Source: Halorussus pelagicus
GTDB taxonomy: Archaea; Halobacteriota; Halobacteria; Halobacteriales; Haladaptataceae
Length of the DNA: 64,000 bases
Reading direction: 5' to 3'
Assembly (NCBI RefSeq): GCF_004087835.1
Contig: NZ_CP035119.1
Span: forward strand, 1,302,001 to 1,366,000
Shown here: positions 1 through 64,000 of the stretch, piece after piece
Layout: each line of letters starts with the position of its first letter
Position numbering within the stretch: position 1 is the stretch's first letter
The notes under the pieces: generated by a model
What the model saw: the letters and a program-made list of their open reading frames with translations, nothing else
The model's database searches: none
Told to the model about the DNA's origin: nothing
Program-made: the position numbers and the translations under genes

Positions 1-18
1 AGGGGGAGTCGAGTCACG

Positions 19-1047
19 TTAGCTTTGAGTTGTGGTTCCCATCCCGGTCTCGGTTGTTTCGGTTTCGGTTCCACCGCCCGCCGCCGTGGTCGCGGGACCG
101 AAGACGGCGCGTGCGCCCTCGTGAAGCGGGATGGACATCCCGTCGAGCGCGGTGTCCTCGCTGATGAAGTCGGCCTTTATCGTTAGCCCGCCGGTGTTCT
201 CGAAGATGGCCCGCGTGACGGTCTCGACCGTTGCGGCCTCAAGGTCTTCGCGGGTCGCTATCATCGCCTGCACCGAGACGGTGGGCACGTCCTCGCCGAC
301 GCCGTTGTACGTCCCGCCCGGAATCATGTCCTCGGCGAACCACGAGGAGGCGTCGAGAATCTGCTGGCGGGCGTCGCCCGAAATCTCCACGATGGAGATG
401 TCGGAGGTCGTCGCCAGTTCCTCGATGGCACCGAGCGGCCACCCGCCGACGACGAACGCGGCGTCGATGTCGCCGTCCCGAAGCTGGTCGGCGGCCTGCG
501 AGAAACTCGCGTTCTGCTCGTTGAAGTCGTCGGTAGTGATGCCGACGGCTTCGAGAATTTGGAGCGCGTTGACCTGCGTCCCGCTCCCGAGGTCCCCGGT
601 GTTGATGGTCGCGCCCTCTAAGTCCTGAAGCGTCTCGATGCCGGTCCCCGGTCGCGTCACGACGTGAATCGTCTCCGGGTAGAGCGTGGCGACGCCCCGA
701 AGACTCTCGACCGCGTTGCCGTCGAAGGCGTCGATACCTGTCCCGTTGTACGCGAAATACGCCACGTCGTTCTGGATGAGCGCGAAGTCGGCGTCCCCGC
801 TTGCGAGACTCCCGACGTTCTCGACGCTCGCGCCCGTCGATTGGACCTGTATCGTGAAGTCCGTGTCCTCCTCGATGACCGTCTTGAACTCGTTCGAGAG
901 CGGGAAGTACGTGCCGCCGGTCCCGCCCGCATGCCACGAGAGGCGCTGGCCCTGTCCAAGAGTCGTTCCGGTGAAACCTATCAGCCCTGCAAGGCCAGCG
1001 GCTCCGCCCGTCTTCAGTACGTCGCGTCTGTTGATTTCCCCCACCAT
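19..1047 (-). CDS. TAXI-family TRAP transporter solute-binding protein, Tat-exported
   Basis: Extracytoplasmic binding protein of the TAXI class (TRAP-associated), which delivers small organic or amino acids to a TRAP permease. The 342-residue product starts with a twin-arginine signal (INRRDVLKTGG then a hydrophobic stretch). The body opens with the family-typical SWHAGGTGGTYFPLSNEF and contains GDLGSGTQVNALQILEAVG. It ends in a Thr/Gly/Glu-rich tail. The ATG at 1047 is chosen because it puts RR seven residues from the start; ATG 1077 and a start at 1248 are also open, but give an atypical N-terminus. No permease is in the window; it would lie before position 1, downstream of this gene. The substrate cannot be told from sequence. 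Confidence 0.88.
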   Translation of the reverse strand: MVGEINRRDVLKTGGAAGLAGLIGFTGTTLGQGQRLSWHAGGTGGTYFPLSNEFKTVIEEDTDFTIQVQSTGASVENVGSLASGDADFALIQNDVAYFAYNGTGIDAFDGNAVESLRGVATLYPETIHVVTRPGTGIETLQDLEGATINTGDLGSGTQVNALQILEAVGITTDDFNEQNASFSQAADQLRDGDIDAAFVVGGWPLGAIEELATTSDISIVEISGDARQQILDASSWFAEDMIPGGTYNGVGEDVPTVSVQAMIATREDLEAATVETVTRAIFENTGGLTIKADFISEDTALDGMSIPLHEGARAVFGPATTAAGGGTETETTETGMGTTTQS

Positions 1048-1284
1048 AACGGAGAGTACGTATTCGGCAACGTGCATATAGCTTGTTGACCCTCCGGGGT
1101 CGAAATCCGGTGTTTCGGGTCTTGAACCGCGGCATTCCCCCGACGCGCTCCGCGGTACGCCGTGGTTTTCGATAACGAACGGGTAGAAATTCGACGTTTC
1201 GCCAGCCGTCAGTCTCGACGCCAGCGCGGAAACGACGCCATACACCACGGAGACGACAGGTAAGAGCGGATACGACGGAGATGT

Positions 1285-1299
1285 ATTTCGAATCGAAAT
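1285..1299. promoter_or_regulatory. 15-bp palindrome before the S9 peptidase gene
   Basis: Perfect inverted repeat ATTTCGA-A-TCGAAAT in the divergent region between the TAXI protein and the S9 peptidase, ending 22 bases before the GTG at 1322. The AT-rich position is where a TATA box or operator would sit. A regulator binding here is inference. Confidence 0.4.
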
Positions 1300-1321
1300 T
1301 GTATTACTGGTTCACCAGCAT

Positions 1322-3451
1322 GTGACGGATATGGAAACAGTTCGTGCGAGAGATTATCACGACATCGCACAGGTCGAGGAGACTCGGATTTCGCCCGACG
1401 GCGAGCGGGTCGCCTTCGTCCGAAAGCTCCCGGACGGCGACGACGAGTACGAGGCCACAGTGTACGTCGTCTCGGTCGGCGGCGACGAACCGCGCCAGTT
1501 CACCGTCTCGGAAGGCATCGACACTCAACCGCGGTGGAGTCCGAGCGGCGACCGCCTCGCGTTTGTCAGCACGCGGGGCGCTGACGACGACCGACCGCAA
1601 CTCTGGGTCATGCCGACCGGCGGGGGCGAGGCCCGGCAGGTGACGGACGTGGTCGGCGGCGTCGCCGAAATCGCGTGGTCGCCCGACGGAAGCAAAATCG
1701 CGTTCACCCAGCAGGTCACGGCGGACGACCGCGAGGAGGGCCGGGACACCGGTCTCGACGGCGAGGACTTCGAACCGGAAGAGTCGGACCCGCGGGTCAT
1801 CGACCGAAAGGTGTACCGGGCGGGTCAGCGCTACTTCGACGGGAAACGCGCTCACGTCTACGCGGTCGATTTGGAAGGCGAGGCGCAACGCGCCTCGGGA
1901 GACCGAGCGGGGGAGCCGCGAGGCGACGACGTTCGGCGACTCACCGACGGCGATTACGACCACGTCAATCCCGAGTGGGCCGACGCGACGACGTTGCTCT
2001 ACGGCGCGCGTCGGACCGGCGACCCCGACGACAACATCGTCGTGGACGTGGTGGAGTACGACTTCGACGCGGGCGAGGAGACCGGAACCATCACCCAGAC
2101 CACGGGGTGGACGCCGATGCTGGCGGCCGCCAGCGATGGGCGAGTAGCCTACGCCTACACGCCCGAGGAGAACGCGACGCTCAAGCAGACCGAAATCGAG
2201 GTGCTGGACCGCGAGACCGGCGAAGTGACGACACCCACCGAGTCGTTGGATCGAACGCTCTCGATGGCGATGTCGCCCCAGTGGGGACCGAACGAGGAGA
2301 ACATCTACTTCTCGACGCCGGACGAGGGCGAGTACGCCATCTGGCGCGCGCCGGGCGACGCCGGTTCGGACCCCGAGCGCGTCGTCGGCGACGGCGAAAT
2401 CGAGGCCGCCACGGTCGGCGCGGACACAATCGCGTTCGCCCGCTCGGAGTGGGACCACCCCGGCGACGTGTTCGTCTCGACGCTCGGCGGCGCGGAATCC
2501 CGGCGACTCACGCGAATCAACAGCAACTACCTCGACGACCGCGCGGTCGCGCAACCGGAGGAAATCCGCTTCGAGAACGAGTCCGGTGACGAGATTCAGG
2601 GATGGGTGCTGACGCCGCCGGACTTCGAAGCGGACGAGACCTATCCACTCGCGGTCGAAATCCACGGCGGGCCACACTCGATGTGGTCCACAAGCGGGTC
2701 GATGTGGCAGGAGTTCCAACTGCTCGCGGCGCGCGGGTACGTCGTCTTCTGGTCGAATCCCCGCGGGTCAACGGGGTACGGCGAGGAGTTCATGGCCGCG
2801 CTTGGTGGCGGTAAGTGGGGCGAAATTGCCTACGAGGACATCATGGCCGGGGTTGACGAGGTGGCGAGTCGGGAGTACGTGGACGAATCGGACATGTACG
2901 TCACCGGCGGGAGCTATGGCGGGTACATGACGACGTGGATCGTCGGCCACACCGACCGGTTCGCGGGCGCGGTCAGCCAGCGCGGCGTCTACGAACTCAA
3001 CAGCTTCTACGGCTCGACGGACGCGTTCAAACTCGTCGAGTGGGACTTCGACGCGACGCCGTGGGACGACTACGAGTTCCTCTGGGAGCGGTCGCCGACC
3101 GCCTTCGCCGACGAGGTGGACACCCCGACGCTGTTGATTCACAGCGACGACGACTACCGCGTCCCGGTGAACAACGCCGAGATGCTGTACCTAATGTTGA
3201 AGAAAAACGACGTGGAGACCCGACTGGTGCGCTACCCGCGCGAGGGCCACGAACTCTCCCGGAGCGGCGAACCCGGCCACGTCGTGGACCGACTCGAACG
3301 CATCGTGCGCTGGTTCGACGGGTATTCGGACCACCGCGACGTTCCGAGGGCGCTGGACCGGGGCGACGACGGTCTCTCTACGGCTGAGGACGACGACAGA
3401 GAGGACGAAGCCGAAGCGGACGACGCCGAACCAGAAGAAGGCGACAAGTAA
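1322..3451 (+). CDS. S9 family peptidase (prolyl oligopeptidase / acylaminoacyl-peptidase type)
   Basis: Serine peptidase of 709 residues. An N-terminal beta-propeller (WSPDG-type TolB/PD40 repeats, about residues 15-400) precedes an alpha/beta hydrolase domain. The nucleophile elbow GGSYGGY has Ser531; the acid is Asp611 in DDDYRVP and the base His643 in EGHE. It likely trims short peptides in the cytoplasm, as there is no signal sequence. The start is GTG 1322, with ATG 1331 as an alternative. The C-terminus is a long acidic tail. At residues 187-201 a palindromic DNA element adds EAQRASGDRAGEPRG to a propeller loop, where relatives would read straight from AVDLEG to DVRRLTDGD; the same insert occurs in two other genes here. 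Confidence 0.93.
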   Translation: MTDMETVRARDYHDIAQVEETRISPDGERVAFVRKLPDGDDEYEATVYVVSVGGDEPRQFTVSEGIDTQPRWSPSGDRLAFVSTRGADDDRPQLWVMPTGGGEARQVTDVVGGVAEIAWSPDGSKIAFTQQVTADDREEGRDTGLDGEDFEPEESDPRVIDRKVYRAGQRYFDGKRAHVYAVDLEGEAQRASGDRAGEPRGDDVRRLTDGDYDHVNPEWADATTLLYGARRTGDPDDNIVVDVVEYDFDAGEETGTITQTTGWTPMLAAASDGRVAYAYTPEENATLKQTEIEVLDRETGEVTTPTESLDRTLSMAMSPQWGPNEENIYFSTPDEGEYAIWRAPGDAGSDPERVVGDGEIEAATVGADTIAFARSEWDHPGDVFVSTLGGAESRRLTRINSNYLDDRAVAQPEEIRFENESGDEIQGWVLTPPDFEADETYPLAVEIHGGPHSMWSTSGSMWQEFQLLAARGYVVFWSNPRGSTGYGEEFMAALGGGKWGEIAYEDIMAGVDEVASREYVDESDMYVTGGSYGGYMTTWIVGHTDRFAGAVSQRGVYELNSFYGSTDAFKLVEWDFDATPWDDYEFLWERSPTAFADEVDTPTLLIHSDDDYRVPVNNAEMLYLMLKKNDVETRLVRYPREGHELSRSGEPGHVVDRLERIVRWFDGYSDHRDVPRALDRGDDGLSTAEDDDREDEAEADDAEPEEGDK
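1880..1923 (+). repeat. EAQRAS palindromic element, copy A (inside S9 peptidase)
   Basis: Begins GAGGCGCAACGCGCCTCGG, an 8-bp stem CGAGGCGC/GCGCCTCG around AAC if the preceding C-equivalent base is counted. A second, weaker stem GCGG/CCGC follows. Translated in the gene frame as EAQRASGDRAGEPRG. The first 19 bases are identical to copies at 11443 and 57601. Confidence 0.85.
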
Positions 3452-3883
3452 ACGCGAGACGCGAGACTCGACTTCGGAACGTCCGCGCTCGACTGCCCCC
3501 GGCCCGGCGGGTACGGAGGTCGTCGTGAGCGACGGCTCGGAAACCATACCAGTGACCAACCGGATAGCTCAACCGAGAGCCGAGACGAGGGGTCCACCCG
3601 CACATCTCCATTGGCAACTTTTCGCACAGGAAGGACCGCTTCGGTAGTGACCTCCGCGACGAAAATCCCGCCGCCGTCCTGCGGTCGTTCACCCGAAACG
3701 GAGGGGTTCGATAGCGGTGATTACCGGCCGACACGAACGCCTCCGGAGAGCTACGTTCGGAAACGGGGGTGGTTTTCGTCAGGAGAAATAGCCGAGGGAA
3801 CTGTTTGCTGTCCTGCGTTTTTCCAGTGGAGACAGAGGGGTTCGCCGAGGGGAAGTCGGCAGACGATTCGCCGTCGCCGAGCG
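3452..3883. other. Intergenic region with no convincing gene
   Basis: About 430 bases between the convergent S9 peptidase and the small zinc-ribbon gene. Open frames exist on both strands but are Arg/Ser/Pro-rich and lack the acidic composition and third-position GC bias of the neighbouring genes. I see no repeat or RNA gene. Confidence 0.5.
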
Positions 3884-4102
3884 TCAGTCTACGATAATGT
3901 CGGTGTCGCCGTCGTCGATAACTGGGCGCTCGTCGGGTTGCATCTCGGACTCGTAGCGGTCTATCCAGTCGGCGAAACACTCGGGACAGAGCCGCTGGCT
4001 GTCGATCTGCGAGCGGTCCACCGTGAGTCGGAGAGTGCGCGCCAGCGCGTCGGAGACGGGGTCCCGACAGTCGTCGCAGGGTTCGGCCTCGTCGTCTGTC
4101 AT
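3884..4102 (-). CDS. Small zinc-ribbon-like haloarchaeal protein
   Basis: Acidic 72-residue protein with two paired-cysteine knuckles, CDDC at residues 9-12 and CPEC around residue 39, which together could hold one zinc ion. Between them lies RTLRLTVDRSQ; the C-terminus is DIIVD. It resembles small single-domain zinc-finger proteins widespread in haloarchaea and known only as DUF families. No function can be assigned. Its start ATG at 4102 is the only sensible one. It lies downstream of, and on the same strand as, the nucleotidyltransferase gene, 64 bases away. Confidence 0.8.
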   Translation of the reverse strand: MTDDEAEPCDDCRDPVSDALARTLRLTVDRSQIDSQRLCPECFADWIDRYESEMQPDERPVIDDGDTDIIVD

Positions 4103-4166
4103 GTCTTGGGGTGTGTCGGGCGTGCTTATGAAGTTTGGCGAAAAACTGCCCGGCGGTATCTACTCG

Positions 4167-4589
4167 TTAGACACGCGAAGTGGTCGGACGAGTTCTCGCT
4201 CCGTCGCCGAACTCAAAAACGTCGCCCGTCGTGACCGCCGTCGCCGCGATGTGGCCGGAGCGAGACGAGAACTCGCGGAACTCGTCGGGGCGAAGCGGAA
4301 TCAGGTCGAGCGTCGGGAACTCGTCGTGGTTCCAGTCCCAGTCCCAGTAGAACCGACGTGCGTACACGTCGTCTTCCTCGAAATCCGGACTGACGACGAC
4401 GACATCGGCGTCGCTCGACGGCGTCGGGTCGTCATTCGCGTACGACCCGAATACGACGACAGTAACCGGGGCGACTCCGTTTTGCCGACCGACGCGCGCG
4501 ACTTCTCGGGCGATTTCTGCCGAAGTCGGAAGCTCTCCCCGGCGCTCGTTCGGCCCGAGGTCCGCGTCGGGACTCATTGGGAGTATCAT
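4167..4589 (-). CDS. Minimal nucleotidyltransferase-domain protein (MNT-like)
   Basis: Protein of 140 residues with the nucleotidyltransferase signature GSYAN...SSDADVVVV (about residues 47-64), the G-S-x9-13-D-x-D motif that binds metal and nucleotide. A third acidic position may be the D in PTLDLIPL. Stand-alone MNT proteins often pair with HEPN partners in toxin-antitoxin modules. I see no HEPN gene next to it, so that role is not supported here. ATG 4589 or ATG 4577 could start it; an AT-rich promoter-like stretch lies just upstream at about 4590-4618. Confidence 0.78.
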   Translation of the reverse strand: MILPMSPDADLGPNERRGELPTSAEIAREVARVGRQNGVAPVTVVVFGSYANDDPTPSSDADVVVVSPDFEEDDVYARRFYWDWDWNHDEFPTLDLIPLRPDEFREFSSRSGHIAATAVTTGDVFEFGDGARTRPTTSRV

Positions 4590-4618
4590 TATTCATCTTA
4601 GTTATTTAATTTTTCGAC
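4590..4618. promoter_or_regulatory. AT-rich divergent promoter region
   Basis: A sharp AT-rich island (contains TTAGTTATTTAATTTTT) between the minus-strand nucleotidyltransferase and the plus-strand universal stress protein. It is the only such island here and is the likely site of TATA/BRE elements for one or both genes. Confidence 0.4.
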
Positions 4619-4704
4619 TACAATGACTACAGCGCGAAAGAGAAGCACGAACTCTCGACGAAACGACGGCAACACTTTTGCTCGCCGACACCGTGTTTCT
4701 GGCG

Positions 4705-5556
4705 ATGAGCGAGGACGGCTACCGCATCGCCGTCGCGGTGGGTAACCCCGACACCGCCGAGCAGTTGGTCCGGACCGCGGCGGATGTGGCCCGCGAGCGC
4801 GACGGCGAGGTGTTCGTCGTCGGCGTCATCGTCACGCCCCAAGAGTCGCCGTTCGCGCTGTTCACCGACGAGGTCATCACGCGAGAGTTCGGCGACGAGC
4901 GCCGCGCCGTCCTCGACCGGGCGGTGTCTGTCGCCTCCGGACGTGACGTGCCCGTGAGCGGCAAGCTGTTCGTCGCGTCGTCGGTGGCCCGCGGCGTCCT
5001 CCACGGCGTCCGGGAGCGCGACTGCGACGCGCTCGTCATCGGGTGGGAAGACCGAACGCGGCAGAACGCGGTCCTCGGGAGCAACGTAGACCGAATCCTG
5101 CGGCGGGCCGACTGCGACGTGCTGGTGGAGAAAATCGGCGCGCTCGCCGGAACCGTCGAGGGCGTCCTCCTGCCGGTGGCCGAGAGCAGACACGCCGCCC
5201 TCGCAGCGTCGGTGGCGCGAGCCATCGCGGTCAACAACGACGCCCGCGTGACGCTGCTCCGAGTCGTCGAATCGAGGCGCGAGGAATCGGCGGCCCGCGA
5301 CCTGCTCGCGGAGACTGCCGACTCGCTGTCCGGCGTCGAAACCGAGACCGTGGTTCGAGTGGGCGACGTTCCGGAGCGCATTGTCGCGGAGTCCGAGCGC
5401 CACGACGTGACCGTCCTCGGCGCGACTCGCTCGGGCGCGATTCGGCGGCGAGTCGTCGGGACGACGCCCCAAGAAGTCGGACGGCGCGCCGACGGGACGG
5501 TCATTCTGGCCAAGCGCGGCGACGGGTCGCTGGTGTCGCGGGTGTTCAGGTTGTAG
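4705..5556 (+). CDS. Universal stress protein, tandem UspA domains
   Basis: Protein of 283 residues made of two UspA-like domains. Domain 1 (about 5-140) has VIGWEDRTRQNAVLGSNVDRI and domain 2 (about 150-283) has VLGATRSGAIRRRVVGTTPQEV; each resembles the G-x2-G-x9-G-S/T nucleotide-binding motif near the end of a Usp domain. Such proteins are cytoplasmic and are induced by stress; some bind ATP. ATG 4705 (MSEDGYRIAVAVG) is preferred over the upstream 4678 start, because the Usp fold begins immediately after it. Confidence 0.88.
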   Translation: MSEDGYRIAVAVGNPDTAEQLVRTAADVARERDGEVFVVGVIVTPQESPFALFTDEVITREFGDERRAVLDRAVSVASGRDVPVSGKLFVASSVARGVLHGVRERDCDALVIGWEDRTRQNAVLGSNVDRILRRADCDVLVEKIGALAGTVEGVLLPVAESRHAALAASVARAIAVNNDARVTLLRVVESRREESAARDLLAETADSLSGVETETVVRVGDVPERIVAESERHDVTVLGATRSGAIRRRVVGTTPQEVGRRADGTVILAKRGDGSLVSRVFRL

Positions 5557-5738
5557 AGAAAAACGATTTCACGTTCAAGAAAAAACGAACGACAGATGGG
5601 GTATATAGTCGATTTAGGTGCTGGAGAAGGTTCGGACGACCGGCGTCTCGGCGACCGCCTTGCAAGCCTGCAAGTCGTAGACGAGCAGTCGCTCGACTCC
5701 GTTGCGGTCGTCCGTGAACTCCGGAAACCTGAACCGCG

Positions 5739-6416
5739 TTACGTCGTCCGGAACGCTCGGTCTCCGGCGTCGCCGAGACCGGGCACGATGAAGCCCTCGT
5801 CGTTGAGTTCGTCGTCGATGGCGACCGTCAGCAGGTCGCACTCGTCGAACTCGTCGTCCACGCGGAGCAGGCCCTCGGGCGCGCTGACCGCCGAGAGGAC
5901 GAACAAGTCCTCGGGATTAGGCTGTTCGTTCAGTACCTCGTCCAGCACTGCGCACATCGTCGATCCGGTAGCGAGCATCGGGTCGGCGACGATGACGGTG
6001 TCTTTCTCCTGAATCTCGGGGAGTTTCACGTAGTCGATGGTGATGGGGAAGGTGCCGTCGTCGCCGCGGCCAGCCTCCTCGTCGCGGCCCGCGCTGATGA
6101 CGCCCTGCTTGGCGCGCGGGAAGGCCTTTAGCAGGCCCTCGACGAACGGCGTCGCGGCCCGGAGGACGTTGATGATGACCACGTCGTCGAGTCCCTTGAC
6201 GCGCTGGCCGGTCGTCTCGGTCAGGGGCGTCTCGATGGAGACGTACTCGGTCTCCATCGCGCCGTCAATGATTTCGTAGCCGCAGATGCGGCCGAGTTTG
6301 ACGAGACCCTTCCGGAAGCCGACCTGCTCGGTCTCAGCGTCCCGGAGTCTCGAAAGGGTATCCTGTGCCAAGGCGTGGGTGACGAGCTTGGCGTCCCCGC
6401 GGTCTTCGATGGTCAT
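5739..6416 (-). CDS. upp: Uracil phosphoribosyltransferase
   Basis: Converts uracil and PRPP to UMP in pyrimidine salvage. The 225-residue length fits the family. The PRPP-binding loop is [21 protein letters not shown]. Other conserved stretches are [14 protein letters not shown] and ISAGRDE, and the C-terminal uracil-binding region includes [14 protein letters not shown]. The ATG at 6416 begins [10 protein letters not shown]. The gene faces the upstream stress-protein gene tail to tail, 182 bases apart. Confidence 0.95.
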
Positions 6417-6656
6417 GTCTAGTCCGTATGCGGGAGGCGCGGGGGTTTAGCTCTTAATATGGGCGGCGAGTCCGCGTGTCAGTCTCACGGGATAACGTAG
6501 AATGTTCGCCCGGAGTCCACCGAAGGCGGACACTGTCGAAGACGCGTCCGTTTCGTCGGCGTCCACGTCGCCGACCGCGCACTAGACGCACGGCAATGCG
6601 CCACATTGGCGAAAGATTAATTATTCAGGCACCGAACCACCGTGCAAGTGTTCCGC

Positions 6657-6861
6657 ATGGACGACAAACGAACCGAAGCGTGCGGCCGATGCTCGATGAC
6701 GGAGGCGGACGCCGAGGTGCGCCGGACGCAACCCCTTCGACCGCGAGCGCGTCGAGGTCGCCGAGTCCGAGATGTGGACCGCCAACCGACACGCGGTCGT
6801 GCTCGGACGACGCGAGAACAAACGAGACGAGACAGCGACTCGTTTGACCTACGGTCGCTAA
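6657..6861 (+). pseudogene. Small zinc-finger gene with an apparent one-base frameshift
   Basis: From ATG 6657 the frame reads MDDKRTEACGRCSMTEADAEVR and then turns into an Arg/Pro-rich shadow. Skipping one base near 6723 continues as GRNPFDRERVEVAESEMWTANR and ends at TAA 6859-6861, in acidic haloarchaeal-looking sequence with strong third-position GC. The two halves join into a coherent 67-residue protein with one CxxC knuckle. Either the gene is broken or the assembly has a one-base error. The family is not one I can name. Confidence 0.5.
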
Positions 6862-6919
6862 TCACACGGCGAGCATCGCCCGACAAACGTATAACAGAGC
6901 CAACCTAGGGAGATTATCA

Positions 6920-7606
6920 ATGGAAGAGAGCGTTTCGGGCTTCAAGCTCCGCGGAACGTGGGGCGACATCGTCGAACACGGCGAGCGTATCACCGAAGCC
7001 CTCCGAGAGGCAGGCGTCTCGGGCGAGATGTACGACGAATGGGAAGAGTGGCGACCCAAACACCACGAACGACTCGGTGAGGACGTATCCGAGAAGACCG
7101 CAGAGCAGGCCTCGGTCGGTGAAGGCGAGGGCGAAAAGAAAGGCAAAGGACCGGACGACGACCTCAAGACTGCGGGCGAAAAAATAAGCGAGTCCTACGA
7201 GAAGCTGGAAGACGAGGAGACTGACGAAGCAGTGAGCAAGTGGCAAGACTCGGTGAGCTACGTCGCTCGCGCCGCCGACTCCGCGAGTCGGAAGGCCCTC
7301 CGAAAGGTCGAGGACACGGTCTACCAGAAGGTAATGACCCGACTCGCGCCCTACTACTTCGACAACGACCTCATCAGCGCCAACGTCCAGCAAGTCGGCC
7401 GCGGCGACGGCGAGGAGACGTTCGTCTTCGAGGTCAACATCAACGACGACGACCTCAAACAGGAGGTCAGCCAGAAGTTGGCGGACTACGAGGACGAGGT
7501 CAACCGCTGGCACGTCGCCACCGAGAAGCGTACCGACACCGCCGAGGCCGCCGAGGGCGTTGAAGCGCCCGAGGACCTTGAGGAACCGCACTCGAAGACG
7601 ACCTGA
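6920..7606 (+). CDS. Conserved haloarchaeal protein of unknown function (DUF5828-like)
   Basis: Highly acidic soluble protein of 228 residues. The N-terminus is MEESVSGFKLRGTWGDIVEHGERIT. A charged, probably disordered linker (residues 60-85, GEGEGEKKGKG) follows, then helical segments, and a beta-rich core with YYFDNDLISANVQQV and FVFEVNINDDDLKQEV. It has no signal, membrane segment or cysteine. I believe it matches the haloarchaeal family catalogued as DUF5828, but cannot confirm that. Its neighbours do not suggest a role. Confidence 0.8.
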   Translation: MEESVSGFKLRGTWGDIVEHGERITEALREAGVSGEMYDEWEEWRPKHHERLGEDVSEKTAEQASVGEGEGEKKGKGPDDDLKTAGEKISESYEKLEDEETDEAVSKWQDSVSYVARAADSASRKALRKVEDTVYQKVMTRLAPYYFDNDLISANVQQVGRGDGEETFVFEVNINDDDLKQEVSQKLADYEDEVNRWHVATEKRTDTAEAAEGVEAPEDLEEPHSKTT

Positions 7607-7691
7607 GCGCGGCGACACGCCGAACGTGGAACGCGGAACGCGAGCGGCCCGAAGCCGGTAGACTATTTTATCGTCGGCAGAAGGTACCGAC

Positions 7692-8882
7692 ATGGTCGGC
7701 ACCGGCGTCGTGACGTTGGTAATCGCAGCTATCGCCAGTCTATTCATGGCATGGGCTATCGGTGCGGGGTCGTCTGGCTCGACGCCTTTCGCGCCAGCGG
7801 TCGGAGCGAACGCAATCTCAGTGATGCGGGCCGGATTCTTTGTCGGGCTACTCGGCTTTTTCGGGGCGGTGATGCAGGGGGCGAACGTCTCGGAAGCGGT
7901 CGGCACGGAACTCATCGGCGGCGTCCAGTTGACCGCGATTGCGGCGACGACCGGCTTGCTGGTCGCGGCCGTGCTGGTCGCTATCGGCGTGTTCACCGGC
8001 TACCCAATTGCCACCGCCTTCACCGTCACGGGGGCTATCGTCGGCGTCGGACTGGCGATGGGCGGCGACCCGGCGTGGGCGAAGTACCGCCAGATTTCGG
8101 CGCTGTGGATTCTGACCCCGTTCGTCGGGAGTTCCATCGCGTACAGCACCGCGAAGCTACTGCGTTCGAAGCGCACCGCCGAGGAAGTCGTCATTCCGCT
8201 CCTCGGCGCGCTGGTCGGTCTCATCATCGCCAAGGTGAAGTTCGTCGTCCTCGGCCCGCCGGACGTGAGCCAGTCGCTCGCCGCGACTGCGGGCAACGAG
8301 CTAGCGCTCCCGCCGGTCGCTGGCGTCGAAACCGGCACCGTCGTCGTCTCGCTCGCAATCGCGGGCGTCGTCGCCGGACTGCTCGCGTGGGACGTGCGTC
8401 GGAATCTGGAGGCCGGACAGCGACACTTCCTGCTCGCGCTCGGGAGCCTCGTGGCGTTCTCGGCAGGCGGGTCGCAGGTCGGACTCGCAATCGGGCCGCT
8501 GGTGCCCCTGCTCGACCCCTTCGAGATTCCGCTCCTTCCCGTCCTCGTCGGCGGGGGCATCGGCTTGCTGGTGGGGTCGTGGACCGGCGCGCCCCGACTC
8601 ATAAAAGCGCTCGCGCAGGACTACTCGGCGCTAGGTCCCCGGCGCTCCATCGCGGCGCTCATCCCGTCGTTCGCCATCGCGCAGGCCGCCGTCTTCTTCG
8701 GCATCCCCGTCTCGTTCAACGAGATTATCGTCAGCGCCATCATCGGGAGCGGGTACGCCGCCGAGGGCGGCGGCGTGAGTCGGTCAAAGATGGGCTACAC
8801 GGTGCTGGCGTGGGTCGCGTCGCTCGTGTTAGCAATCGGCGTCGGCTACGGTATCTTCTCGGTCATCGAGATGGTCGGGTAA
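7692..8882 (+). CDS. Inorganic phosphate transporter, PiT family
   Basis: Membrane protein of 396 residues with roughly ten hydrophobic segments. Two inverted halves carry the PiT signatures: AVGANAISVMRAGFFVGLLGFFGAV near the N-terminus and a related glycine-rich stretch, IIVSAIIGSGYAAEGGG, near the C-terminus. PiT proteins take up phosphate, often as a metal-phosphate complex, coupled to sodium or protons. A TATA-like TATTTTATC lies about 25 bases before ATG 7692. Its last 54 bases overlap, tail to tail, the next gene on the minus strand. Confidence 0.9.
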   Translation: MVGTGVVTLVIAAIASLFMAWAIGAGSSGSTPFAPAVGANAISVMRAGFFVGLLGFFGAVMQGANVSEAVGTELIGGVQLTAIAATTGLLVAAVLVAIGVFTGYPIATAFTVTGAIVGVGLAMGGDPAWAKYRQISALWILTPFVGSSIAYSTAKLLRSKRTAEEVVIPLLGALVGLIIAKVKFVVLGPPDVSQSLAATAGNELALPPVAGVETGTVVVSLAIAGVVAGLLAWDVRRNLEAGQRHFLLALGSLVAFSAGGSQVGLAIGPLVPLLDPFEIPLLPVLVGGGIGLLVGSWTGAPRLIKALAQDYSALGPRRSIAALIPSFAIAQAAVFFGIPVSFNEIIVSAIIGSGYAAEGGGVSRSKMGYTVLAWVASLVLAIGVGYGIFSVIEMVG

Positions 8883-9374
8883 CTGTTCGGAATTGTCGGG
8901 AAGGTCGTCCTCGTCAGCGAACTCTGAGAGTTGGTGGTTCGCCATTCGTTTTGATCGAGTTTCGTCCGCATTAGCTGACTCAGTCACGTCAGTATCGACC
9001 CGGACAGTCACCGATGACGAGTTCGACGACCGAATCGAATAGAGCAGACCGGCCCATCCGACTACAATCGAAATGAACGAAAAGCACGCAGCAGCGACAG
9101 CGCTGTACATACCTGCAATTCCCCTCGAACCCCCTGCGGCCACCTGAAATCCGACCCGCTCGTCCGTCGTCGTCGCGTCCTTCGCCAGACGGTCAAAACG
9201 AAACGCTTTCTCCATCCCAAAATACCACGCTTCGTCAATCATGATAAGCCCGACAGCACCAAAAACAACTGTAAAGCCGAAGAGAACGGAGACCCACCAG
9301 TATCGTTGAAGCCACGTTCGCCGGAAACGACCAATCCTATCGAGTACGTGAGAGAGCGTTTCTCGACAGTCCAT
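8829..9374 (-). CDS. Hypothetical membrane protein, two predicted TM segments
   Basis: Protein of 181 residues with hydrophobic segments at about 26-46 (WWVSVLFGFTVVFGAVGLIMI) and 90-112 (YSAVAAACFSFISIVVGWAGL), and an acidic C-terminal domain of about 65 residues. The DNA is clearly less GC-rich than its neighbours, and the 3' end overlaps the phosphate transporter gene by 54 bases. Both facts fit later arrival. I recognise no family. Confidence 0.65.
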   Translation of the reverse strand: MDCRETLSHVLDRIGRFRRTWLQRYWWVSVLFGFTVVFGAVGLIMIDEAWYFGMEKAFRFDRLAKDATTTDERVGFQVAAGGSRGIAGMYSAVAAACFSFISIVVGWAGLLYSIRSSNSSSVTVRVDTDVTESANADETRSKRMANHQLSEFADEDDLPDNSEQLPDHLDDREDTVADADC

Positions 9375-9401
9375 GGGTCGGTGTAAAGTACGACTCGTAG
9401 C

Positions 9402-10805
9402 TCAACTTTCCGTCTCGACGCCGTTCTCGAACTCGGACTCTTCGTCCGGTTCGGCTTCGGCGCGCTCGGCGGCGTCGAGTTTCGTCACGCGAGCCTTCAT
9501 GATGCGGGTGTTCTCGACCTGTTCGACGTGGAGGCGAACGCCGTCGTAGGTGATGTCTTCTCCCTCCTCGACAAGTCGGCCCGCGCGGTTGAAGATGAAC
9601 CCGGCGATGGTCTCGAACTCCTCGCCCTCGGGGAGTTCGATGTCCAGCGCCTCGTTGACCTCGTCGATGTTGAGTTCGCCCTGCACGATGATGGTCTCGT
9701 CGTCCACGTACTCGATGGGTTCTTCTTCCTCGCCTTCGAGGATGTCGCCGACGATTTCCTCCACCATGTCCTCCATCGTGACCAGCCCCTCGGTGGTGCC
9801 GAACTCGTCGATGACGATGACCATCTGCATGCGGTTCTCGCGCATCTCGGCCAGCAGTTCGTCCACGTTCTTGCTCTCGGGGACGTGGAGGGTTGGCTGA
9901 ATAACGTCGTCGAGTTCGAGTTCGTCGTGTTCGCCGTAGGTCTGTTCCCGGACCAAATCGCGGATGTGGATGACGCCGATGACGTTGTCGAGGCTTCCCT
10001 CGTAGACGGGAACGCGCTCGTGGCCGCTCTGGACCAGCGTCTCGATTGCCTCCTCGATGGTCGCGGTCTGGGGCACCGCCGTCATGTCGAGGCGCGGAGT
10101 CATGACCTCCTTGGCGATGGTGTTGTTGAACCGGAAGATGCGCTGAAGCATCTCGCGCTCGTCCTCTTCGAGGACGCCCTCGCGCTCGCCGGTCTCGATC
10201 ATGTCCTGAATCTCATCGCGGGTGACGTAGGATGTCTCGATGGCCGACCGACCGCCGGTCACCTTGTTGACGACGCGCGTGAGGTAGTCGAAGAGGACGA
10301 CCAGCGGGAGGAGGACGTACTCCGACAGTTTCAGCGGGCGGGCGATGCGGAGCGCCCACGATTCGGTGTTCTCGACGGCATAGGACTTCGGAGCGCTCTC
10401 GCCGAACAGGAGAACGATAGCCGTGATACCGAAGGTGGCAACGGCGACTGCCTGACCCTGTGCCATGTGAAGCGCGAGGACGCCTGTCGCTATCGAGGAC
10501 ATCGCAATGTTGACGATGTTGTTGCCCACGAGAATGGTAATGAGCAACCGGTGCGGGTCCGACTTGAGTGCCGCGACGGTCTCGGATCCGGGGACGCCGT
10601 CGTCCACGAGCGCGTCAATTCTATGCTTTGCGATGGAGAACATCGCAATCTCCGAGGAGGAGAAAAAGGCCGAGAGACCGATGAGGACGACGATGGTGAG
10701 CGTTCCCCCCCACGTAATCATCTCTTCCGTGACCTCGAAGCCTAACACTTGCGCTAGCGGGGTCAGTCCCATAGACGCGACCGTATACATCGGGAGTGGC
10801 ACCAT
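9402..10805 (-). CDS. CNNM/CorC-like hemolysin-family transporter (DUF21 + CBS pair + CorC_HlyC)
   Basis: Protein of 467 residues. A DUF21 membrane domain (about 20-200, FFSSSEIAMFSIAKHRIDAL and GESAPKSYAVEN) is followed by a CBS pair (about 225-345, EVMTPRLDM and ...IDEFGTTEGLVTMEDMVEEIVGDI), and then a CorC_HlyC domain with GFIFNRAGRL. The family is linked to magnesium or other divalent cation efflux with nucleotide control through the CBS pair. ATG 10805 is preferred over the TTG at 10817; ATG 10772 is also possible. An AT-rich box lies about 40 bases upstream. Confidence 0.9.
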   Translation of the reverse strand: MVPLPMYTVASMGLTPLAQVLGFEVTEEMITWGGTLTIVVLIGLSAFFSSSEIAMFSIAKHRIDALVDDGVPGSETVAALKSDPHRLLITILVGNNIVNIAMSSIATGVLALHMAQGQAVAVATFGITAIVLLFGESAPKSYAVENTESWALRIARPLKLSEYVLLPLVVLFDYLTRVVNKVTGGRSAIETSYVTRDEIQDMIETGEREGVLEEDEREMLQRIFRFNNTIAKEVMTPRLDMTAVPQTATIEEAIETLVQSGHERVPVYEGSLDNVIGVIHIRDLVREQTYGEHDELELDDVIQPTLHVPESKNVDELLAEMRENRMQMVIVIDEFGTTEGLVTMEDMVEEIVGDILEGEEEEPIEYVDDETIIVQGELNIDEVNEALDIELPEGEEFETIAGFIFNRAGRLVEEGEDITYDGVRLHVEQVENTRIMKARVTKLDAAERAEAEPDEESEFENGVETES

Positions 10806-10912
10806 TCGACAACCCAACTTGATAGTGGACGGGATTAACTCTTTATTCTTTTCCTCCGAGATGACGTGAGACTGCCGCGAGCGAAGACCTTACCAGCGAT
10901 TCGACCCAACAA

Positions 10913-11218
10913 ATGGGTATGAGCCAGTCAGCGACCGGCGGGTCGGCGATTACGCTGTACCGCTTGCAGGCGTGTCCGTTCTGCGAGCGCGTGGTCCGGA
11001 AGCTCCAGGAGTACGACCTCGACTACCAGTCGCGCTTCGTGGAGCCGATGCACAGCGACCGAAACGTCGTCAAGCGAATTTCGGGTAAGCGGACCGTCCC
11101 GGCCATCGTGGACGAGAACACGGGCGTCACGATGAGCGAGAGCGCAAACATCGTGGAATACGTGGAGAACACGTACGGCGACGGTGCCGAGGCGGCTTCC
11201 GCGGGAGGCGACGACTGA
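10913..11218 (+). CDS. Glutaredoxin / GST N-terminal domain protein
   Basis: Thioredoxin-fold protein of 101 residues with the redox motif CPFC in RLQACPFCERVVRKL and the cis-proline region KRTVPAIVDE, then the GST-like SESANIVEYVENTYG. It would carry out thiol-disulfide exchange in the cytoplasm; haloarchaea use gamma-glutamylcysteine instead of glutathione. It shares one base with the start of the next gene (TGATG), so the two are almost surely translated from one message. ATG 10919 is an alternative start. Confidence 0.9.
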   Translation: MGMSQSATGGSAITLYRLQACPFCERVVRKLQEYDLDYQSRFVEPMHSDRNVVKRISGKRTVPAIVDENTGVTMSESANIVEYVENTYGDGAEAASAGGDD

Positions 11219-11772
11219 TGGTGGACTTCGAGGTCGTTTCCCTGCCAGATACCGACCACGTCGCCGAGGGCGACACTGCGCCGGACTTCACCCGACCGCT
11301 GGTCAACGACGAGTTCTGGGCCGACGCCGCGCTCTCGGAGTTGACCGACGAGGGACCGGTCCTGCTCGTCTTCTTCACGATGGATGGAGCGTTTCCCGCG
11401 ACGTACATGTGGAACGAGATTGGGGACCGTGAGTTGGGTAGCGAGGCGCAACGCGCCTCGGATGCGAGCGGTGAAACCGCGAGCGAGGGCGAACTCACTG
11501 TCGTCGGTCTCTCTATCTCGGACCCCTACGCGCACAAGCAACTCATCGAGGAGCGCGGAATCGACTACCGACTCTTCTCGGACCCGCAGAACGGCGTCGC
11601 CGAGGAGTACGGCATCGTCAACGACCTCGACGGGATGGCGGGTGTGAGCGAACCTCGACCCGCCGTCTTCCTGCTAGACGAGGACCGAACCGTCGAGTAC
11701 GCGTGGGTCGCCGAGGAGTGGCCCGACTTCCCCGACTACGACGAAGTCGAGGACGCCATCGAGTCGAGATAA
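11218..11772 (+). CDS. Redoxin-domain (AhpC/TSA-like) protein lacking cysteine
   Basis: Peroxiredoxin-like fold of 184 residues: GDTAPDFTRPLV, then VLLVFFTMDGAFPATYMWNE where a peroxiredoxin would have its peroxidatic Cys (P-x3-T/S-x2-C), then DPYAHKQLIEERGIDYRLFSDPQNGVAEEYGI. There is no cysteine anywhere in the protein, so it cannot use standard peroxiredoxin chemistry. Its pairing with the glutaredoxin-like gene suggests a shared process. Residues 76-90 (EAQRASDASGETASE) come from the palindromic element shared with the S9 peptidase and GlyRS. Confidence 0.87.
   Translation: MVDFEVVSLPDTDHVAEGDTAPDFTRPLVNDEFWADAALSELTDEGPVLLVFFTMDGAFPATYMWNEIGDRELGSEAQRASDASGETASEGELTVVGLSISDPYAHKQLIEERGIDYRLFSDPQNGVAEEYGIVNDLDGMAGVSEPRPAVFLLDEDRTVEYAWVAEEWPDFPDYDEVEDAIESR
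11443..11484 (+). repeat. EAQRAS palindromic element, copy B (inside redoxin gene)
   Basis: Begins GAGGCGCAACGCGCCTCGG, identical to copies A and C for 19 bases. A second hairpin GCGGT-GAA-ACCGC follows. Read in frame as EAQRASDASGETAS between GDRELGS and GELTVVGL. Confidence 0.85.
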
Positions 11773-11803
11773 CGCCGGAGAGTACGGTGAGTTCCGAGTG
11801 TGA

Positions 11804-11887
11804 GACCCCAACTGGAACAACAAGCGCTCGTACTACGACGGCGACGCGGCGGTGCAGGCCACCGGCGTCCCGAGCGCGTTCTACTGA
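11804..11887 (+). pseudogene. Possible 3' remnant of a coding sequence
   Basis: After an in-frame TGA at 11801, the frame reads DPNWNNKRSYYDGDA then AVQATGVPSAFY and stops at 11885-11887. Codon use is haloarchaeal, but there is no start codon and only 27 codons. It looks like the end of a lost gene. The parent family is not recognised. Confidence 0.25.
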
Positions 11888-11935
11888 GCGGCCACAGACG
11901 CTACGCTTTTTTCCGCAGGTTCCCGAGATAGCCCC

Positions 11936-12538
11936 ATGACCGAGCCAATCGAACGAGCGGCGAACGCGATTCGTGACGGCGAACTTGTCGTCTACCCGAC
12001 CGAGACGGTGTACGGTCTCGGCGCGGACGCACTGAGCGAGACAGCGGTCGAGCGCGTCTTCGAAGCGAAGGGCCGGTCGCGCGACAAGCCGGTTTCGCTT
12101 GGGGTCCCCGACGTAGAGTCGGCGCTGGCGTACGTCCGCGTGACCGACCGTGAAGAGCGATTCATGCGCGAGTTCCTGCCTGGTCCCGTCACCGTCCTCT
12201 GCGAGAAGCGCGAGGCGGTTCCGGACGCACTGACCAGCGGGCGCTCGCGGGTGGGCGTTCGCGTGCCCGACCACGAGGTCGCGCTCGCGCTTCTGCGCGA
12301 GGTCGCGCCCGTCACGGCCACGAGCGCGAACGTGAGCGGGCGACCGAGCGCGACCCGACCCGCCGACCTCGACAGCGAGATTCGGGACGCGGCGGCGGTC
12401 GTCCTCGACGGCGGGGAGACCGGCGGCACGGGGAGTACGGTCGTGAACGTCGAAGCGGAGACCATCGTGCGCGAGGGACCGAACGCCGACGAGGTGCGGT
12501 CATGGCTCGACGCGAACGACGGCTCAGAGGCCCAGTAG
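11936..12538 (+). CDS. Threonylcarbamoyl-AMP synthase, YrdC/TsaC-type
   Basis: Makes L-threonylcarbamoyl-AMP from threonine, bicarbonate and ATP, the first step to t6A37 in tRNAs that read ANN codons. The 200-residue protein is a single YrdC domain without the extra Sua5 domain. Visible motifs are VVYPTETVYGLGADAL, AKGRSRDKPVSLGV and VTATSANVSGRPS. ATG 11936 starts right before the domain. Its last 15 bases overlap, tail to tail, the Cas4-like gene. Confidence 0.93.
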   Translation: MTEPIERAANAIRDGELVVYPTETVYGLGADALSETAVERVFEAKGRSRDKPVSLGVPDVESALAYVRVTDREERFMREFLPGPVTVLCEKREAVPDALTSGRSRVGVRVPDHEVALALLREVAPVTATSANVSGRPSATRPADLDSEIRDAAAVVLDGGETGGTGSTVVNVEAETIVREGPNADEVRSWLDANDGSEAQ

Positions 12539-13192
12539 CGACCGCAACGACCGGGTTTTGACGCCGCACTCCGCGCGATAGTCGCAGGCGTCGCATTTGG
12601 CGTCGCTCGTCAGGCGCGGCGGCGGGCCGTCGAGCGACCGCACGGCGTTCACCGCGGTCCGATAGGCCGCCTTCCGGCGGGTGTCGATGCGCACCTCCCG
12701 AACGACGCCGTGGGCGGGGTACTCCACGAACGCGCGCTCGACCGACTGCTCGAACGCCCACGAGAGCGCCTTCGCGGCGGCGACGGCCCGGACCGATTGG
12801 GGTTCCCAGACGCCCTGTTCGGGCGGGTCGCCAGTGAAGACCATCGCGGGCGTGGGCGCGTCGAGCGAGAGGACCTTGTGGACGACGCCCCGGCAGTCCT
12901 TGCCCTCGGTCAGGCGCTCGCGCTCGCTCGGGTCCCGAATCTCGGGCCACGCGGCGTCGAAGCGCCGACGAGCGTACTCCAAATTCGACCGGAACTCGTC
13001 GGGCGAGACTGCCAGCGGCAGGTCAGCGAGGTCGTCATCGGGACCCGCGAGCAGGTCGCCGTACCGGAACGCGAGGTCTCGGCGCTCGGCCACCTCGTCG
13101 GGCACCTCGAAGTCGTCCTCGCGCCGACGGTAGTACAACTTCCGCGGGCAGTAGGCCGCGGTTTCGAGTTCGCTGAACGGAATCTTCGACAC
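12524..13192 (-). CDS. Cas4-like PD-(D/E)XK nuclease (no CRISPR locus present)
   Basis: Protein of 222 residues from GTG 13192 (VSKIPFSELETAAYCPRKLYYRR). The single N-terminal Cys in AAYCPRKLYYRR and the C-terminal CDACDYRAEC are laid out like the four iron-sulfur ligands of Cas4/RecB-family nucleases. EYPAHGVVREVRIDTRRKAA may hold nuclease residues. Cas4 proteins cut DNA and help acquire spacers, but solo Cas4-like genes are common in archaea. There is no cas gene or array in this window, so a repair role is at least as likely. An upstream extension to 13468 reads through repetitive DNA and is rejected. Confidence 0.8.
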   Translation of the reverse strand: MSKIPFSELETAAYCPRKLYYRRREDDFEVPDEVAERRDLAFRYGDLLAGPDDDLADLPLAVSPDEFRSNLEYARRRFDAAWPEIRDPSERERLTEGKDCRGVVHKVLSLDAPTPAMVFTGDPPEQGVWEPQSVRAVAAAKALSWAFEQSVERAFVEYPAHGVVREVRIDTRRKAAYRTAVNAVRSLDGPPPRLTSDAKCDACDYRAECGVKTRSLRSLLGL

Positions 13193-13500
13193 GGGAACGG
13201 TTCGTCCCGGCTTCGGGGATAAATCTTGACCAACTACGCCGTTGGGAGAGAACGGAAAATATTGCTCACGGTGACGAGTCGCCAGCGAGCGACCGAGTGA
13301 AACGAGGGCGCGAGCGGACGCTCGGCCGACCAACCGCCAGCAGGCGCTCCGCCGAACAACCGCCAGCGGGCACTCGGTGCCACAATCCACCAGCGGACGC
13401 CCCGCTGACCAACCACCAGCGAACGCCCCACGGAAACACCGACACACGACGAGCGTCCGCGCGAGCACCGCGAGCGCGGTTCACCGCGAGCGAAGCGAGC
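13193..13500. repeat. Repeat-rich intergenic DNA with degenerate 26-bp tandem units
   Basis: Four imperfect head-to-tail units occupy 13328-13353, 13354-13381, 13382-13406 and 13407-13432. Their shared core is CAACCGCCAGCGG followed by a GCxCC-type end. A related CGCCAGCGAGCGACC lies upstream at about 13280. Short GAGCGAAGCGAGCGG-type motifs follow at 13487-13501. No spacers and no coding potential are seen. Confidence 0.55.
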
Positions 13501-13635
13501 GGACCAAGGGACCGTCGAAAGAGCGTCCGAACGGAGTGAGGACCGACTGAGGCGGTGACGCCGGTTTTTGGTCGAGCTTTTGCCAGCGAGGGAGCGTCTG
13601 AGCCGGAGGCTCAGACGCGACCGAGCGCAGCAAAA
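13501..13635 (-). repeat. Intergenic structured element, copy 1 (3' of the HTH gene)
   Basis: Lies just past the stop codon of the minus-strand gene at 13642. Blocks shared with copy 2 (41069-41188): GGACCAAGG, TCGAA, GGTGACGCCG, a T5 run, TTTTGCCAG, GACCG and CAGCAAAA. Near one end is a perfect 11-bp hairpin, GCGTCTGAGCC (13594-13604), loop GGA, then its complement (13608-13618). As a transcript feature of the upstream gene it would be a 3' UTR structure. Confidence 0.75.
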
Positions 13636-13641
13636 GGTCGT

Positions 13642-14244
13642 TTAGAATGAGACGTTCGTCTCCATCCCCTCGGTCGCGTCGTCCAACCCGTCCTGTTCGA
13701 CGCCCTCGGTCAGTCGCTCGGAGAGGTCGCCGTCCTGTAGAATTGTCTCGAACTCGTTACGGAATCGGTCGTTGACAGTGCGTCGCTCCTGTTGGGTCTC
13801 GACGACGCTGCGGTAGCGCCGGACCGTCGATTCGCTCACGTCGAGTTCGTCGGCGCACTCGGCGGTCGAGGCGTCGGCGTCGAGGAGGTCCCGGAGGGCG
13901 TCCATGTCGAACGGGGCGTCCTCGTCGGCGTCGCGCACGAGGTGGAGGTCGATGCGGGCGCGGGCGACCGTCTTCCCGAGCGAGGCGTCACCGAGTTCGC
14001 GGGCGATTTCGGCGTCGGAGTCGTCCGCGTAGAAGCGGCGGACGACGGTCACGAGGTCCTCGTCGGAGAGCGTCGTCCCGAAGTCGTAGCGGTCGCGCAT
14101 TCGCCCGACTACGTCTTCGAGACGCTCGTCGATGGCCGTCTCCGAACTCAGCGAGCCGTGCGTCTCCGCTTGGCTCTCGGTGACGGTGGATTCGTCGGTG
14201 ACATCCATGAAGATGTCCCGGAGTTCCTCTGTCTTCTCGTCCAT
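13642..14244 (-). CDS. HTH-containing haloarchaeal protein (conditioned medium-induced protein 4-like)
   Basis: Acidic protein of 200 residues from ATG 14244 (MDEKTEELRDIFMDVT). Two helix-turn-helix-like stretches are visible: DDSDAEIARELGDASLGKTVARARIDL with a following helix, and DASTAECADELDVSESTVRRY, the latter typical of DNA-binding HTHs. I recall this family being annotated as conditioned medium-induced protein 4 in haloarchaea; the biochemical role is unknown, probably regulatory. The open frame extends to 14502, but that part is not acidic and overlaps the bioY promoter. Confidence 0.8.
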   Translation of the reverse strand: MDEKTEELRDIFMDVTDESTVTESQAETHGSLSSETAIDERLEDVVGRMRDRYDFGTTLSDEDLVTVVRRFYADDSDAEIARELGDASLGKTVARARIDLHLVRDADEDAPFDMDALRDLLDADASTAECADELDVSESTVRRYRSVVETQQERRTVNDRFRNEFETILQDGDLSERLTEGVEQDGLDDATEGMETNVSF

Positions 14245-14359
14245 TATTCTACGATGTGGGTGGGTCGTGGCGGTAATATAAAAACGTGGCGGCGGGGAGC
14301 GCGGCGCGCGAGCGCTGTCAACCGAAGCCCTCTTTCCAGTTGACGGACCACGGAGGAGT

Positions 14360-14941
14360 ATGAGTACGGACACGGCCTCGGTCGAGTTAGTCGGCGAAGC
14401 GACCGCCGAGAACGTCGCGCGCGCGGCCCTGCTGGCCGCGCTCACCGGAGCGTTGGCGTACGTCTCGTTCCCGAATCCCTTCTCGCCAGCGCCGGTGAGC
14501 ATGCAGGTCCTCGGCGTCTTCCTCGCCGGACTCCTGCTCGGGCCGCGCTGGGGAGGTCTCTCGATGGGACTGTACCTGCTGACCGGCGCGGTCGGCGCGC
14601 CGGTGTTCGCGGGCGGGTCGGCGGGCGCCGGGGCGCTCCTCGGGCCGACCGGAGGCTACCTCTGGTCGTACCCCGTCGCGGCGTTCGTCGTCGGCGCAGT
14701 CGCCCACGGCGGTCTCCGACTCCGAGACTCCGTTCCTCGGAGCATCCCGCGACTCGTCGGCGCGATGGTCGTCGGGACCGCGGTCATCTACGCCTTCGGC
14801 GTGGTCGGCATGTCGCTCGTCCTCAACATGGGACTTCAAGAGGCGTTCCTCGCGGGAGCGGCCGCGTTCATCCCCGCCGAGGCGTTCAAAATCGCGGCCG
14901 CGGTCGGCGTCGTCCGGAGCGACCAAATCGTCGCCGAGTAG
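14360..14941 (+). CDS. bioY: Biotin transporter substrate-binding subunit BioY
   Basis: S-component of the biotin energy-coupling factor transporter. It has 193 residues with about six hydrophobic segments and the BioY signatures ALTGALAYVSFPNPFSPAPVSMQVLGVFLAGLLLGPRWG and GLYLLTGAVGAPVFAGGSAG. It binds biotin in the membrane and hands it over through the BioMN module encoded next. The gene starts at ATG 14360 and is followed, 18 bases after its stop, by bioM. It is divergent from the HTH gene. Confidence 0.95.
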   Translation: MSTDTASVELVGEATAENVARAALLAALTGALAYVSFPNPFSPAPVSMQVLGVFLAGLLLGPRWGGLSMGLYLLTGAVGAPVFAGGSAGAGALLGPTGGYLWSYPVAAFVVGAVAHGGLRLRDSVPRSIPRLVGAMVVGTAVIYAFGVVGMSLVLNMGLQEAFLAGAAAFIPAEAFKIAAAVGVVRSDQIVAE

Positions 14942-14959
14942 CGCGACGGGGACGACTCC

Positions 14960-15691
14960 ATGATAGAAACTCGAAACGTGGTCCACCGGTACGGGAGCGA
15001 AGACGCGGCCCCGGCAGTCGATGGCGTTTCGCTGTCCATCGCGGACGGCGAGTTCGTCCTGCTGGCGGGCGCGAACGGGTCGGGCAAATCCACGCTCGTC
15101 CGGCACTTCAACGGCCTGCTCGAACCGGACGATGGCGAAGTGTTGGTTGACGGGACGCCGGTCGCCGAAGACCTCGTGGCGGCCCGAACCGGCGTCGGGA
15201 TGGTGTTCCAGCAACCCCGCGACGGATTCGTCTCGGCGACGGTCGGCGCGGACGTGGCGTTCGGTCCCGAGAATCTGGGACTCGCCCGCGAGGAGATAGA
15301 CCGCCGCGTCGAGGACGCACTCGCCGCGGTGAACATGGCGGGCAGGCACAAGGAGCGAATCGACGAACTCTCGGGCGGCGAGCGCGAGCGCGTCGCCATC
15401 GCGGGGGCCGTGGCGATGGACCCCGACCACCTCGTGCTGGACGAACCGTTCACGGGACTCGATGCGCCAGCGCGCGAGTCGGTGGTCGAGCAGTTGCGAA
15501 GCCTGAAGCAGTCGGGCACGGGCGTCGTCCTCGTGACCCACGACCTGCGGGACGCCTTCGATCTCGCGGACCGAATCGTCGCGCTCGCGGACGGGCAGAT
15601 AGCCGTGGACGCCCCGCCCGCTGACGCCCGCGAGCGCCTTCCCGAACTCGGGATTCGCGTGCCGCCGCGGGAGGGTCACAAAGAACGGTGA
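14960..15691 (+). CDS. bioM: ECF transporter ATP-binding subunit BioM
   Basis: ATPase that powers biotin uptake with BioN and BioY. It has 243 residues. Walker A is GANGSGKST (about 36-44), the signature is LSGGERERVAIAGAV, and Walker B is HLVLDEPFTGLD, with the switch histidine in VTHDLRDAF. The ATG at 14960 follows bioY closely, and the stop overlaps the bioN start by four bases (GTGA), a sign of coupled translation. Confidence 0.94.
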   Translation: MIETRNVVHRYGSEDAAPAVDGVSLSIADGEFVLLAGANGSGKSTLVRHFNGLLEPDDGEVLVDGTPVAEDLVAARTGVGMVFQQPRDGFVSATVGADVAFGPENLGLAREEIDRRVEDALAAVNMAGRHKERIDELSGGERERVAIAGAVAMDPDHLVLDEPFTGLDAPARESVVEQLRSLKQSGTGVVLVTHDLRDAFDLADRIVALADGQIAVDAPPADARERLPELGIRVPPREGHKER

Positions 15692-16395
15692 CGTTGAGTT
15701 ATCGCCCCGGCGACTCGTTCGCTCACGGTCTCGACCCCCGGAGCAAACTCGCCTTTCAGGTCGCGTTCGCGGTCGCGGCGTTCGCGCACACGACCCCGCG
15801 GGGCCTGCTCGCGCTGACCGCGGTCGTCGTCGCGGTCCTCGCGGCGTCGGGACTGTCGGCCCGCACGGCGCTGTACGAGTACCGGTTTGTCTTCCCGTTT
15901 CTGCTCGCTGGGCCACTCTTCTCAGCGGCGACGCTCGGCCCGCCGTGGATTCAGTGGGACGCCGGATTCGACACTCTGCTCGCTAGCTATCGGGTCGTCC
16001 TCGTCCTGTTCGTGAGCGCGGCCTACCTCCGAACGACGCCCGTCAGGGACTCGCGGGCGGCGATTCAGCGTCTCGTCCCCGGAAAGGCCGGGCAACTGCT
16101 CGGCATGGGCGTCGGGTTCGTCTTCCGGTTTCTGCCGGTCCTACAGGCCGACCTCCGGCGGATTCGGGACGCCTCGGCCGCGCGACTGGGCGACCAGCAG
16201 TCGCTGGTCGCCCGGATGCAGCGAATCGGTATTTCGGGACTGGCACGGGCGCTCTCGCGGGCCGACCGGTTCGCGCTCGCGCTCCAGGCGCGGTGTTTCG
16301 CGTGGAACCCGACGCTCCCGCCGCTGGCGTTCTCACGGACCGACGCTCCGGTGGTCGCGGCGAGTGTGGCGTTGTTGATGTGGGCGTTGGTCTAA
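15688..16395 (+). CDS. bioN: ECF transporter transmembrane subunit BioN (EcfT)
   Basis: Membrane scaffold of the biotin ECF transporter. It has 235 residues with four to six hydrophobic segments. The N-terminus SFAHGLDPRSKLAFQVAF is typical of EcfT. The coupling helices carry ARG-like motifs that touch the ATPase, here probably DASAARLGDQ and GLARALSRADRFALALQARCF. GTG 15688 overlaps the bioM stop by four bases, so bioY-bioM-bioN form one operon. No biotin synthesis gene is next to it, consistent with biotin uptake. Confidence 0.92.
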   Translation: MTLSYRPGDSFAHGLDPRSKLAFQVAFAVAAFAHTTPRGLLALTAVVVAVLAASGLSARTALYEYRFVFPFLLAGPLFSAATLGPPWIQWDAGFDTLLASYRVVLVLFVSAAYLRTTPVRDSRAAIQRLVPGKAGQLLGMGVGFVFRFLPVLQADLRRIRDASAARLGDQQSLVARMQRIGISGLARALSRADRFALALQARCFAWNPTLPPLAFSRTDAPVVAASVALLMWALV

Positions 16396-16478
16396 ACGAT
16401 AAACTTCGAGTCAGTTTTCGGCCGGGGGAGTGGCCTGAGTCGGTAAAACTTAAGCGAATCGTCTTCCCCGTGTACAAC

Positions 16479-18599
16479 ATGGCAAAATTTGTGCTGGCGC
16501 AGGCGGGGAGCGAGGCCACCCGCCCGACGTTCTGGAAGATCGGCCACTTCGGTGAGGCCATCTTCTACTACCTCGCGGCGGTGGCGATGGCCATCTTCGC
16601 CGTCGGGGTCTACGAGCGATTCGCCACCTACGCGGGTGGGACCGACTCGTGGTTCGACCGCCTCGACAATCTGGCGGGGCGCATCGTTTCGGCGACCAAA
16701 ATCGTCTTTTCGAATCAAAAGCAGTTCGACAGGGACCTCTACGCGGGCTTGATGCACGCGTTCATCTTTTGGGGCTTCCTGACCCTGCTTATCGGAACGA
16801 CGATTCTGGCCATCGACATGGACATCTGGACGAAGGCGCTCGGTCAGCCCTCGTTCTTCGATGGCGCGTTCTATCTCTCGTACTCACTGGTGATGGACGC
16901 GATGGGTCTGCTGTTCGTCGTCGGCGTCGGGATGGCAATCTATCGGCGCTATTGGGTGCAGGAGGGTCGCCTCTGGGGCAAGCACACTTCGACGGAGGAT
17001 GACCTGTTCGTCTGGAGCCTCTTCCTGCTGGGCGTCGGCGGCTACGTCACCGAGGGCGTCCGCATTCTCGGGACGAGCGCGACCCGCAACGTTTCGTTCG
17101 AGACGGTCAGTTTCGTCGGATGGTTCCTCTACGACATCCTCGAAGTCGCGGGCGTCACTCCTGCGATGGCGGAAGCTGCCTACCCCGCTATCTGGTGGTC
17201 TCACGCGATTCTGGCGCTGGCGTTCGTCGCTGCGGTTCCCTACGCCAAGCCGTTCCACATGATTTCGAGCTTCGCCAACGTCGTCGCGCGCGACGAGAAG
17301 GCGGGCAAGCGCCTGCCGGGCGTGCCCGAGGACGCGAGTCCCGAGGAAATCGGCCACGGGTCCATCGAGGACTTTACGTGGAAAGAACTGCTGGACCACG
17401 ACGCCTGTACCAAGTGCGGCCGGTGTTCGTCGGTCTGTCCGGCGAAGGCCTCGGGCCGACCGCTCGACCCCCGCGACGTGATTCTCGACCTGAAACAGTA
17501 CCGCGAGGACTTGGACGCGGGCCGCACCGAGGAGAAAGACATCATCGCCGACGGTGGTGCCTCGGTCATCAATTCGGAGACGATGGAGTCCTGTATGTCC
17601 TGCATGGCGTGCATGGACGCCTGCCCGGTCGAAATCGAACACGTCGAGCAGTTCACGCAGATGAACCGCCGACTCACCGAGTCGGGCCAGATGGACAAAA
17701 ACGTTCAAGACGCGATGATGAACGTGTTCCAGAACGGCAACACGTTCGGCGAACCCCAGCGCAAGCGTCCCGACTGGGCCGACGAACTCGACTTCGAGAT
17801 TCCCGACGCCCGCGAGGAATCGGTCGAATATCTCTGGTACGTCGGCGACTACCCAAGTTTCGACGAGCGGAATCGGTTGGTCGCTCGCTCGCTGGCGACC
17901 ATTCTCGAAGAGTCCGGCGTCGAGTACGGCATCCTCTACGACGACGAGCAGGCCGACGGCAACGACGTGCGCCGCGTCGGCGAGGAAGGTCTCTACGAGA
18001 TGCTGGTCGAGGACAACGCCGAGGCCATCCAGAACTGCGACTACGACAAAATCGTCTGTACGGACCCCCACAGCTACAACACCTTCAAGAACGAGTATCC
18101 GGAGTTCGAGGAGTGTGAGTGGACCGAGGACGACGTGTTCCACTACACCCAGGTCGTCGAAAACCTGTTCCGCGAACTCGGTCTCTCGGGGACCGAACTC
18201 GACTACACCGTCACGTACCACGACCCCTGTCACCTCGGCCGGTACAACGACGAGTACGAGGCTCCCCGCGAAATCGTGAAAGCGACGGGCTGTGAGCTGG
18301 ACGAGATGCCCCGCAACCGCGACGATTCGTTCTGCTGTGGCGGCGGCGGTGGCGGCCTCTGGATGGACTTTGAGGAGGACCCCAAGCCGAGCGAGGAACG
18401 CCTCCGCGAAGCCCTCAACGACACCGATTCGGGAAGCGGCGTCGAGAAGTTCGTCGTCGCCTGCCCGATGTGCATGACGATGTACGAGGACGGCCGGAAG
18501 ACCGGCGGCTACGAGGACGACATCGAAATCGTGGACGTGTCGGAACTGCTGGTCGAAGCCATCGGTCAGAAAGAGCAGGTCGAAGTCGCGGCGGACTAA
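16479..18599 (+). CDS. Membrane-anchored Fe-S oxidoreductase, heterodisulfide reductase-related
   Basis: Protein of 706 residues. The N-terminal half has several hydrophobic helices of the NarI/DsrM type (FYYLAAVAMAIFAVGVYERF, HAFIFWGFLTLLIGTTIL and more). Two 4Fe-4S motifs follow, CTKCGRCSSVC from residue 310 and CMSCMACMDAC from residue 372. The C-terminal half has a CCG region with DPCH at Cys584, FCCGGGGGG at Cys619, and CPMCM. This is the HdrD/GlpC-like layout used to pass electrons between quinone or heme and a thiol or flavin partner. The partner is unknown. The start at ATG 16479 (MAKFVLAQAG) is preferred; upstream frame is shadow. Confidence 0.9.
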   Translation: MAKFVLAQAGSEATRPTFWKIGHFGEAIFYYLAAVAMAIFAVGVYERFATYAGGTDSWFDRLDNLAGRIVSATKIVFSNQKQFDRDLYAGLMHAFIFWGFLTLLIGTTILAIDMDIWTKALGQPSFFDGAFYLSYSLVMDAMGLLFVVGVGMAIYRRYWVQEGRLWGKHTSTEDDLFVWSLFLLGVGGYVTEGVRILGTSATRNVSFETVSFVGWFLYDILEVAGVTPAMAEAAYPAIWWSHAILALAFVAAVPYAKPFHMISSFANVVARDEKAGKRLPGVPEDASPEEIGHGSIEDFTWKELLDHDACTKCGRCSSVCPAKASGRPLDPRDVILDLKQYREDLDAGRTEEKDIIADGGASVINSETMESCMSCMACMDACPVEIEHVEQFTQMNRRLTESGQMDKNVQDAMMNVFQNGNTFGEPQRKRPDWADELDFEIPDAREESVEYLWYVGDYPSFDERNRLVARSLATILEESGVEYGILYDDEQADGNDVRRVGEEGLYEMLVEDNAEAIQNCDYDKIVCTDPHSYNTFKNEYPEFEECEWTEDDVFHYTQVVENLFRELGLSGTELDYTVTYHDPCHLGRYNDEYEAPREIVKATGCELDEMPRNRDDSFCCGGGGGGLWMDFEEDPKPSEERLREALNDTDSGSGVEKFVVACPMCMTMYEDGRKTGGYEDDIEIVDVSELLVEAIGQKEQVEVAAD

Positions 18600-18676
18600 T
18601 CGCTCGTCTCGTCGCTCGTTTTCCTACTTTTACGTAACGGACGGACTCGGCCCGAAGCGTGCTGAAACGAAAAAGA

Positions 18677-18697
18677 CTGCCGCACCCATCGCGGCAG
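18677..18697. terminator. Hairpin downstream of the Fe-S oxidoreductase gene
   Basis: Perfect 7-bp inverted repeat CTGCCGC...GCGGCAG around a 7-base loop, 77 bases after the stop codon and preceded by A5. It may stabilise or end the transcript. Archaeal terminators usually rely on U-runs, so this role is tentative. Confidence 0.3.
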
Positions 18698-18863
18698 AAT
18701 GCGCTCGCGCGAAGTTCAGAGCATGGCACGCGATGAAGTCGGCACGCGAGCGCGAATCAACGTACGGACCGTGAGTTGTTAGGTCTGACGCCTCTCGCTT
18801 TCTGGGGAAACGCCACCAGATAGCCGGAGAGGTTTCGACGCCGGAGAAATCACGGAGCGTCGG

Positions 18864-19577
18864 TCAGAGGAACCCGAGGAAGCCCACCTCGACGGCGTAG
18901 AGCGCGGCGGCCGCGAGCCACGTCTGAAAGACGAGCGTGCCGAGCGCCGAGAGGACGACGAACTCCGCGTCGTCCATCTCCGCGAACCCGGCCGGGACCG
19001 TGAGCATCCCGCGAGTGAACAGCAGAGCGTTGCTCACCGGAACGACGACGCGGCCCCAGCGCTGGAACCACCCGTCGAAGCGGTCGAGTTGGCTCTCGTC
19101 GATTCGGAACCAGCGCTTTTCGAGCAGGTACTCCCGGCCGCCGCGCTTGGCCAGCAGGAAGAGGGCGTACTGGCCGATGGTCGCGCCGACGACTGCGACG
19201 CCGATGACCGCCGCGATGCTGGCGTAGTCGGTCGCCGACTCCGCCAGCAGGGTGACGCCGAGAGGGACCAGACTCTCGCTCGGCGCGAAGTACAGCAACA
19301 TCGCGCCCTCCAAAATGAGGATGAGAAAGAGCGCGAGCAGGCCGTACTGGTCGAGCCACTGCCGGGCCAGTTCCTCGTTGCCGATGAAGAACAACCCCAC
19401 GCCGACCACCGCCGCGAGGACGATACCGACCGTCAGCATGAGGAGTCCGTTGTCGGCGAGAAACTCCCGAACCGTGCCGGGTTCGGTCGCGTTCGACAGC
19501 AGTACGCCTGCGAGTAGGCCTGCGACGCCGAGCGTAACGGGCACGTCGGCGGCGACTGAGGCGAGCGGGGACAGCAT
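18864..19577 (-). CDS. DedA family / SNARE-associated Golgi-type membrane protein
   Basis: Protein of 237 residues with about six hydrophobic segments. The conserved DedA core is LFLILILEGAMLLYFAPSESLVPLGVTLL, then GATIGQYALFLLAKRGGREYL, and the re-entrant-loop stretch VVVPVSNALLFTRGMLTVPAGFAEM. DedA proteins act in lipid scrambling and membrane homeostasis; the substrate here is not known. The gene is divergent from hemB, 157 bases apart. Confidence 0.88.
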   Translation of the reverse strand: MLSPLASVAADVPVTLGVAGLLAGVLLSNATEPGTVREFLADNGLLMLTVGIVLAAVVGVGLFFIGNEELARQWLDQYGLLALFLILILEGAMLLYFAPSESLVPLGVTLLAESATDYASIAAVIGVAVVGATIGQYALFLLAKRGGREYLLEKRWFRIDESQLDRFDGWFQRWGRVVVPVSNALLFTRGMLTVPAGFAEMDDAEFVVLSALGTLVFQTWLAAAALYAVEVGFLGFL

Positions 19578-19734
19578 TCGTGAGTGTGGTATCGATTGGA
19601 CGTGCTAAATGCGTTGTGACCCCGGCTGAGTGGCCGCGTCCGGTGTGCCGGGCGAATCGGCGCGAGCGGGCGGACCAGCGCGAGCGAGCCGCCGCGAGCG
19701 ACGCGGTTTTGAGACCCGCGACGCAAGTCCCGGC

Positions 19735-20718
19735 ATGGACCTCACAGACCGGCCCCGCCGCCTCCGGCGGGACGGAATCCGCGGGATGGTCAGCGAGACC
19801 GAAGTGGACGCCAGCGACCTCATCGCGCCCGTTTTCGTGGACGCGACGACCGACGAGCGAGTACCCATCGAGACGATGCCGGGCCACGAACGCGTCCCGG
19901 TCGAACAGGCCGTCAAGCGCGTCGAGGAAGTCCGGGAGACCGGCGTCGAAGCGGTCATGCTCTTCGGGATTCCGGAGTCGAAAGACGAGCAGGGGACCCG
20001 CGCGTGGGCCGAGGATGGCGTCGTACAGGAGGCGACGCGCCGCGTCACGAGTGAGACCGACGCCTACGTGATTACCGACGTGTGCCTCTGCGAGTACACG
20101 AGTCACGGCCACTGCGGCGTGCTGGAAGGAGGGGCCGCGGAGGGCGAAGCGCGACTCACCGTGGAGAACGACGAGACGCTGGACCTGCTCGGGAGAATCG
20201 CCGCTTCCCACGCCGAGGCGGGCGCGGACATGGTCGCGCCCTCCGGCATGATGGACGGGATGGTCGCCGCGATTCGGGAGTCGCTCGACGGCGCGGGCTT
20301 CCCGGACGTGCCGATAATGAGCTACGCCGCCAAGTACGAGTCGGCGTTCTACGGACCCTTCCGGGACGCCGCGGACGGTGCGCCCGCGTTCGGCGACCGA
20401 CGACACTACCAGATGGACCCCGCGAATCGCCGGGAGGCCATGCGCGAGGTCCGCCTCGACGTGGAACAGGGCGCGGACGTGCTGATGGTCAAGCCCGCGC
20501 TCCCCTATCTCGACATCGTGGCCGACCTCCGCGAGGAGTTCGACCACCCAATCGCGGCGTACAACGTCAGCGGCGAGTACGCCATGCTCCACGCCGCCAG
20601 CGAGAAGGGATGGCTGGAACTCGAAGCGGTGGCGATGGAGTCGTTGTTGTCCATCAAGCGCGCGGGTGCCGACCTAATTCTGACCTACTTCGCCGAGGAC
20701 GTTGCGGCGAAGCTCTAA
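19735..20718 (+). CDS. hemB: Delta-aminolevulinic acid dehydratase (porphobilinogen synthase)
   Basis: Condenses two 5-aminolevulinate molecules to porphobilinogen. It has 327 residues. The zinc-binding cysteine cluster [13 protein letters not shown] marks the Zn-dependent type. The catalytic lysines are in [17 protein letters not shown] and in [22 protein letters not shown] is the C-terminal signature. The start at ATG 19735 ([13 protein letters not shown]) is the only one that removes an Arg/Ala-rich shadow. It lies on the same strand as hemL, hemC and hemD in this window, but about 5 kb from the nearest of them. Confidence 0.96.
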
Positions 20719-20810
20719 GTCGGCGGTTTCGCCCCGTGGAAGAATGCTCTTTTCCGAGGTCGTTGCGGCGTCGTAGCGCCGTCGGTAACGGCGGATTTTG
20801 CCAGCACAAA

Positions 20811-20818
20811 ATATAATA
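20811..20818 (+). promoter_or_regulatory. TATA-like box of the HTH/TumE-like pair
   Basis: AAAATATAATAAG is the one AT-rich block before ATG 20843, about 25-32 bases away, the spacing of a leaderless archaeal promoter. Confidence 0.5.
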
Positions 20819-20842
20819 AGTAGTAACTCAAATAGTTCTGTA

Positions 20843-21409
20843 ATGGTCGAAAAGAGTCACGGGGAGTCCGTTTCCTCTCCCGTGGAAGATTACCGAGCGA
20901 AGATGGAGAACCGAAGCGCGCTGGAGCGCGTGTCGATGCTCGTTCCGAACCTGACCGAGGAGACGCCGGTGGCGGAAATCGCGGACGACGCCGACGTATC
21001 GAAGGAAACCGCGCGCAAGTATCTACACCACTTCGAGAACTGGAACGTCCTCGTTCGGACGGGAACCAACCCCGACGTGTTCGTCCGAAACGAGTCGTAC
21101 TTCGACTGGCTCAGAATCGACTCGCTACGGCAAGAGCAGTCCGTTGACGAACTACAGGAGACGCTGAGCGAACTCGCCGCGGAAGACGAGCGGTTCGCCG
21201 AGGAACTGGGTGCGGACTCACCTGCGAGCGCCAGTATGCTGGAAGAGGGATATGAAAACGCGGGTGAGTCCGCCGAGAAGGTTCGGCGGTGGCAGAGCGT
21301 CCGCGACCGAATGGACGACGTGGTGGCCGCACTCCGGGACAAGCTCGACCTCGGGTCAAGTGCTCCGGGGAGCGAAACCTCCGAAGAGCGACTTCGGATT
21401 TCGGAATGA
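20843..21409 (+). CDS. Winged-HTH regulator, ArsR-like (DUF7342-like); possible antitoxin
   Basis: Protein of 188 residues. An N-terminal winged helix-turn-helix (VEDYRAKMENRSALERVSM, then TPVAEIADDADVSKETARKYLHHFENWNVLVRTGTN) is followed by an acidic coiled-coil-like region (about 105-175). It resembles haloarchaeal regulators catalogued as DUF7342. It is followed after 36 bases by a co-directional small protein with a TumE-like core, and that gene order is typical of toxin-antitoxin modules. ATG 20843 is chosen because a TATA-like box is at the right distance upstream. Base composition is lower in GC than its neighbours. Confidence 0.75.
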   Translation: MVEKSHGESVSSPVEDYRAKMENRSALERVSMLVPNLTEETPVAEIADDADVSKETARKYLHHFENWNVLVRTGTNPDVFVRNESYFDWLRIDSLRQEQSVDELQETLSELAAEDERFAEELGADSPASASMLEEGYENAGESAEKVRRWQSVRDRMDDVVAALRDKLDLGSSAPGSETSEERLRISE

Positions 21410-21445
21410 ATACATTTACAAAAAGTAGGCTATATAGTCGAAGTA

Positions 21446-21880
21446 GTGTCGAGAGGTCGCAAATCAGTTGACGACCGGGTAATGCGTGACATTGCCGACG
21501 AGTGGCGGGATATAAACTGGGTAACGGGTGTCTCCGTCCGACCGCAAGAGAAACCGAACAAAGTAGTCATTAATCTCGACGCCGACTACTACCCCAGAGA
21601 AGTTCGGCGAGTGTCCGTCGAGTTCGAGGTGCTGGCAAACGGGAACTTCTTCGTGACGTATCGAGAACGCTGGGAGCGGAAAGCGGACGATTACCGATGT
21701 CGGTGGGACCGCCACCCAAACGACCACAACGACGACGACCACTTCCACGAACCACCGGAGTGTGAGACGACAGTGGACAGAGACGATTTTCCGAAGTACC
21801 CGTTCCAGATGACCGAACTGATGCTTCGGTTCGTAGAGCAACGACGCGGAACGGCGTTCGAAGATTCGAACCTCGATTGA
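21446..21880 (+). CDS. TumE-like small protein, possible toxin of an HTH-paired module
   Basis: Protein of 144 residues from GTG 21446. The core FEVLANGNFFVTYRERW, then YRCRWDRHPNDHNDDDHFHEPPEC, resembles the TumE (DUF6516) family, where a beta-rich half carries a W/D-N/R-x-P-H...H-H-H-type motif. The His/Asp-rich patch here (about residues 88-103) could bind metal or form a nuclease-like site. The partner gene 36 bases upstream encodes an HTH protein. Both genes sit in a lower-GC patch, which fits transfer. Assignment to TumE is by eye only. Confidence 0.6.
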   Translation: MSRGRKSVDDRVMRDIADEWRDINWVTGVSVRPQEKPNKVVINLDADYYPREVRRVSVEFEVLANGNFFVTYRERWERKADDYRCRWDRHPNDHNDDDHFHEPPECETTVDRDDFPKYPFQMTELMLRFVEQRRGTAFEDSNLD

Positions 21881-22215
21881 GACGCGTTCGACCCGGAAAA
21901 CCTCGAATTCTCGCGCGCACCCCGACCCACGGTACTGCGTCCCATCCGACGACGCCGGGCAACGAACGTCCGGAAATCGAGTGGTCGAGCGTTCGCTTTC
22001 TGGACGGAATACAACCTTATATCGATATTATCCGATTGTAAATCGGACGACCGTCTACCGAAAACCCAGTATTCTATAGAATATCAACACTTACTCTTAT
22101 GTACTGCTTTGCCGTCACACTATATCGTGACCGAACACACGAAACCAGAAGAATTCGAGATATTCCTGAACAGTCGTCCAGACGATTTGGTGGTAATGCC
22201 GACGGAGGGAGAGTC
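21881..22215. promoter_or_regulatory. Upstream region of the ammonium transporter gene, with two palindromes
   Basis: Contains an AT-rich core from about 22013 to 22100. TCCGATT-GTA-AATCGGA (22031-22047) is a perfect 7-bp inverted repeat, and TATTCTATAGAATA (22070-22083) is a perfect 14-bp palindrome. Their spacing of about 23 bases makes them good operator or promoter candidates, perhaps for nitrogen control. No coding sequence is credible here. Confidence 0.5.
22204..22208 (+). promoter_or_regulatory. Shine-Dalgarno site supporting the GTG start of amt
   Basis: GGAGG lies seven bases before GTG 22216, a good spacing, and favours that start over ATG 22231. Confidence 0.5.
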
Positions 22216-23886
22216 GTGATAGACGCACTCATGCAGGTGGACCCCAACCCGATAGCCAGCGGGGTCAACCACGTCTGGGTCCTGACCGTGACCTTCCTCA
22301 TCTTCTTCATGCACGCGGGCTTCGCCATGCTGGAGGCCGGGCAGGTCCGGTCAAAGAACGTCGCCAACCAGTTGACCAAGAACATGCTGACGTGGAGCGT
22401 CGGCGTGCTGGTCTACTTCCTCATCGGCGCGGGCATCTCGTCGGTCGTCGGCGGGAGCGCCGACCCCTTCGCCTACGTCTCGGGCGGGTCGGACTCGTGG
22501 ATCGGCTGGCTCTTCGGCGCGGTGTTCGCCATGACGGCGGCGACTATCGTCTCGGGCGCGGTCGCCGGTCGCGCGAAGCTCCGGGCCTACGTGACCTACA
22601 CCGTCCTGCTGTCGGCAGTCATCTACCCGGTCGTCACCGGCGTTACGTGGGCTGGCGGCTTCCTGACCGAAATCGGACCGGGCTTTCAGGACTTCGCGGG
22701 CGGCATGATCGTCCACGGGATGGGCGGCATCGCGGGCCTGACGGCGGCGTGGATTCTCGGCCCGCGGATGGACCGCTACGACGACGACGACGGGTCGGTC
22801 AACGTCATTCCCGGTCACTCGGTGACGTTCGCAGTCCTCGGGACGCTCATCCTCTGTTTCGGCTGGTACGGCTTCAACGTCGGCACGGCCGCGAGCGTCT
22901 TCGTCGTCGAGAACGGCGAACTCGCGCTTGCCGCATTCGCCGACACGGTGGGCCGCGTCGCGCTGACGACCACGCTCGGCATGGCCGCGGGCGCAATCGG
23001 GGCCTCGACGGTCTCGCTTATCAAGACCGAGAAAGTTGACACGCTCTACGTCGCCAACGGGATGTTGGCGGGGCTGGTGGGTATCACCAGTAACACGAAC
23101 GCGATTACGTGGACCGGCGCGCTGGTCGTCGGCCTGCTCGCTGGCGGGCAGTTGCCCGTCGTCTTCGAGTTCGTGGAGCGGAAGCTCAAAATCGACGACG
23201 TGTGCGCGGTCTTCCCGGTTCACGGCTCGGCGGGCGTCCTCGGGGCGCTCGCGTTCCCGTTCTTCGCCGTTCCGGGCTACGAGGTCAGCTTCGTCGCGCA
23301 GGCCGCTGGCGTCGGCGTTATCGCGCTGTGGACGGTCGCCGCGACCGGGTTCGTCTTCGGCATCCTGAAGCTCCTCGGACAGGCCCGCGTCAGCAGCGAA
23401 CACGAGCGCGAGGGTCTCGACATCACGGAACACGGCGTGGACACCTACCCCGAGTTCGGCGGCCCGGACGTGGAGGGAACCGCTGTCCGGGCCGACGGGT
23501 CGGGACTGCGCGCTGACGGCGCTGGCGACCTGCCCAACGCGGGGGGCATCAAGATGGTCACGGCCGTCGTCCGCCCCGACCGCCTCGGCGACGTGAAGAC
23601 CGCGCTGGCGCAGGTCGGCGCGCCGAGTCTCACGGTCACGAACGTCTCGGGCCGCGGAAGCCAACCCGCCAAGACCGGCCAGTGGCGCGGCGAGGAGTAC
23701 ACCGTGGACCTCCACCAGAAGGTGAAAATCGAGTGCGTCGTCGCCGACGTGCCCGCCGACGAAGTGGTCGAGGCCATCCGCGAGGCCGCCGACACCGGCG
23801 AACCCGGCGACGGCAAGATATTCATCATCCCGGTCGAGGACGCCTGTCAGGTCCGGACCGGGGTTCGCGGCACTGAGGCGGTGTAG
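22216..23886 (+). CDS. amt: Ammonium transporter fused to a C-terminal PII (GlnB/GlnK) domain
   Basis: Protein of 556 residues. Residues 1-400 are an Amt channel with about eleven hydrophobic segments ([49 protein letters not shown] with a pore histidine). From about residue 444 a full PII domain follows ([23 protein letters not shown]-loop ending RGEEYTVD with Tyr495 at the uridylylation position; [10 protein letters not shown]). In most genomes amt and glnK are separate, with GlnK plugging the channel when nitrogen is plentiful; here the regulator is tethered. GTG 22216 has an SD-like GGAGG at 22204-22208; ATG 22231 is the alternative. Confidence 0.92.
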
Positions 23887-23932
23887 CGCCCCGACGGCCA
23901 ACATATAACCTGTCGCGCTGGCAAGACTCGAT

Positions 23933-24361
23933 ATGGTCGAGAAACAGACCACCGCCCGGTCCGCGGACCGTCCTCCCGCCGCCGACGAGCGCCCGCCCGA
24001 CGAGCGCCCGCCCGACGACGCCACTACCCTGATGAACGCTCTCGTCGGAGCGGTCGCCACCGTCGTCACCGCACCAGCGCTCCCGTTCGCAGCTATCGTC
24101 GGCGGCGGCGTCGCGGGCTACCTACAGGGGACCGACCTCGCGGAGAGCGCGAAGGTCGGTGCCATCTCGGGCGCGATAGCCACGATTCCGGCCTTCCTCT
24201 TCGTGTGGTTCGTCGCTGGCGTCCTCCTTATCGGCGCGAACCCCGTTCTCGCGCTCAGTAGTCTCTTCGCCCTCCTACTCTTCGTCCTCGTCACGCTCTA
24301 TCTCGTCGGTGCCGGGGCGCTCGGCGGCGCACTCGGAGCCTACCTACACCGCGAACTCTGA
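23933..24361 (+). CDS. DUF5518-type haloarchaeal membrane protein
   Basis: Protein of 142 residues. A charged N-terminus with a short tandem repeat (ERPPD twice, a 15-bp duplication at about 23988-24017) is followed by hydrophobic segments with the AAIVGGGVAGYLQGTDLAES and GAISGAIATIPAFLF pattern of DUF5518, then a final helix ending in GALGGALGAYL. Function is unknown. It lies 47 bases after amt on the same strand and may be co-transcribed. Confidence 0.8.
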   Translation: MVEKQTTARSADRPPAADERPPDERPPDDATTLMNALVGAVATVVTAPALPFAAIVGGGVAGYLQGTDLAESAKVGAISGAIATIPAFLFVWFVAGVLLIGANPVLALSSLFALLLFVLVTLYLVGAGALGGALGAYLHREL

Positions 24362-24465
24362 CCGGAGTCGAATCGGACACCCTCCAGTCTCCCGAACTCG
24401 ACACCGAGGAGACGAAGTCGGACGTACCAGTTTTATAACCTCGTCCCGCGGACGTTCCGGTAACA

Positions 24466-25116
24466 GTGTCCGACGCCGAGACCGGTGGCGTGATGCCCGT
24501 GTCGCCCGAATCGCTCGACGACGAGACGAACGTCCTCGTCGCCGGAGAGCCGTTCACGCGGAAGCGCGAGGTGATGCTCGAACTGCTGGACACCCCCGAC
24601 CGAGGGGCCATTCTTGCGACGACGAAACTGAGCGCGGCCAGACTCAAGCAGGCGTTCGACCGGCGGTACGACGCCGCGGCGTGGGACCTTCGGTTCGTGG
24701 ACTGCGTGAGCAAGGGGCGGTCGGTCGAGACCGTCCGGGAGACCGAGACGGTCCGATACGTCGCCGACCCCGGCGACCTGACCGGCATCGGTATCGAACT
24801 CTCGGGATTCATGCAAGAGTTCTACCACCGCGAGGACCTACAGCGCGCCAGACTCGGCTTCGACTCGCTGTCGCCGGTGTTGATGTACGCTGACCTGCGC
24901 CGGGTCTACCAGTTCCTCCACGTCGTCACCGGTCGCATCGCCAGTTCCGGCTTCGCGGGCGTGTTCACGCTCGATACGGTCCGCGGGGACCGGCAGGCGG
25001 CCGACCGACTGATGCAGGTGTTCGACGCGCTCGTGGAGGTCCGAGAGACCGACGACGGCGAGGAGTTGCGCGTCCGGGGCGGCGACTTCGGCCCGAAGAC
25101 GTGGACCGACTTTTGA
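24466..25116 (+). CDS. RecA/KaiC-like ATPase-fold protein without a clear Walker A (DUF7504-like)
   Basis: Acidic protein of 216 residues from GTG 24466. The layout follows a KaiC-like fold: NVLVAGEPFTRKREVMLELL at the P-loop position but without GxxxxGKT, then AILATTKLSAARLKQAF, VDCVSKG, GIGIELSGFMQEFY, RLGFDSLSPVLMYADLRRVYQFLHVVTGRI in the Walker B region. Related haloarchaeal proteins sit near chemotaxis and signalling genes, but nothing of that kind is nearby. The lost P-loop suggests a non-catalytic role. Confidence 0.75.
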   Translation: MSDAETGGVMPVSPESLDDETNVLVAGEPFTRKREVMLELLDTPDRGAILATTKLSAARLKQAFDRRYDAAAWDLRFVDCVSKGRSVETVRETETVRYVADPGDLTGIGIELSGFMQEFYHREDLQRARLGFDSLSPVLMYADLRRVYQFLHVVTGRIASSGFAGVFTLDTVRGDRQAADRLMQVFDALVEVRETDDGEELRVRGGDFGPKTWTDF

Positions 25117-25149
25117 GGCCGGAGCGGGCGCTTCGCCGCGCGGTCCGAC

Positions 25150-25590
25150 TTACTCGTCTTGGAGGTGCTGTTTCGCCAAGTCCACGATGGGCGACTCGCG
25201 CCGGTCGAAGACGAACGCCAGTCCGGACCACTCCCGGTAGGGGAAGTGGGCGACCTGCACGTTCTCGTACCATCGAATCGTGGCGTCGAGCGTCCCGAAG
25301 TCGAACAGCGGTCGCTCGCGCGGCGGGTCGCCCAGTCCCTTCATGACGATGGTCTCGATGCGTTCTTCGAGTTCGTCGTCGGTGTACTGCTCGCGCACGT
25401 CCTCGCGGACGAAGAGTACGTCCGACTCGTCGCCGCTGAACCGGACCGCGAGACGGAGCGGCGCGTCGGTCTGGTCGCGGAGTTGGTCGATGAGACCCCG
25501 AACGTCCGTCTTCACGTCTTGGAGGTCGTCGGAGATGTCGTCGAGTTCTTCGTCCAGATTCTCTTGTGGCTCCTGTGGCGCATCGACCAT
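25150..25590 (-). CDS. Conserved hypothetical acidic protein
   Basis: Protein of 146 residues from ATG 25590. An N-terminal acidic coiled-coil-like segment (ENLDEELDDISDDLQDVKTDVRGLI in short) precedes an alpha/beta core with LRLAVRFSGDESDVLFVREDV, ERIETIVMKGL, and TIRWYENVQVAHFPYREWSGLAFVF. No catalytic motif or membrane segment is visible. It is divergent from hemL, 118 bases away. I recognise no named family. Confidence 0.75.
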   Translation of the reverse strand: MVDAPQEPQENLDEELDDISDDLQDVKTDVRGLIDQLRDQTDAPLRLAVRFSGDESDVLFVREDVREQYTDDELEERIETIVMKGLGDPPRERPLFDFGTLDATIRWYENVQVAHFPYREWSGLAFVFDRRESPIVDLAKQHLQDE

Positions 25591-25708
25591 GTCGTTGAAC
25601 GAACCGAAGCACGGTCGGGATATAACAGTTGTCGTAATTCTCGGCGGCGCTCGAAGCTGGTCGCCGAGACAGAAATGAACTTCACGCAGGAGTCCGAACC
25701 CTCGGAAC

Positions 25709-27049
25709 ATGCACGACGCCAACTCCCGCGAGTTGTACGACCGAGCGCTCTCGGTCCTCCCCGGCGGGGTCAACTCCCCGGTTCGAGCCGTCCGCCCGCA
25801 CCCGTTCTTCGTGGACCACGGCGACGGCGCGCACGTCATCGACGCCGACGGCAACAAGTACATCGACTACGTGATGGGCTACGGTCCGCTCCTTCTGGGC
25901 CACGACCTGCCCCAAGAGGTCGAGTCCCGGATTCAGTCCCAACTCTCGGACGGGCCGATGTACGGCGCGCCCGCCGAAGTCGAGGTCGAACTCGCGGAGT
26001 TCATCGCGCGCCACGTCCAGAGCGTCGATATGCTCCGGTTCGTCAATTCGGGCACCGAGGCGACCACCTCCGCGGTCCGCCTCGCGCGGGGCTACACCGG
26101 CCGGGACAAAATCGTCGTGATGCAGGGCGGCTACCACGGTGCCCAAGAATCGACGCTCGTGGAGGGCAAGACGGGCGGCACCGGGTCGCCGAGTTCCGCC
26201 GGAATCCCCCAATCGTTCGCCGAGGAGACCATTACGGTCCCGTTCAACGACGCGGAGGCCGTTCGAAAAGTGTTCGAAGCTCACGGAGACGAGATAGCGG
26301 CGGTCCTCACGGAGCCGATTCTGGGCAACTGCGCGTCGGTGGGTCCGGTAGAGGGCTACCTCGGCGCGCTCCGCGAGATAACCGACGAGTACGGCGCGCT
26401 CCTGATTTTCGACGAGGTGATGACCGGCTTCCGCGTCGGCGGTCTCCAGTGTGCGCAGGGGAAGTTCGGCGTCACGCCCGACCTGACGACGTTCGCCAAG
26501 GTCATCGGCGGCGGCTTCCCGGTCGGCGCAATCGGCGGTCCCGCAGAAATCATGGAGTCGTTCACGCCGACCGGCGACGTGTTCCAAGCGGGCACCTACT
26601 CGGGCCACCCGCTATCGCTGACTGCGGGTCTCGAACTGCTCCGCTACGCCGCGGACAACGACGTGTACGACTACCTCGCGGACCTCGGCGACCAGTTGCG
26701 CTCGGGGCTGGCCGACATCCTCGAAGACGAGGCTCCGTCGTACACCGTCACGGGCTACGACAGCATGTTCAAGGTCGTCTTCACACGGGACGGTCCCCGC
26801 GACTCCTCGGGCCAGTGTGAAGCAGGATGCCGACAGGACCCCGATTGCCCCCGGTTCGACTACTGCCCGAAGAACAAAGGCGACGTGAACGCCGCCGAGA
26901 CCGAGCGGTGGGAACGGCTCTTCTGGCCCGCGATGCGCGAGCAGGGCGTCTTCCTCACCGCCAACCAGTACGAGTCGCAGTTCCTCAGCTACGCCCACAC
27001 CGAGGCGGACGTAGAGGAGACGCTGGAAGCGTACAAAGAGACGCTGTAG
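25709..27049 (+). CDS. hemL: Glutamate-1-semialdehyde 2,1-aminomutase
   Basis: PLP enzyme that makes 5-aminolevulinate in the C5 pathway. It has 446 residues. The N-terminus [18 protein letters not shown] is diagnostic. The PLP lysine is in [28 protein letters not shown] precedes it. Unusual for the family, an extra stretch near the C-terminus holds four cysteines (Cys370, 374, 380, 386; GQCEAGC...DCPRFDYCP), which could bind a metal or Fe-S cluster. The start is ATG 25709. It sits between hemB and hemC on the same strand. Confidence 0.95.
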
Positions 27050-27140
27050 GGCGACGAGCGACGCTCCGAACGTCTCGCTCCCGAGCGTCCGGGTTTCGCG
27101 GTGCGACACCGGTTTATCGCTCCGCTCCCAACGGGGCGAC

Positions 27141-27611
27141 ATGAGCAGCGAACGAACGAGTCGCGGCCGAGTGAGACGCCGCCGCTCGCACCACTGGTAC
27201 TGGGTGGCCGCTATCCCCGCGGCGTTCGTCCTCTGGTTGGCGACCCTCGCGTGGCTAGCGGTCGCGTCCTCGTGGGAGGCGTTCGGGTTCGGCGCGAACG
27301 TGGTGAACCTCTCGCTACTCGCACTCGGGGTTCCATTCGCCTTCCTGACGGCGTACTTCCCGCTGGCGGTGTACCGGGACGCCGACTACGTGAACCGGAC
27401 CAGCGGCAAGTGGGCACCGAACCCGATGCGGCAGGCGCTTCTGGCCGCGCCCGGACTGGTCGTCCTCGTCCTCGCCGGGATTCCGGCGCTGTTTGTGGGA
27501 GTCCCGCCGACGTGGCCCGTCGTCGCCGGGTTCGTGGTTGACGTTCCGTTCGCGGTCTACTACCTGCGAGAGCGCCGCGAGCGCGTCGGGACGCCCGACG
27601 TGCCGTGGTGA
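27141..27611 (+). CDS. Hypothetical membrane protein, four predicted TM segments
   Basis: Protein of 156 residues. A basic N-terminus (RGRVRRRRSHH) precedes about four hydrophobic segments: AAIPAAFVLWLATLAWLAVA, LSLLALGVPFAFLTAYFPLA, LLAAPGLVVLVLAGIPALF, and WPVVAGFVVDVPFAVYYL. YRDADYVNRTSGKWAPNP in the middle is probably a cytosolic loop. Function is unknown. It follows hemL on the same strand after 91 bases. Confidence 0.75.
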   Translation: MSSERTSRGRVRRRRSHHWYWVAAIPAAFVLWLATLAWLAVASSWEAFGFGANVVNLSLLALGVPFAFLTAYFPLAVYRDADYVNRTSGKWAPNPMRQALLAAPGLVVLVLAGIPALFVGVPPTWPVVAGFVVDVPFAVYYLRERRERVGTPDVPW

Positions 27612-27783
27612 GTCGAACGAATCAGTAGATCGGTTCCACGACGACGTGTTCTGTGAGACTTTGAGGTCACTGCTTGCTTGCTGTCCTTTATCACTGTTGG
27701 CGCGACAGGCGAAGACCCAAACCGATTCGACTATCTCATCTGTGCAAGTGGTGGGGAAATACGAGTTATGGAAGATGCGAGGC

Positions 27784-27818
27784 TAAAACCCCGCCCTTCA
27801 GAGCGGGGAGGATGTCAA
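27784..27818 (+). mobile_element. Relic of an IS200/IS605 (IS1341-type, TnpB) element end
   Basis: TAAAACCCCGCCC followed by TTCAGAGCGGGGAGGATGTCAA forms a hairpin CCCCGC/GCGGGG (27789-27794, 27803-27808). This matches the conserved 3' end of haloarchaeal TnpB-only elements, which is also the scaffold of the TnpB guide RNA. No tnpB frame remains upstream. It marks the edge of the AT-rich stretch that follows. Confidence 0.55.
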
Positions 27819-27828
27819 TTTGTGACGG

Positions 27829-28344
27829 TTATTGTGCCCACAGCGGCACGTCAAGATTTTTCCATTCGGTGATGACTTTCGTGAGATAAAGTCCGGTGCC
27901 GAAGACGAACCCCACAACGCAGAGAAAATAGACTTCGACCGATGAAAGCAGTCCGAGAAATGGATTCCCGGAAAGCGGATAGAGCGGACTAATGTCAGTG
28001 TACAACACTGAATCGAGGACGATATGAGCGTACACGCCAATAAGTGCGGCAAGAGTGATTCGAGTTAGTGACCGTCGCTGTGCCAAAAACAACGGACGCA
28101 GGACACGATTCAACGTCGGTTTCGAGACTGAGGAGAGAGTTGCAAGGCCGACAGCTAACAGCGTTGCAAAAATGAACGTGTGGAGGAAACCGTGAATTGA
28201 ACCGGAAACAAAATCGAAAAACACCAAGACTGCTCGTGCATCTACGATGACATTCGCTATGAGAAAGGTCGGGAAGTCTAGCCAGCGGAAACAGAGTAAA
28301 CCGAGACACAATCCGATACCTAAATGAAACGGCGTAAAAGGCAT
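27829..28344 (-). CDS. Membrane-bound metal-dependent hydrolase-like protein (YdjM/DUF4184-like), acquired
   Basis: Protein of 171 residues with five or six hydrophobic segments. The N-terminus MPFTPFHLGIGLCLGLL and the later HIVLDSVLYTDISPLYP follow the pattern of YdjM-type membrane proteins (H near the N-terminus, H-x3-D later). The DNA is much richer in AT than the rest of the window, and the gene lies directly beside an IS relic, so it was probably brought in. Biochemical function is unproven even in better studied relatives. Confidence 0.7.
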   Translation of the reverse strand: MPFTPFHLGIGLCLGLLCFRWLDFPTFLIANVIVDARAVLVFFDFVSGSIHGFLHTFIFATLLAVGLATLSSVSKPTLNRVLRPLFLAQRRSLTRITLAALIGVYAHIVLDSVLYTDISPLYPLSGNPFLGLLSSVEVYFLCVVGFVFGTGLYLTKVITEWKNLDVPLWAQ

Positions 28345-28744
28345 AGTGACTCTACTGTGTGCTAGTTAGTAACTCTTTTCTCAGCAGAACTTAGTTTTTG
28401 TTAACTCGGATACAGGGGAATTGATGTTTGCTTTTCCTTCTGCCACTAACTCGAAGTAGGGGTGGAACTTGTTCTTGAGGCCTTGGACATTCCCCGAATT
28501 ATTAAGCCTATTTTAGCAGTATTTTAATTAATAGATAATAAAATCCATCTAATCTCGGAGGAACGTTCACGAAGGGTTGCTGAACACCGTTTGCTTCCGC
28601 CATTACGGAGAAACCCCCACATACCCTTATTTTTCTTATGTATTCTTCCATTAATTAGATATATGAATTACTTTTGGTATGATTGAGGGGTTTGTAGGGG
28701 TGAGTTGCGAAGGTGGTTTCAACCTTCGACGCCGACCCTCTCCT
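28345..28744. other. AT-rich 400-bp leader region before hemC
   Basis: No gene is visible. The stretch is the most AT-rich in the window, with TTTTAATTAATAGATAATAAAA at about 28520-28542 given here only in part, and TTAATTAGATATATG near 28652. It probably contains the hemC promoter and older acquired DNA. A hairpin lies at 28708-28728 just before the start codon. Confidence 0.5.
28708..28728 (+). promoter_or_regulatory. Hairpin in the hemC leader
   Basis: CGAAGGT and ACCTTCG form a perfect 7-bp stem around a 7-base loop, ending 16 bases before ATG 28745. Its position over the ribosome entry area suggests a role in translation or in DNA binding. This is inference. Confidence 0.35.
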
Positions 28745-29902
28745 ATGAGCAAACACGGGACCGAGATACGCCTCGCAACGCGGGGGTCGGACCTCGCGCT
28801 CCGGCAAGCGGGCGAGGTTGAAGCGGCCTTGGAGGACCGGCGGTTCGCGGTCGAACTAGTCGAAGTGGAGACGACCGGCGACGAGATTCAGGACGAACTC
28901 ATCCACCGACTCGGCAAAACCGGGGCGTTCGTCCGGAGTCTGGACGAGAAGGTGCTGGACGGCGAACTCGACGGCGCGATTCACTCGATGAAAGACATGC
29001 CGACCGAGAGTCCCGACAAGTTGATTGTCGCGGGCATCCCCGAGCGCGCCAGCGCCAACGACGTGCTGATTACGCCCGACGGCGCGACGCTCGACGAACT
29101 CCCCGAGGGCGCGACGGTCGGCACCTCCAGCCTCCGGCGGAAGGCCCAGTTGCTGAACCACCGCGACGACCTGAACGTCGTCCCGCTTCGCGGAAACGTG
29201 GATACGCGCGCCGAAAAGTTGCTCGCGCCCGCGCTCCAGCGCGAACACGAGCGACGCACCGAGGCCGAGAAGGAAAAGCAGTCGAACAAGGCGATGGCCC
29301 AGAAGGGCCACAAGAAGAAATATGAGGGCGAGTTCGACCGCACCGTCGAAGAGTGGTTCAACGACCTCGCCGAAATCGAGCGCCGGGCGCTGGAGCGAGA
29401 GGTCGAGACTGACTTCGATGCCATCGTCCTCGCGCAGGCCGGACTCGAACGGAGCGGACTGGCCCACCACTTAGACTACGTCGAACTGCCGAAGAGCGAG
29501 TTCGTGCCCGCGCCGGGGCAGGGCGCGCTCGCGGTGACGGCCCTCGACAGCGAACTCGCGGGCGACATCAACACGGTACTCGACCACCCCCGAACGCGAG
29601 TCGAGACGACCGTCGAGCGCACGATTCTCGCAGAGCTAGGCGGCGGCTGCGTCGCGCCGATGGGCGTCCACGGCCTGATTCAGGGCGAGAGCGTCCACGT
29701 TGACGTGCAGGTGTTCTCGCAGGACGGCTCGGAGGTCATCGAGGCCAGTCGGGACGTGCCGGTCGAGAACCACGTCTCGGCCGCCAAGGAGGTCGCCGCG
29801 GACCTCGCCGCGCGGGGTGCCGACGACCTCATCGAGGACGCGAAGGCCGACGACGAGGAGCGAGAGGCCAAGCGCGAAGGGGAGGAGACGAGCGACGAAT
29901 GA
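28745..29902 (+). CDS. hemC: Hydroxymethylbilane synthase (porphobilinogen deaminase)
   Basis: Polymerises four porphobilinogens to hydroxymethylbilane. It has 385 residues from ATG 28745 (MSKHGTEIRLATRGSDLALRQA). HSMKDMPTE and GTSSLRRKAQLL are family signatures; Cys302 in LGGGCVAPMGVHG carries the dipyrromethane cofactor. A basic insert of about 60 residues (160-222, rich in Lys/Arg/Glu) separates RGNVDTRAEKL from FDAIVLAQAGLERSG, which are nearly adjacent in bacterial enzymes. The stop overlaps the hemD start by four bases (ATGA). Confidence 0.95.
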   Translation: MSKHGTEIRLATRGSDLALRQAGEVEAALEDRRFAVELVEVETTGDEIQDELIHRLGKTGAFVRSLDEKVLDGELDGAIHSMKDMPTESPDKLIVAGIPERASANDVLITPDGATLDELPEGATVGTSSLRRKAQLLNHRDDLNVVPLRGNVDTRAEKLLAPALQREHERRTEAEKEKQSNKAMAQKGHKKKYEGEFDRTVEEWFNDLAEIERRALEREVETDFDAIVLAQAGLERSGLAHHLDYVELPKSEFVPAPGQGALAVTALDSELAGDINTVLDHPRTRVETTVERTILAELGGGCVAPMGVHGLIQGESVHVDVQVFSQDGSEVIEASRDVPVENHVSAAKEVAADLAARGADDLIEDAKADDEEREAKREGEETSDE

Positions 29903-30642
29903 ACCGAGACGTTCGCGTCGCGGTCTTCCGCCCGGACGACGAACGCCTCGCCAGCGCAGTCGAACTGCTGGACTCGCTCGGTGCCGACCCCGTCGCCGAC
30001 CCGATGCTCGAAGTCCGGCCGACCGGCGACGCGCCCGCCGACGGCGAGTACGTGATTCTGACGAGCAAGACCGGCGTGGAACTGGCCGCCGAGTCCGGAT
30101 GGGACCCGAAAGGAGCGACCGTCTGCGCAATCGGCGAGAGTACGGCCGACGCGCTCCGCGACGCGGGGTACGACGTGGACATCGTCCCCGACGAATACAC
30201 CTCGGCCGGACTGGTCGAAACCCTGAGCGGAGAAGTCGAGGGAGCCGAAGTCGAAGTCGCCCGGAGCGACCACGGGAGCGCAGTCCTGACCGATGGTCTC
30301 CGCGACGCCGAAGCCGACGTAAACGAAACTACGCTATATCGATTGGTCCGTCCCGAGGGGTCGGGCGACTCTGCCGCGCTCGCCGCGGAGGGCGAGTTGG
30401 ACGCCGCCCTCTTCACCTCGTCGCTGACGGTGGCGCACTTCTTGGACGCCGCCGACGAGCGCGGCGTGCGCGAGGAGGCGGTCGAAGGATTGAACGACGC
30501 CGTCGTCGGCGCTATCGGCGACCCGACCCGCGAGACGGCCGAGAGCGAGAGCATCGAGGTTGACGTGGTTCCGGAGGTGGCCGACTTCGAGCAGTTGGCC
30601 TGCGAGGTTGTGGAAGAAGCCGCGCCGACCCACCACGAGTGA
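29899..30642 (+). CDS. hemD: Uroporphyrinogen-III synthase
   Basis: Closes hydroxymethylbilane with inversion of ring D to uroporphyrinogen III, the branch point to siroheme, cobalamin and heme. It has 247 residues. Sequence conservation is low in this family; the supporting parts are VAVFRPDDERLASAVELLDSLG, YVILTSKTGVEL, VCAIGESTADALRDAGYDVDIVPDEYTSAGLV, and AALFTSSLTVAHFLDAA. The four-base overlap with hemC makes the assignment secure. Confidence 0.92.
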   Translation: MNRDVRVAVFRPDDERLASAVELLDSLGADPVADPMLEVRPTGDAPADGEYVILTSKTGVELAAESGWDPKGATVCAIGESTADALRDAGYDVDIVPDEYTSAGLVETLSGEVEGAEVEVARSDHGSAVLTDGLRDAEADVNETTLYRLVRPEGSGDSAALAAEGELDAALFTSSLTVAHFLDAADERGVREEAVEGLNDAVVGAIGDPTRETAESESIEVDVVPEVADFEQLACEVVEEAAPTHHE

Positions 30643-31143
30643 GAAATCCGGAGGAAGACTATTTTTTCGGGGTCTCGCGCACTTGTGAGGAGTTCGGGGC
30701 GCGGTGCTGTGAAGTTGCGGCCTGAATGGCGTCGGCAGTAGCTAGCTTGGTTTTCCTCCGAGACTGTAGAACGTGGTCGAACCGAAGAAGCTAGCTTCAG
30801 GCTTGAGCCACGGAGTCACCGCAACCGCACAGCACCGCAACCACGAACCTCACGCCTCCCCAACCTCGTCGGCCGCGTCCGCGGCCGACTTCCCTCGCGC
30901 GAAAGGGCGCGGCGCGCAGTCGCGCGCCGCGCCGTCGGACAACCCGCGTCCGACGAGCCATGCGCTCGCATCCGCTCGCGCAGACGCCCGCACGCGCCCG
31001 ACTAACTGGTCAACCGAGCGTGCGAGTGGATAGTCAACCGAACGCGTAAGTAGAACTCGCCAGACGTGTGCGGAGACGCCACCGACATCCGGGCACTCCG
31101 AGACGCGGAGGTTTATAAGCGATAGCGACTTACCTTGCTTCGA
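30643..31143. repeat. Hairpin-rich intergenic region between hemD and the DHH nuclease
   Basis: Three perfect hairpins in series: GTCGGCCGC/GCGGCCGAC with loop GTCC (30868-30889); a 12-bp stem beginning GGCGCGGCGCGC with loop AGTC (30906-30933); and GTCGGAC/GTCCGAC with a 7-base loop (30934-30954). Further on are a direct repeat GTCAACCGA (about 31012 and 31034) and a palindrome GAAGCTAGCTTC near 30787. The upstream CTCACGCCTCCCCAACCTCG resembles sequence I recall as a dispersed haloarchaeal repeat. There is no credible gene. Confidence 0.7.
31112..31118 (+). promoter_or_regulatory. TATA-like box of the DHH nuclease gene
   Basis: TTTATAA sits 25 bases before ATG 31144, the spacing of a leaderless archaeal promoter. 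Confidence 0.6.
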
Positions 31144-32601
31144 ATGGCTTCCGCTGGTCCCGTCCCCGCCCTCGCAGAGCGCGCCGCCGCGTGCGCCGAC
31201 CGACTGCGGGACGCCGACGAGGTGTTGCTCGCCTCCCACATCGACGCCGACGGACTGACGAGCGCCGCAATCGCGTCGGCGGCGCTCGAACGCGCGGGCA
31301 TCCCCTTCAAGACCGTCTTCAGCAAGCAGTTGGACGCCGAGGAAGTCGCGGCCATCGCGGCGACCGACTACGAGACGGTGCTGTTCACCGACTTTGGGAG
31401 CGGCCAGTTGGACATCATCGCGGACCACGAGGCGGCGGGCGCGTTCACGCCGGTCATCGCCGACCACCACCAACCCGCCGACCCCGACACCGAGTTCCAC
31501 CTGAACCCGCTGCTGTTCGACATCGACGGGTCGTCGGAACTCTCGGGTGCTGGCGCGGCGTACGTCCTCGCCCGCGCGTTGGAATCCGGAAACGGCGACA
31601 ACCGCGATTTGGCCGGACTCGCGGTCGTTGGCGCGGTCGGCGACATGCAGACGACCGACGGCGAGTTGGTCGGCGCGAACCAGTCCATCGTCGAGGAGGG
31701 CCAAGCCGCGGGCGTCGTAGAAGCGCGGACAGACCTGTCGATGTACGGCAAGCAGACCCGGCCGCTCCCGAAGATGTTGGAGTACGCCAGCGACACCCGC
31801 ATCCCCGGCATCACGAACAACGAGAACGGCGTCCTGCGGTTCTTGGACGGTCTCGACGTTCGACTCAAGGACGACGACGGCGAGTGGCGCTGTTGGGTGG
31901 ACCTGACCGAGAGCGAGCGAAGCACCGTCTCGAACGCGCTCATCCAGCGCGCACTCTCGAAGGGCGTCAGCCCCGACCGCATCGACCGACTGGTCGGCAC
32001 CGCCTACACGCTCACCGACGAACCCGAGGGGACCGAACTTCGAGACGTGAGCGAGTTCTCGACGCTCCTGAACGCGACGGCGCGCTACGAGCGCGCCGAC
32101 GTGGGACTGGCGGTCTGTCTGGGCAACCGCGACGGCGCGCTCGACTGCGCGCGCGAACTGCTCCGGAACCACCGCCGGAACCTCTCGGAGGGCCTTCAAT
32201 TGGTCAAGCGCGAGGGCGTCACCCGCGAGGAGAACGTCCAGTGGTTCCACGCCGAGGACCGCATCCGCGAGACCATCGTCGGCATCATCGCGGGGATGGC
32301 GGTCGGTTCCGAAGGCATCGACCGCGGGACGCCCATCATCGCTTTCGCCGAAAAAACGGAGGACAGCGACGGGAGCGAAGCAGGCGACGACGAGGTGACG
32401 GAGGTAAAGGTCTCGTCGCGCGGGACCCCCAACCTCACGCGCAAGGGACTGGACCTCTCGGTCGTGATGCGCGAAGCGTCGCAGGCCGTCGGCGGCGACG
32501 GCGGCGGGCACAACGTCGCCGCGGGCGCGACAGTTCCGAAAGGGACCGAAGCGGAGTTCGTCGCGCTCGCCGACGAACTCGTCGGCGAGCAGTTGAGTTG
32601 A
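31144..32601 (+). CDS. DHH-family phosphoesterase, RecJ-like single-strand nuclease
   Basis: Protein of 485 residues with the DHH layout: motif I SHIDADGLTSA (about 28-38), motif II TDFGSGQLD, motif III IADHHQPAD, and a fourth metal motif, GAVGDMQ. The DHHA1 domain ends with GGDGGGHNVAAGATVP. Archaeal RecJ-like proteins are 5'-3' or 3'-5' single-strand nucleases tied to replication (GAN-type) or repair. Relatives bind the GINS/MCM complex, which cannot be checked here. ATG 31144 (MASAGPVPALAERA) is preferred over TTG 31135. Confidence 0.9.
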   Translation: MASAGPVPALAERAAACADRLRDADEVLLASHIDADGLTSAAIASAALERAGIPFKTVFSKQLDAEEVAAIAATDYETVLFTDFGSGQLDIIADHEAAGAFTPVIADHHQPADPDTEFHLNPLLFDIDGSSELSGAGAAYVLARALESGNGDNRDLAGLAVVGAVGDMQTTDGELVGANQSIVEEGQAAGVVEARTDLSMYGKQTRPLPKMLEYASDTRIPGITNNENGVLRFLDGLDVRLKDDDGEWRCWVDLTESERSTVSNALIQRALSKGVSPDRIDRLVGTAYTLTDEPEGTELRDVSEFSTLLNATARYERADVGLAVCLGNRDGALDCARELLRNHRRNLSEGLQLVKREGVTREENVQWFHAEDRIRETIVGIIAGMAVGSEGIDRGTPIIAFAEKTEDSDGSEAGDDEVTEVKVSSRGTPNLTRKGLDLSVVMREASQAVGGDGGGHNVAAGATVPKGTEAEFVALADELVGEQLS

Positions 32602-32603
32602 TT

Positions 32604-32777
32604 TTACCAGTTCGTCTGCTCCGAGAGCGTCGTCCACGTACCAGTGAGAACGTCTCTCGCGGTGTTACCGCCCGCCTGCGAGGCGCGATACTCGGTATGC
32701 TGTTCGGGCGTGACGAGGGTTCCGCACCATGTTTGTCCGGCAAGTTCGGAAACGCCATTTTCCGAAGGCACCGACAC
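32604..32777 (-). CDS. Possible small protein or gene remnant
   Basis: From GTG 32777 (or GTG 32771) the frame reads VSVPSENGVSELAGQ, then WCGTLVTPEQHTEYRASQAGG, then ARDVLTGTWTTLSEQTNW, 57 residues. Codon use is haloarchaeal over the last 45 codons. The frame stays open upstream without an ATG, so it could be the C-terminal remnant of a longer gene. It faces the DHH nuclease gene tail to tail, two bases apart. I recognise no family. Confidence 0.35.
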   Translation of the reverse strand: MSVPSENGVSELAGQTWCGTLVTPEQHTEYRASQAGGNTARDVLTGTWTTLSEQTNW

Positions 32778-33122
32778 CGCCGCAAAATGTTTGCGTACGG
32801 TTGGTTCTGAGTAACGCTGAACACTCTCGGACGACGACCACCTGTTCGGAGGCGAGAAGCCGATTCTTGCGGGGTTCGAAAGCGGCGTTCGAGATTGCCG
32901 ATAGCGTATTTCATATAGCACTATAAGATTTACTACGAGGGTAGCTTCGCTCTCTCCGGACTCCGCAACGCTCGAAAGAAGCGTCCGGCATCGGTGTCGC
33001 CGAGCGAACGGTTCGGACTGACTACCCGAGAGACCGGCCGTACTGGGGTCTCCGGGCGTCTGTAGCGGAGAGAATAAATACGTGTGGGAGAGACGGGACA
33101 AATACTGTAGCAACTTCGAGCC
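32778..33122. other. Intergenic region before aspS
   Basis: About 345 bases with no convincing coding sequence. AT-rich islands occur at about 32906-32937 (TTTCATATAGCACTATAAG) and 33069-33080 (AGAATAAATACG), either of which may hold a promoter for aspS. No repeat or RNA gene was seen. Confidence 0.4.
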
Positions 33123-34433
33123 ATGATAGACCGAACGTATTCCGACGAGATTACTGCCGAACAGGACGGCGAGACTGTCTCTATCGCTGGGCACGTCCAC
33201 GAGATTCGAGATTTGGGTGGACTCACCTTCGTCATCGTGCGCGACCGCGAAGGGAAGACACAGGTCGTGTTCAAGGAGGAGAACGACGAAGACCTCTTCG
33301 AGGCCGCACAGGACCTCCACAAGGAGGACGTAGTGCAGATTTCTGGACGCGTGAAGGCCAGCGACCAAGCCCCCGGCGGCGTCGAACTCGCCCCGACCGA
33401 GATGGAACTCATCAGCGAGTCCGACACGCCCCTACCGATGGAGGTCGCTAAGGACATCGAGTCCGACCTCTCGACGCGTCTCGACAACCGGGCTATCGAC
33501 CTCCGAAAGCCCGAGACCTACGCCATCTTCTCGCTGCGCTCGAAGCTGATGTCCGCGATGGAGGAGTGGTTCGACAACGAAGGCTACGTGGACGTAGACA
33601 CCCCACTCATCTCCCAAGAGGGTGCGGAGGGCGGTGCCGAACTGTTCCCGGTCGTCTACTACGGCGACGAGGTGTTCCTCTCCCAGAGTCCGCAACTCTA
33701 CAAGCAGATGCTGATGGCCGCCGGATTCGACAAAATCTACGAAACCGGCACCGCGTTCCGCGCGGAAGCGTTCGCCACCTCTCGACACGTCTCCGAGATT
33801 GCGATGTTCGACGTGGAACTGGCCTACGTCGAGGACCATCACGACGTGATGGACGTGCAGGAGGAGTCGCTGCGCTACGCGCTGGAGCAGGTCGCCGAGC
33901 ACGCACAGGACGAATTGGAAGCCCTCGACGTTGACCTCGACGTGCCGACGGAGGACTTCCCGCGCATCACCTTCGAGGAGGCCCGCGACCTCCTCGCTAC
34001 CGAGTTCGACCACGTCCCGGACGACAGCGACGACCTCGACACGAAGGGCGAGAAACTGCTCGGCGACTACTTCGAAGAGCAGGGCCACCCCGCGTTCTTC
34101 GTCGTCGGCTACCCCAACGAGAAGTTCTACTACAGGCAGGACGTGCCCGGCGACGACATCGCGTCCCGGAAGTTCGACCTCATCTACAAGGGCCAAGAAC
34201 TCTCCTCGGGCGGCCAGCGCGAACACGACATCGAAACGATGGAGCAGTACATGGACGAGCAGGGAGCCGACCCCGAGAACTTCCACTTCTACCTCGAAGC
34301 GTTCCGGTTCGGCATCCCGCCCCACGGCGGCTACGGGCTGGGCATCGACCGCCTCGTCCAGAAGGTCGCCGACCTCGAAAACATCAAGGAAGCCATCCTG
34401 TTCCCGCGCGACCCCGACCGCGTGACGCCGTAA
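33123..34433 (+). CDS. aspS: Aspartyl-tRNA synthetase, archaeal type
   Basis: Charges tRNA with aspartate. It has 436 residues, the short archaeal/eukaryotic form. An OB-fold anticodon-binding domain (about 18-105, [26 protein letters not shown]) is followed by a class II catalytic core: motif 2 [24 protein letters not shown], and motif 3 [18 protein letters not shown]. Many archaeal AspRS also charge tRNA-Asn for later amidation. I see no AsnRS here, and the window is too small to decide. The start is ATG 33123. Confidence 0.96.
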
Positions 34434-34440
34434 TTTCGGC

Positions 34441-34481
34441 GCGCGAATCGACCGCCCGCGGTTTCGCGGCGCGAATCGACC
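34441..34481. repeat. Short direct repeat after aspS
   Basis: GCGCGAATCGACC occurs twice, at 34441-34453 and 34469-34481, with a 28-base period. It probably arose by local duplication. Confidence 0.5.
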
Positions 34482-34522
34482 AATCGGCTCACTTTTGTTC
34501 GTCCTGACCCAACCGTCCGGAC

Positions 34523-34843
34523 ATGGCCGACTTCGACCCCGAGAAGTTCGAGGATAAGTACGCGAACTACTTCAACGAGCTTCAGAAAGCGTACAAGAAC
34601 GCGTTCAACCGACTCAACGACCAGTACGATTCGGAACTCATCCACGCCATCGACCAGCAGATTCTCAACGAGAGCGAACCCTTCTACGAGGGCGACGGCG
34701 AGTTCCGCGTCGAACTCCCGGAAAACCCGGCCGAGCGCGTGCAGGGTATCGTCGTCAAAGACGAGAAAGTCGAGGAGATGCTCGACATCTACGTCGAGGA
34801 GATCGAGACCGAACTGCGGCGCGTGTTCGGGTTCGAGTCGTAG
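34523..34843 (+). CDS. DUF5783-like conserved haloarchaeal protein
   Basis: Acidic, mostly helical protein of 106 residues: ADFDPEKFEDKYANYFNELQKAYKNAFNRL, then LIHAIDQQILNESEPFYEGDGEFRVELP in two parts, and a C-terminal amphipathic helix EEMLDIYVEEIETELRRVFGF. There is no cysteine and no membrane segment. I believe it corresponds to the DUF5783 family. Its role is unknown. It follows aspS by 89 bases on the same strand. Confidence 0.82.
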   Translation: MADFDPEKFEDKYANYFNELQKAYKNAFNRLNDQYDSELIHAIDQQILNESEPFYEGDGEFRVELPENPAERVQGIVVKDEKVEEMLDIYVEEIETELRRVFGFES

Positions 34844-35046
34844 CGCGCGTCGATTTCGCCAGATTCGCTTTTCTCGCGGTGCGCCGGTCGTTCGTCGAGC
34901 GTTCGCTCTGAGGACGACGAGCGGGGCGAATCCCGGCAAACTAGTGGTAAAGCAAATTTCGATATATAGAATATCCACGCTGCGCGAAACGGAACGTGGT
35001 TCGTCGCAGACAGTAATTTAGGCAGACCAAAATCCCTAAGTCCTGA

Positions 35047-35062
35047 TTTAGGCTACCCTAAA
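35047..35062. promoter_or_regulatory. DtxR/Idr-type iron box before the siderophore-binding protein
   Basis: TTTAGG-CTAC-CCTAAA is an inverted repeat close to the TTAGGNTANCCTAA-type site of DtxR/SirR iron repressors; haloarchaea have homologues (Idr1/Idr2). It ends three bases before ATG 35066. A related half-site TTTAGGCAGACC lies at 35017-35028 and CCCTAAG at 35034-35040. Binding would repress the gene when iron is plentiful. Confidence 0.65.
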
Positions 35063-35065
35063 GAC

Positions 35066-36313
35066 ATGCGAGAAAGACCAGTGTCGAGATTGACGCGGCG
35101 GGGATTGCTGAAGGGAGCGGGCGCGGCCAGTACCGGCGCGCTCCTCGCTGGATGTATGGGTAACGGAGCGAACGAGGAAACGACGACCGACGAGACCGAG
35201 CAGTCGGAAACGACGACGGAGAGCGAGACGGACGAGACGACTACGGAGGAGACGCAGAACGGATACGCGGTGTCGATGTCCCCGGCGGGAACCGTCGAGT
35301 TCGACGCCGTTCCGGAGAACGTCTTCGCAGTGTTTCCCCAGTACGCGGATATGGTAACGGCGCTGGGACACGGCGACGCGTTGAACTCGGTGTACGTCCC
35401 GGAGATGACCGGCACGACGCTAAACCACTACGCCCACCATCTCGACGGCGTCTCCTTCGAGTGGGACGGACTCGACGACCCGTTGAGCAACAGTTTCTCC
35501 AAGGAACAACTGTACGCGCTCGACAGCGACGTTCACCTCGCCGACCCCGCGTGGGCGACGACACAGGACAACTGGGACGGAGCGGACGTAGAGGAGATCG
35601 GTTCGCAGGTCGCGCCGTGGTTCGGGAACTTCTACAGCGGCACGCGGGCACAACCACCTGAGGGGTACGACGACTACGAGTATTACGACCTGTGGACCCT
35701 GTTCGGAAAGGTCGCGGACGTGTTCCGCGAGCGCGAGCGGTACGAGGCGCTCGCGGAAGTACACACGAATCTCGTCTCCACGATTCGAGACCAACTGCCG
35801 CCGAAGGAGGAGCGACCGAGCGCCGTCCGCGTCACGCTCGCGGCGGACGGCCAGTCGTTCTACACCTACCACCTCAACAAACCGGGCTACTGGCTGGCCG
35901 ACACCCGGCCGCTCGGCGCGAACGACGCCTTCGCCGACGAGGACTGGCAGAGCCTCTGGGGCACCGTCGATTACGAGACGATGCTCGAAGCCGACCCGGA
36001 CGTAATTCTCCACCTGTGGGGTCTCACGCCGAGCTACAGCATGGCCGACACGCGCTCGAAACTCGAAAACCACAGTAGCGGGAGTCAACTGAAAGCGGTC
36101 GAAAACGACCGCGTACACGCCGCGGGGATGCGCTATCAGGGACCGATAATGAACCTGTTCCAGCTAGAGATGGGAGCCAAACAGCTCTACCCCGACGTGT
36201 TCGGCGAGTGGCCCCGCTACGAGGACGGCGACCCCTATCCGGAGATTCCCGAAAACGAGTGGCTATTCGACCGCAACCGAGTGGCCGACATCGTCGCCGG
36301 TCGCGGCGAGTAA
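35066..36313 (+). CDS. Iron-siderophore ABC transporter substrate-binding lipoprotein
   Basis: FepB/BtuF-type binding protein (peripla_BP_2) of 415 residues. The N-terminus has a Tat signal, TRRGLLKGAGAAS, with lipobox LLAGC (Cys at about 29), then a Thr/Glu-rich stalk. The domain begins GTVEFDAVPENVFAVFPQYADMVTALG, and continues with a middle helix and the second lobe AVRVTLAADGQSFYTYHLNK. It is exported folded and tethered to the outer face of the membrane. No permease or ATPase gene is next to it. The iron box upstream supports iron as substrate. Confidence 0.88.
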   Translation: MRERPVSRLTRRGLLKGAGAASTGALLAGCMGNGANEETTTDETEQSETTTESETDETTTEETQNGYAVSMSPAGTVEFDAVPENVFAVFPQYADMVTALGHGDALNSVYVPEMTGTTLNHYAHHLDGVSFEWDGLDDPLSNSFSKEQLYALDSDVHLADPAWATTQDNWDGADVEEIGSQVAPWFGNFYSGTRAQPPEGYDDYEYYDLWTLFGKVADVFRERERYEALAEVHTNLVSTIRDQLPPKEERPSAVRVTLAADGQSFYTYHLNKPGYWLADTRPLGANDAFADEDWQSLWGTVDYETMLEADPDVILHLWGLTPSYSMADTRSKLENHSSGSQLKAVENDRVHAAGMRYQGPIMNLFQLEMGAKQLYPDVFGEWPRYEDGDPYPEIPENEWLFDRNRVADIVAGRGE

Positions 36314-36428
36314 GCGCCAGTAGCGACGCCGACGTGGCGGTCCGAAGCCGCGGAGAGCGGCCGCTCTGGCGATACAGAGAACGGTAGTGAACCAAAGGCC
36401 TAAGAACGCACACTCCCTACTTCAGCGC

Positions 36429-36794
36429 ATGAGCACCGAGACTCAGGACGACGGGAACGACCTTGAGGAGCGCATCAGCAACTTCCTGCGACGCAACTTC
36501 CCCCAGATTCAGATGCACGGCGGAAGCGCGGCCATCCAGAACATCGACCGCGAAACCGGGTCGGTCCACATCCAACTCGGCGGCGCGTGCAGTGGCTGTG
36601 GCATCTCGCCGATGACGATTCAGGCCATCAAGAGCCGAATGGTGAAAGAGATTCCCGAAGTCGAGAAAGTCAATGCCGATACCGGGATGGGCGGCGACGG
36701 CGGACACGGCGGAGACGGCGGCATGAGTCCGTCGTTCCCCGGCGAGACCACCGACGACGGAGACGAGGACGAAGGTCCGCAGGCCCCCTTCTAA
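36429..36794 (+). CDS. NifU C-terminal domain iron-sulfur scaffold protein
   Basis: Protein of 121 residues with the Nfu domain: ISNFLRRNFPQIQMHGGSAAIQNID, and the cluster motif GGACSGCGISPMTIQ (CxxC). Such proteins carry and transfer Fe-S clusters. After the domain is a Gly/His/Asp-rich stretch (GMGGDGGHGGDGG) and an acidic tail. ATG 36429 (MSTETQDDGND) is chosen because the 14 codons before it are not acidic. It stands alone, without other suf or isc genes. Confidence 0.92.
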   Translation: MSTETQDDGNDLEERISNFLRRNFPQIQMHGGSAAIQNIDRETGSVHIQLGGACSGCGISPMTIQAIKSRMVKEIPEVEKVNADTGMGGDGGHGGDGGMSPSFPGETTDDGDEDEGPQAPF

Positions 36795-36853
36795 GCCCGG
36801 ATTTCCGCCCCGAAACGTCCAAGTTCTTCCCGTAGAACGCGGCTAACATCAGG

Positions 36854-36860
36854 ATATTTA
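36854..36860 (+). promoter_or_regulatory. TATA-like box of the sulfatase-like gene
   Basis: ATATTTA, about 28 bases before ATG 36888, at the spacing of a leaderless promoter. Confidence 0.5.
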
Positions 36861-36887
36861 TCCCGTCGGGGATTGGACGGTACTGAT

Positions 36888-38375
36888 ATGACTAACGACG
36901 ACGCGGCGGGGAACGTCGTGTTCGTGGTCATGGACACGGTTCGCAAGAGCCATCTCTCTGTCTATGACTACGACCGACCGACGACGCCGGGCTTGGAGCG
37001 GTTCGCCGACGAGGCAGCCGTCTTCGAGCAGGCGGTGTCTCCCGCACCGTGGACCCTCCCGGTACACGCCTCGCTGTTCACGGGGATGTACCCGAGCGAA
37101 CACGGCGCGAGCCAAGAGAATCCGTATCTCGAAGGCGCGACGACGCTCGCCGAGACGCTCTCGGGCGCAGGCTACGACACCGCCTGTTACTCCTCGAACG
37201 CGTGGATTACGCCCTACACCCACCTCACCGACGGGTTCGACGACCAAGACAACTTCTTCGAGGTGATGCCCGGCGACTTCCTCTCGGGACCGCTGGCCAA
37301 GGCGTGGAAGACGATGAACGACAACGAGACCCTGCGGAAGGTCGCCGACTACCTCGTCAGCGTCGGCAACAAGATTCACGAGTACACCGCGTCCGGCGAC
37401 GGTGCCGACTCGAAGACCCCACAGGTCATCGACCGGACGATGGAGTTCATCGACGACGCCGACGACGACTACTTCGCGTTCATCAACCTGATGGACGCCC
37501 ACCTGCCGTACCACCCGCCCGAGGAGTACAAAGAGGAGTTCGCTCCCAACGTCGATTCCACGAAAGTCTGCCAGAACTCGAAAGAGTACAACTGCGGTGC
37601 CCGTGACATCAGCGACGACGAGTGGGAGGCCATCGAAGGCCTGTACGACGCCGAGATTCGACACATCGACGCCGAACTCCAGCGCCTGTTCTCGTGGATG
37701 CAGGACAACGACGAGTGGGAAGACACGATGGTCGTCGTCTGTGCCGACCACGGCGAACTCCACGGTGAACACGACCTCTACGGCCACGAGTTCTGTATCT
37801 ACGACCCCCTCGTGAACGTCCCGCTGATGGTCAAGCACCCCGAGATGGAGTCAGGAACGCGAGAGGACCAGCAGGTCGAACTCGTGGACCTCTATCACAC
37901 CGTGCTGGACCACGCTGGCGTCGAGGCCCAGCGTTCGACGGTGCCCCTCGACCGAGAGCGGTCGCTTCTGGACGCCGACTACCGGGACTTTGCGGAAGGC
38001 GACTACGCCTTCGTAGAGTATTACCGTCCCGTAGTCGAACTCAAGCAACTTGAGCAGAAAGCCGCCGACGCGGGCATCGAGTTGGACACCGACTCGCGGT
38101 TCTACTCCCGGATGCGGGCCGCGCGTCGCCCCGACGCCAAGTACGTCCGCAACGAGCGCATCGGCGACGAGTTCTATCACCTCGATTCGGACTCCGGAGA
38201 GACCGACAATTCGCGCGGCGAGGGGAGCGACGAAGAGGTCGAACTCGAAGGCGCACTCTCGGAGTTCGAGGAGAGCGTCGGCGGCGAGTGGAAGGAAGTC
38301 GAGGACGACGACGTGTTGGGCGACATGAGCGACGACGCGAAAGACCGGCTACAGGACCTCGGCTACATCGACTGA
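36888..38375 (+). CDS. Sulfatase / alkaline phosphatase superfamily protein
   Basis: Protein of 495 residues from ATG 36888. VVFVVMDTVRKSHL supplies the first metal Asp; the nucleophile region is APWTLPVHASLFTGMYPSEHG, with Thr where sulfatases have Cys/Ser in CxPSR; VVVCADHGELHGEHDLYGHE supplies the later metal ligands. The missing CxPSR means it would not form formylglycine, so it is more like a phospho- or sulfo-ester hydrolase or transferase of the haloarchaeal sulfatase-like group, often found in glycan clusters. The AglD-like flippase gene ends 77 bases away on the other strand. The C-terminal 60 residues are very acidic. Confidence 0.88.
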   Translation: MTNDDAAGNVVFVVMDTVRKSHLSVYDYDRPTTPGLERFADEAAVFEQAVSPAPWTLPVHASLFTGMYPSEHGASQENPYLEGATTLAETLSGAGYDTACYSSNAWITPYTHLTDGFDDQDNFFEVMPGDFLSGPLAKAWKTMNDNETLRKVADYLVSVGNKIHEYTASGDGADSKTPQVIDRTMEFIDDADDDYFAFINLMDAHLPYHPPEEYKEEFAPNVDSTKVCQNSKEYNCGARDISDDEWEAIEGLYDAEIRHIDAELQRLFSWMQDNDEWEDTMVVVCADHGELHGEHDLYGHEFCIYDPLVNVPLMVKHPEMESGTREDQQVELVDLYHTVLDHAGVEAQRSTVPLDRERSLLDADYRDFAEGDYAFVEYYRPVVELKQLEQKAADAGIELDTDSRFYSRMRAARRPDAKYVRNERIGDEFYHLDSDSGETDNSRGEGSDEEVELEGALSEFEESVGGEWKEVEDDDVLGDMSDDAKDRLQDLGYID

Positions 38376-38451
38376 TGGGCAGTTCGCCGCGAGAAGGCTT
38401 GTCTCCTCGCGGCTATGCGAAGACAATCGAGCGACGTAACGAACGAGACCG

Positions 38452-39486
38452 CTACGCTTCTTGTACGGAGTCGATACCGACGACGCTCACGACGCCGCCG
38501 CCGATGACGATTGGCACCCAGTAGATAGCGCCCCGGAAGAGGGCGACGGCGGCGAAAGCGGTCCCGGAACTGACTCCGGCACCGGGAAGGCTGATGAGCA
38601 GTGCGACCAGCACCGCCTCGATGCCGCCCGCGCCGCCGGGAAGCGGCGTTGCTCCCGCAATAGCGCCCACCGGGACGACGAACAGGAGGACCGCGAACGA
38701 AATCGGGTTGCCGATAGCCGCGAACGCCAGCCACAGCGCGACCATCTGGAACATCCATCCCGCCGTCGAAGCCCCGAGCGCGAGGGCCAGTCCGCGTCGG
38801 TTTGTCGCCACGCGCTCTATCGAGTCGAAGAATTCGCTAATCCGGGTTTCGAGAGTCTCGCGGCTGAGCGCCACGTCGATGGGCGCGACTCGCGTGACGA
38901 ATCGAAGGACCGGCGCGAGAACGCGGGCGATGGCGCGCCGAAGTCGCTTACGGTTGCGCCAGCCGACGAACCCGACGATTGGGACGGCGAGCGAGAGGAC
39001 GACGATGGCCGCCGTCGCAAGTTGGAGTTGGCGGCCAAAGGAGGTCTGGGTCGCGTAGAACCCTGCGCCGCCCAGCGCGAGAACGATGGACGGGACGAAG
39101 TTGAGCGAGTCCACGCTGGCGATAGCCGCTAGTCCGCGCTCGTACTCGGTGTCGGCTACCTTCGAGATGAGTAGCGCCGTCACCGGCTCGCCGCCCGCCT
39201 GCCCGAAGGGCGTGATGTTGTTCGAGAACATCGCGCCGTTCAGGATGAAGAAGGACTTGACGAACGACACGTTGACGCCGAGTACGTCGAGGACCGTCCG
39301 GAGACCGAACCCCCACGCGGCGAGCCACCCGAGCGCCATCACCACGATGAGCACGACCATCTCGGTGTCGGCGTTCCGGAGTTCCTGTACGAACCCCTCG
39401 ACGCCGACGAAATACAGAAGCAGACCGAGAATTGCGAACGTCCCGAGAAAGCCCAGAACCGTGGTTCGCAACTGCGCGCCGTTCAT
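38452..39486 (-). CDS. Flippase-like / LPG-synthase TM-region protein (AglD2/UPF0104 type)
   Basis: Membrane protein of 344 residues with eight or so hydrophobic segments. Conserved family parts are FILNGAMFSNNITPFGQAGGEPVTALLIS, and ATPLPGGAGGIEAVLVALL near the C-terminus. The family includes the membrane part of lysylphosphatidylglycerol synthase and the C-terminal half of AglD, thought to move lipid-linked groups across the membrane. The glycosyltransferase half of AglD is absent here. A role in the cell surface together with the convergent sulfatase-like gene is a guess from position. Confidence 0.87.
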   Translation of the reverse strand: MNGAQLRTTVLGFLGTFAILGLLLYFVGVEGFVQELRNADTEMVVLIVVMALGWLAAWGFGLRTVLDVLGVNVSFVKSFFILNGAMFSNNITPFGQAGGEPVTALLISKVADTEYERGLAAIASVDSLNFVPSIVLALGGAGFYATQTSFGRQLQLATAAIVVLSLAVPIVGFVGWRNRKRLRRAIARVLAPVLRFVTRVAPIDVALSRETLETRISEFFDSIERVATNRRGLALALGASTAGWMFQMVALWLAFAAIGNPISFAVLLFVVPVGAIAGATPLPGGAGGIEAVLVALLISLPGAGVSSGTAFAAVALFRGAIYWVPIVIGGGVVSVVGIDSVQEA

Positions 39487-39605
39487 GGGGGATGGTTGCT
39501 TTCTGCGGTAATCAGTATGTCGAAATCCCCGGTCGGAACCCGACGACGAAACGAGCGACGTATCGGCATGGCTCGTGGCTATCAGCGTCCTCGGAGCAGT
39601 TCAAT

Positions 39606-40499
39606 CTATGGGCAGTTTCGCTTCCACGCTCGGAGCAGATTCGTTACGGTCCGATTGACCGGCACCGACAGGTCCCGCTCGCGGGCGCGCGTGTAGACGT
39701 ACCCGTTGATGGCCTCGACTTCGGTTCGTCTGCCCGCCAGCACGTCGGCCAGCATCGAGGAGGTGTTTGCCGCGGTAGCGTCGGCGACTCGCTCAACCGC
39801 GCGAACGGCCTCGTCGTCGCCGAGTTCGACGCCGTCGGCGCGGGCGACGCGGGCCGTCTCGCGGGCGGCGTCCGCGGCGACTTCGCGGGCCGGACCGTCG
39901 AGAAGCGCGCCGTTCTCGACGCGGGCCAGCGCCGTGGTGGCGTTGATGCCTGCGTTAACCGCCAGTTTCTCCCAAAGTCTGTACGGCATGTCGTCGGCGA
40001 CCGAAGTCTCGATTCCGGCGGTGGAGAAGGCGCTCCCTACGCGGTCGGCCGTCTCGGAAGTCCCACCCTCGCGCGGCCCGAGGACGACCTTCCCTCGGCC
40101 GGTACACTCGACGGCACCCGGTTCCCCGCGGACCGCGCCGTAAGTCGCGGTGCCCGCGAGAACCGGACAGTCGAGCAGTCGCGCCAGCGTCTCCTCGTTG
40201 CCCATCCCGTTCTGGAGCGAGAGCGCGGCCTCGATTCGGCCCGTAGCGAGCGTTTCGGCCGCGCTCTCGGTGTCGAACGCCTTGACCGTCACCACCGCGA
40301 GGTCGGCCGCGAGGTCGGTCCCGTCGGTGGTCGTCTCCGGGCGGACCGTGAACTCGTGGTCTCCGGTAACGCGCAGGCCGTCCTCTCGAACCGCCGCGAC
40401 GTGCGGGTCGCGCCCGACCAGCGTGACCGCGTGTTCGCGGGCGAGCAGACCCCCGACGAGGCTTCCGAGGCTTCCCGCGCCGAACACGACGATGTCCAT
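39606..40499 (-). CDS. Ketopantoate reductase family protein
   Basis: NADP-dependent reductase of 297 residues. The Rossmann motif is GAGSLGSLVGGLLA (GxGxxG) near the N-terminus; VTVKAFDTESA, LQNGMGNEETLA and the catalytic lysine region LWEKLAVNAGINATTAL are typical of ApbA/PanE. It may make pantoate for coenzyme A. Archaea often have more than one family member, so the exact substrate is uncertain. ATG 40499 is the start. The rubredoxin-like gene lies 49 bases upstream on the same strand. Confidence 0.9.
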   Translation of the reverse strand: MDIVVFGAGSLGSLVGGLLAREHAVTLVGRDPHVAAVREDGLRVTGDHEFTVRPETTTDGTDLAADLAVVTVKAFDTESAAETLATGRIEAALSLQNGMGNEETLARLLDCPVLAGTATYGAVRGEPGAVECTGRGKVVLGPREGGTSETADRVGSAFSTAGIETSVADDMPYRLWEKLAVNAGINATTALARVENGALLDGPAREVAADAARETARVARADGVELGDDEAVRAVERVADATAANTSSMLADVLAGRRTEVEAINGYVYTRARERDLSVPVNRTVTNLLRAWKRNCP

Positions 40500-40548
40500 G
40501 TCTCCCCGTCGGGACCGCGAGTAGAAAAAGAGGTGCGTCTCGTGGCAG

Positions 40549-40890
40549 TCAGTCCTCGGTCCAGTACATTAGCGCCTCCTTCGGTTCGCCGCAGTTCGGG
40601 CACTCCTCGGGGATGCCCTCGTCTATCTCTCCCATCTCGCCGCACTCGGTACACCGCCACATCAACTCGGCCTCGCCGAAGTCGTGGCCAGACCGGGCGT
40701 GTTCGATACTCATGCTCTCGACGCCCTCTCTGGTCGAGACGAAGAACCCGGCGTTCTCTAGTCCCCGAACGTTGCCGAGTTCGTTGCCGTCCTCGTCGTA
40801 GACGGTCTGGCCGAAGGCGACTTCGAGGGCTTCCTTGACCGCTTCCACGTCCCCATCGTCCTCCGCGGGTTTCTCCCCGTGTCCACTCAT
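40549..40890 (-). CDS. Rubredoxin-like zinc-ribbon protein (DUF7130-like)
   Basis: Protein of 113 residues. The N-terminal half (VAFGQTVYDEDGNELGNVRGLENAGFFVSTREG) looks like a PRC-barrel-type beta domain. The C-terminal half has CTEC (residue about 84) and CPNC (about 100), spaced as in rubredoxin knuckles, binding iron or zinc. It likely corresponds to the haloarchaeal family listed as DUF7130. The ligand and role are unknown. ATG 40890 starts it. Confidence 0.85.
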   Translation of the reverse strand: MSGHGEKPAEDDGDVEAVKEALEVAFGQTVYDEDGNELGNVRGLENAGFFVSTREGVESMSIEHARSGHDFGEAELMWRCTECGEMGEIDEGIPEECPNCGEPKEALMYWTED

Positions 40891-41031
40891 GGACGAGGAT
40901 ACGCCGTCGTGAATGATAAAGTTCGTCGCCGACTCGGGAGATCAGTCGAATCGAGAAGCCGAACTGTCCACGAGCGCCCGGAGAAACCTACGACGACGGG
41001 CTAGCAGTTCGACCGCCAGCGAGGAGCGAGA

Positions 41032-41052
41032 GCGCGGCGCGAAGCGCCGCGC
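41032..41052. repeat. GC-rich hairpin next to structured element copy 2
   Basis: GCGCGGCGC-GAA-GCGCCGCGC, a perfect 9-bp stem, 17 bases from the start of the conserved blocks of copy 2. A matching hairpin is not seen at that position in copy 1. Confidence 0.6.
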
Positions 41053-41068
41053 GATGCGACGAGCGACC

Positions 41069-41188
41069 GGACCAAGGAACCCTCGAAGCCCCGCCGAGCG
41101 AAGCGAGGCCGAGGGGGTGACGCCGTTTTTCATGAACGTTTTGCCAGGGAGAAATCGCGGCGGAGCCGCGATTTCGACCGCAGCAAAA
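41069..41188 (-). repeat. Intergenic structured element, copy 2 (3' of polD2)
   Basis: Lies three bases past the polD2 stop codon. It shares with copy 1 (13501-13635) the blocks GGACCAAGG, TCGAA, GGTGACGCCG, T5, TTTTGCCAG, GACCG and CAGCAAAA. The hairpin arm is GAAATCGCGGC (41151-41161), loop GGA, complement 41165-41175. Stem sequence differs wholly from copy 1, but length (11 bp), loop and location agree. Confidence 0.75.
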
Positions 41189-41191
41189 TTT

Positions 41192-44100
41192 TCACATGAA
41201 GTCCGCGATGCTTCCCTGCTTGTTCTTGTCGTTCTCGAAGATACTCTCCAGTCGGCGGTCCATGATTTCGAGGCGCTGTTTCGTGTACTCCCGACAGTCG
41301 TACTTCTCGGCGACCCGAATCGCGGTCTCCATGTACTTGTTCACCGACCCCTGATGGACCGTCAGGTTGACCTGTCCGCCACACTCCCGACACTCCTTGG
41401 TCAGGGGCATCCGGCGGTACTTCGTCCCGCAGTCGAGACACCGGGTCTCTTGGCGGGAGAACGCCCGGAGGTTCCCGATGAGGTCCGGGAGGAAGTGGTA
41501 CTCGATAACGCGCTCGGCCACGTCGGTTTCGTCCACCGAGCGGAGTTTCCGGGCGAGTTCCAACTGGGCGTCCATTTTGTCCATCATCGACCCCAGCGTC
41601 TTGTACGCCGAGAGGTCTGGCCCCAGCGCGAGGTCCGAGGTGTCGTGGCTGTGGTGGAAGTCAGTGTACTCGCGGTCGGTGCCCAGATTCTCCTCGGCGA
41701 TGGTCATCACGTCCTCGACCTCTTCGGGGTCGGCCATCTCGCGGGTCGCCTCGTAGAACTCGCGGGGGTACTGGCGAACGATGTCCATGTTGTGCGCCTC
41801 GTCGTCGATTTCCGAGGGGTCGATGCGCGAGGACATGACGAGGGGCGCGTCCATCTGGCCGCCCCGCTGGTCGGGCAGGAACTCCTTGCTGAAGTTGAGC
41901 AGGCCGTCCATCAGGAGCATCACGCAGTCCTCGTCGCCGTCGCACTGTTTTGTAGCAATGTCGTTTGCGACGAGGTTGTGCGTGTCTTCGACCGTGACAC
42001 AATAAGTGTTGGAAATCTCGGAGCCGACGATTTCGACTCGCGTAATCTCGTCGCGTTCGAAGGAACCACCGTCAGCAACGACCGAAGAGTCAGTCACCGG
42101 ACGAGGGTTGTCGTCGTTCGGCGTACCGAGGAAACCCGGAACGGAAGCGCCGACTTCTACTTCTCCTGCTTCGACTTCTCGGAGGTCGTCGTCCTGCCAG
42201 CAGAGCATCGAGTGGTCCGGCGTCACCGTAATCTCTCGACCACTTCGCGTCTCGATTTCCACGAGATGGTCCGGCGCAGGATGTTTTGAGACCGCTTCGA
42301 TTGGTTTCTGAACGACTTCGCCGTCTTCGTCAACCGACGGCACCCACACGTCGCCGTCTAACTCCTCGATCAGTGCGCCAAAATCGTCCTCGCGCGGGTC
42401 GCCGAGCCGTTCCTCAACTAACCGCTGAATCTCGTCGTAGTGCCACTCATCCGATTCGTCCTCGTACCAGACCTTGGTCTTGGGGTGGAAACAGTTCCGG
42501 CGTTTCGCGGCGTGAAAGTACGGATGCGCGTACCCGACGGCCGCGGAGGTGAAGCCCACGACGCGCCCGACGACAGCGGCGGAGGTGTGAGGAGCCATCC
42601 CGAAGACGAGTTCGCCGACGAGGTCGTCGCGCTCGTCCAGTTCGTAGAATCGGTCGAGACCGTAATACTGCTCCAGCAGGTCGTCCACGAACTCGGCGGT
42701 CTGGAGCAGGTGTTCGGCCGCGCCGTCCGAGAGGACGATGTCTTGGACCTTGAGTTCGACCAGTTGGTCGTCGTGGCGAAGCGGGTCGCCGCGTACGTCC
42801 TCGTCGTAGCCCAACGACCGGAAGTGGTCGGCGCTCACGTCGAGTTCCGAGGGGCGGACGCTGGTGACGGGCAAGTCGGTCATGTCGTAGCGGACCGTCC
42901 CGTCCTTGAACGCCGACACGTCGTGTTTCGCCCGGAGGATGCCCTTCTCGATGGGTTCGGGCGTCTTGTACGACGACGACAGCCCCTTGACACCTTTGAG
43001 CGTGTCGAAGGCGTTCTCGCGCTCGCCGACCGATTCGAGCGCCGACCGAAACTCGTCGTTGATGTCGATGGTCCGGTACTCGACGGGAGTCGCTTCGACT
43101 TCGCAGTTGTCACAGAGCGCGCGACCCGACTCGTCCAACTCGACCACGGAGTCGCAGTCGGGGCACTTGAAATGCGCGAAGGTGTTGGCGCCACACTCGG
43201 GACACTCACACTCGAAGGTGTGTTCGCCGCAGTCCTCGCACTCCCGGCGGCCGACCTGCGCGTCAACCAGTCCGGGCGTGCTCTCCATGTCCGGCGCGTG
43301 CTTGGCGGCGGCGGCCACGTCGCGCTGACTGCCGCCCGCTTCGCCGATGGGGAAGAGGGTGTGGACCGCAGGCGAGAGTTCGCGCTCCTCGGACTTCTCG
43401 GGGCGGCCCATCCGGTTGCCGATGCGGGTCGGCGCGCGCTCTCGGACCGTGAAAGGCGCGACTTCGTTGACCGCGCGGACGGCGTTGTCGCCGTCCGCGG
43501 TCTCGCCCCAGTTGCGGGCCTCCGGCGAGAGGTCGTCCCACGTCGGTTCGAGGTCGTCGGTGAGACCTAGCGAGCGCGCGAGCGGTCGCCACTCGGGGAT
43601 TCGAATCTCGGTCTCCTGCTGGTGGTGCGGGACGAGGACGCATTCGAGTGCAGTCCGGGTCTCCTCGGTGAACTCGAAGAAGAGGTCCCCGCCGACGATT
43701 TCGCCGTCGGCGACGGCCTCCACGAGCGCCTCAAACTGTGCGACGGTGAGGTCGTGCCAGAGGTAGGTGTACTTCGGGTGAAGCGGGCAGTCGTACTCGA
43801 TAGCCCACTCCAAGGCTTCTTCGGGGGTCGGGTCCGCGAGGTCCACGCTCGGAGAGTCACGAAGCGCCTGCACGTCCGCGCCCGCGTGTTCGAAGTCCTG
43901 TTCCCACCACTCGACGGTGTAGGAGGCCGGTGCCAAGGGGTGGTTGTTCTCCACGAACTCGCCGTAGTTGACCAGATACTCCCCGAGGTCCAGAATCTTC
44001 TCGACGCCGTTGCGGAGTTCCAGCGCCTCGTCGGGGTCGTCGATGCGCCGCACGTCGCCGTTGGCGAGGCGGACCGTCGGTCCCTCGATGGAGTCCACGG

Positions 44101-45286
44101 GGACGACGCCCGCAGCCTTACCGGGGCGCTCGGTCTTGATTTGGGTCCCGGTGGCGAGGAAATCGTCTACGAGGTGCATCGTCGCGGGGTGGACGCCAGC
44201 GGTGGCGAAACCGTGGTTTCGCGCTCGGCCGTAGCGCAGGCGGAACCCCCCGGACTCGCTCGGGTGGCCGAAGACCGGGCGGCCCGCAATGAGGTCCCGG
44301 AGGAACTTCTTGGCGGGGTCAACGCGAGGAGGTCCGGCGAGCGCTCCCGCTTCGTCGTCGGCGTCTTGTTCGGTCCCGTCAGCGTCTTCGTCTCCCTCGT
44401 TCTCGTCGTCCTCGTCGCTCTCGGCCTCGTCGTCACCCTCGTCCTTCCCGATGGTACCGTCAATGAGGTCCTGCAACCACGGCCAGTCGATTTCGTCCAG
44501 ATTGCGGGTGTAGCGCTGAATCTTGGGTGCTTTCAGCGCGATACCCTCCGCGAGGACGAGACACATGCCGCCCCGAGCGTTGTTGGTATCGACTCGTTCG
44601 AGGTCCCGAAAGCCCGAAACCTCCTCGTCGCCGGTGGACTCCCCGTCGAGCATGATGGGCATGTGTTCGGCGATGAACTTCGTCTCCTTGTCCTTCGGCG
44701 AATACTGAAGCCCAGTCTCCTTGTCGTAGAGGTTGATTTCCTCGGCGTAGCGTTCGGTCTCGTCGTCGCGGGCCTCGTACTCGGACATGCCGACGAGCGC
44801 GCGAGTGTAGTCGGCCACGAGGACCGAGAGGGCTTGGGCGGTCCCGCCCGCGGAGCGAATCGGCCCGGCGTAGTAGACGTTGACGAACTCGGTGCCGTCG
44901 TCGTTTTCCAGCACTTCCACCATGTCGATGCCCTCGATGGGCGCGGCGACGACGCCCTCGGTGAGGAGTGCGACCGCGGTCCGGACCGCACCTTCGACCT
45001 TTCCGGCTTTGCTGTCGTAGTCGCCGACGCGACCTTCCGCGAAGTCCTCGGCGAGTTCGAGCGCCGCTTCCTCCCGACTCATCTCGCCCTCCAGTTCGCG
45101 GACGCGCTCGGCGACGCCCTCGATGCCGAGGATGTTCTCGACGCGGTCGGCCATGTCCTTGGCGACCGGAATCTCGACTTCGGGCTTGGGGTCGCCGCTG
45201 TTGGCTTTGGCCTCGCGGGCGACATCGAACGCCTCGTCTAAGTCCTGTTCGAGGTCCTCGAAGTAACGCTCGTCCTCGACCCGCAT
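41192..45286 (-). CDS. polC: DNA polymerase II (PolD) large subunit DP2, with a mini-intein
   Basis: Catalytic subunit of archaeal replicative polymerase D. It has 1364 residues, 1181 after removal of a 183-residue intein (residues 932-1114). The N-terminus MRVEDERYFEDLEQDLDEAFDVA and FVNVYYAGPIRSAGGTAQAL are DP2 hallmarks. A zinc region with many Cys (CEDCGEHTFECECPEC...) lies around 680-735, and a C-terminal ribbon has CLDCG...CRECGG. The active-site loop AAKRRN/CDGDEDCVMLLMDGLLNFS is where the intein sits. The start ATG at 45286 is one base after the PPC-domain gene's stop, so the two are probably co-transcribed. The other subunit, DP1, is not in the window. Confidence 0.95.
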   Translation of the reverse strand: MRVEDERYFEDLEQDLDEAFDVAREAKANSGDPKPEVEIPVAKDMADRVENILGIEGVAERVRELEGEMSREEAALELAEDFAEGRVGDYDSKAGKVEGAVRTAVALLTEGVVAAPIEGIDMVEVLENDDGTEFVNVYYAGPIRSAGGTAQALSVLVADYTRALVGMSEYEARDDETERYAEEINLYDKETGLQYSPKDKETKFIAEHMPIMLDGESTGDEEVSGFRDLERVDTNNARGGMCLVLAEGIALKAPKIQRYTRNLDEIDWPWLQDLIDGTIGKDEGDDEAESDEDDENEGDEDADGTEQDADDEAGALAGPPRVDPAKKFLRDLIAGRPVFGHPSESGGFRLRYGRARNHGFATAGVHPATMHLVDDFLATGTQIKTERPGKAAGVVPVDSIEGPTVRLANGDVRRIDDPDEALELRNGVEKILDLGEYLVNYGEFVENNHPLAPASYTVEWWEQDFEHAGADVQALRDSPSVDLADPTPEEALEWAIEYDCPLHPKYTYLWHDLTVAQFEALVEAVADGEIVGGDLFFEFTEETRTALECVLVPHHQQETEIRIPEWRPLARSLGLTDDLEPTWDDLSPEARNWGETADGDNAVRAVNEVAPFTVRERAPTRIGNRMGRPEKSEERELSPAVHTLFPIGEAGGSQRDVAAAAKHAPDMESTPGLVDAQVGRRECEDCGEHTFECECPECGANTFAHFKCPDCDSVVELDESGRALCDNCEVEATPVEYRTIDINDEFRSALESVGERENAFDTLKGVKGLSSSYKTPEPIEKGILRAKHDVSAFKDGTVRYDMTDLPVTSVRPSELDVSADHFRSLGYDEDVRGDPLRHDDQLVELKVQDIVLSDGAAEHLLQTAEFVDDLLEQYYGLDRFYELDERDDLVGELVFGMAPHTSAAVVGRVVGFTSAAVGYAHPYFHAAKRRNCFHPKTKVWYEDESDEWHYDEIQRLVEERLGDPREDDFGALIEELDGDVWVPSVDEDGEVVQKPIEAVSKHPAPDHLVEIETRSGREITVTPDHSMLCWQDDDLREVEAGEVEVGASVPGFLGTPNDDNPRPVTDSSVVADGGSFERDEITRVEIVGSEISNTYCVTVEDTHNLVANDIATKQCDGDEDCVMLLMDGLLNFSKEFLPDQRGGQMDAPLVMSSRIDPSEIDDEAHNMDIVRQYPREFYEATREMADPEEVEDVMTIAEENLGTDREYTDFHHSHDTSDLALGPDLSAYKTLGSMMDKMDAQLELARKLRSVDETDVAERVIEYHFLPDLIGNLRAFSRQETRCLDCGTKYRRMPLTKECRECGGQVNLTVHQGSVNKYMETAIRVAEKYDCREYTKQRLEIMDRRLESIFENDKNKQGSIADFM
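41945..42493 (-). other. Mini-intein in PolD large subunit (Pol-II intein)
   Basis: Starts at Cys (CFHPKTKVWYED, block A), has block B GREITVTPDHSMLCW with the T-x-x-H motif, and ends VEDTHNLVANDIATKQ before extein Cys-Asp-Gly-Asp. At 183 residues it lacks a homing endonuclease. The last residue is Gln, not the usual Asn; PolII inteins with terminal Gln, as in Pyrococcus abyssi, are known to splice. It splits the catalytic RRN/CDGDED loop, so the polymerase is inactive until splicing. Confidence 0.92.
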
Positions 45287-45287
45287 G

Positions 45288-45707
45288 TTAGAGCCAGAGG
45301 TCGAGGTCGGTGGGTTCGTCGTGGTCGCGCGCCAGTTCGTCCTCGAAGGACCGCACGTACAGTTCCCCGGCGAACACCGTCGCCGAGTCGAGGTGGCCCG
45401 CGAGCGTCTGGCCGCTCTTGCGCGAGAGGACGGCGTGCGTGTGGGCGAATCGGTCGCCGTCGAGCCACGAGATGTTTCCGACGCAGGACGCGACTTCGAG
45501 GGGTTCGTCGAACTCGACCTCGCGGTACTCCAGTTCCGACTGGTCGTAGAACCAGACGGTCGCGTCCTGTACCGCACCCATGGCGACGAACCACGCGGCG
45601 TCCACGTCCTCCTCGGCGGCGAGCGACTCGATTTCCTCGCGCCAGTCCTCGCCGTGGCCGAGTCTGGCGACGAACTCGCGGTCCCCTGAGACCTCCCGGT
45701 AGTTCAT
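45288..45707 (-). CDS. PPC (DUF296) domain DNA-binding-like protein
   Basis: Protein of 139 residues, a single PPC/DUF296 domain: FVARLGHGEDWREEIESLAAEEDVDAAWFVAMGAVQDA given in part, the HxH in RFAHTHAVLSRKSG, and GHLDSATVFAGELYV. In plants this domain joins AT-hook proteins; stand-alone archaeal and bacterial copies form trimers, with conserved histidines near a metal site. Function is unknown. ATG 45707 (MNYREVSGDREF) is preferred over the start at 45734. It is directly upstream of polD2, one base apart. Confidence 0.88.
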   Translation of the reverse strand: MNYREVSGDREFVARLGHGEDWREEIESLAAEEDVDAAWFVAMGAVQDATVWFYDQSELEYREVEFDEPLEVASCVGNISWLDGDRFAHTHAVLSRKSGQTLAGHLDSATVFAGELYVRSFEDELARDHDEPTDLDLWL

Positions 45708-45806
45708 GTTCCGGGCAATGGGGACCGGCGCCAAAAAGCTTGAGTATTGGCTCGTTACCGAGACCGAATAGACGCAAAGATCGGAAAAAGCGAGGCTTGA
45801 GGACTG

Positions 45807-45977
45807 CTACTGCCAGTCTTGGAGGGCTACGCTTCCGGAGACGGGGACCGAAAGCCACGCGTCGTCGGCGGTCGTGTCAGCGATGATGAGTCGCTCCGTG
45901 CGACCGTCGTCGTCTAGCGAGGCCATAACCTCGCGCTGTGCGACTGAGTCCGACGGAGTGGCCGTGTCTGGGGCCAT
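45807..45977 (-). CDS. Short haloarchaeal protein (DUF7556-like)
   Basis: A 56-residue acidic protein from ATG 45977: MAPDTATPSDSVAQREVMAS, then DDDGRTERLIIADTTADDAW, then LSVPVSGSVALQDWQ. The EVMASLDD...LIIADTT..DAWLSV pattern matches a small haloarchaeal family that I believe is DUF7556. A TATA-like box at the right spacing upstream supports expression. Function is unknown. Confidence 0.72.
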   Translation of the reverse strand: MAPDTATPSDSVAQREVMASLDDDGRTERLIIADTTADDAWLSVPVSGSVALQDWQ

Positions 45978-46261
45978 ATGTGACACATGGTATCATGAGT
46001 TAATAAACGCTCCGGAACGACAAACCAGTGTACGGAATCGAAGGGTTCAAATACAGATACTCGTTACCACGGCCCATTACCCCATAGATTTCTATCACAA
46101 GTGGGGGAGCGTGGGCGGTTTCGATACGTCGTCTAGTTCAAAGAACGAGCCGCGAAAATAAGAAAATAACGGCCGGAACACGTCTAGACGGAAAGGAACT
46201 GCGGCGTTAAGACGGCCTTTCTCTAAGTAACAAACGGTAAGTTTATCCGGACTCATTTACA
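45978..46261. promoter_or_regulatory. Divergent promoter region between the DUF7556-like gene and the dipeptide operon
   Basis: On the minus strand, GTTTATTAA (complement of 46001-46009) is about 25 bases before ATG 45977, giving a leaderless promoter for the small gene. ATGTGACACAT (45978-45988) is a perfect 11-bp palindrome touching its start codon. On the plus side, AT-rich stretches at about 46155-46170 and 46230-46258 precede the binding-protein gene. No further gene is seen. Confidence 0.5.
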
Positions 46262-48130
46262 ATGAACCGTTGGATGACAGATACTGACAACCTCAGCCGT
46301 CGTCGCTTCCTGCAGGCGACTGGCGGTGCGGCATCGGCTGTGGCCCTCGCTGGCTGTACCGGTGACAACGAAGACAGTTCCCAAGACACCACGACGTCCG
46401 GCGGGGAGACCACGACCGGTGAGGAGACGACGACCGAAGAGGCCGACGCGCCCGGTGACGACGCGAACGTCCTCCGACTCATCAACTCCACGATGAGTAC
46501 GCTGGACCCGATCAAGGCGACGGACACGGCCTCCGGGACGGTTATCCAGCAGGTCTTCGACGGCCTGATGAACTACCCGAACGCGGAAATCGAAGTCGAA
46601 GGCCAGCTGGCCACGGACTACGAAGTCTCCGACGATTTCCAGACCTACACGCTCACGCTCAAGGAAGGCGCAAAGTTCCACGACGGAACCGAAGTCACCG
46701 CCGACGACTTCGTCTACTCGCTGGAGCGCCTCGCCGCCTCCGACAACTCCCGGCGCGCGTACTTCATCCTCGACTCCATCGGCGTCGCTCACGAGACCGA
46801 CGACGACGACAACTACAAGCCCGGCACGATGGACGTTACCGCCGAGGACGACTACACGCTCACGCTGGAGCTCTCCGAGCCGTTCCACGCGGTTCTCGAA
46901 ATGCTCGCGTACACGTCGTTCGCGGTCCTGCCCGAAGGTGTCCTCGGCGACATCGACGGCTACGACGGCCAGATGGGGTATCAGGAGTTCTCGACCGCCA
47001 ACCCCATCGGCGCGGGTCCCTTCGAGTTCGACACGTGGAGCAGCAACACCGAGGCGGAAGTCACGAAGTTCGACGACTACCACGGAGACACCGCCAGCGT
47101 GGACGGTATCCACTGGAACATCATGTCCGACTCGCAGGCGCAGTACACCTACGGGACGGTTAACCAGAACGCCGACATAATTTACGGCGGTCAGCTTCCC
47201 ACGAGTCAGTACAATCGGGACAAGGTCACCATCGAGGAGACCGACGACCTCGGCCGTGACCTCGGTACCTACGGCGAGACGGCGAGTGGCACGACGATGG
47301 ACTACAGTGCTATCTCGCCCATCGGTGCCTTCTACATGGGGTTCAACTCCGATGCAGTTCCGAAGGCGGTCCGACAGGCCGCCGCATACGCACTGAACCA
47401 ACAGGAAGCTGTCAACCAGATCTTCAAAGGTCGTGGCGAGGGTTCGTACCACTTCACGCCGCCGTCCATCTACCCCGACGGCCCGGACGCCTACGACAAG
47501 CACGCCAAGGAGAACTACCCCTACGGCTACAACAAGACGCAACTCGACAAGGCTCGGAAGGTCATGGAAGATGCTGGCTACGGTCCCGACAACAGAGCCA
47601 GCTTCACTTTCACGGTCTACGAGTCGTCGAGTACGTGGCCGGACCTCGGGAAACTCCTGCGCGACAAGCTCGCCAGCGCCTACGTAGACATGAGCATCGA
47701 CACCGCGCCGTTCTCGACGCTCCTCAAGCGCGGCCGGAACGGGAACCTCGAAGCCTACTCGCTCGGGTGGGTCATGGACTACCCCGCTCCGGACAACTTC
47801 CTCGAACTGCTCTACCCGCCGCGCACCGACACGTCGCTCGAGTCGCCAACGTCGTACTTCAACTGGTCCGGCACCGACGCCTCCAAGCAGGCGAAGCAGG
47901 CGTGGGAGAAGGTCCAGAACAACCCTCAGCCGACCGACGAACACAAGGCCAAGCGTAACGAGGCCTACATCAAGATGGAGGAGGCCAACTGGGAGGACGT
48001 GGTTCTCCTGCCGACTTACCACGACATCTCCGAGCGGTTCTCCTACGACTGGGTCGACGCACCTCACCACGGAGCCGCCGAATACAGTCGTCAGATGTAC
48101 AACAACGTCGAAATCGGCGACCGAAGCTAA
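46262..48130 (+). CDS. Dipeptide/oligopeptide ABC transporter substrate-binding lipoprotein
   Basis: SBP_bac_5 family protein of 622 residues. It has a Tat signal, SRRRFLQATGGAAS, with lipobox ALAGC, and a long Thr/Glu-rich stalk (about 38-70). The family landmarks are LDPIKATDTASGTVIQQVFDGLM, YTLTLKEGAKFHDGTEVTADDFVYS, and PDNFLELLYPP. It captures peptides or similar solutes outside the membrane for the permease genes that follow. ATG 46262 and ATG 46274 are both possible. It is separated by 217 bases from the permease gene, so it may have extra, separate transcript ends. Confidence 0.92.
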   Translation: MNRWMTDTDNLSRRRFLQATGGAASAVALAGCTGDNEDSSQDTTTSGGETTTGEETTTEEADAPGDDANVLRLINSTMSTLDPIKATDTASGTVIQQVFDGLMNYPNAEIEVEGQLATDYEVSDDFQTYTLTLKEGAKFHDGTEVTADDFVYSLERLAASDNSRRAYFILDSIGVAHETDDDDNYKPGTMDVTAEDDYTLTLELSEPFHAVLEMLAYTSFAVLPEGVLGDIDGYDGQMGYQEFSTANPIGAGPFEFDTWSSNTEAEVTKFDDYHGDTASVDGIHWNIMSDSQAQYTYGTVNQNADIIYGGQLPTSQYNRDKVTIEETDDLGRDLGTYGETASGTTMDYSAISPIGAFYMGFNSDAVPKAVRQAAAYALNQQEAVNQIFKGRGEGSYHFTPPSIYPDGPDAYDKHAKENYPYGYNKTQLDKARKVMEDAGYGPDNRASFTFTVYESSSTWPDLGKLLRDKLASAYVDMSIDTAPFSTLLKRGRNGNLEAYSLGWVMDYPAPDNFLELLYPPRTDTSLESPTSYFNWSGTDASKQAKQAWEKVQNNPQPTDEHKAKRNEAYIKMEEANWEDVVLLPTYHDISERFSYDWVDAPHHGAAEYSRQMYNNVEIGDRS

Positions 48131-48347
48131 CGACACAGCGATTTTTCTTTCGGCGACTGCACTCTTGATAGCGGTCGCTCAAGTAGACTACACCGGGTCG
48201 AGAAGCCGTCGTTCACCGATTACGGAGATGTGGTACGAAAGCGCAAGACATAATGAGAGGACCCTCAAAATCATCACGCATGTGCGCGGTCCAGTTTGGG
48301 TACATACGATTCGACGGGAGTAGCCGCAGTCGCGGCGGTGATTCGCC
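48131..48347. other. Gap inside the dipeptide operon
   Basis: 217 bases with no gene visible. An ATTTTTCTTTC run directly after the stop codon could end part of the transcript, leaving the abundant binding-protein message shorter than the full operon message. This is inference from layout. Confidence 0.35.
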
Positions 48348-49364
48348 GTGAGCAGGTGGCAATACTTCGCAAAACGGGTACTGCTTTCGGTCCCGGTGTT
48401 GCTGTTCGGGGCCTCGATTACCTTCCTCGTGATTCGGGCGGGACCGCTCGACCCGGTGTCCGCGATTTTGGGACCACAGGGAGATCCGCAAGCGTATAAC
48501 ACGATTCGGAGCCAGCTCGGTCTCGACCAACCGCTGTGGCAACAGTACATCGACTACATGGTCAACATGTTCACCCTAAATCTGGGTGAATCGTGGGTGC
48601 TACAGCCCGACACCAGCGTCTACTCGCTGGTTGTGAGCTACGCTCCCCGGACCATCTGGCTGGGCTTCTGGTCGGTGCTCATCGCTATCTTCATCGGCGT
48701 CCCGCTCGGTTTCTACGCGGGACTGAATCCGAACACGTTCAGTGACTACTTGGCGTCGTTCGGTGGCATCGTCTGGCGCGCCATGCCGAACTTCTGGCTC
48801 GCCGTCATCCTGATGAGCGTCCTCTCCCAATCCGAGAAGTTCCTGTTCGGCTTCGACTGGGAGACGTTCCTCTACTCGACGAACGTCACCGGGCCGCCGC
48901 CGCTCGGCAACCTCACGTCCATCGAGGGATTCACCAAGGCGCTGAAGAAGATCGCTCCGGCCGCCATCGTCCTCGGATCGGCGTCGATGGGTAACGAGAT
49001 GCGTATCGGTCGGACCGCAGTGCTGGAGACTGTCAACTCCAACTACATCGAGACCGCGAAAGCGAAGGGCGTCCGACCCCGTTCGCTGGTCTGGAAACAC
49101 ATTTTCCGGAACGCACTCATCCCGCTCGTGCCGATTATCACGGGTGAGGCGTTCATCCTCATCGGCGGGTCGGTGCTGGTGGAGACGGTCTTCGACATCA
49201 GCGGTATCGGCTTCCTGTTCTTCCAAGCGGTCAAGAACGGGGACATGCCGCTCGTCGGGTCGCTGATGTTCATCTTCATCCTGCTCGTCGTTCTGATCAA
49301 CATCGTGCAAGACTTCCTGTACACTATAATCGACCCCCGTGTGGGGTACGACGGAGGTGCCTAA
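48348..49364 (+). CDS. Dipeptide ABC transporter permease, DppB type
   Basis: Permease of 338 residues with about six hydrophobic segments. The N-terminus RWQYFAKRVLLSVPVLLFGASITFLVIRAGPLDP and the EAA-like loop ETAKAKGVRPRSLVWKHIFRNALIPLV are typical of DppB/OppB. GTG 48348 is the start. The stop lies one base before the start of the second permease gene, so the two are translated together. Confidence 0.93.
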   Translation: MSRWQYFAKRVLLSVPVLLFGASITFLVIRAGPLDPVSAILGPQGDPQAYNTIRSQLGLDQPLWQQYIDYMVNMFTLNLGESWVLQPDTSVYSLVVSYAPRTIWLGFWSVLIAIFIGVPLGFYAGLNPNTFSDYLASFGGIVWRAMPNFWLAVILMSVLSQSEKFLFGFDWETFLYSTNVTGPPPLGNLTSIEGFTKALKKIAPAAIVLGSASMGNEMRIGRTAVLETVNSNYIETAKAKGVRPRSLVWKHIFRNALIPLVPIITGEAFILIGGSVLVETVFDISGIGFLFFQAVKNGDMPLVGSLMFIFILLVVLINIVQDFLYTIIDPRVGYDGGA

Positions 49365-49365
49365 C

Positions 49366-50757
49366 ATGAGTGTAGACCACGACCCAGACGCCTCTCTCGT
49401 TCAACGCATCAAGGAGAATCCCGGCCCAGCACTCGGCTGGTTCGCTGGTTTAGTAGTCCTGTTCGCGCTGGAAGCCGGAGCGGTCGTTCACTTCGTGACC
49501 GGGTTCTTCGGGTCCGGCGTCGAACTACCGACGCTTCTCAGTCGGGACCTCATCCCGAACAACGGCTACCAGATGCCGGGCGGCGCGTGGAAGGACACGT
49601 TCCTCGGTATCGCGCCCGCCTACGCGTGGGCGCTCCGTGTCGTCCTTATTTACGCCTACGCCTTCCTGTGGCTTGTCTGGCTCTGGCGTGGCTACGTCGT
49701 CTTCCGAGAGAACTACCGCTACGCCGATTGGACGCCGCGGGACGACATGGTTGACCGCCTTCGGGGACACCGTTGGGGTCAGTTCGGCGCGGTCATCGTC
49801 TTCGCGTTCGTCGTGATGGCGATGTTCGCGCCCGCGCTCGGTCCGACGACGGTCGAGCGGAGCATCTCGGACCCATACTCACACCACATCGAGTATTACA
49901 ACGACGACGGCCAACTGGAGAAAATCACGGTCGGATCGGCGAACCTCGGAGCGCGCTCGCAGGGAACTGCCGACAGCAACGTCGGTCCGATGCAGTACGA
50001 CGACTACGGTCGGTGGCACCCCTTCGGGACGTTACCGTCCGGAAAAGACATGTTTACCTTCATGGCCGCGGGAGCGAGGATATCGCTGTTCATCGGTCTC
50101 ACGTCTATCATCGTGAGCGGACTCATCGCGGCGGCGTTCGCGCTGTTGACCGCCTACTACAAGGGGCTAGTAGACCTCGTGGTGGTGATCGTGGGTGACT
50201 CAATAATGTCCTTACCGAGATTGCTATTCGTCATGTTGCTATCGGTGGTGTTGGGCGGCACATGGATAGCCGAAATCTACAGCGGCGGACTCATCTTGGC
50301 GCTCATCTTCGCCGGGACCGGGTGGCCGTTCCTGTGGCGGTCCGTTCGCGGACCCGCGATGCAAGTGTCCGAGCAAGAGTGGATCGACGCCGCAAAGAGC
50401 TTCGGCCAGCGGCCGAGCGTCACCATGCGCAAACACATGGCACCGTACATCCTCGGCTATCTGCTGGTGTACTCCTCGATGACCCTCGGCGGCGTTATCA
50501 TCGCCGTCGCGGGGCTATCCTTCCTCGGACTCGGCATCAACCCGCCGACGCCCGAGTGGGGCCGCGCGGTTGACATCGGCCAGTCGTACGTCACCACGTC
50601 ATCGTGGCACATCTCGTTCATCCCCGGCGTGATGATCGTGCTGGTCGTGACCGCGTTCAACGCGCTCGGTGACGGCATCCGCGACGCGGTTGACCCGCAG
50701 AGCGAGAGCGGCGAAGGCGACGCTGAAGTCGCCGCGGCCGGTGGAGGTGGTGCCTGA
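49366..50757 (+). CDS. Dipeptide ABC transporter permease, DppC type, with long N-terminal extension
   Basis: Permease of 463 residues from ATG 49366, compared with about 300 in most DppC proteins. Residues 1-130 add two or three hydrophobic segments (ALGWFAGLVVLFALEAGAVVHFV; WALRVVLIYAYAFLWLVWLW), and about 165-225 form a polar insert. The usual part follows: ARISLFIGLTSIIVSGLIAAAFALL, and the EAA loop WIDAAKSFGQRPSVTMRKHMAP. The ATPase gene starts in the last base of its stop codon. Confidence 0.92.
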   Translation: MSVDHDPDASLVQRIKENPGPALGWFAGLVVLFALEAGAVVHFVTGFFGSGVELPTLLSRDLIPNNGYQMPGGAWKDTFLGIAPAYAWALRVVLIYAYAFLWLVWLWRGYVVFRENYRYADWTPRDDMVDRLRGHRWGQFGAVIVFAFVVMAMFAPALGPTTVERSISDPYSHHIEYYNDDGQLEKITVGSANLGARSQGTADSNVGPMQYDDYGRWHPFGTLPSGKDMFTFMAAGARISLFIGLTSIIVSGLIAAAFALLTAYYKGLVDLVVVIVGDSIMSLPRLLFVMLLSVVLGGTWIAEIYSGGLILALIFAGTGWPFLWRSVRGPAMQVSEQEWIDAAKSFGQRPSVTMRKHMAPYILGYLLVYSSMTLGGVIIAVAGLSFLGLGINPPTPEWGRAVDIGQSYVTTSSWHISFIPGVMIVLVVTAFNALGDGIRDAVDPQSESGEGDAEVAAAGGGGA

Positions 50758-51839
50758 TGTCACAGCAAGAATCCGCCACGGCCCGAAGCGAGGAGGAACC
50801 GCTCCTCTCGGTCGATAACCTTCAGACCGCCTTCTTCACGGACAAGGAGGTCATCCGGGCCGTCGATGGCGTGAGCTTCGACATCCACCGCGGCGAGACC
50901 GTCGGTATCGTCGGCGAGTCCGGGTCGGGCAAGAGTGTCACTGCTCGCTCGATTATGGGACTTGTGGACTCGCCCGGTCGCGTACTGAGCGGCAGTAGCG
51001 TCGAGTTCGACGGCGAGGAGCTGACGAACAAGACCGAGAAGCAGTACCGACAGCTCCGGGGCAGCGACATTGCGATGGTGTTCCAAGACCCGCTGACCTC
51101 GCTCAACCCGGTGTACACCGTCGGCAACCAGATCAAGGAGGCGCTTCGACTCCATCAGGACCTTCGCGGAGCGGAGGCGACCGAGGAGGCAATCGATCTG
51201 CTCGAAGCGGTCGGCATTCCCGACGCCGCCCGGCGAGTCGGGGAATACCCCCACGAGTTCTCGGGCGGGATGCGCCAGCGCGCGGTCATCGCAATGGCGC
51301 TTGCCTGCGACCCCGAGCTGCTCATCTGTGACGAGCCGACGACGGCGCTCGACGTGACGATTCAGGCCCAGATTCTCGAACTCCTCGACGAGCTACAGGA
51401 GGAGCGAGACCTCGCCATCATGTTCATTACCCACGACATGGGCGTCATCGCGGAGATTTCCGACCGCGTGAACGTGATGTATGCGGGCGAAATCGTCGAG
51501 AGCGCGCCGGTCGAGGAGCTGTACGAAAACCCGCGTCATCCCTACACGCAGGGGCTGCTTCAGTCGATTCCGGGCAATCAGCCCGACGCAGATCGGCTCT
51601 CGACCATCGAGGGCGACGTGCCGACGCCGAACGAAGCCGCGAGCTACTGTCGGTTCGAGCCGCGGTGTCCGAAGGCGTTCGAGGAGTGTACGCGCGTCCA
51701 CCCCGATTCGGTCGAAGTCAACGCGGAGTCGGCGGACCACACCGCGGCCTGCCTGCTGTATCCCGAGGATGTCTCGGAGCAGGAGGCCGTCGAGTTACAC
51801 GAACAGCGTGAGAGTCAGCGCGAGGTGAGCGAACGATGA
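50757..51839 (+). CDS. Dipeptide ABC transporter ATP-binding protein, DppD type
   Basis: ATPase of 360 residues. Walker A is GESGSGKS (about 51-58), the signature is [16 protein letters not shown], and Walker B is [12 protein letters not shown]. The C-terminal oligopeptide-binding-type domain has [15 protein letters not shown] and a later Cys in HTAACLLY; four cysteines at this place bind an Fe-S cluster in a mycobacterial OppD. It works as a dimer with the next protein. The stop overlaps the next start by four bases. Confidence 0.94.
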
Positions 51840-53167
51840 GCGAGCAACTTCAACAGGAATCGGTCAGCGTCGCCACGGGCGAGACGCTCGTGGACATCAA
51901 CGACCTCAAGACCTACTACGACGACGGCGGCATCGTCGGTTCGAACCCCGTGAAAGCGGTCGATGGCGTCGATTTCGAGATTAAGCGCGGCGAGACGCTC
52001 GGGCTCGTCGGCGAGTCCGGCTGTGGCAAGACGACGCTCGGCCGGACGCTCATCCAGTTGGAGGACTCGACCTCCGGTGAGGTCCTGTTCGACGGAACGG
52101 ACGTGACCGAACTCTCGGGCACGGAACTGAAAAACTGGCGGCGCAACAGCCAGATGGTGTTCCAAGACCCCGAGTCCAGCCTCAACGACCGGATGACCAT
52201 TGGCGAGATTATCCGGGAGCCGCTGGACGTTCACGACTGGAACACGCCCGAGGAGCGCCGCGAGCGCGTGCGCGAACTCCTCGATGTGGTGGGGCTTCAG
52301 CCCCAACACTACTACCGCTATCCCCACCAGTTCTCCGGCGGTCAGCGCCAGCGCATCGGCATCGCGCGGGCCTTGGCGCTCGAACCCGAGTTCGTCGTCC
52401 TTGACGAGCCGGTGTCGGCGCTGGACGTGTCAGTGCAGGCCCAGATTCTCAACCTGCTGGAGGATTTGCAGGACGAGTTCGGCCTGACCTACCTGTTCAT
52501 CGCCCACGACCTGAGCGTCGTCCGGCACATCTGCGACCGCGTGGCCGTGATGTATCTGGGCAACGTGATGGAACTGGGCGAGACCGAAGAGTTGTTCGAG
52601 AATCCGAAAAACCCCTACACCCACTCGCTGCTGTCGGCGATTCCGGAACCGGACCCCACGTCCGACAAGGAGCGCGTCACGCTCCGCGGGACGCCGCCGA
52701 GTCCGCGCGACCCGCCGACGGGATGTCCGTTCACGACTCGGTGTCCGATGAAGATTCGGCCCGAGAAGTACCAGGACATGGATTCCGACATGTGGGTCGC
52801 CATCGAGGTGTTCCGCGAAGTCCTGCGCGAACGGTCGCGCGCCGACAAGTCGCTGACCGAGCAGGCCAAGGAACTGCTCGGGATGGAGACTCGCTTCTCG
52901 GACATCGGCGAGATCAAGCGCGAACTGTTCGGCGACTTGGACGTTTCGAGCGAGGTCGAGCAGCATATCGACGAGGCGGCCGGACACGTCGAAGACAACA
53001 ACGAGGCGAAGGCCCGAGAGGTGCTTCGAGAAGAGTTCGGAAGCGTCTGTGACTTCGAGAAGCCCGACAACCACGTCGTCAGCGACACCGGGCGCGTCAG
53101 TCACTGTCACCGCCACAAGTCCGAGTACACCGAACCCGACGAGTTCGTCCCCTACACCGAACGGTAG
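51836..53167 (+). CDS. Dipeptide ABC transporter ATP-binding protein, DppF type, with C-terminal insert
   Basis: ATPase of 443 residues. Walker A is GESGCGKTT, the signature is [16 protein letters not shown], and Walker B is [12 protein letters not shown]. After the usual [13 protein letters not shown] an insert of about 100 charged, helical residues (about 310-410) precedes the last parts, [14 protein letters not shown] and SHCHRH. In typical DppF proteins these are adjacent. The insert may contact another subunit or act as a regulator. ATGA overlap with the gene before it. Confidence 0.93.
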
Positions 53168-53629
53168 ATGTCCCCGACGCCCTCCCAGTCCGCGAACGGC
53201 CGACGCGCGCGGAAAGCCGTAGACGCGGTCGTCTACGCGCTCGCGGTCGCTGGCGTGGTGTTCGGTCTCGGGGTGGTCGTCGGTCTGGTGATCGGCGGCG
53301 GTCTCGTCACCGCCAAGTACGTGATGTTCGTCCTCGGTCTCCTACTCTTTGGCTACGCGACGTTTCAGCTCCGGCCAGAACCGCCGTGGGACACCACAGA
53401 GACAGAGGGCGGCGAGATCAAAGTGACAAAAAACGAGCCGAGCGGCCGGGTCGTCAGCGAGCGGGACGAAACGAAGTTTCAGGCCGCGGTCCAGCGGATT
53501 CCGCCGCTCCCGTGGTACTCGCTTCCGCCGAACGAGCGCCTTTCAGTTGCGTTTAAGCTGTTCCTCGGAAGTCTGGCGACGCTGGCGTGGTCGTTCGTGC
53601 TGGAGACGGTGTTCGGCGTCATGGGGTAG
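53168..53629 (+). CDS. Small membrane protein at the end of the dipeptide operon
   Basis: Protein of 153 residues starting directly after the stop of the second ATPase gene. It has two adjoining hydrophobic helices (about 22-70), a polar middle (EPPWDTTETEGGEIKVTKNEPSG in parts), the motif IPPLPWYSLPPNERLSVAFKLF, and a final hydrophobic helix. It matches a haloarchaeal family without known function. Tight spacing suggests co-transcription with the transporter, so it could be an accessory subunit, but that is a guess. Confidence 0.78.
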   Translation: MSPTPSQSANGRRARKAVDAVVYALAVAGVVFGLGVVVGLVIGGGLVTAKYVMFVLGLLLFGYATFQLRPEPPWDTTETEGGEIKVTKNEPSGRVVSERDETKFQAAVQRIPPLPWYSLPPNERLSVAFKLFLGSLATLAWSFVLETVFGVMG

Positions 53630-53751
53630 ACGGTCGAAGCCGCTTCCGTTCACTGCGTTTTGTTCTACCGAATGGCTTGGTTCGAGTAGTCTCGCACGTC
53701 GTTGACCCCCAAGCAACAGGTTTTACCCACAGAAGACCGTCAGGCGTACAC

Positions 53752-54339
53752 ATGCCAGAGACTGGGGACGGGGAAGGTCCCGACTACGCCGAGCAGATCG
53801 CCGCGAACGCGGATGTCCAGAAGGGCGCGTGGCAGCGCACCATCGAGGACATGCGGGCGATGGAGGAGGAACTCGAAGCCGACGGCTGGAACGTCGTCGC
53901 CATCGCCGCGGGCCACACCGCGCCGACGAACCCCGACGCCGGGGCGAGCGACCGCTGGGGATTCGTCCACGTCATTCCGGGCAACGATGCCGAGGCGTTC
54001 AAGGAGGTCGTCGAGACCGGCACGTTCCCGAAATACCGCGTGTTCCGCAACGAGATGCAGGGTCGCATCTTCATGGTGACCCAACTGCTCGACCCCGAGT
54101 CGGAGACGGCCATCCTGCTCGCGGGCAACTTCGAGATTCGCCACGCGCCCGGACTGGTCAAGAACGCGCTGAAAGAAGACGAGATGTACACTCACGTCCA
54201 GACGCTGGACAAGACGCATCTCGGGTCGTTCCGTCACGACGACATGACGAAGTTCTTCCCCGAACCGCAAAAGTACGCGGGCTACGACGTGCCGTTCGAC
54301 GGCGTGCTGGACGACGAGGACGCCGCGAACGAGGAGTAA
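53752..54339 (+). CDS. Conserved haloarchaeal protein of unknown function (DUF7529-like)
   Basis: Acidic soluble protein of 195 residues from ATG 53752 (MPETGDGEGPDYAEQIAANADVQK in part). Core: QRTIEDMRAMEEELEADGWNVV, then AGHTAPTNPDAGASDRWGFVHVIPGN, FPKYRVFRNEMQGRIFMVTQLL, and a C-terminus with THLGSFRHDDMTKFFP. It has no cysteine and no membrane segment. It probably belongs to the family listed as DUF7529. Its neighbours give no functional hint. Confidence 0.8.
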   Translation: MPETGDGEGPDYAEQIAANADVQKGAWQRTIEDMRAMEEELEADGWNVVAIAAGHTAPTNPDAGASDRWGFVHVIPGNDAEAFKEVVETGTFPKYRVFRNEMQGRIFMVTQLLDPESETAILLAGNFEIRHAPGLVKNALKEDEMYTHVQTLDKTHLGSFRHDDMTKFFPEPQKYAGYDVPFDGVLDDEDAANEE

Positions 54340-54435
54340 GCGAGCGAGTAGTAGTAGAAATAGCGCCACCGTAGCGTCCGGTCGCTTCGGCCCTCACCCG
54401 AAACCATTTATTGTCGGGGAAATGACTTTTCGGCG

Positions 54436-54969
54436 ATGGACGAGACCCCGATAACGATTTGCGACTACGACCCGACGTGGGCGGAGACGTTCAAGACCGA
54501 ACGAGGGCGACTCGAAACGTTTCTCGACGCCCACACGTCCCGCATCGAACACATCGGAAGTACGGCCGTAGAAGGACTCGGTGCGAAACCGGTCATCGAC
54601 ACGGTGGCGGTCGTAACCGACCTACCGGGAATTTGGGGCGATCTCGACAAACTCGCCACGTTCTACGGATACGAACTGAGTCACATCCCTACAGACTGGC
54701 TATTTCTGCAACGCACCGACGATTCGGGACAACTGTACAATCTCCACCTGATTCGGGAGTCCGACGACCAGTGGAAAGACGACCTGTTGTTCAGGGAGTA
54801 CCTGCGAGCGAACCCGGACGTGTGCGACGAGTACGAGGCTGTCAAGCGGGAGGCCGCCGAGTCTCACTCGGACGACATCGACGCCTACAACGCCGCGAAA
54901 GACGAGTTCTGTCGGTCCGTGCTGTCGCGGGCCAAGTCCGACGATTCGGTCACGGTTCCCGACGAGTGA
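54436..54969 (+). CDS. GrpB family (UPF0157) nucleotidyltransferase-like protein
   Basis: Protein of 177 residues. The family motifs are ITICDYDPTWAETFKTERGRLE, RIEHIGSTAVEGLGAKPVIDTVAVV, and LYNLHLIRESDDQWKDDLLFREYLRANPD in part. GrpB proteins have a nucleotidyltransferase fold; here HIGSTAV and KPVIDTVAVV supply the GS and the D-x-x positions. Function is unknown in most organisms. ATG 54436 is the start. Confidence 0.9.
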   Translation: MDETPITICDYDPTWAETFKTERGRLETFLDAHTSRIEHIGSTAVEGLGAKPVIDTVAVVTDLPGIWGDLDKLATFYGYELSHIPTDWLFLQRTDDSGQLYNLHLIRESDDQWKDDLLFREYLRANPDVCDEYEAVKREAAESHSDDIDAYNAAKDEFCRSVLSRAKSDDSVTVPDE

Positions 54970-55138
54970 AACCAGTTAGCGGGAGCGGGCAACCGTTCAG
55001 CGGCCGCATCATCGAACGTCTCGAAGCACCGAGTGCGTTCAAGATCGGCGACTCAGGCCGAGAAAACGGGACGAAACGAACGAGACGACAATGTTCGGTT
55101 CGTAGACTACAAGACTCCCCAACCCGTATCGCGCGAAC

Positions 55139-55987
55139 ATGAAAGTCGGCGAAGCCATGACGCCACGCTCGGAAGTCGTCACCGTAGACCTTCCGGGCAC
55201 CCGCGACGACGTGCTAGAGTACCTACAGGAACGCTCGTTCTCGTCCGTTCCGGTAGTCAAGAACAGCGACGGAACCGAGGACTTCCGCGGTCTCATCTCG
55301 CGGGACGACCTCATCGAGAACCCCGACGAGGACCAACTCGCCATGCTGATGCGCGAGGTCCCGACGACCACGCAGGACACGACCATCGAGGAAGTAGCCG
55401 AACTGATGGTTTCGAAGGGCGCGCGCCGCGTCCCGGTCGTTGACGGGGAGTTAGAGGGCATCGTCACCGTGACCGACGTGGTTCGGGCCATCGCTGACGG
55501 GAACGCCGACGGCGACGCCGCAGTCGGCGACATCGCCTCGCGCGACGTGAACACCACCTACGAGGAGGTGCCCCTGACCGTCGCCGAGCGCGAACTCTAC
55601 TACGCGAACCTGCCCTACGCCGTCGTCCTCGCCGAGGACGGCGACATGAACGGCGTCCTGACCGAGGTGGACATCATCGAAGTCGCCCGCGTGGTCGAGG
55701 GCGAGGACGACACCGGCGACTCCATCGCCGACGAGGACGACGACTGGAAGTGGGAGTCCATCAAGGCGGTCGGCAAGCGCTACCTGCCGACCCGAAACGT
55801 CGAGATTCCGGCCGCACCGGTCCGCGAGTTCATGACCGACGACGTGGAGACCGTCTCGGGCGAGAAGACCGCCAAACAGGCCGCACAGATGATGCTCCGT
55901 CACGACATCGAGCAGATTCCGCTCGTGAGTGGCGACCGACTCACGGGCATCGTCCGGGACGTGAATCTGCTGGAGGCCTTACAGTGA
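55139..55987 (+). CDS. Four-CBS-domain protein
   Basis: Protein of 282 residues made of four CBS domains in two Bateman modules (about 1-60, 65-125, 135-190, 220-282). Repeated landmarks are AMTPRSEVVTVDLPGT, LISRDDLIEN, GARRVPVVDGELEGIVTVTDVVRAI, FMTDDVETVSGEKTA, and QIPLVSGDRLTGIVRDVNLL. CBS pairs sense adenine nucleotides or other ligands. The last four bases overlap the glyS start (GTGA), a coupling that hints at a link to translation or energy sensing. ATG 55139 is the start. Confidence 0.92.
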   Translation: MKVGEAMTPRSEVVTVDLPGTRDDVLEYLQERSFSSVPVVKNSDGTEDFRGLISRDDLIENPDEDQLAMLMREVPTTTQDTTIEEVAELMVSKGARRVPVVDGELEGIVTVTDVVRAIADGNADGDAAVGDIASRDVNTTYEEVPLTVAERELYYANLPYAVVLAEDGDMNGVLTEVDIIEVARVVEGEDDTGDSIADEDDDWKWESIKAVGKRYLPTRNVEIPAAPVREFMTDDVETVSGEKTAKQAAQMMLRHDIEQIPLVSGDRLTGIVRDVNLLEALQ

Positions 55988-57786
55988 GCCGAAGCGACCT
56001 CGTGGAACTGGCCAAGCGCCGAGGCTACTTCTTCCAGTCGTCGGGCGCGTACGGCGGCGTCTCGGGGTTCTACACCTACGGCCCGCAGGGCGCGACGCTC
56101 AAGCAGAACGTCGAGAATACGTGGCGCGAGCGGTTTCAGGTCCGTGAGGGCCACCGCGAAATCGACGCGCCGACCGTGATGCCCGAACCCGTCTTCGAGG
56201 CGTCGGGCCACCTCGACACCTTCGACGACATGCTCGTGGAGTGTCCCGAATGCGGCGAGAGCCATCGTGCCGACCACCTCGTGGAGGACAACACCGACAT
56301 CGAGGAGGCCGAAAGCATCTCGATTCCGGACATCGAGGACCTCATCGCCGACCACGAGTTGCAGTGTCCCAACTGCGGCGAGGAACTGGGCGGCGTTTCC
56401 GTCGAGCAGTTCAACCTCATGTTCGAGACCAACATCGGACCGGGTGACTCCTCGCCGGGGTATCTCCGGCCAGAGACCGCGCAGGGTATCTTCGTGGAGT
56501 TTCCGCAACTCGCGGAGTACGCGCGCAACCAACTTCCGTTCGGCATCACCCAAGTCGGCAAGGCCTACCGCAACGAGATTAGCCCTCGGAAGTCCATCGT
56601 CCGAGTTCGAGAGTTCACGCAGGCCGAACTGGAACACTTCATCGACCCGACGGAACATGAACCCGACCTCGACCGAGTGGCCGACGTGGAACTCAAACTC
56701 TACCCGGCCGACGAGCAGGAAAAAGAGGACGGCGGCTACGTCCACAAGACCGTCGCGGAGGCGGTCGAGGAGGGCATCGTCCACGAGTGGGTCGCCTACT
56801 ACCTCGGCGTCGGCAAGCAGTGGTACGAGTCCATCGGCGTGGACATGGACCGGTTCCGATTCCGCCAGCATCTCGCGGGCGAGCGCGCCCACTACGCGGC
56901 GGACTGCTGGGACGCCGAGAGCGAAGTCGATGGCGACTGGATAGAGATTACGGGCTACGCCTACCGAAGCGACTACGACCTGAGCAAGCACGACGACTAC
57001 TCCGACGACGACTTCACCATCTTCAAGCAGTACGACGAGCCGAAGGTCGTCGAGCGCGCGACGGTGGACCCCGACATGAGCTATCTCGGGCCGGAGTTCG
57101 GCGGCGAGGCCGGAGACGTGGCCGAGCAACTCGAAACGCTGGCCGAGCGCGACCGCGCCGCCTTCGAGGGCGACGAGGTAACCGTCGAGGTCGGCGGCGA
57201 GGAACACGCGATTCCGACCGAAAAGACCGGCTTCAGCGTCGAGGAGGTCAAGGAGTCGGGCGAACACATCACGCCCCACGTCGTGGAACCGTCCATCGGT
57301 ATCGACCGAGTCATCTACACCGTCCTCGCTCACGCCTACGGCGAGGACGAAATCGAAGGCGAGACCCGCAAGCGCCTCTCGCTCGAACCCGAAGTCGCGC
57401 CCACGTTCGTCGGCGTCTTCCCGCTGATGGACAAAGACGGCATGGGCGAGACCGCCCGCGAAATCACCGACGACCTCCGGGCGGAAGGCTTCGACGTGAC
57501 CTACGACGACTCGGGCAACATCGGTCGGCGCTACCGGCGACAGGACGAGGTCGGCACGCCGTTCTGCGTCACGGTGGACTACGAGAGTTTGGAGGACCGC
57601 GAGGCGCAACGCGCCTCGGACCGCGCGAGCGGCGATGAGCCGCGAGCAGGCACCGTGACCCTCCGAGAGCGCGACTCGACCGAGCAGGTCCGAGTTCCCG
57701 TCGCGGACCTGCCGGACCTCCTCGCGGACCTCCGCGAGGGCGAGACCACCTTCGGGGAACTGGACGCCTCCGCTCCCGAACAGTAA
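55984..57786 (+). CDS. glyS: Glycyl-tRNA synthetase, archaeal/eukaryotic alpha2 type
   Basis: Charges tRNA-Gly. It has 600 residues from GTG 55984. The N-terminus VELAKRRGYFFQSSGAYGGVSGFYTYGPQG is the class II motif 1 region. A zinc-ribbon-like insert has CPECGESHRADH and CPNCGEEL. Motif 2 is GKAYRNEISPRKSIVRVREFTQAELEHF in part; motif 3 is HVVEPSIGIDRVIYTVL. The anticodon-binding domain is at the C-terminus. In that domain, at residues 540-556, the palindromic element adds EAQRASDRASGDEPRAG between SLEDR and TVTLRERD. The start codon overlaps the CBS gene. Confidence 0.95.
   Translation: MSRSDLVELAKRRGYFFQSSGAYGGVSGFYTYGPQGATLKQNVENTWRERFQVREGHREIDAPTVMPEPVFEASGHLDTFDDMLVECPECGESHRADHLVEDNTDIEEAESISIPDIEDLIADHELQCPNCGEELGGVSVEQFNLMFETNIGPGDSSPGYLRPETAQGIFVEFPQLAEYARNQLPFGITQVGKAYRNEISPRKSIVRVREFTQAELEHFIDPTEHEPDLDRVADVELKLYPADEQEKEDGGYVHKTVAEAVEEGIVHEWVAYYLGVGKQWYESIGVDMDRFRFRQHLAGERAHYAADCWDAESEVDGDWIEITGYAYRSDYDLSKHDDYSDDDFTIFKQYDEPKVVERATVDPDMSYLGPEFGGEAGDVAEQLETLAERDRAAFEGDEVTVEVGGEEHAIPTEKTGFSVEEVKESGEHITPHVVEPSIGIDRVIYTVLAHAYGEDEIEGETRKRLSLEPEVAPTFVGVFPLMDKDGMGETAREITDDLRAEGFDVTYDDSGNIGRRYRRQDEVGTPFCVTVDYESLEDREAQRASDRASGDEPRAGTVTLRERDSTEQVRVPVADLPDLLADLREGETTFGELDASAPEQ
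57601..57646 (+). repeat. EAQRAS palindromic element, copy C (inside glyS)
   Basis: Begins GAGGCGCAACGCGCCTCGG, identical to copies A and B for 19 bases. The second hairpin is GCGGC-GATGA-GCCGC. It is read in the same frame as in the other two genes, EAQRASDRASGDEPR. Confidence 0.85.
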
Positions 57787-57788
57787 CC

Positions 57789-58373
57789 GTGTCGCTACAC
57801 AGCGAGGTCAAGCGCCGACTCGTCCACGTCTCGGGGACCGGGTATCCGGCGCTGTACCTGCTCGGCCTTGCGAGCTACGAGCAGTTGGGACTCCTGCTCG
57901 TGGCGAGTTCGGTCGGCGCGCTCGTGCTGGAGGTGATTCGGCTATTCGTCGGTCTCGACTGGCGAATTTTTGACGAACTCACCCGCGAGTACGAGCAGGA
58001 GAACCTCGCTGGCTACGCGCTCTACATCTTCGGGATGACCGTGGCCGCGCTCGCGTTCGGGCCGCGCGTCGCCATCCCCGCAATGTTGATGCTCACCATC
58101 GCGGACCCTATCAGCGGACTCGCGGGGTCCGGCGAGTTAGGTGTGAAAGAAACCCACACCCTCCTGCTCACGTTCGGCGTCTGTCTGCTCATCACGAGTC
58201 TGTCGGGCCTGCCGCTGGTCGCGGCGGTTCTCGGCGCGCTGGCCGCGACGCTGGCCGACGGGATGAAGCCCATCGTCGCGGGCTACGTCATCGACGACAA
58301 TATCACGATTCCGGTCGTCTCGGCGGTCGTGATGTATCTGGCGTTGCGCTATCTGCCGACAGTGGGGTTCTGA
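57789..58373 (+). CDS. Dolichol kinase / CTP-dependent lipid kinase-like membrane protein
   Basis: Membrane protein of 194 residues with about six hydrophobic segments, from GTG 57789, two bases after the glyS stop. HSEVKRRLVHVSGTGYPALYLLG and the glycine-rich AMLMLTIADPISGLAGSGELGVKETHT are typical of the SEC59/DGK1/VTE5 group, which transfers phosphate from CTP to isoprenoid or diacylglycerol lipids. In haloarchaea it may feed dolichol phosphate to glycosylation. The substrate is not proven. Confidence 0.83.
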   Translation: MSLHSEVKRRLVHVSGTGYPALYLLGLASYEQLGLLLVASSVGALVLEVIRLFVGLDWRIFDELTREYEQENLAGYALYIFGMTVAALAFGPRVAIPAMLMLTIADPISGLAGSGELGVKETHTLLLTFGVCLLITSLSGLPLVAAVLGALAATLADGMKPIVAGYVIDDNITIPVVSAVVMYLALRYLPTVGF

Positions 58374-58462
58374 GGGTAACTCCGCACTGCCGCCCGGCGA
58401 CGTTTCACTTTCACCCTGATAGGCGAACCCTTTAATCGCTTGCCGACGAACCCTGTCCACGA

Positions 58463-60883
58463 ATGGCGACGACCGGGGACCAGCAGTACGTAGACCACGA
58501 ACTCCTCGTCCCGGAGTTCATCGAGCGCCGGATGTACCAGTTACAACTCGCGGGGGCGGCGAAGGACCGCCACACCCTCGTGTGTCTCCCGACCGGTCTC
58601 GGGAAGACGACGGTGAGTCTGCTGGTGACCGCCGAACGACTGGCCGACGTGGGTGGGAAGTCGCTCCTGCTCGCGCCGACGAAACCCCTCGTCCAACAGC
58701 ACGCCGAGTTCTACAGAGAAGCCCTCGAAATCCCCGACGATGACATCGTGATGTTCACCGGCGAGGTTCGGCCCGAAGAGCGAACCGAACTCTGGCAGCA
58801 CGCCTCGGTCGTCATCGCCACCCCGCAGGTCGTGGAGAACGACCTCGTTGGAAGCCGAATCGACCTCAGCACCGTCACGCACGTCACCTTCGACGAGTGT
58901 CACCGCGCGACCGGCGACTACGCCTACAACTACATCGCCGAGCGGTACCATCAAGACGCGAGCGACCCGCTCGTCACGGGGATGAGCGCCTCGCCCGGCG
59001 GCGACGAGGAGGAGATTCTGGAGGTCTGTGAGAACCTCGGCATCGATAACGTGGAGGTGATGACCGAGGAGGATTCGGACGTAGAGGAGTACACCCACGA
59101 CACCGACGTGGAGTGGGAGCGCGTCGAGTTGCCCGACGAGGTGCTGGAGATTCGTGACGCCCTGAACGAAGTCGTGGAGGACCGACTGGCGAAGCTGAAG
59201 GAGTTGGGCATCACTCGCAAGACCAGCGCCGACCTCTCGGAGACCGACATCAAGAAGATGCGGGCGGAACTCCAGCAACTCATCGACAACGACCAGTCGG
59301 AGGGGTATCAGGGAATGTCGGCGCTCGCCGAGATTCGGAAGCTTCGGACCGCGGTCACCTACGTCGAAACACAGAGCGTCGAAGCCCTCCGTAGGTACTT
59401 CGAGCGCCAGCGCAACGCCGCCAAGTCCTCGGGTGCGTCGAAGGCGAGCCAGCGGTTCGTCTCCGAACCGAAAGTCAAGGAGGCGATGCGCAGGGCCGAG
59501 AAGTACGACGACCTCCACCCGAAATACTCCCGCGCGAGGATACGCATCGCCGAGACGCTGGGCATCCAGAACGGCGAGCGCGTCATCGTGTTCACCGAGT
59601 CGCGGGACACCGCCGAGGCGCTGACCGAGTTTCTGGGCCAGAACTTCGACACCCAGCGGTTCGTCGGACAGGGCGACAAGGAGGGCAGCGACGGAATGAC
59701 CCAAACCCAACAGCAAGAGGTCTTGGACCGCTTCCGCGGCGGCGACTTCGAGGTGCTGGTCTCGACTTCGGTCGCCGAGGAAGGACTCGACGTGCCCGAA
59801 GTGGACCTCGTGCTGTTCTACGAACCGGTGCCCACGGCGATTCGGTCCATCCAGCGCAAGGGTCGGACCGGCCGACAGGCGAAGGGGAAGGTCGCAGTGC
59901 TGCTCGCCGAGGACACCCGCGACGAGGCCTACTTCTGGATTTCCAAGCGCCGCGAGGACGAGATGGAAGAAGAGATGCGGAAGCTGAAGGGTGTCGCCGA
60001 CGAGGTCGAAGAGGAGTTAGACGACTCGCAGCGACAACTCGGTGACTTCGACGCCGAAGAGTCGGGCAGGACCGAAAGTTCTGGCGAGGGCGGCGACGCC
60101 GAATCCGACGTGGAACCTGGACTACAGACGTTCGACGCGAGTGGCGAAGCCTCAGAGTCGGAGTCGTCAGACGAAGAATCGACGGCGGACGACGCGGACG
60201 GCGTCGTCGCCACTGCGGAACCCGACGACGAGACGGTCGAAATCGTCGCCGACCAGCGCGAACTCGACTCGACCATCGCGCGTGACCTCTCGATGCGCGA
60301 GGGAATCGAGACCCGCCTCGAAACGCTGTCGGTCGGCGACTACGTGCTGAGCGACCGCGTGGTGGTCGAGCGCAAGTCGGTGGGTGACTTCCTCGACACG
60401 CTGACCGGCGGCGACCGCTCGATGTTCGAGCAGGTCGGCGACGCCACCCGCCACTACGCCCGACCGGTCGTGATTCTGGAGGGCGAGGGACTCTACGAGG
60501 AGCGCAACGTTCACCCGAACGCGATTCGGGGCGCGCTCTCGTCGCTGGCGGTTGATTTCGGCGCGAGCGTCCTCCGGACCGACGACGAGGACGACACCGC
60601 CGACCTGCTGGAGGTCATCGCGGCCCGCGAGCAGGAGACCGACGACCGGGAGGTGTCGGTCCACGGCGAGAAATCGAGCAAGACACTGGCCGAACAACAG
60701 GAGTACGTCGTCTCCTCCATCGCGGACATCGGTCCCGTCACCGCCCGGTCGCTGCTGGAGGAGTTCAAAACCGTCGAGGCGGTCATGACGGCCCGAGAAG
60801 GCGATCTGCTCGGAGTTCAAGGCGTCGGTGAAGTCACCGCCGAGCGAATCCGCGACGTAATCGGGAGCGAGTACGACCGGTAG
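58463..60883 (+). CDS. hef: Hef helicase-nuclease (XPF/FANCM-like)
   Basis: Fork-repair protein of 806 residues. The N-terminal superfamily 2 helicase has Walker A LPTGLGKTT (about 42-50), DECH at 144-147, and a C-terminal lobe ending in QRKGRTGRQAKGK. An acidic linker (about 515-590) leads to an XPF-type nuclease with VVERKSVGDFLDTL (Glu636, Arg637, Lys638 of the ERK motif). The last part is a tandem helix-hairpin-helix, IADIGPVTARSLLEEF and VQGVGEVTAERIRDV. Hef restarts stalled forks; in Haloferax it overlaps with the Hjc resolvase. ATG 58463 is the start. Confidence 0.96.
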   Translation: MATTGDQQYVDHELLVPEFIERRMYQLQLAGAAKDRHTLVCLPTGLGKTTVSLLVTAERLADVGGKSLLLAPTKPLVQQHAEFYREALEIPDDDIVMFTGEVRPEERTELWQHASVVIATPQVVENDLVGSRIDLSTVTHVTFDECHRATGDYAYNYIAERYHQDASDPLVTGMSASPGGDEEEILEVCENLGIDNVEVMTEEDSDVEEYTHDTDVEWERVELPDEVLEIRDALNEVVEDRLAKLKELGITRKTSADLSETDIKKMRAELQQLIDNDQSEGYQGMSALAEIRKLRTAVTYVETQSVEALRRYFERQRNAAKSSGASKASQRFVSEPKVKEAMRRAEKYDDLHPKYSRARIRIAETLGIQNGERVIVFTESRDTAEALTEFLGQNFDTQRFVGQGDKEGSDGMTQTQQQEVLDRFRGGDFEVLVSTSVAEEGLDVPEVDLVLFYEPVPTAIRSIQRKGRTGRQAKGKVAVLLAEDTRDEAYFWISKRREDEMEEEMRKLKGVADEVEEELDDSQRQLGDFDAEESGRTESSGEGGDAESDVEPGLQTFDASGEASESESSDEESTADDADGVVATAEPDDETVEIVADQRELDSTIARDLSMREGIETRLETLSVGDYVLSDRVVVERKSVGDFLDTLTGGDRSMFEQVGDATRHYARPVVILEGEGLYEERNVHPNAIRGALSSLAVDFGASVLRTDDEDDTADLLEVIAAREQETDDREVSVHGEKSSKTLAEQQEYVVSSIADIGPVTARSLLEEFKTVEAVMTAREGDLLGVQGVGEVTAERIRDVIGSEYDR

Positions 60884-61091
60884 CGGCCCGTGGTGGTACC
60901 CCCGAATTGTAAATTAGTGCGAACGATTCGGCGGAATCCCGTATTGTGCCCGCGAGCTGCGACGCTCCCGCGTGGGAAACCGGCGCTTACTCGGGTGTCG
61001 GTATCGTGTAACACGCCCTTTTACGATGAAACTGAGTAAAACGGCCTCGGCGACTTAAGCCCGTACGGACTGTTCATTGGATACCGAGTAA

Positions 61092-61397
61092 ATGAGATAC
61101 GAACGACCCTCCACGGACGACGACGCGGGAAGCGTCGATTCACTGAGTGAATCGAGCTACGGGACCGCCGACACGCTCGACGAGCGACGGTTCTACGGTG
61201 AGCCGTCCCACGAGGTCACTACGGGGTGTGACGAGCAGACGCTCTACGGAGAGCCTCAGCACGAGACTCTCGGCGAGGACCGCGAACTTCCGGACCTCGA
61301 ACTTCTGTTCGCTCGAATCCGGGCGGAGGGTCCCGCGGGACCGACCGTGCTGCCGGACCGGCCCGACATTCCAACGGCCACGACCACGGAGCAGTAG
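61092..61397 (+). CDS. Small hypothetical protein with a duplicated FYGEP-type motif
   Basis: Acidic protein of 101 residues from ATG 61092. It contains two similar units, DERRFYGEPSHEVTTGC and DEQTLYGEPQHETLGED, about 23 residues apart, then a helix DLELLFARIRAEGP and a Pro/Thr-rich end. Nothing similar to a known catalytic motif is visible. It has haloarchaeal codon use and an upstream AT-rich stretch near 61070. The family is not recognised. Confidence 0.6.
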   Translation: MRYERPSTDDDAGSVDSLSESSYGTADTLDERRFYGEPSHEVTTGCDEQTLYGEPQHETLGEDRELPDLELLFARIRAEGPAGPTVLPDRPDIPTATTTEQ

Positions 61398-61501
61398 TTC
61401 GCGGGCAGACTCTTTTTCGGCGAGGAACCTTGCTCCCGAGAATCCGCGGAGCCGTCAGTTCGACTGACGATTGCTGCGCGAGCGGGACAGCCAGAACCGA
61501 A

Positions 61502-62287
61502 TTATCGATTCGCCCGGTCGAGCGCGGCGAGTGCTTCGGCGGCCTCACGGGTTGCTCCGAGGAGTTCGCGGGCGCGAGCCACGTCGTCGGTCTCCTCGGC
61601 GCGGTGAGCGAGGTCCGAGAGCGTTCGGACCAGTGCGTCGCGGGCGGGCGCGAGGTCGCCCGCGTCGTCGGATTGGGGTCGCGCGGACGCGCGGCGAGCG
61701 CCCGCGTCGCGGGCGCTCGCGCCCTGTGCGTGGCGGTGGGTGTGGTCGTGCGCTCCCGACGTGCGGTCGGGTCCGTGGCGTCGAGACTCGTCGGCATCGC
61801 CGACTTGCGACGGCGGGCGGCGCACGTTCGACCGGTCGGCGTGCTGGTCGGCGACCCGAACGTCGTTGATTTCGATTCGGGGTTCGTCGTCGGACTGCTG
61901 GTCGGTCGCTCCCCGGTCGGCACCTGCGCCCGCGGCGTCCACGGCGTTGGTGGGGTCCGCAGCGTCGGTGGATTTCGTGCCGTTCGCGGGGTCGGCCGCC
62001 CCGGCAGTCTGGGGGGATTCGTCCGTCCGCTCGCCGGACTGATTCGGGTCGGCGTTCGCGCTCCGGGCCTGCTGTGCCTCGTGTTGGCACGTTGGACAGA
62101 ACTCCTGACCGTCGTGTCGGAAGATGGGGTCGCCGCAGTTGTCGCAGTGTTTGCCCGTCATCGTCGCGCCCTTCAGGAGGAGTTCGCTCATCCGGCGAGT
62201 GTTCTCGCGGTCCGCGTCGTCGTCGCCGTACTTCTCCCGAAGTTTCTCGCGTTCGGCCTCCTTGTCGAATCCCGAGTCGTCGCTCAT
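61502..62287 (-). CDS. Sjogren's syndrome/scleroderma autoantigen 1 (p27)-like zinc-ribbon protein
   Basis: Protein of 261 residues from ATG 62287. A helix (FDKEAEREKLREKYGDDDA) is followed by MSELLLKGATMTGKHCDNCGDPIFRH and FCPTC, the four-cysteine ribbon of the p27 family. A long low-complexity linker (about 75-200, rich in Ala/Asp/Arg) and a C-terminal helical domain (RDALVRTLSDLAHRAEETDDVARARELL in part) complete it. Archaeal members are of unknown role. A perfect 12-bp hairpin at 61694-61720 lies in the part coding for the linker. Confidence 0.85.
   Translation of the reverse strand: MSDDSGFDKEAEREKLREKYGDDDADRENTRRMSELLLKGATMTGKHCDNCGDPIFRHDGQEFCPTCQHEAQQARSANADPNQSGERTDESPQTAGAADPANGTKSTDAADPTNAVDAAGAGADRGATDQQSDDEPRIEINDVRVADQHADRSNVRRPPSQVGDADESRRHGPDRTSGAHDHTHRHAQGASARDAGARRASARPQSDDAGDLAPARDALVRTLSDLAHRAEETDDVARARELLGATREAAEALAALDRANR
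61694..61720. repeat. 12-bp perfect hairpin inside the p27-like gene
   Basis: Left arm GCGAGCGCCCGC, loop GTC, right arm its exact complement. It lies in the low-complexity linker of the gene and codes for an Ala/Arg/Ser stretch, so it could be an inserted palindromic element. Confidence 0.6.
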
Positions 62288-62544
62288 ACCGAGGTGAAGA
62301 ACGTCCGAAACCTTCCGGCTTTTGCTCCGGTTCGGGGCGCACCGAGTTCGAGGAGTTCGTCGAGCGGTGGGAGGTACTACCGACGACGCCGTCGAATGGG
62401 GAGCGAGTAGAGATTTCGGTGCAGTTCTCCGTCCGAGAGATACGACGATAGTCGAACTCGGGAGCGTCGTCTGACGACCCCTTCGGCCGGTTTTTCGGTC
62501 GTTCCGAAGCACTTAACGGATTTCCGGGTGGAATTTTACGTGGC

Positions 62545-63459
62545 ATGACGAAAATCAGTGTGGTCGGCGCGGCCGGAACCGTCGGGGCCGCGGCGGCGTA
62601 CAACATCGCGCTTCGGGACATCGCAGACGAACTGGTACTGGTAGACATCCCGGACAAAGAAGAGGACACCGTCGGGCAGGCCGCCGACGTGAACCACGGG
62701 GTCGCCTACGACTCGAACACCACCGTCCGACAGGGTGGCTACGAGGCGACCGAGGGTTCGGACGTAGTCGTCATTACTGCCGGGATTCCGCGCCAACCCG
62801 GCCAGACCCGCATCGACCTCGCGGGAGACAACGCGCCCATCATGGAGGACATCGGCTCCTCCGTCGCGGAGTACAACGACGACTTCGTGACCGTCACGAC
62901 CTCGAACCCGGTGGACCTCCTGAACCGCCACCTCTACGAGACGGGCGAGCGCTCGCGCGAGAAAGTAATCGGCTTCGGCGGCCGCCTCGACTCCGCGCGA
63001 TTCCGATACGTGCTGAGCCAGCGCTTCGACGAGCCGGTTCAGAACGTCGAGGCGACGATTCTGGGCGAACACGGCGACGCGCAGGTGCCGGTTTTCTCGA
63101 AGGTCCGCGCCAACGGCAAGGACCCCGAGTTCAGCGACGATGAGAAAGAAGAGATTCTGGAGGAACTCAAACAGAGCGCGATGAACGTCATCGAGAAGAA
63201 GGGCGCGACCCAGTGGGGTCCGGCCACCGGCGTCGGCCACATGGTCGAGGCCGTCGTCCGCGACACCGGCGCGGTCCTGCCCGGTTCGGTCAAACTCGAC
63301 GGCGAGTACGGCCACGACGACGTGGCGCTGGGCGTCCCCGTCAAGCTCGGTAGCGACGGCGTGCAGGAAGTCGTCGAATGGGACCTGACCGAGTTCGAGC
63401 GCGAACAGCTCGGCGAGGCCGCGGACAAACTCTCCGAGCAGTACGACGAAATCGCGTAA
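62545..63459 (+). CDS. mdh: Malate dehydrogenase, LDH-like halophilic type
   Basis: Interconverts malate and oxaloacetate with NAD. It has 304 residues, close to the well-studied Haloarcula enzyme. The NAD-binding loop is [18 protein letters not shown] (GxxGxxG); the substrate loop [13 protein letters not shown] has Arg where lactate dehydrogenases have Gln, which points to malate. The catalytic His is in [12 protein letters not shown]. The protein is strongly acidic. ATG 62545 is the start, with a possible AT-rich promoter at about 62510-62520. Confidence 0.95.
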
Positions 63460-63501
63460 CTGCGACGACCCGATTCGGTCTTCGTTCTTTTTCGCTGGTC
63501 A

Positions 63502-64000
63502 CTACTTCCCGTGTTCCAATCGCTCGCCGATTCGACTCGGCAGTCCCGCGTCCTCGACGGCCGCCTGCACCGCCGCCACGTCGTACTCGACGCGGTGTTC
63601 GGTCACGCTCAGGTCGTCCAAGTCAAGGACGGCGTAGGCGGCCCGCGGGTCTCCGTCTCGGGGTTGGCCGACGCTTCCGGGGTTCATGACGACGCCCTCG
63701 CCGTACTTCTGATGATGCTGGACGTGCGTGTGGCCCATAATCAGCGCGTCCTCGTCGCCGAGCAGGTCGGCCGCGAAATCGCTGGGCATCGTGTAGCGGT
63801 CGGGGTCGTCGGGGTGGCCGTGGACGACTTTCACTCGGCCGTCGAAGAGGCGACGCTCGTTCGGGAGGTCGCCAAGCCATTCGGTCTGCTCGTCGGTGAG
63901 GCGTTCGCGGGCGTGTTCGACGCCCGCCTGTGCCATCCCGTTGAAGGGGAAGGCGGTGTCCGAGGCGACCGCTCGGTCGTGATTACCCATAATAATCGAA
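63502..64000 (-). CDS. Metallophosphoesterase (YfcE/MJ0936-like), 5' end outside the window
   Basis: Partial gene; coding continues past position 64000. The visible 166 residues have the metal motif IMGNHDRAV, then VVHGHPDD and MGHTHVQHHQ, and MNPGSVGQPRDGDPRAAYAVLD, the layout of small calcineurin-like phosphodiesterases (MJ0936/YfcE). The first metal motif (D-x-H) must lie outside. It probably hydrolyses phosphodiesters or nucleotides; the substrate is unknown. It faces mdh tail to tail. Confidence 0.88.
   Translation of the reverse strand, partial: SIIMGNHDRAVASDTAFPFNGMAQAGVEHARERLTDEQTEWLGDLPNERRLFDGRVKVVHGHPDDPDRYTMPSDFAADLLGDEDALIMGHTHVQHHQKYGEGVVMNPGSVGQPRDGDPRAAYAVLDLDDLSVTEHRVEYDVAAVQAAVEDAGLPSRIGERLEHGK

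Follow-up and report, generated by a model that had tools for sequence, protein, structure and literature searches.

PII is a soluble hub that reports the nitrogen and energy state of the cell to many targets; in E. coli it diffuses freely, acts on further targets as well, and is under the control of GlnD. What, then, becomes of PII control when the protein is built into the ammonium channel itself? The question is raised by a single open frame in the window analysed here, a stretch of 64,000 nucleotides of the haloarchaeon Halorussus pelagicus (contig NZ_CP035119.1, positions 1,302,001 to 1,366,000 of the forward strand), in which an Amt channel is followed by a PII domain. We think it probable that the product is an ammonium transporter gated by the T-loop of its own tethered PII, which would read ATP/ADP and 2-oxoglutarate. 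The parts of the fusion, in positions of the window, are these.

22216 to 23886, plus strand: Amt-PII fusion gene, 556 amino acids, GTG start and TAG stop (open frame and Pfam).
22273 to 23448, plus strand: Amt channel domain, residues 20-411 (Pfam; pore residues invariant in 57 fused homologues).
23449 to 23547, plus strand: linker, residues 412-444, predicted to be disordered (pLDDT below 50 for residues 407-440).
23548 to 23883, plus strand: PII (GlnK-like) domain, residues 445-556 (Pfam, match to 4ozj, conserved residues, dN/dS of 0.10-0.25).
23656 to 23712, plus strand: T-loop, residues 481-499, with Arg491 and Tyr495 (alignment to E. coli GlnK).

Pfam recognizes Ammonium_transp at residues 20-411 (model positions 1-399 of 399, E 2.4e-93, 313.5 bits against a cut-off of 23.2) and P-II at residues 446-549 (model positions 2-101 of 102, E 7.4e-28, 97.3 bits against a cut-off of 25), and no other domain in the 556-residue protein; against TIGR00836 the Amt part reaches 322 bits, below that model's cut-off of 343. 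Together with the alignment, these matches bear out the original prediction that one frame holds a complete Amt and a complete PII with an intact T-loop and Tyr495. That prediction had also allowed for a sequencing error hiding a stop codon near 23400-23540, but the stretch between the domains is free of stops and the frame is intact. The protein is 90% identical to that of Halorussus ruber and 88% to that of H. aquaticus, both of them unbroken fusions, and the fusion is likewise unbroken in 93 of the 113 loci for which domain positions were worked out, so that an error in sequencing can practically be dismissed; fusions in 213 genomes, together with the intact orthologues, also rule out chance read-through. 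The GTG at 22216 aligns with an ATG in most orthologues of the genus and is therefore the right start. A longer gene beginning at the ATG at 22099 was considered and rejected because the added 5' stretch is interrupted in some relatives; that region also carries a small ORF, in a different frame.

Is the C-terminal part, so placed, still a PII? Its best solved relative is 4ozj (120 aligned residues, E 9e-57), deposited as nitrogen regulatory protein P-II, which is a GlnK of Haloferax mediterranei. Arg491 aligns to Arg47 of E. coli GlnK, the pore plug position, and Tyr495 to Tyr51. Counted by rows rather than by independent species (some rows are all but identical, and the window's own locus is there three times), 93 fused PII domains keep the Arg47 equivalent without exception; the Tyr51 equivalent is Tyr in 88 and Phe in five, the equivalents of Gln39, Lys58, and Lys90 are kept in all 93, and that of Arg103 in 92. 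The ligand and T-loop residues are much like those in 34 free haloarchaeal PII proteins, and Arg101 of E. coli PII is replaced by Gln in the window's protein, as in most haloarchaea. When the window's gene is compared with those of five relatives, dN/dS comes to 0.10-0.25 in the PII part and to 0.14-0.24 in the Amt part; it is usually higher in the linker, which is usually the least constrained part of the fusion. Such ratios indicate purifying selection on the fusion. A profile search of the window's genome for GlnD_UR_UTase gave no match, although the same search did find it in three bacteria, the only positives among 14 control genomes. Since the tyrosine is replaceable by Phe and no GlnD was found, uridylylation is argued against as the switch. 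The expectation that control would lie with ATP/ADP and 2-oxoglutarate instead fits the retained ligand residues, and by analogy with the AmtB-GlnK system the fused domain would respond to these molecules.

The channel half carries the main uncertainty, which is whether it transports ammonium or senses it. The selectivity-filter Trp, the Phe gate, and the twin His are all present, although the filter Ser is replaced by Thr224; Phe104/Phe220, Trp145, Asp159, and His167/His336 are invariant in the 57 fused homologues, and the C-terminal region of the Amt part (residues 391-414), counterpart of the GlnK-facing region of AmtB, is retained. The solved relatives closest in sequence are nonetheless sensors, Ks-Amt5 (6eu6, 166 bits) and Sd-Amt1 (8qj3, 147 bits), ahead of AfAmt1 (105 bits) and AmtB (about 100 bits), and Foldseek ranks them in the same way. 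This likeness speaks for a different account, in which the fusion serves chiefly as a sensor of ammonium (transceptor), its Amt part binding ammonium and signalling to its own PII with little or no transport; we regard this account as unlikely. Because Ks-Amt5 and Sd-Amt1 are closest by both sequence and fold, the features of Ks-Amt5 were mapped onto the fusion. The pore of Ks-Amt5 is closed by three bulky residues, F27, Y30, and F34, and the protein has a seven-residue high-affinity ammonium site (PMC5764959). At the pore-closing positions the fusion has F36, L39, and Q43, so that one of the three is shared, and L39 and Q43 are invariant in the 57 homologues. At the ammonium site three residues are identical (E40, N56, T110) and one is similar (S113), as a sensor might have them, but three differ (Q24 to H33, D50 to T59, T51 to W60), among them one of the site's acidic pair. 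The fusion thus has neither the pore closure nor the full seven-residue site of a Ks-Amt5-type sensor. It also holds the genome's sole Amt, and a PII domain is not known to have an output of its own. On balance the residue pattern favours a transporter over a sensor.

How a tethered T-loop might reach its pore can be considered on a predicted structure. AlphaFold2, run on the 57-sequence alignment (mean pLDDT 77, pTM 0.71), gives two folded domains separated by a disordered stretch at 407-440, the first a channel of long helices with short helices at the C-terminal region of the Amt part, the second a PII fold whose T-loop comes out flexible, residues 474-501 being of low confidence. In Foldseek the channel matches solved Amt structures, one of them the E. 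coli AmtB-GlnK complex. By simple arithmetic the linker of about 33 residues could span up to ~110 Å when extended, and therefore sterics do not bar the T-loop from the pore. The linker (412-444, at 23449-23547) is not featureless: TDGG or RTDGG motifs recur both within the linkers of fusions and at the tails of haloarchaeal Amts encoded on their own, more regularly than a plain spacer would give.

A related system is the E. coli AmtB-GlnK complex (2ns1, 2nuu), which likewise brings channel and PII together, whose Arg47 and Tyr51 positions are kept here, and whose Amt fold is matched; it differs in that the E. coli PII is diffusible, whereas that of the window is tethered and no GlnD was found. 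Gating, ligand response, and the trimer arrangement described in the following are all carried over from it. Three chains would form the Amt trimer, and their three tethered PII domains a PII trimer beneath it. With nitrogen plentiful (low 2-oxoglutarate, ADP bound) the T-loops would enter the three pores, with Arg491 as plug; with nitrogen scarce (high 2-oxoglutarate, ATP bound) they would rearrange and withdraw, PII staying attached through its flexible linker of ~33 residues. Switching would then be a matter of ligand-driven loop conformation at high local concentration, involving neither an encounter of two proteins nor uridylylation, and the earlier suggestion that the block is purely conformational is a plausible one. 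The domains, the invariant transport residues, the T-loop, the GlnK-facing region, the want of a GlnD match, the single copies, and the dN/dS values all lend support to tethered gating, while the closeness of the Amt part to sensor Amts, the change of Arg101 to Gln, and a possible internal start of PII may count against it.

Tethering acquires its full meaning from copy number. The window's genome (3.49 Mb, 99.8% complete) has one P-II match and one Amt match, both in the fusion; the profile search for other glnK genes that had been proposed as a check turned up none, and amt is likewise single. Because the fusion carries the sole Amt and the sole PII, the two stand in the 1:1 ratio that tethering was expected to fix. 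No free, diffusible PII of about 112 amino acids is encoded: PII is solely the C-terminal domain of the 556-residue fusion, and the PII sequence of this locus accordingly denotes a domain and not a free PII protein.

Nor is the arrangement peculiar to one species, as the survey of haloarchaea called for in the original prediction makes plain. P-II was searched in 392 genomes of the order, and 320 of those with a match were then read for open-frame length; the 30 of the 392 with no P-II match at all lie outside the 320. These sets are samples and take in incomplete assemblies. With fusion defined as an open frame of at least 500 amino acids around the P-II match, a rule that agrees with the domain positions in 113 loci, 213 of the 320 genomes (about two thirds) carry it: 186 have the fusion and no other intact P-II and 27 have both kinds, while 105 have free P-II only and two have partial matches only. 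Within the window's genus 15 of 17 genomes are fusion-only, and in 79 of 80 genomes picked for having the fusion there is one Amt, the fused one. In a sample of 393 genomes of the phylum no fusion was found outside the order: matches spanning both domains there always had stops, and the score of a fused protein would have sufficed for it to appear among the matches. In five haloarchaeal genomes (G239, G189, G173, G201, and G387) two or three P-II domains lie close together, some of them as a fusion followed by free P-II genes.

Since the fused PII is usually the only PII of the cell, other PII tasks, such as control of glutamine synthetase, would be carried out at the membrane or be lost. The window's genome has two genes of the glutamine-synthetase fold, so that an enzyme which PII might be expected to regulate is present, and GlnK activates glutamine synthetase in Haloferax mediterranei, according to passages of PMC3831643. 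How glutamine synthetase is controlled when free PII is absent thus becomes a question in its own right.

Does tethering matter to the cell at all? Linkage of the two genes might instead be easily gained and lost, the fusion being (nearly) neutral and adding nothing to control, an account that we hold to be quite improbable. A tree of 138 Amt domains, built with no outgroup, falls into two lineages, the smaller nearly all unfused and the larger with 88 fused and 28 unfused rows, and groups of the latter, including one Haloferax pair, are nested among the fused rows. At least ten changes between fused and separate states are needed, of which eight are forced by well supported branches, and the states are mixed within families. 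Easy gain and loss would produce such a pattern, and would sit well also with the few bases by which separate amt and glnK genes usually overlap, with the one Haloferax pair that shares a frame with a single stop between, and with the similar DGG-rich tails of separate Amts. Set against this are the fusion's presence in 213 of 320 genomes and the absence of free PII from 186 of them, which would be odd if tethering were inconsequential, because free PII can serve other targets. As to direction, the simpler reading is one early fusion with several later splits, because the separate genes usually overlap or, in the Haloferax pair, share a frame with a single stop, although direction stays unproven on a tree that has no outgroup. 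In Haloferax, at L078:4612-6468 and elsewhere, one stop codon is all that parts amt from glnK within a shared frame, and on the Amt tree these genes nest among fused relatives; the arrangement looks like a split fusion. A genome of the window's own genus (G156, locus L019) combines an Amt of the second lineage (79% identical to its nearest relative) with a PII 90-93% identical to that of Halorussus, as a fusion with the same small ORF upstream; there the channel half has apparently been swapped for another, and the fusion and the upstream ORF kept.

A rival to the preferred reading, a transporter gated by its tethered PII, is that PII is also released from the channel, either through translation from an internal start (Met447) or through a cut in the disordered linker, to give a normal diffusible form as well. 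Of 94 fused genes, 81 have an in-frame ATG or GTG where PII begins, from which a certain amount of free PII could be made; the window moreover has GGGGGG upstream of that codon, and passages of PMC3831643 describe a 20-kDa C-terminal fragment of AmtB1-Flag in Haloferax membranes. Yet 13 of the 94 genes have no such start codon, only six have a ribosome-binding-like sequence before it, and Met is common at that column in free PII too, where it is not the start. Release is in our judgement very improbable.

The same two domains occur in the same order in the AmtB1-GlnK1 and AmtB2-GlnK2 systems of Haloferax mediterranei, and one Haloferax Amt sits within the fused lineage of the tree, but these are separate proteins, described as pairs, and the passages found in PMC3831643 mention no natural fusion. 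Ks-Amt5 (6eu6), the closest solved sequence to the Amt part, is likewise a natural Amt with a C-terminal signalling domain, though its output domain is a histidine kinase and its pore-closing residues and ammonium site are partly shared (PMC5764959); for Amt modules joined to other domains, that paper cites a 2009 review by Tremblay and Hallenbeck. It had been foreseen that the fusion might prove to be family-wide and already described. It is in fact spread over about two thirds of the haloarchaeal genomes read. A search of the open full-text literature turned up no paper on a natural Amt-PII fusion; subscription reviews could mention one, and public domain databases must show such an architecture. 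A large archaeal group in which the sole PII is fixed to the sole ammonium channel sets the gating of the channel by PII apart from everything else that PII does, and provides a natural single-chain system for studying how a T-loop opens and closes a pore.

Upstream of the fusion lie further features.

22127 to 22219, plus strand: unannotated small ORF, GTG start, 30 amino acids (conservation, pN/pS, recurrence in the family).
22096 to 22103, plus strand: TATA-like CTTATGTA, about 27 nt before the start codon of the small ORF.
22045 to 22058, plus strand: GGACGACCGTCTAC, candidate operator of the form GGAC[A/G]NNCGT (motif enrichment).
22032 to 22046: inverted repeat CCGATT-GTA-AATCGG, adjoining GGACGACCGTCTAC.

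The TGA of the small ORF overlaps the GTG of the fusion (GTGA). In an alignment of 15 sequences of the genus, its frame gives a pN/pS of 0.37, against 0.88 and 1.28 for the two alternative frames, and 25 of the family's 28 genomes have the ORF, although some of the matches are weak. It has no match in Pfam, and neither profile nor pattern found it in other haloarchaeal families; it turned up only among relatives of Halorussus and Haladaptatus. Stand-alone copies suggest that it encodes a working peptide and not a mere leader: Haladaptatus sp. DYF46 has a second copy downstream of a fusion (L089:5870-6127), and another genome has a copy on the minus strand with no adjoining fusion (L192, G082), its neighbour being a gene similar to the porphobilinogen-synthase-like one that lies upstream in the window. 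Being co-encoded, the small ORF is a concrete candidate for an extra regulator of the fusion. In Methanosarcina mazei, which lacks GlnD, the 61-residue sP36 mediates the interaction of GlnK1 with AmtB1, and homologues have been reported in Halobacteria (PMC10714827). The likeness, drawn from description and not from sequence, is that of a small protein tied to Amt-PII regulation in archaea that lack GlnD; the difference is one of length, 61 amino acids against 30. Somewhat against the odds, and offered tentatively, is the larger proposal that most haloarchaea gave up diffusible PII, the sole PII having become the built-in gate of the sole channel, assembled once and split several times, and that in the window's family a third, so far undescribed component of 30 amino acids modulates the gate.

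Two upstream palindromes had been put forward as adding nitrogen control, and in that role neither finds support: TATTCTATAGAATA (22070-22083), although a perfect palindrome, is absent from every other member of the genus examined, and TCGTCCAGACGA (22173-22184) is conserved as the codons S-R-P-D-D of the small ORF. CTTATGTA, or something similar, holds a conserved position in nearly all members of the genus, and its spacing suggests a leaderless transcript beginning at the small ORF, at 22127. The motif GGAC[A/G]NNCGT occurs in 31 of 71 regions upstream of haloarchaeal Amt genes (loci including L033-L112), against 2.1 expected from first-order resampling; the related species counted are not independent of one another.

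Follow-up and report, generated by a model that had tools for sequence, protein, structure and literature searches.

The PATEs (palindrome-associated transposable elements) of Haloquadratum walsbyi, in the part of their description that is accessible (PMC3119063), have neither terminal inverted repeats nor a transposase; they carry palindromes like those of IS605-type transposons, in which small mobile repeats are inserted. The accessible part of another article (PMC6006769) gives the IS200-type subclass 1.1 as the only Y1 subclass seen in Archaea. A 2025 survey of REP sequences covers bacteria and archaea, and its main text, as far as available, is without any word starting with “Halo” (PMC12306157). 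For the repeat family presented below, no description was found in a collection of open-access literature, which leaves out most subscription journals. The three hairpins from which we started quite probably lie within a single copy of a mobile element that is old, non-coding and present in many copies in haloarchaea, and that resembles the PATEs.

Hairpins at the hemD/DHH locus

The window, a stretch of 64,000 nucleotides of Halorussus pelagicus, contains the segment 30868-30954 between genes for HemD (PF02602, E 3.7e-44) and for a DHH/DHHA1 protein. Folded as single-stranded DNA, this segment forms exactly three perfect hairpins, with stems of 9, 12 and 7 bp and loops of 4, 4 and 7 nt respectively. 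The stems, loops and both neighbours (hemD and a DHH nuclease) are thus those of the original prediction. Compared with 200 dinucleotide-preserving shuffles the z-scores of the fold energy are -5.34 (DNA, plus strand), -5.48 (DNA, minus strand) and -5.16 (RNA, plus strand), i.e. about -5.3, and 0/200 shuffles fold equally well. The preceding sequence, CTCACGCCTCCCCAACCTCG, had been taken for a conserved leader, and rightly so: its 14-mer core (one mismatch at most) occurs 26 times in the own genome versus 3 times for the reversed control.

The repeat is larger than the 87 bp initially noted. It covers about 30787-30999, with a fourth hairpin at 30961-30982, and is composed as follows (basis in brackets).

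30701..30749, minus strand: reversed degenerate partial copy, made of end box and C-rich tract (inverted repeat I1; reverse own-genome hits)
30787..30999, minus strand: whole repeat copy, about 213 bp (own-genome blast covers about 141-359 of the query 30643-31140)
30787..30808, plus strand: lineage-specific end box GAAGCTAGCTTCAGGCTTGAGC (aligned own copies)
30819..30843, plus strand: tract of ACCGC units, rich in C here and in G on the minus strand (direct repeat D11; also in other copies)
30849..30865, plus strand: most conserved box CTCACGCCTCCCCAACC, minus strand GGTTGGGGAGGCGTGAG (genome counts of the 15-mer CACGCCTCCCCAACC)
30868..30889, minus strand: hairpin A, 9 bp, loop 4 (fold and family-level tip analysis)
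30892..30901, plus strand: conserved box CCCTCGCGCG between hairpins A and B (gapped pattern CTCCCCAACC...CCTCGC)
30906..30933, minus strand: hairpin B inner stem, 12 bp, loop 4 (inverted repeat I3 and fold)
30933..30955, minus strand: hairpin X of the optional double-hairpin module, CGTCGGACAACCCGCGTCCGACG (inverted repeat I15 and copy comparison)
30956..30958, plus strand: linker AGC between hairpins X and Y (linker counts in fetched loci)
30961..30982, minus strand: hairpin Y of the module, TGCGC...GCGCA, loop TCGCATCCGCTC (copy comparison and RNA fold)
30993..30998, plus strand: hairpin B outer arm and conserved end, GCACGCGCC (common to own copies; outer pairing in folds)

The structured strand of the window copy is the minus strand, so that the transposon-like 5' end lies at the high coordinate. 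Hairpin A is here the all-Watson-Crick form of an exchangeable tip which matches IS605-type left-end hairpins. Box CCCTCGCGCG contains, as GCGCG, the outer arm of hairpin B; the third hairpin of the original prediction belongs to the X-AGC-Y module, placed in this copy after the inner stem of hairpin B. The partial copy stands upstream of the main copy, head to head with it: the arms of inverted repeat I1 (30701-30720 and 30819-30838) are 90% identical, and own-genome blast hits align in reverse to positions 42-106 of the 498-nt query. When 17 hemD/DHH loci were compared by eye, the element was seen in the same orientation in 5 other genomes and as a remnant in 3; it was not seen in 8.

Separately from the repeat, the promoter and start of the DHH gene, TTTATAAG..GATAGCGACTTACC..GAATGGCTTCCGC (window 31112-31160; orthologs L213-L228 and L230), are strikingly conserved genus-wide. 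The upstream neighbour of this gene varies between genomes despite the conserved promoter.

Copy number and distribution

Blast of 30800-31050 against the own genome returned at least 56 matches at E ≤ 0.001 (best 40 of 179 candidate regions scored) and that of 30643-31140 at least 58 (40 of 168-179 candidates scored). Thus the segment has relatives and is not unique. In this genome at least 44 core copies could be read, and the gapped pattern CTCCCCAACC...CCTCGC, which spans hairpin A, has 32 sites there (control, 1). With this pattern copies appear in 17 of the 18 genomes of the genus, the number ranging from 0 to 77 per genome; blast finds copies in 35 of 59 genomes, the own genome included. 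At the scale of the order the exact 15-mer CACGCCTCCCCAACC is present in 72/293 genomes and 16/87 genera, the reversed-pattern control giving 1 or 0 per genome. A GTDB scan yielded at least 119 matching stretches, whose titles include Halorussus, Halorubrum, Halosimplex, Halobium and Haloparvum; two of these 119 (L110 and L168) are not haloarchaeal and were removed from the gene-context counts. Among the plasmids of PLSDB the repeat occurs only in one megaplasmid of Halorussus caseinilyticus, at 8 places. No near-identical recent copies were noticed. One element family accounts for many odd intergenic palindromes in several haloarchaeal genera. A viral origin was considered and rejected: the 15-mer is found in 19 viral contigs, none of which carries the element, and there was no phage match.

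Anatomy of the repeat family

The copies that were read follow one plan: an end box, the C-rich ACCGC tract, box CTCACGCCTCCCCAACC, hairpin A, box CCCTCGCGCG, hairpin B and the end CACGCGCC. The 24 own copies with both ends measure 153-283 bp. The family has conserved ends, with a GCTAGC or CCCTTTnAGTCC type box plus CACGCGCC, while the end boxes of IS605 are missing. In the 24 own copies the ends form no terminal inverted repeat, as an end and the reversed other end share at most 4/15 identities. Among 186 copies the 5' box is of the GCTAGC type in 51, of the CCCTTTnAGTCC type in 75 and of neither type in 60. The two types are never found together.

That copies would share the same order of stems held for hairpins A and B, whose order is constant, and did not hold for the X-AGC-Y module, which is optional and occupies two alternative slots, before or after hairpin B. 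At site 14856 the module precedes hairpin B in the own genome and follows the inner stem of hairpin B in the relative G009. In the fetched loci AGC (32) and its reverse complement GCT (33) are the commonest 3-nt linkers between neighbouring perfect hairpins, and the 2-nt linker CG occurs 47 times. The stems are almost perfect, yet their sequences vary between copies and between orthologs. Hairpin modules may have been exchanged between copies, by conversion or by secondary insertion.

Orthologous sites and genomic placement

The flanking genes of the own copies were located in two relatives, G009 and G013; from 36 whole flank pieces, 44 comparisons with both flanks were obtained. To count as kept, a site had to exceed 6.3 bits, the highest score among 440 shuffled controls. 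By this measure the element, whole or as a remnant, persists in 10/44 comparisons (8/20 in G009, 2/24 in G013), two of the ten being barely above the threshold (6.6 and 7.3 bits), and the orientation is that of the own genome in 10/10. Site 2213804 in G009, at 6.0, was scored absent, a remnant being visible by eye. The 34 remaining comparisons have no element and mostly shorter spacers, which may reflect loss. These comparisons yielded no clean empty site whose ends could be defined. Between species, the spacers outside genes cannot be aligned, and the junctions at the element-less sites are for this reason not readable.

Of the copies in the 117 haloarchaeal GTDB loci, 96 could be assigned to a gap between two genes called by a simple gene caller, and 180 gaps of at least 150 bp served as control. 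The copies lie in 38 convergent, 15 divergent and 43 co-directional gaps, against 33, 52 and 95 respectively for the control. Convergent gaps are thus enriched (p 1.7e-4) and divergent gaps depleted (p 0.018). Between co-directional genes of the GTDB loci there is no preferred orientation (22 with, 21 against). In the own genome 15 copies are convergent, 10 divergent, and 8 and 11 co-directional. The copies are therefore intergenic, without orientation preference, and favour the 3' ends of genes. No bias for a replication strand was seen either (runs test z 1.37 for 44 own copies and -1.0 for 57 sites on contig C1 of G002, another genome of the genus).

The convergent enrichment and the divergent depletion would suit an archaeal counterpart of REP/BIME sequences with a role for the host, i.e. 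repeats acting as supercoil-driven cruciforms or as boundaries at gene 3' ends, selected and immobile. Such a role would also fit the position and orientation kept at some orthologous sites, and the conserved G.A mismatches described below, which argue for upkeep of the structure. We nevertheless find it unlikely, because 34 of 44 comparisons in two close relatives are without the element, because 0 to 77 copies across a genus would be odd for a needed function, and because avoidance of promoters would by itself yield the same placement.

Mismatches in the stems point to DNA hairpins

In the 186 copies, 147 of 2658 stem positions are mismatched: CT/TC 80, GT/TG 18, AC/CA 17 and GA/AG 12. Neither strand shows an excess of wobble (G.U-type) pairs, GT/TG and AC/CA being about as frequent. 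The 80 CT/TC mismatches are G.A mismatches when read on the minus strand. There, in the 147 distinct hairpin-A regions, they are often tandem (GA facing GA) and alternate with Watson-Crick dinucleotides that vary among copies. The mean score of this tip signature is 6.59 over the 147 regions, versus 0.19 after shuffling (20 repeats, best 0.51). This scoring favours GA/GA and was redone without the bonus. With neutral scoring 73/147 regions still fold at a score of at least 4; C(GNA)G makes up 31 of the 41 triloops in these, where base composition predicts 10%, and the tandem mismatches are GA/GA (25), GG/GA (12) and AG/AG (2). C(GNA)G loops, like tandem sheared G.A pairs, are hallmarks of very stable DNA mini-hairpins, e.g. 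d(GCGAAGC). RNA is also able to use G.A pairs, and the case for DNA thus rests on the lack of wobble pairs and of a preferred orientation.

The original prediction had left room for a structured non-coding RNA. An RNA-level element, either a structure in a UTR or an RNA that acts in trans and is related to the TnpB guide RNA, would account for the strong folds on both strands and could make use of the strand-asymmetric G.A mismatches. It would not account for the lack of wobble excess, nor for the even orientation at co-directional genes in the GTDB loci and in the own genome, and no match was found in Rfam 15, either for window 30400-31400 (E up to 1) or for 8 loci at gathering score. An RNA gene was rejected in view of these wobble counts, orientations and Rfam searches, and an RNA-level element in general appears very improbable.

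An RNA of the minus strand was suggested by folding the 186 whole regions without GU pairs, which gave AC/CA 64 versus GT/TG 36. The difference vanished in the real stems (GT/TG 18 versus AC/CA 17), and this candidate was dropped. In the tip folds the single mismatches of the minus strand are AC/CA 41 versus GT/TG 17, mainly from long tips that align poorly, and do not amount to a wobble excess. A tandem GA with a GNA triloop on one strand, in stems free of wobble, provides a simple signature separating DNA-level hairpins from RNA genes.

The tips of hairpin A recur at left ends of IS605-type transposons

The own genome carries one Y1 gene, on contig C4, and four TnpB-type genes; all of them lie outside the repeat units. 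Repeat copies match the left ends of two of the four own TnpB transposons, where the same G.A-rich tips are present. For instance, copy 357549 is 94% identical over 32 nt to the own transposon L361. Sixteen further TnpB loci were fetched from haloarchaeal plasmids, out of 84 matching records. A left-end tip was obtained from 11 of 19 loci; in the others the regular expression gave no left end. Eight of these 11 tips match element tips in short blast, all on the same strand and 0 on the other. The tip-bearing strand of the transposons is the sense strand of tnpB and corresponds to the minus strand of the window. One tip, type 1, which has three conserved mismatches, is found in 30/147 element tips and in 3/11 left ends; in 944 kb of GTDB loci it occurs 23 times near elements and 0 times elsewhere.

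Right-end tips, tested with 7 representatives of the 17 found, do not match element tips. They overlap the 3' end of tnpB, and TnpB guide RNA arises at the 3' end of tnpB; the lack of a match speaks against a relative of the guide RNA. Template switching or similar palindrome-making errors of replication in GC-rich intergenic DNA, with no protein recognition, would explain nearly perfect stems whose sequences differ between copies and orthologs, but correction of palindromes would erase the conserved non-Watson-Crick positions and boxes, and the same tips stand at IS605 left ends with type 1 nowhere else in the 944 kb, which makes this explanation the least credible of all.

Three other features of these loci were observed. 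The left-end hairpin of L361 (own contig C2) itself contains two further hairpins, which strongly resemble the X/Y modules. At the right ends of the TnpB loci (17 among L360-L362 and L364-L379) the hairpin that overlaps the end of tnpB encodes the last residues of the protein, e.g. ERTASAVSE in L361. Near the only Y1 transposase gene, at about 2150-2720 of locus L231 (G000:C4), lies a 64-bp minisatellite of about 8 head-to-tail units with TAGCTAGC or a close variant.

On the structured strand, 185 of the 186 copies lack the IS605 box GATACAGC, 185 lack GTAGTTCA, and all 186 lack CCTTCCTCA and GGCGCTAAG; these boxes include the outer left-end boxes and the right-end box. The kinship with IS605 thus rests on the hairpin tip and on the architecture, and the absence of terminal boxes from at least 185/186 copies indicates a variant rather than a simple deletion derivative.

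Eight of the 18 genomes of the genus have no Y1 transposase, and two of these contain 69 and 41 copies. No resident TnpA is therefore needed for the repeat to persist. The present copies are probably inherited relics, or dependent on passing transposons. Dependence on a resident RAYT/TnpA had been a candidate and is unsupported, given these many-copy genomes without Y1 transposase.

Interpretation

The compound mobile palindromic unit that the original prediction had proposed as its other possibility is well supported: the repeat is multicopy, modular and intergenic, and has a hairpin in common with IS605-type left ends. In our best reading it is a non-autonomous element that makes use of single-stranded hairpins of the IS200/IS605 kind, is mostly inherited and eroding, and has exchangeable hairpin modules; likewise, hairpin A is best read as drawn from the same pool of tips as the left ends of IS200/IS605-type transposons. 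Replication or repair would expose one strand (the minus strand in the window), on which the tips would fold with tandem G.A pairs and GNA loops. The element, which has no terminal inverted repeats, could then be cut and pasted by a TnpA-type (Y1 HUH) transposase coming from an IS605-type transposon. We infer recognition by TnpA and past transposition of the repeat.

A bolder view, which we put forward tentatively and consider possible rather than likely, is that of a haloarchaeal REP-like system recognised by shape and not by sequence, in which the repeats (hundreds, vertically kept) and the IS605-type left ends use one pool of tips. Tips would be characterised by tandem sheared G.A pairs together with GNA loops, and those of new sequence would still be recognisable to TnpA. 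If TnpA does read tips by shape, this system would show how a transposase tolerates fast-changing end sequences.

Comparison with known systems

Bacterial REP/BIME sequences with RAYT are, like the repeat, intergenic, multicopy, palindromic and mosaic, and often lie in convergent or co-directional gaps, according to the accessible parts of two articles (PMC3733652, PMC6006769). As described there, REP families share a consensus stem and carry either a GTAG or a CGTC tag, whereas stems and tips of the repeat vary. The repeat also departs from RAYT-associated REPs in that the own genome has one Y1 gene and 8 of the 18 genus genomes have none.

With haloarchaeal IS200/IS605-type (TnpA/TnpB) transposons the repeat has in common the left-end hairpin tip, on the same strand in 8/11 loci. 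It differs from them in having no transposase gene, no GATACAGC or GTAGTTCA boxes and no left-end outer box CCTTCCTCA. A transposon of this type proper carries TnpA and/or TnpB between its ends, and the unit of 153-283 bp carries neither.

The PATEs of H. walsbyi are closest. As far as the accessible description of PATEs goes (PMC3119063), both are short, non-coding and high in copy number, lack terminal inverted repeats and have IS605-like palindromes with insertions of small repeats. Unlike PATEs, the repeat extends order-wide to other genera, has no recent near-identical copies that were noticed and no IS605 terminal boxes, and carries double-hairpin X-AGC-Y modules at either of two fixed positions. 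Of six features considered for PATEs after that part of the article, three are found in it, namely the absence of terminal inverted repeats, palindromes related to IS605 and a length too short for a transposase. The other three concern the absence of target duplication, strain-specific insertions and a conserved terminal oligonucleotide, on which the site comparisons between species and the end boxes described above bear. We therefore name it PATE-like, as a variant of this kind of element.
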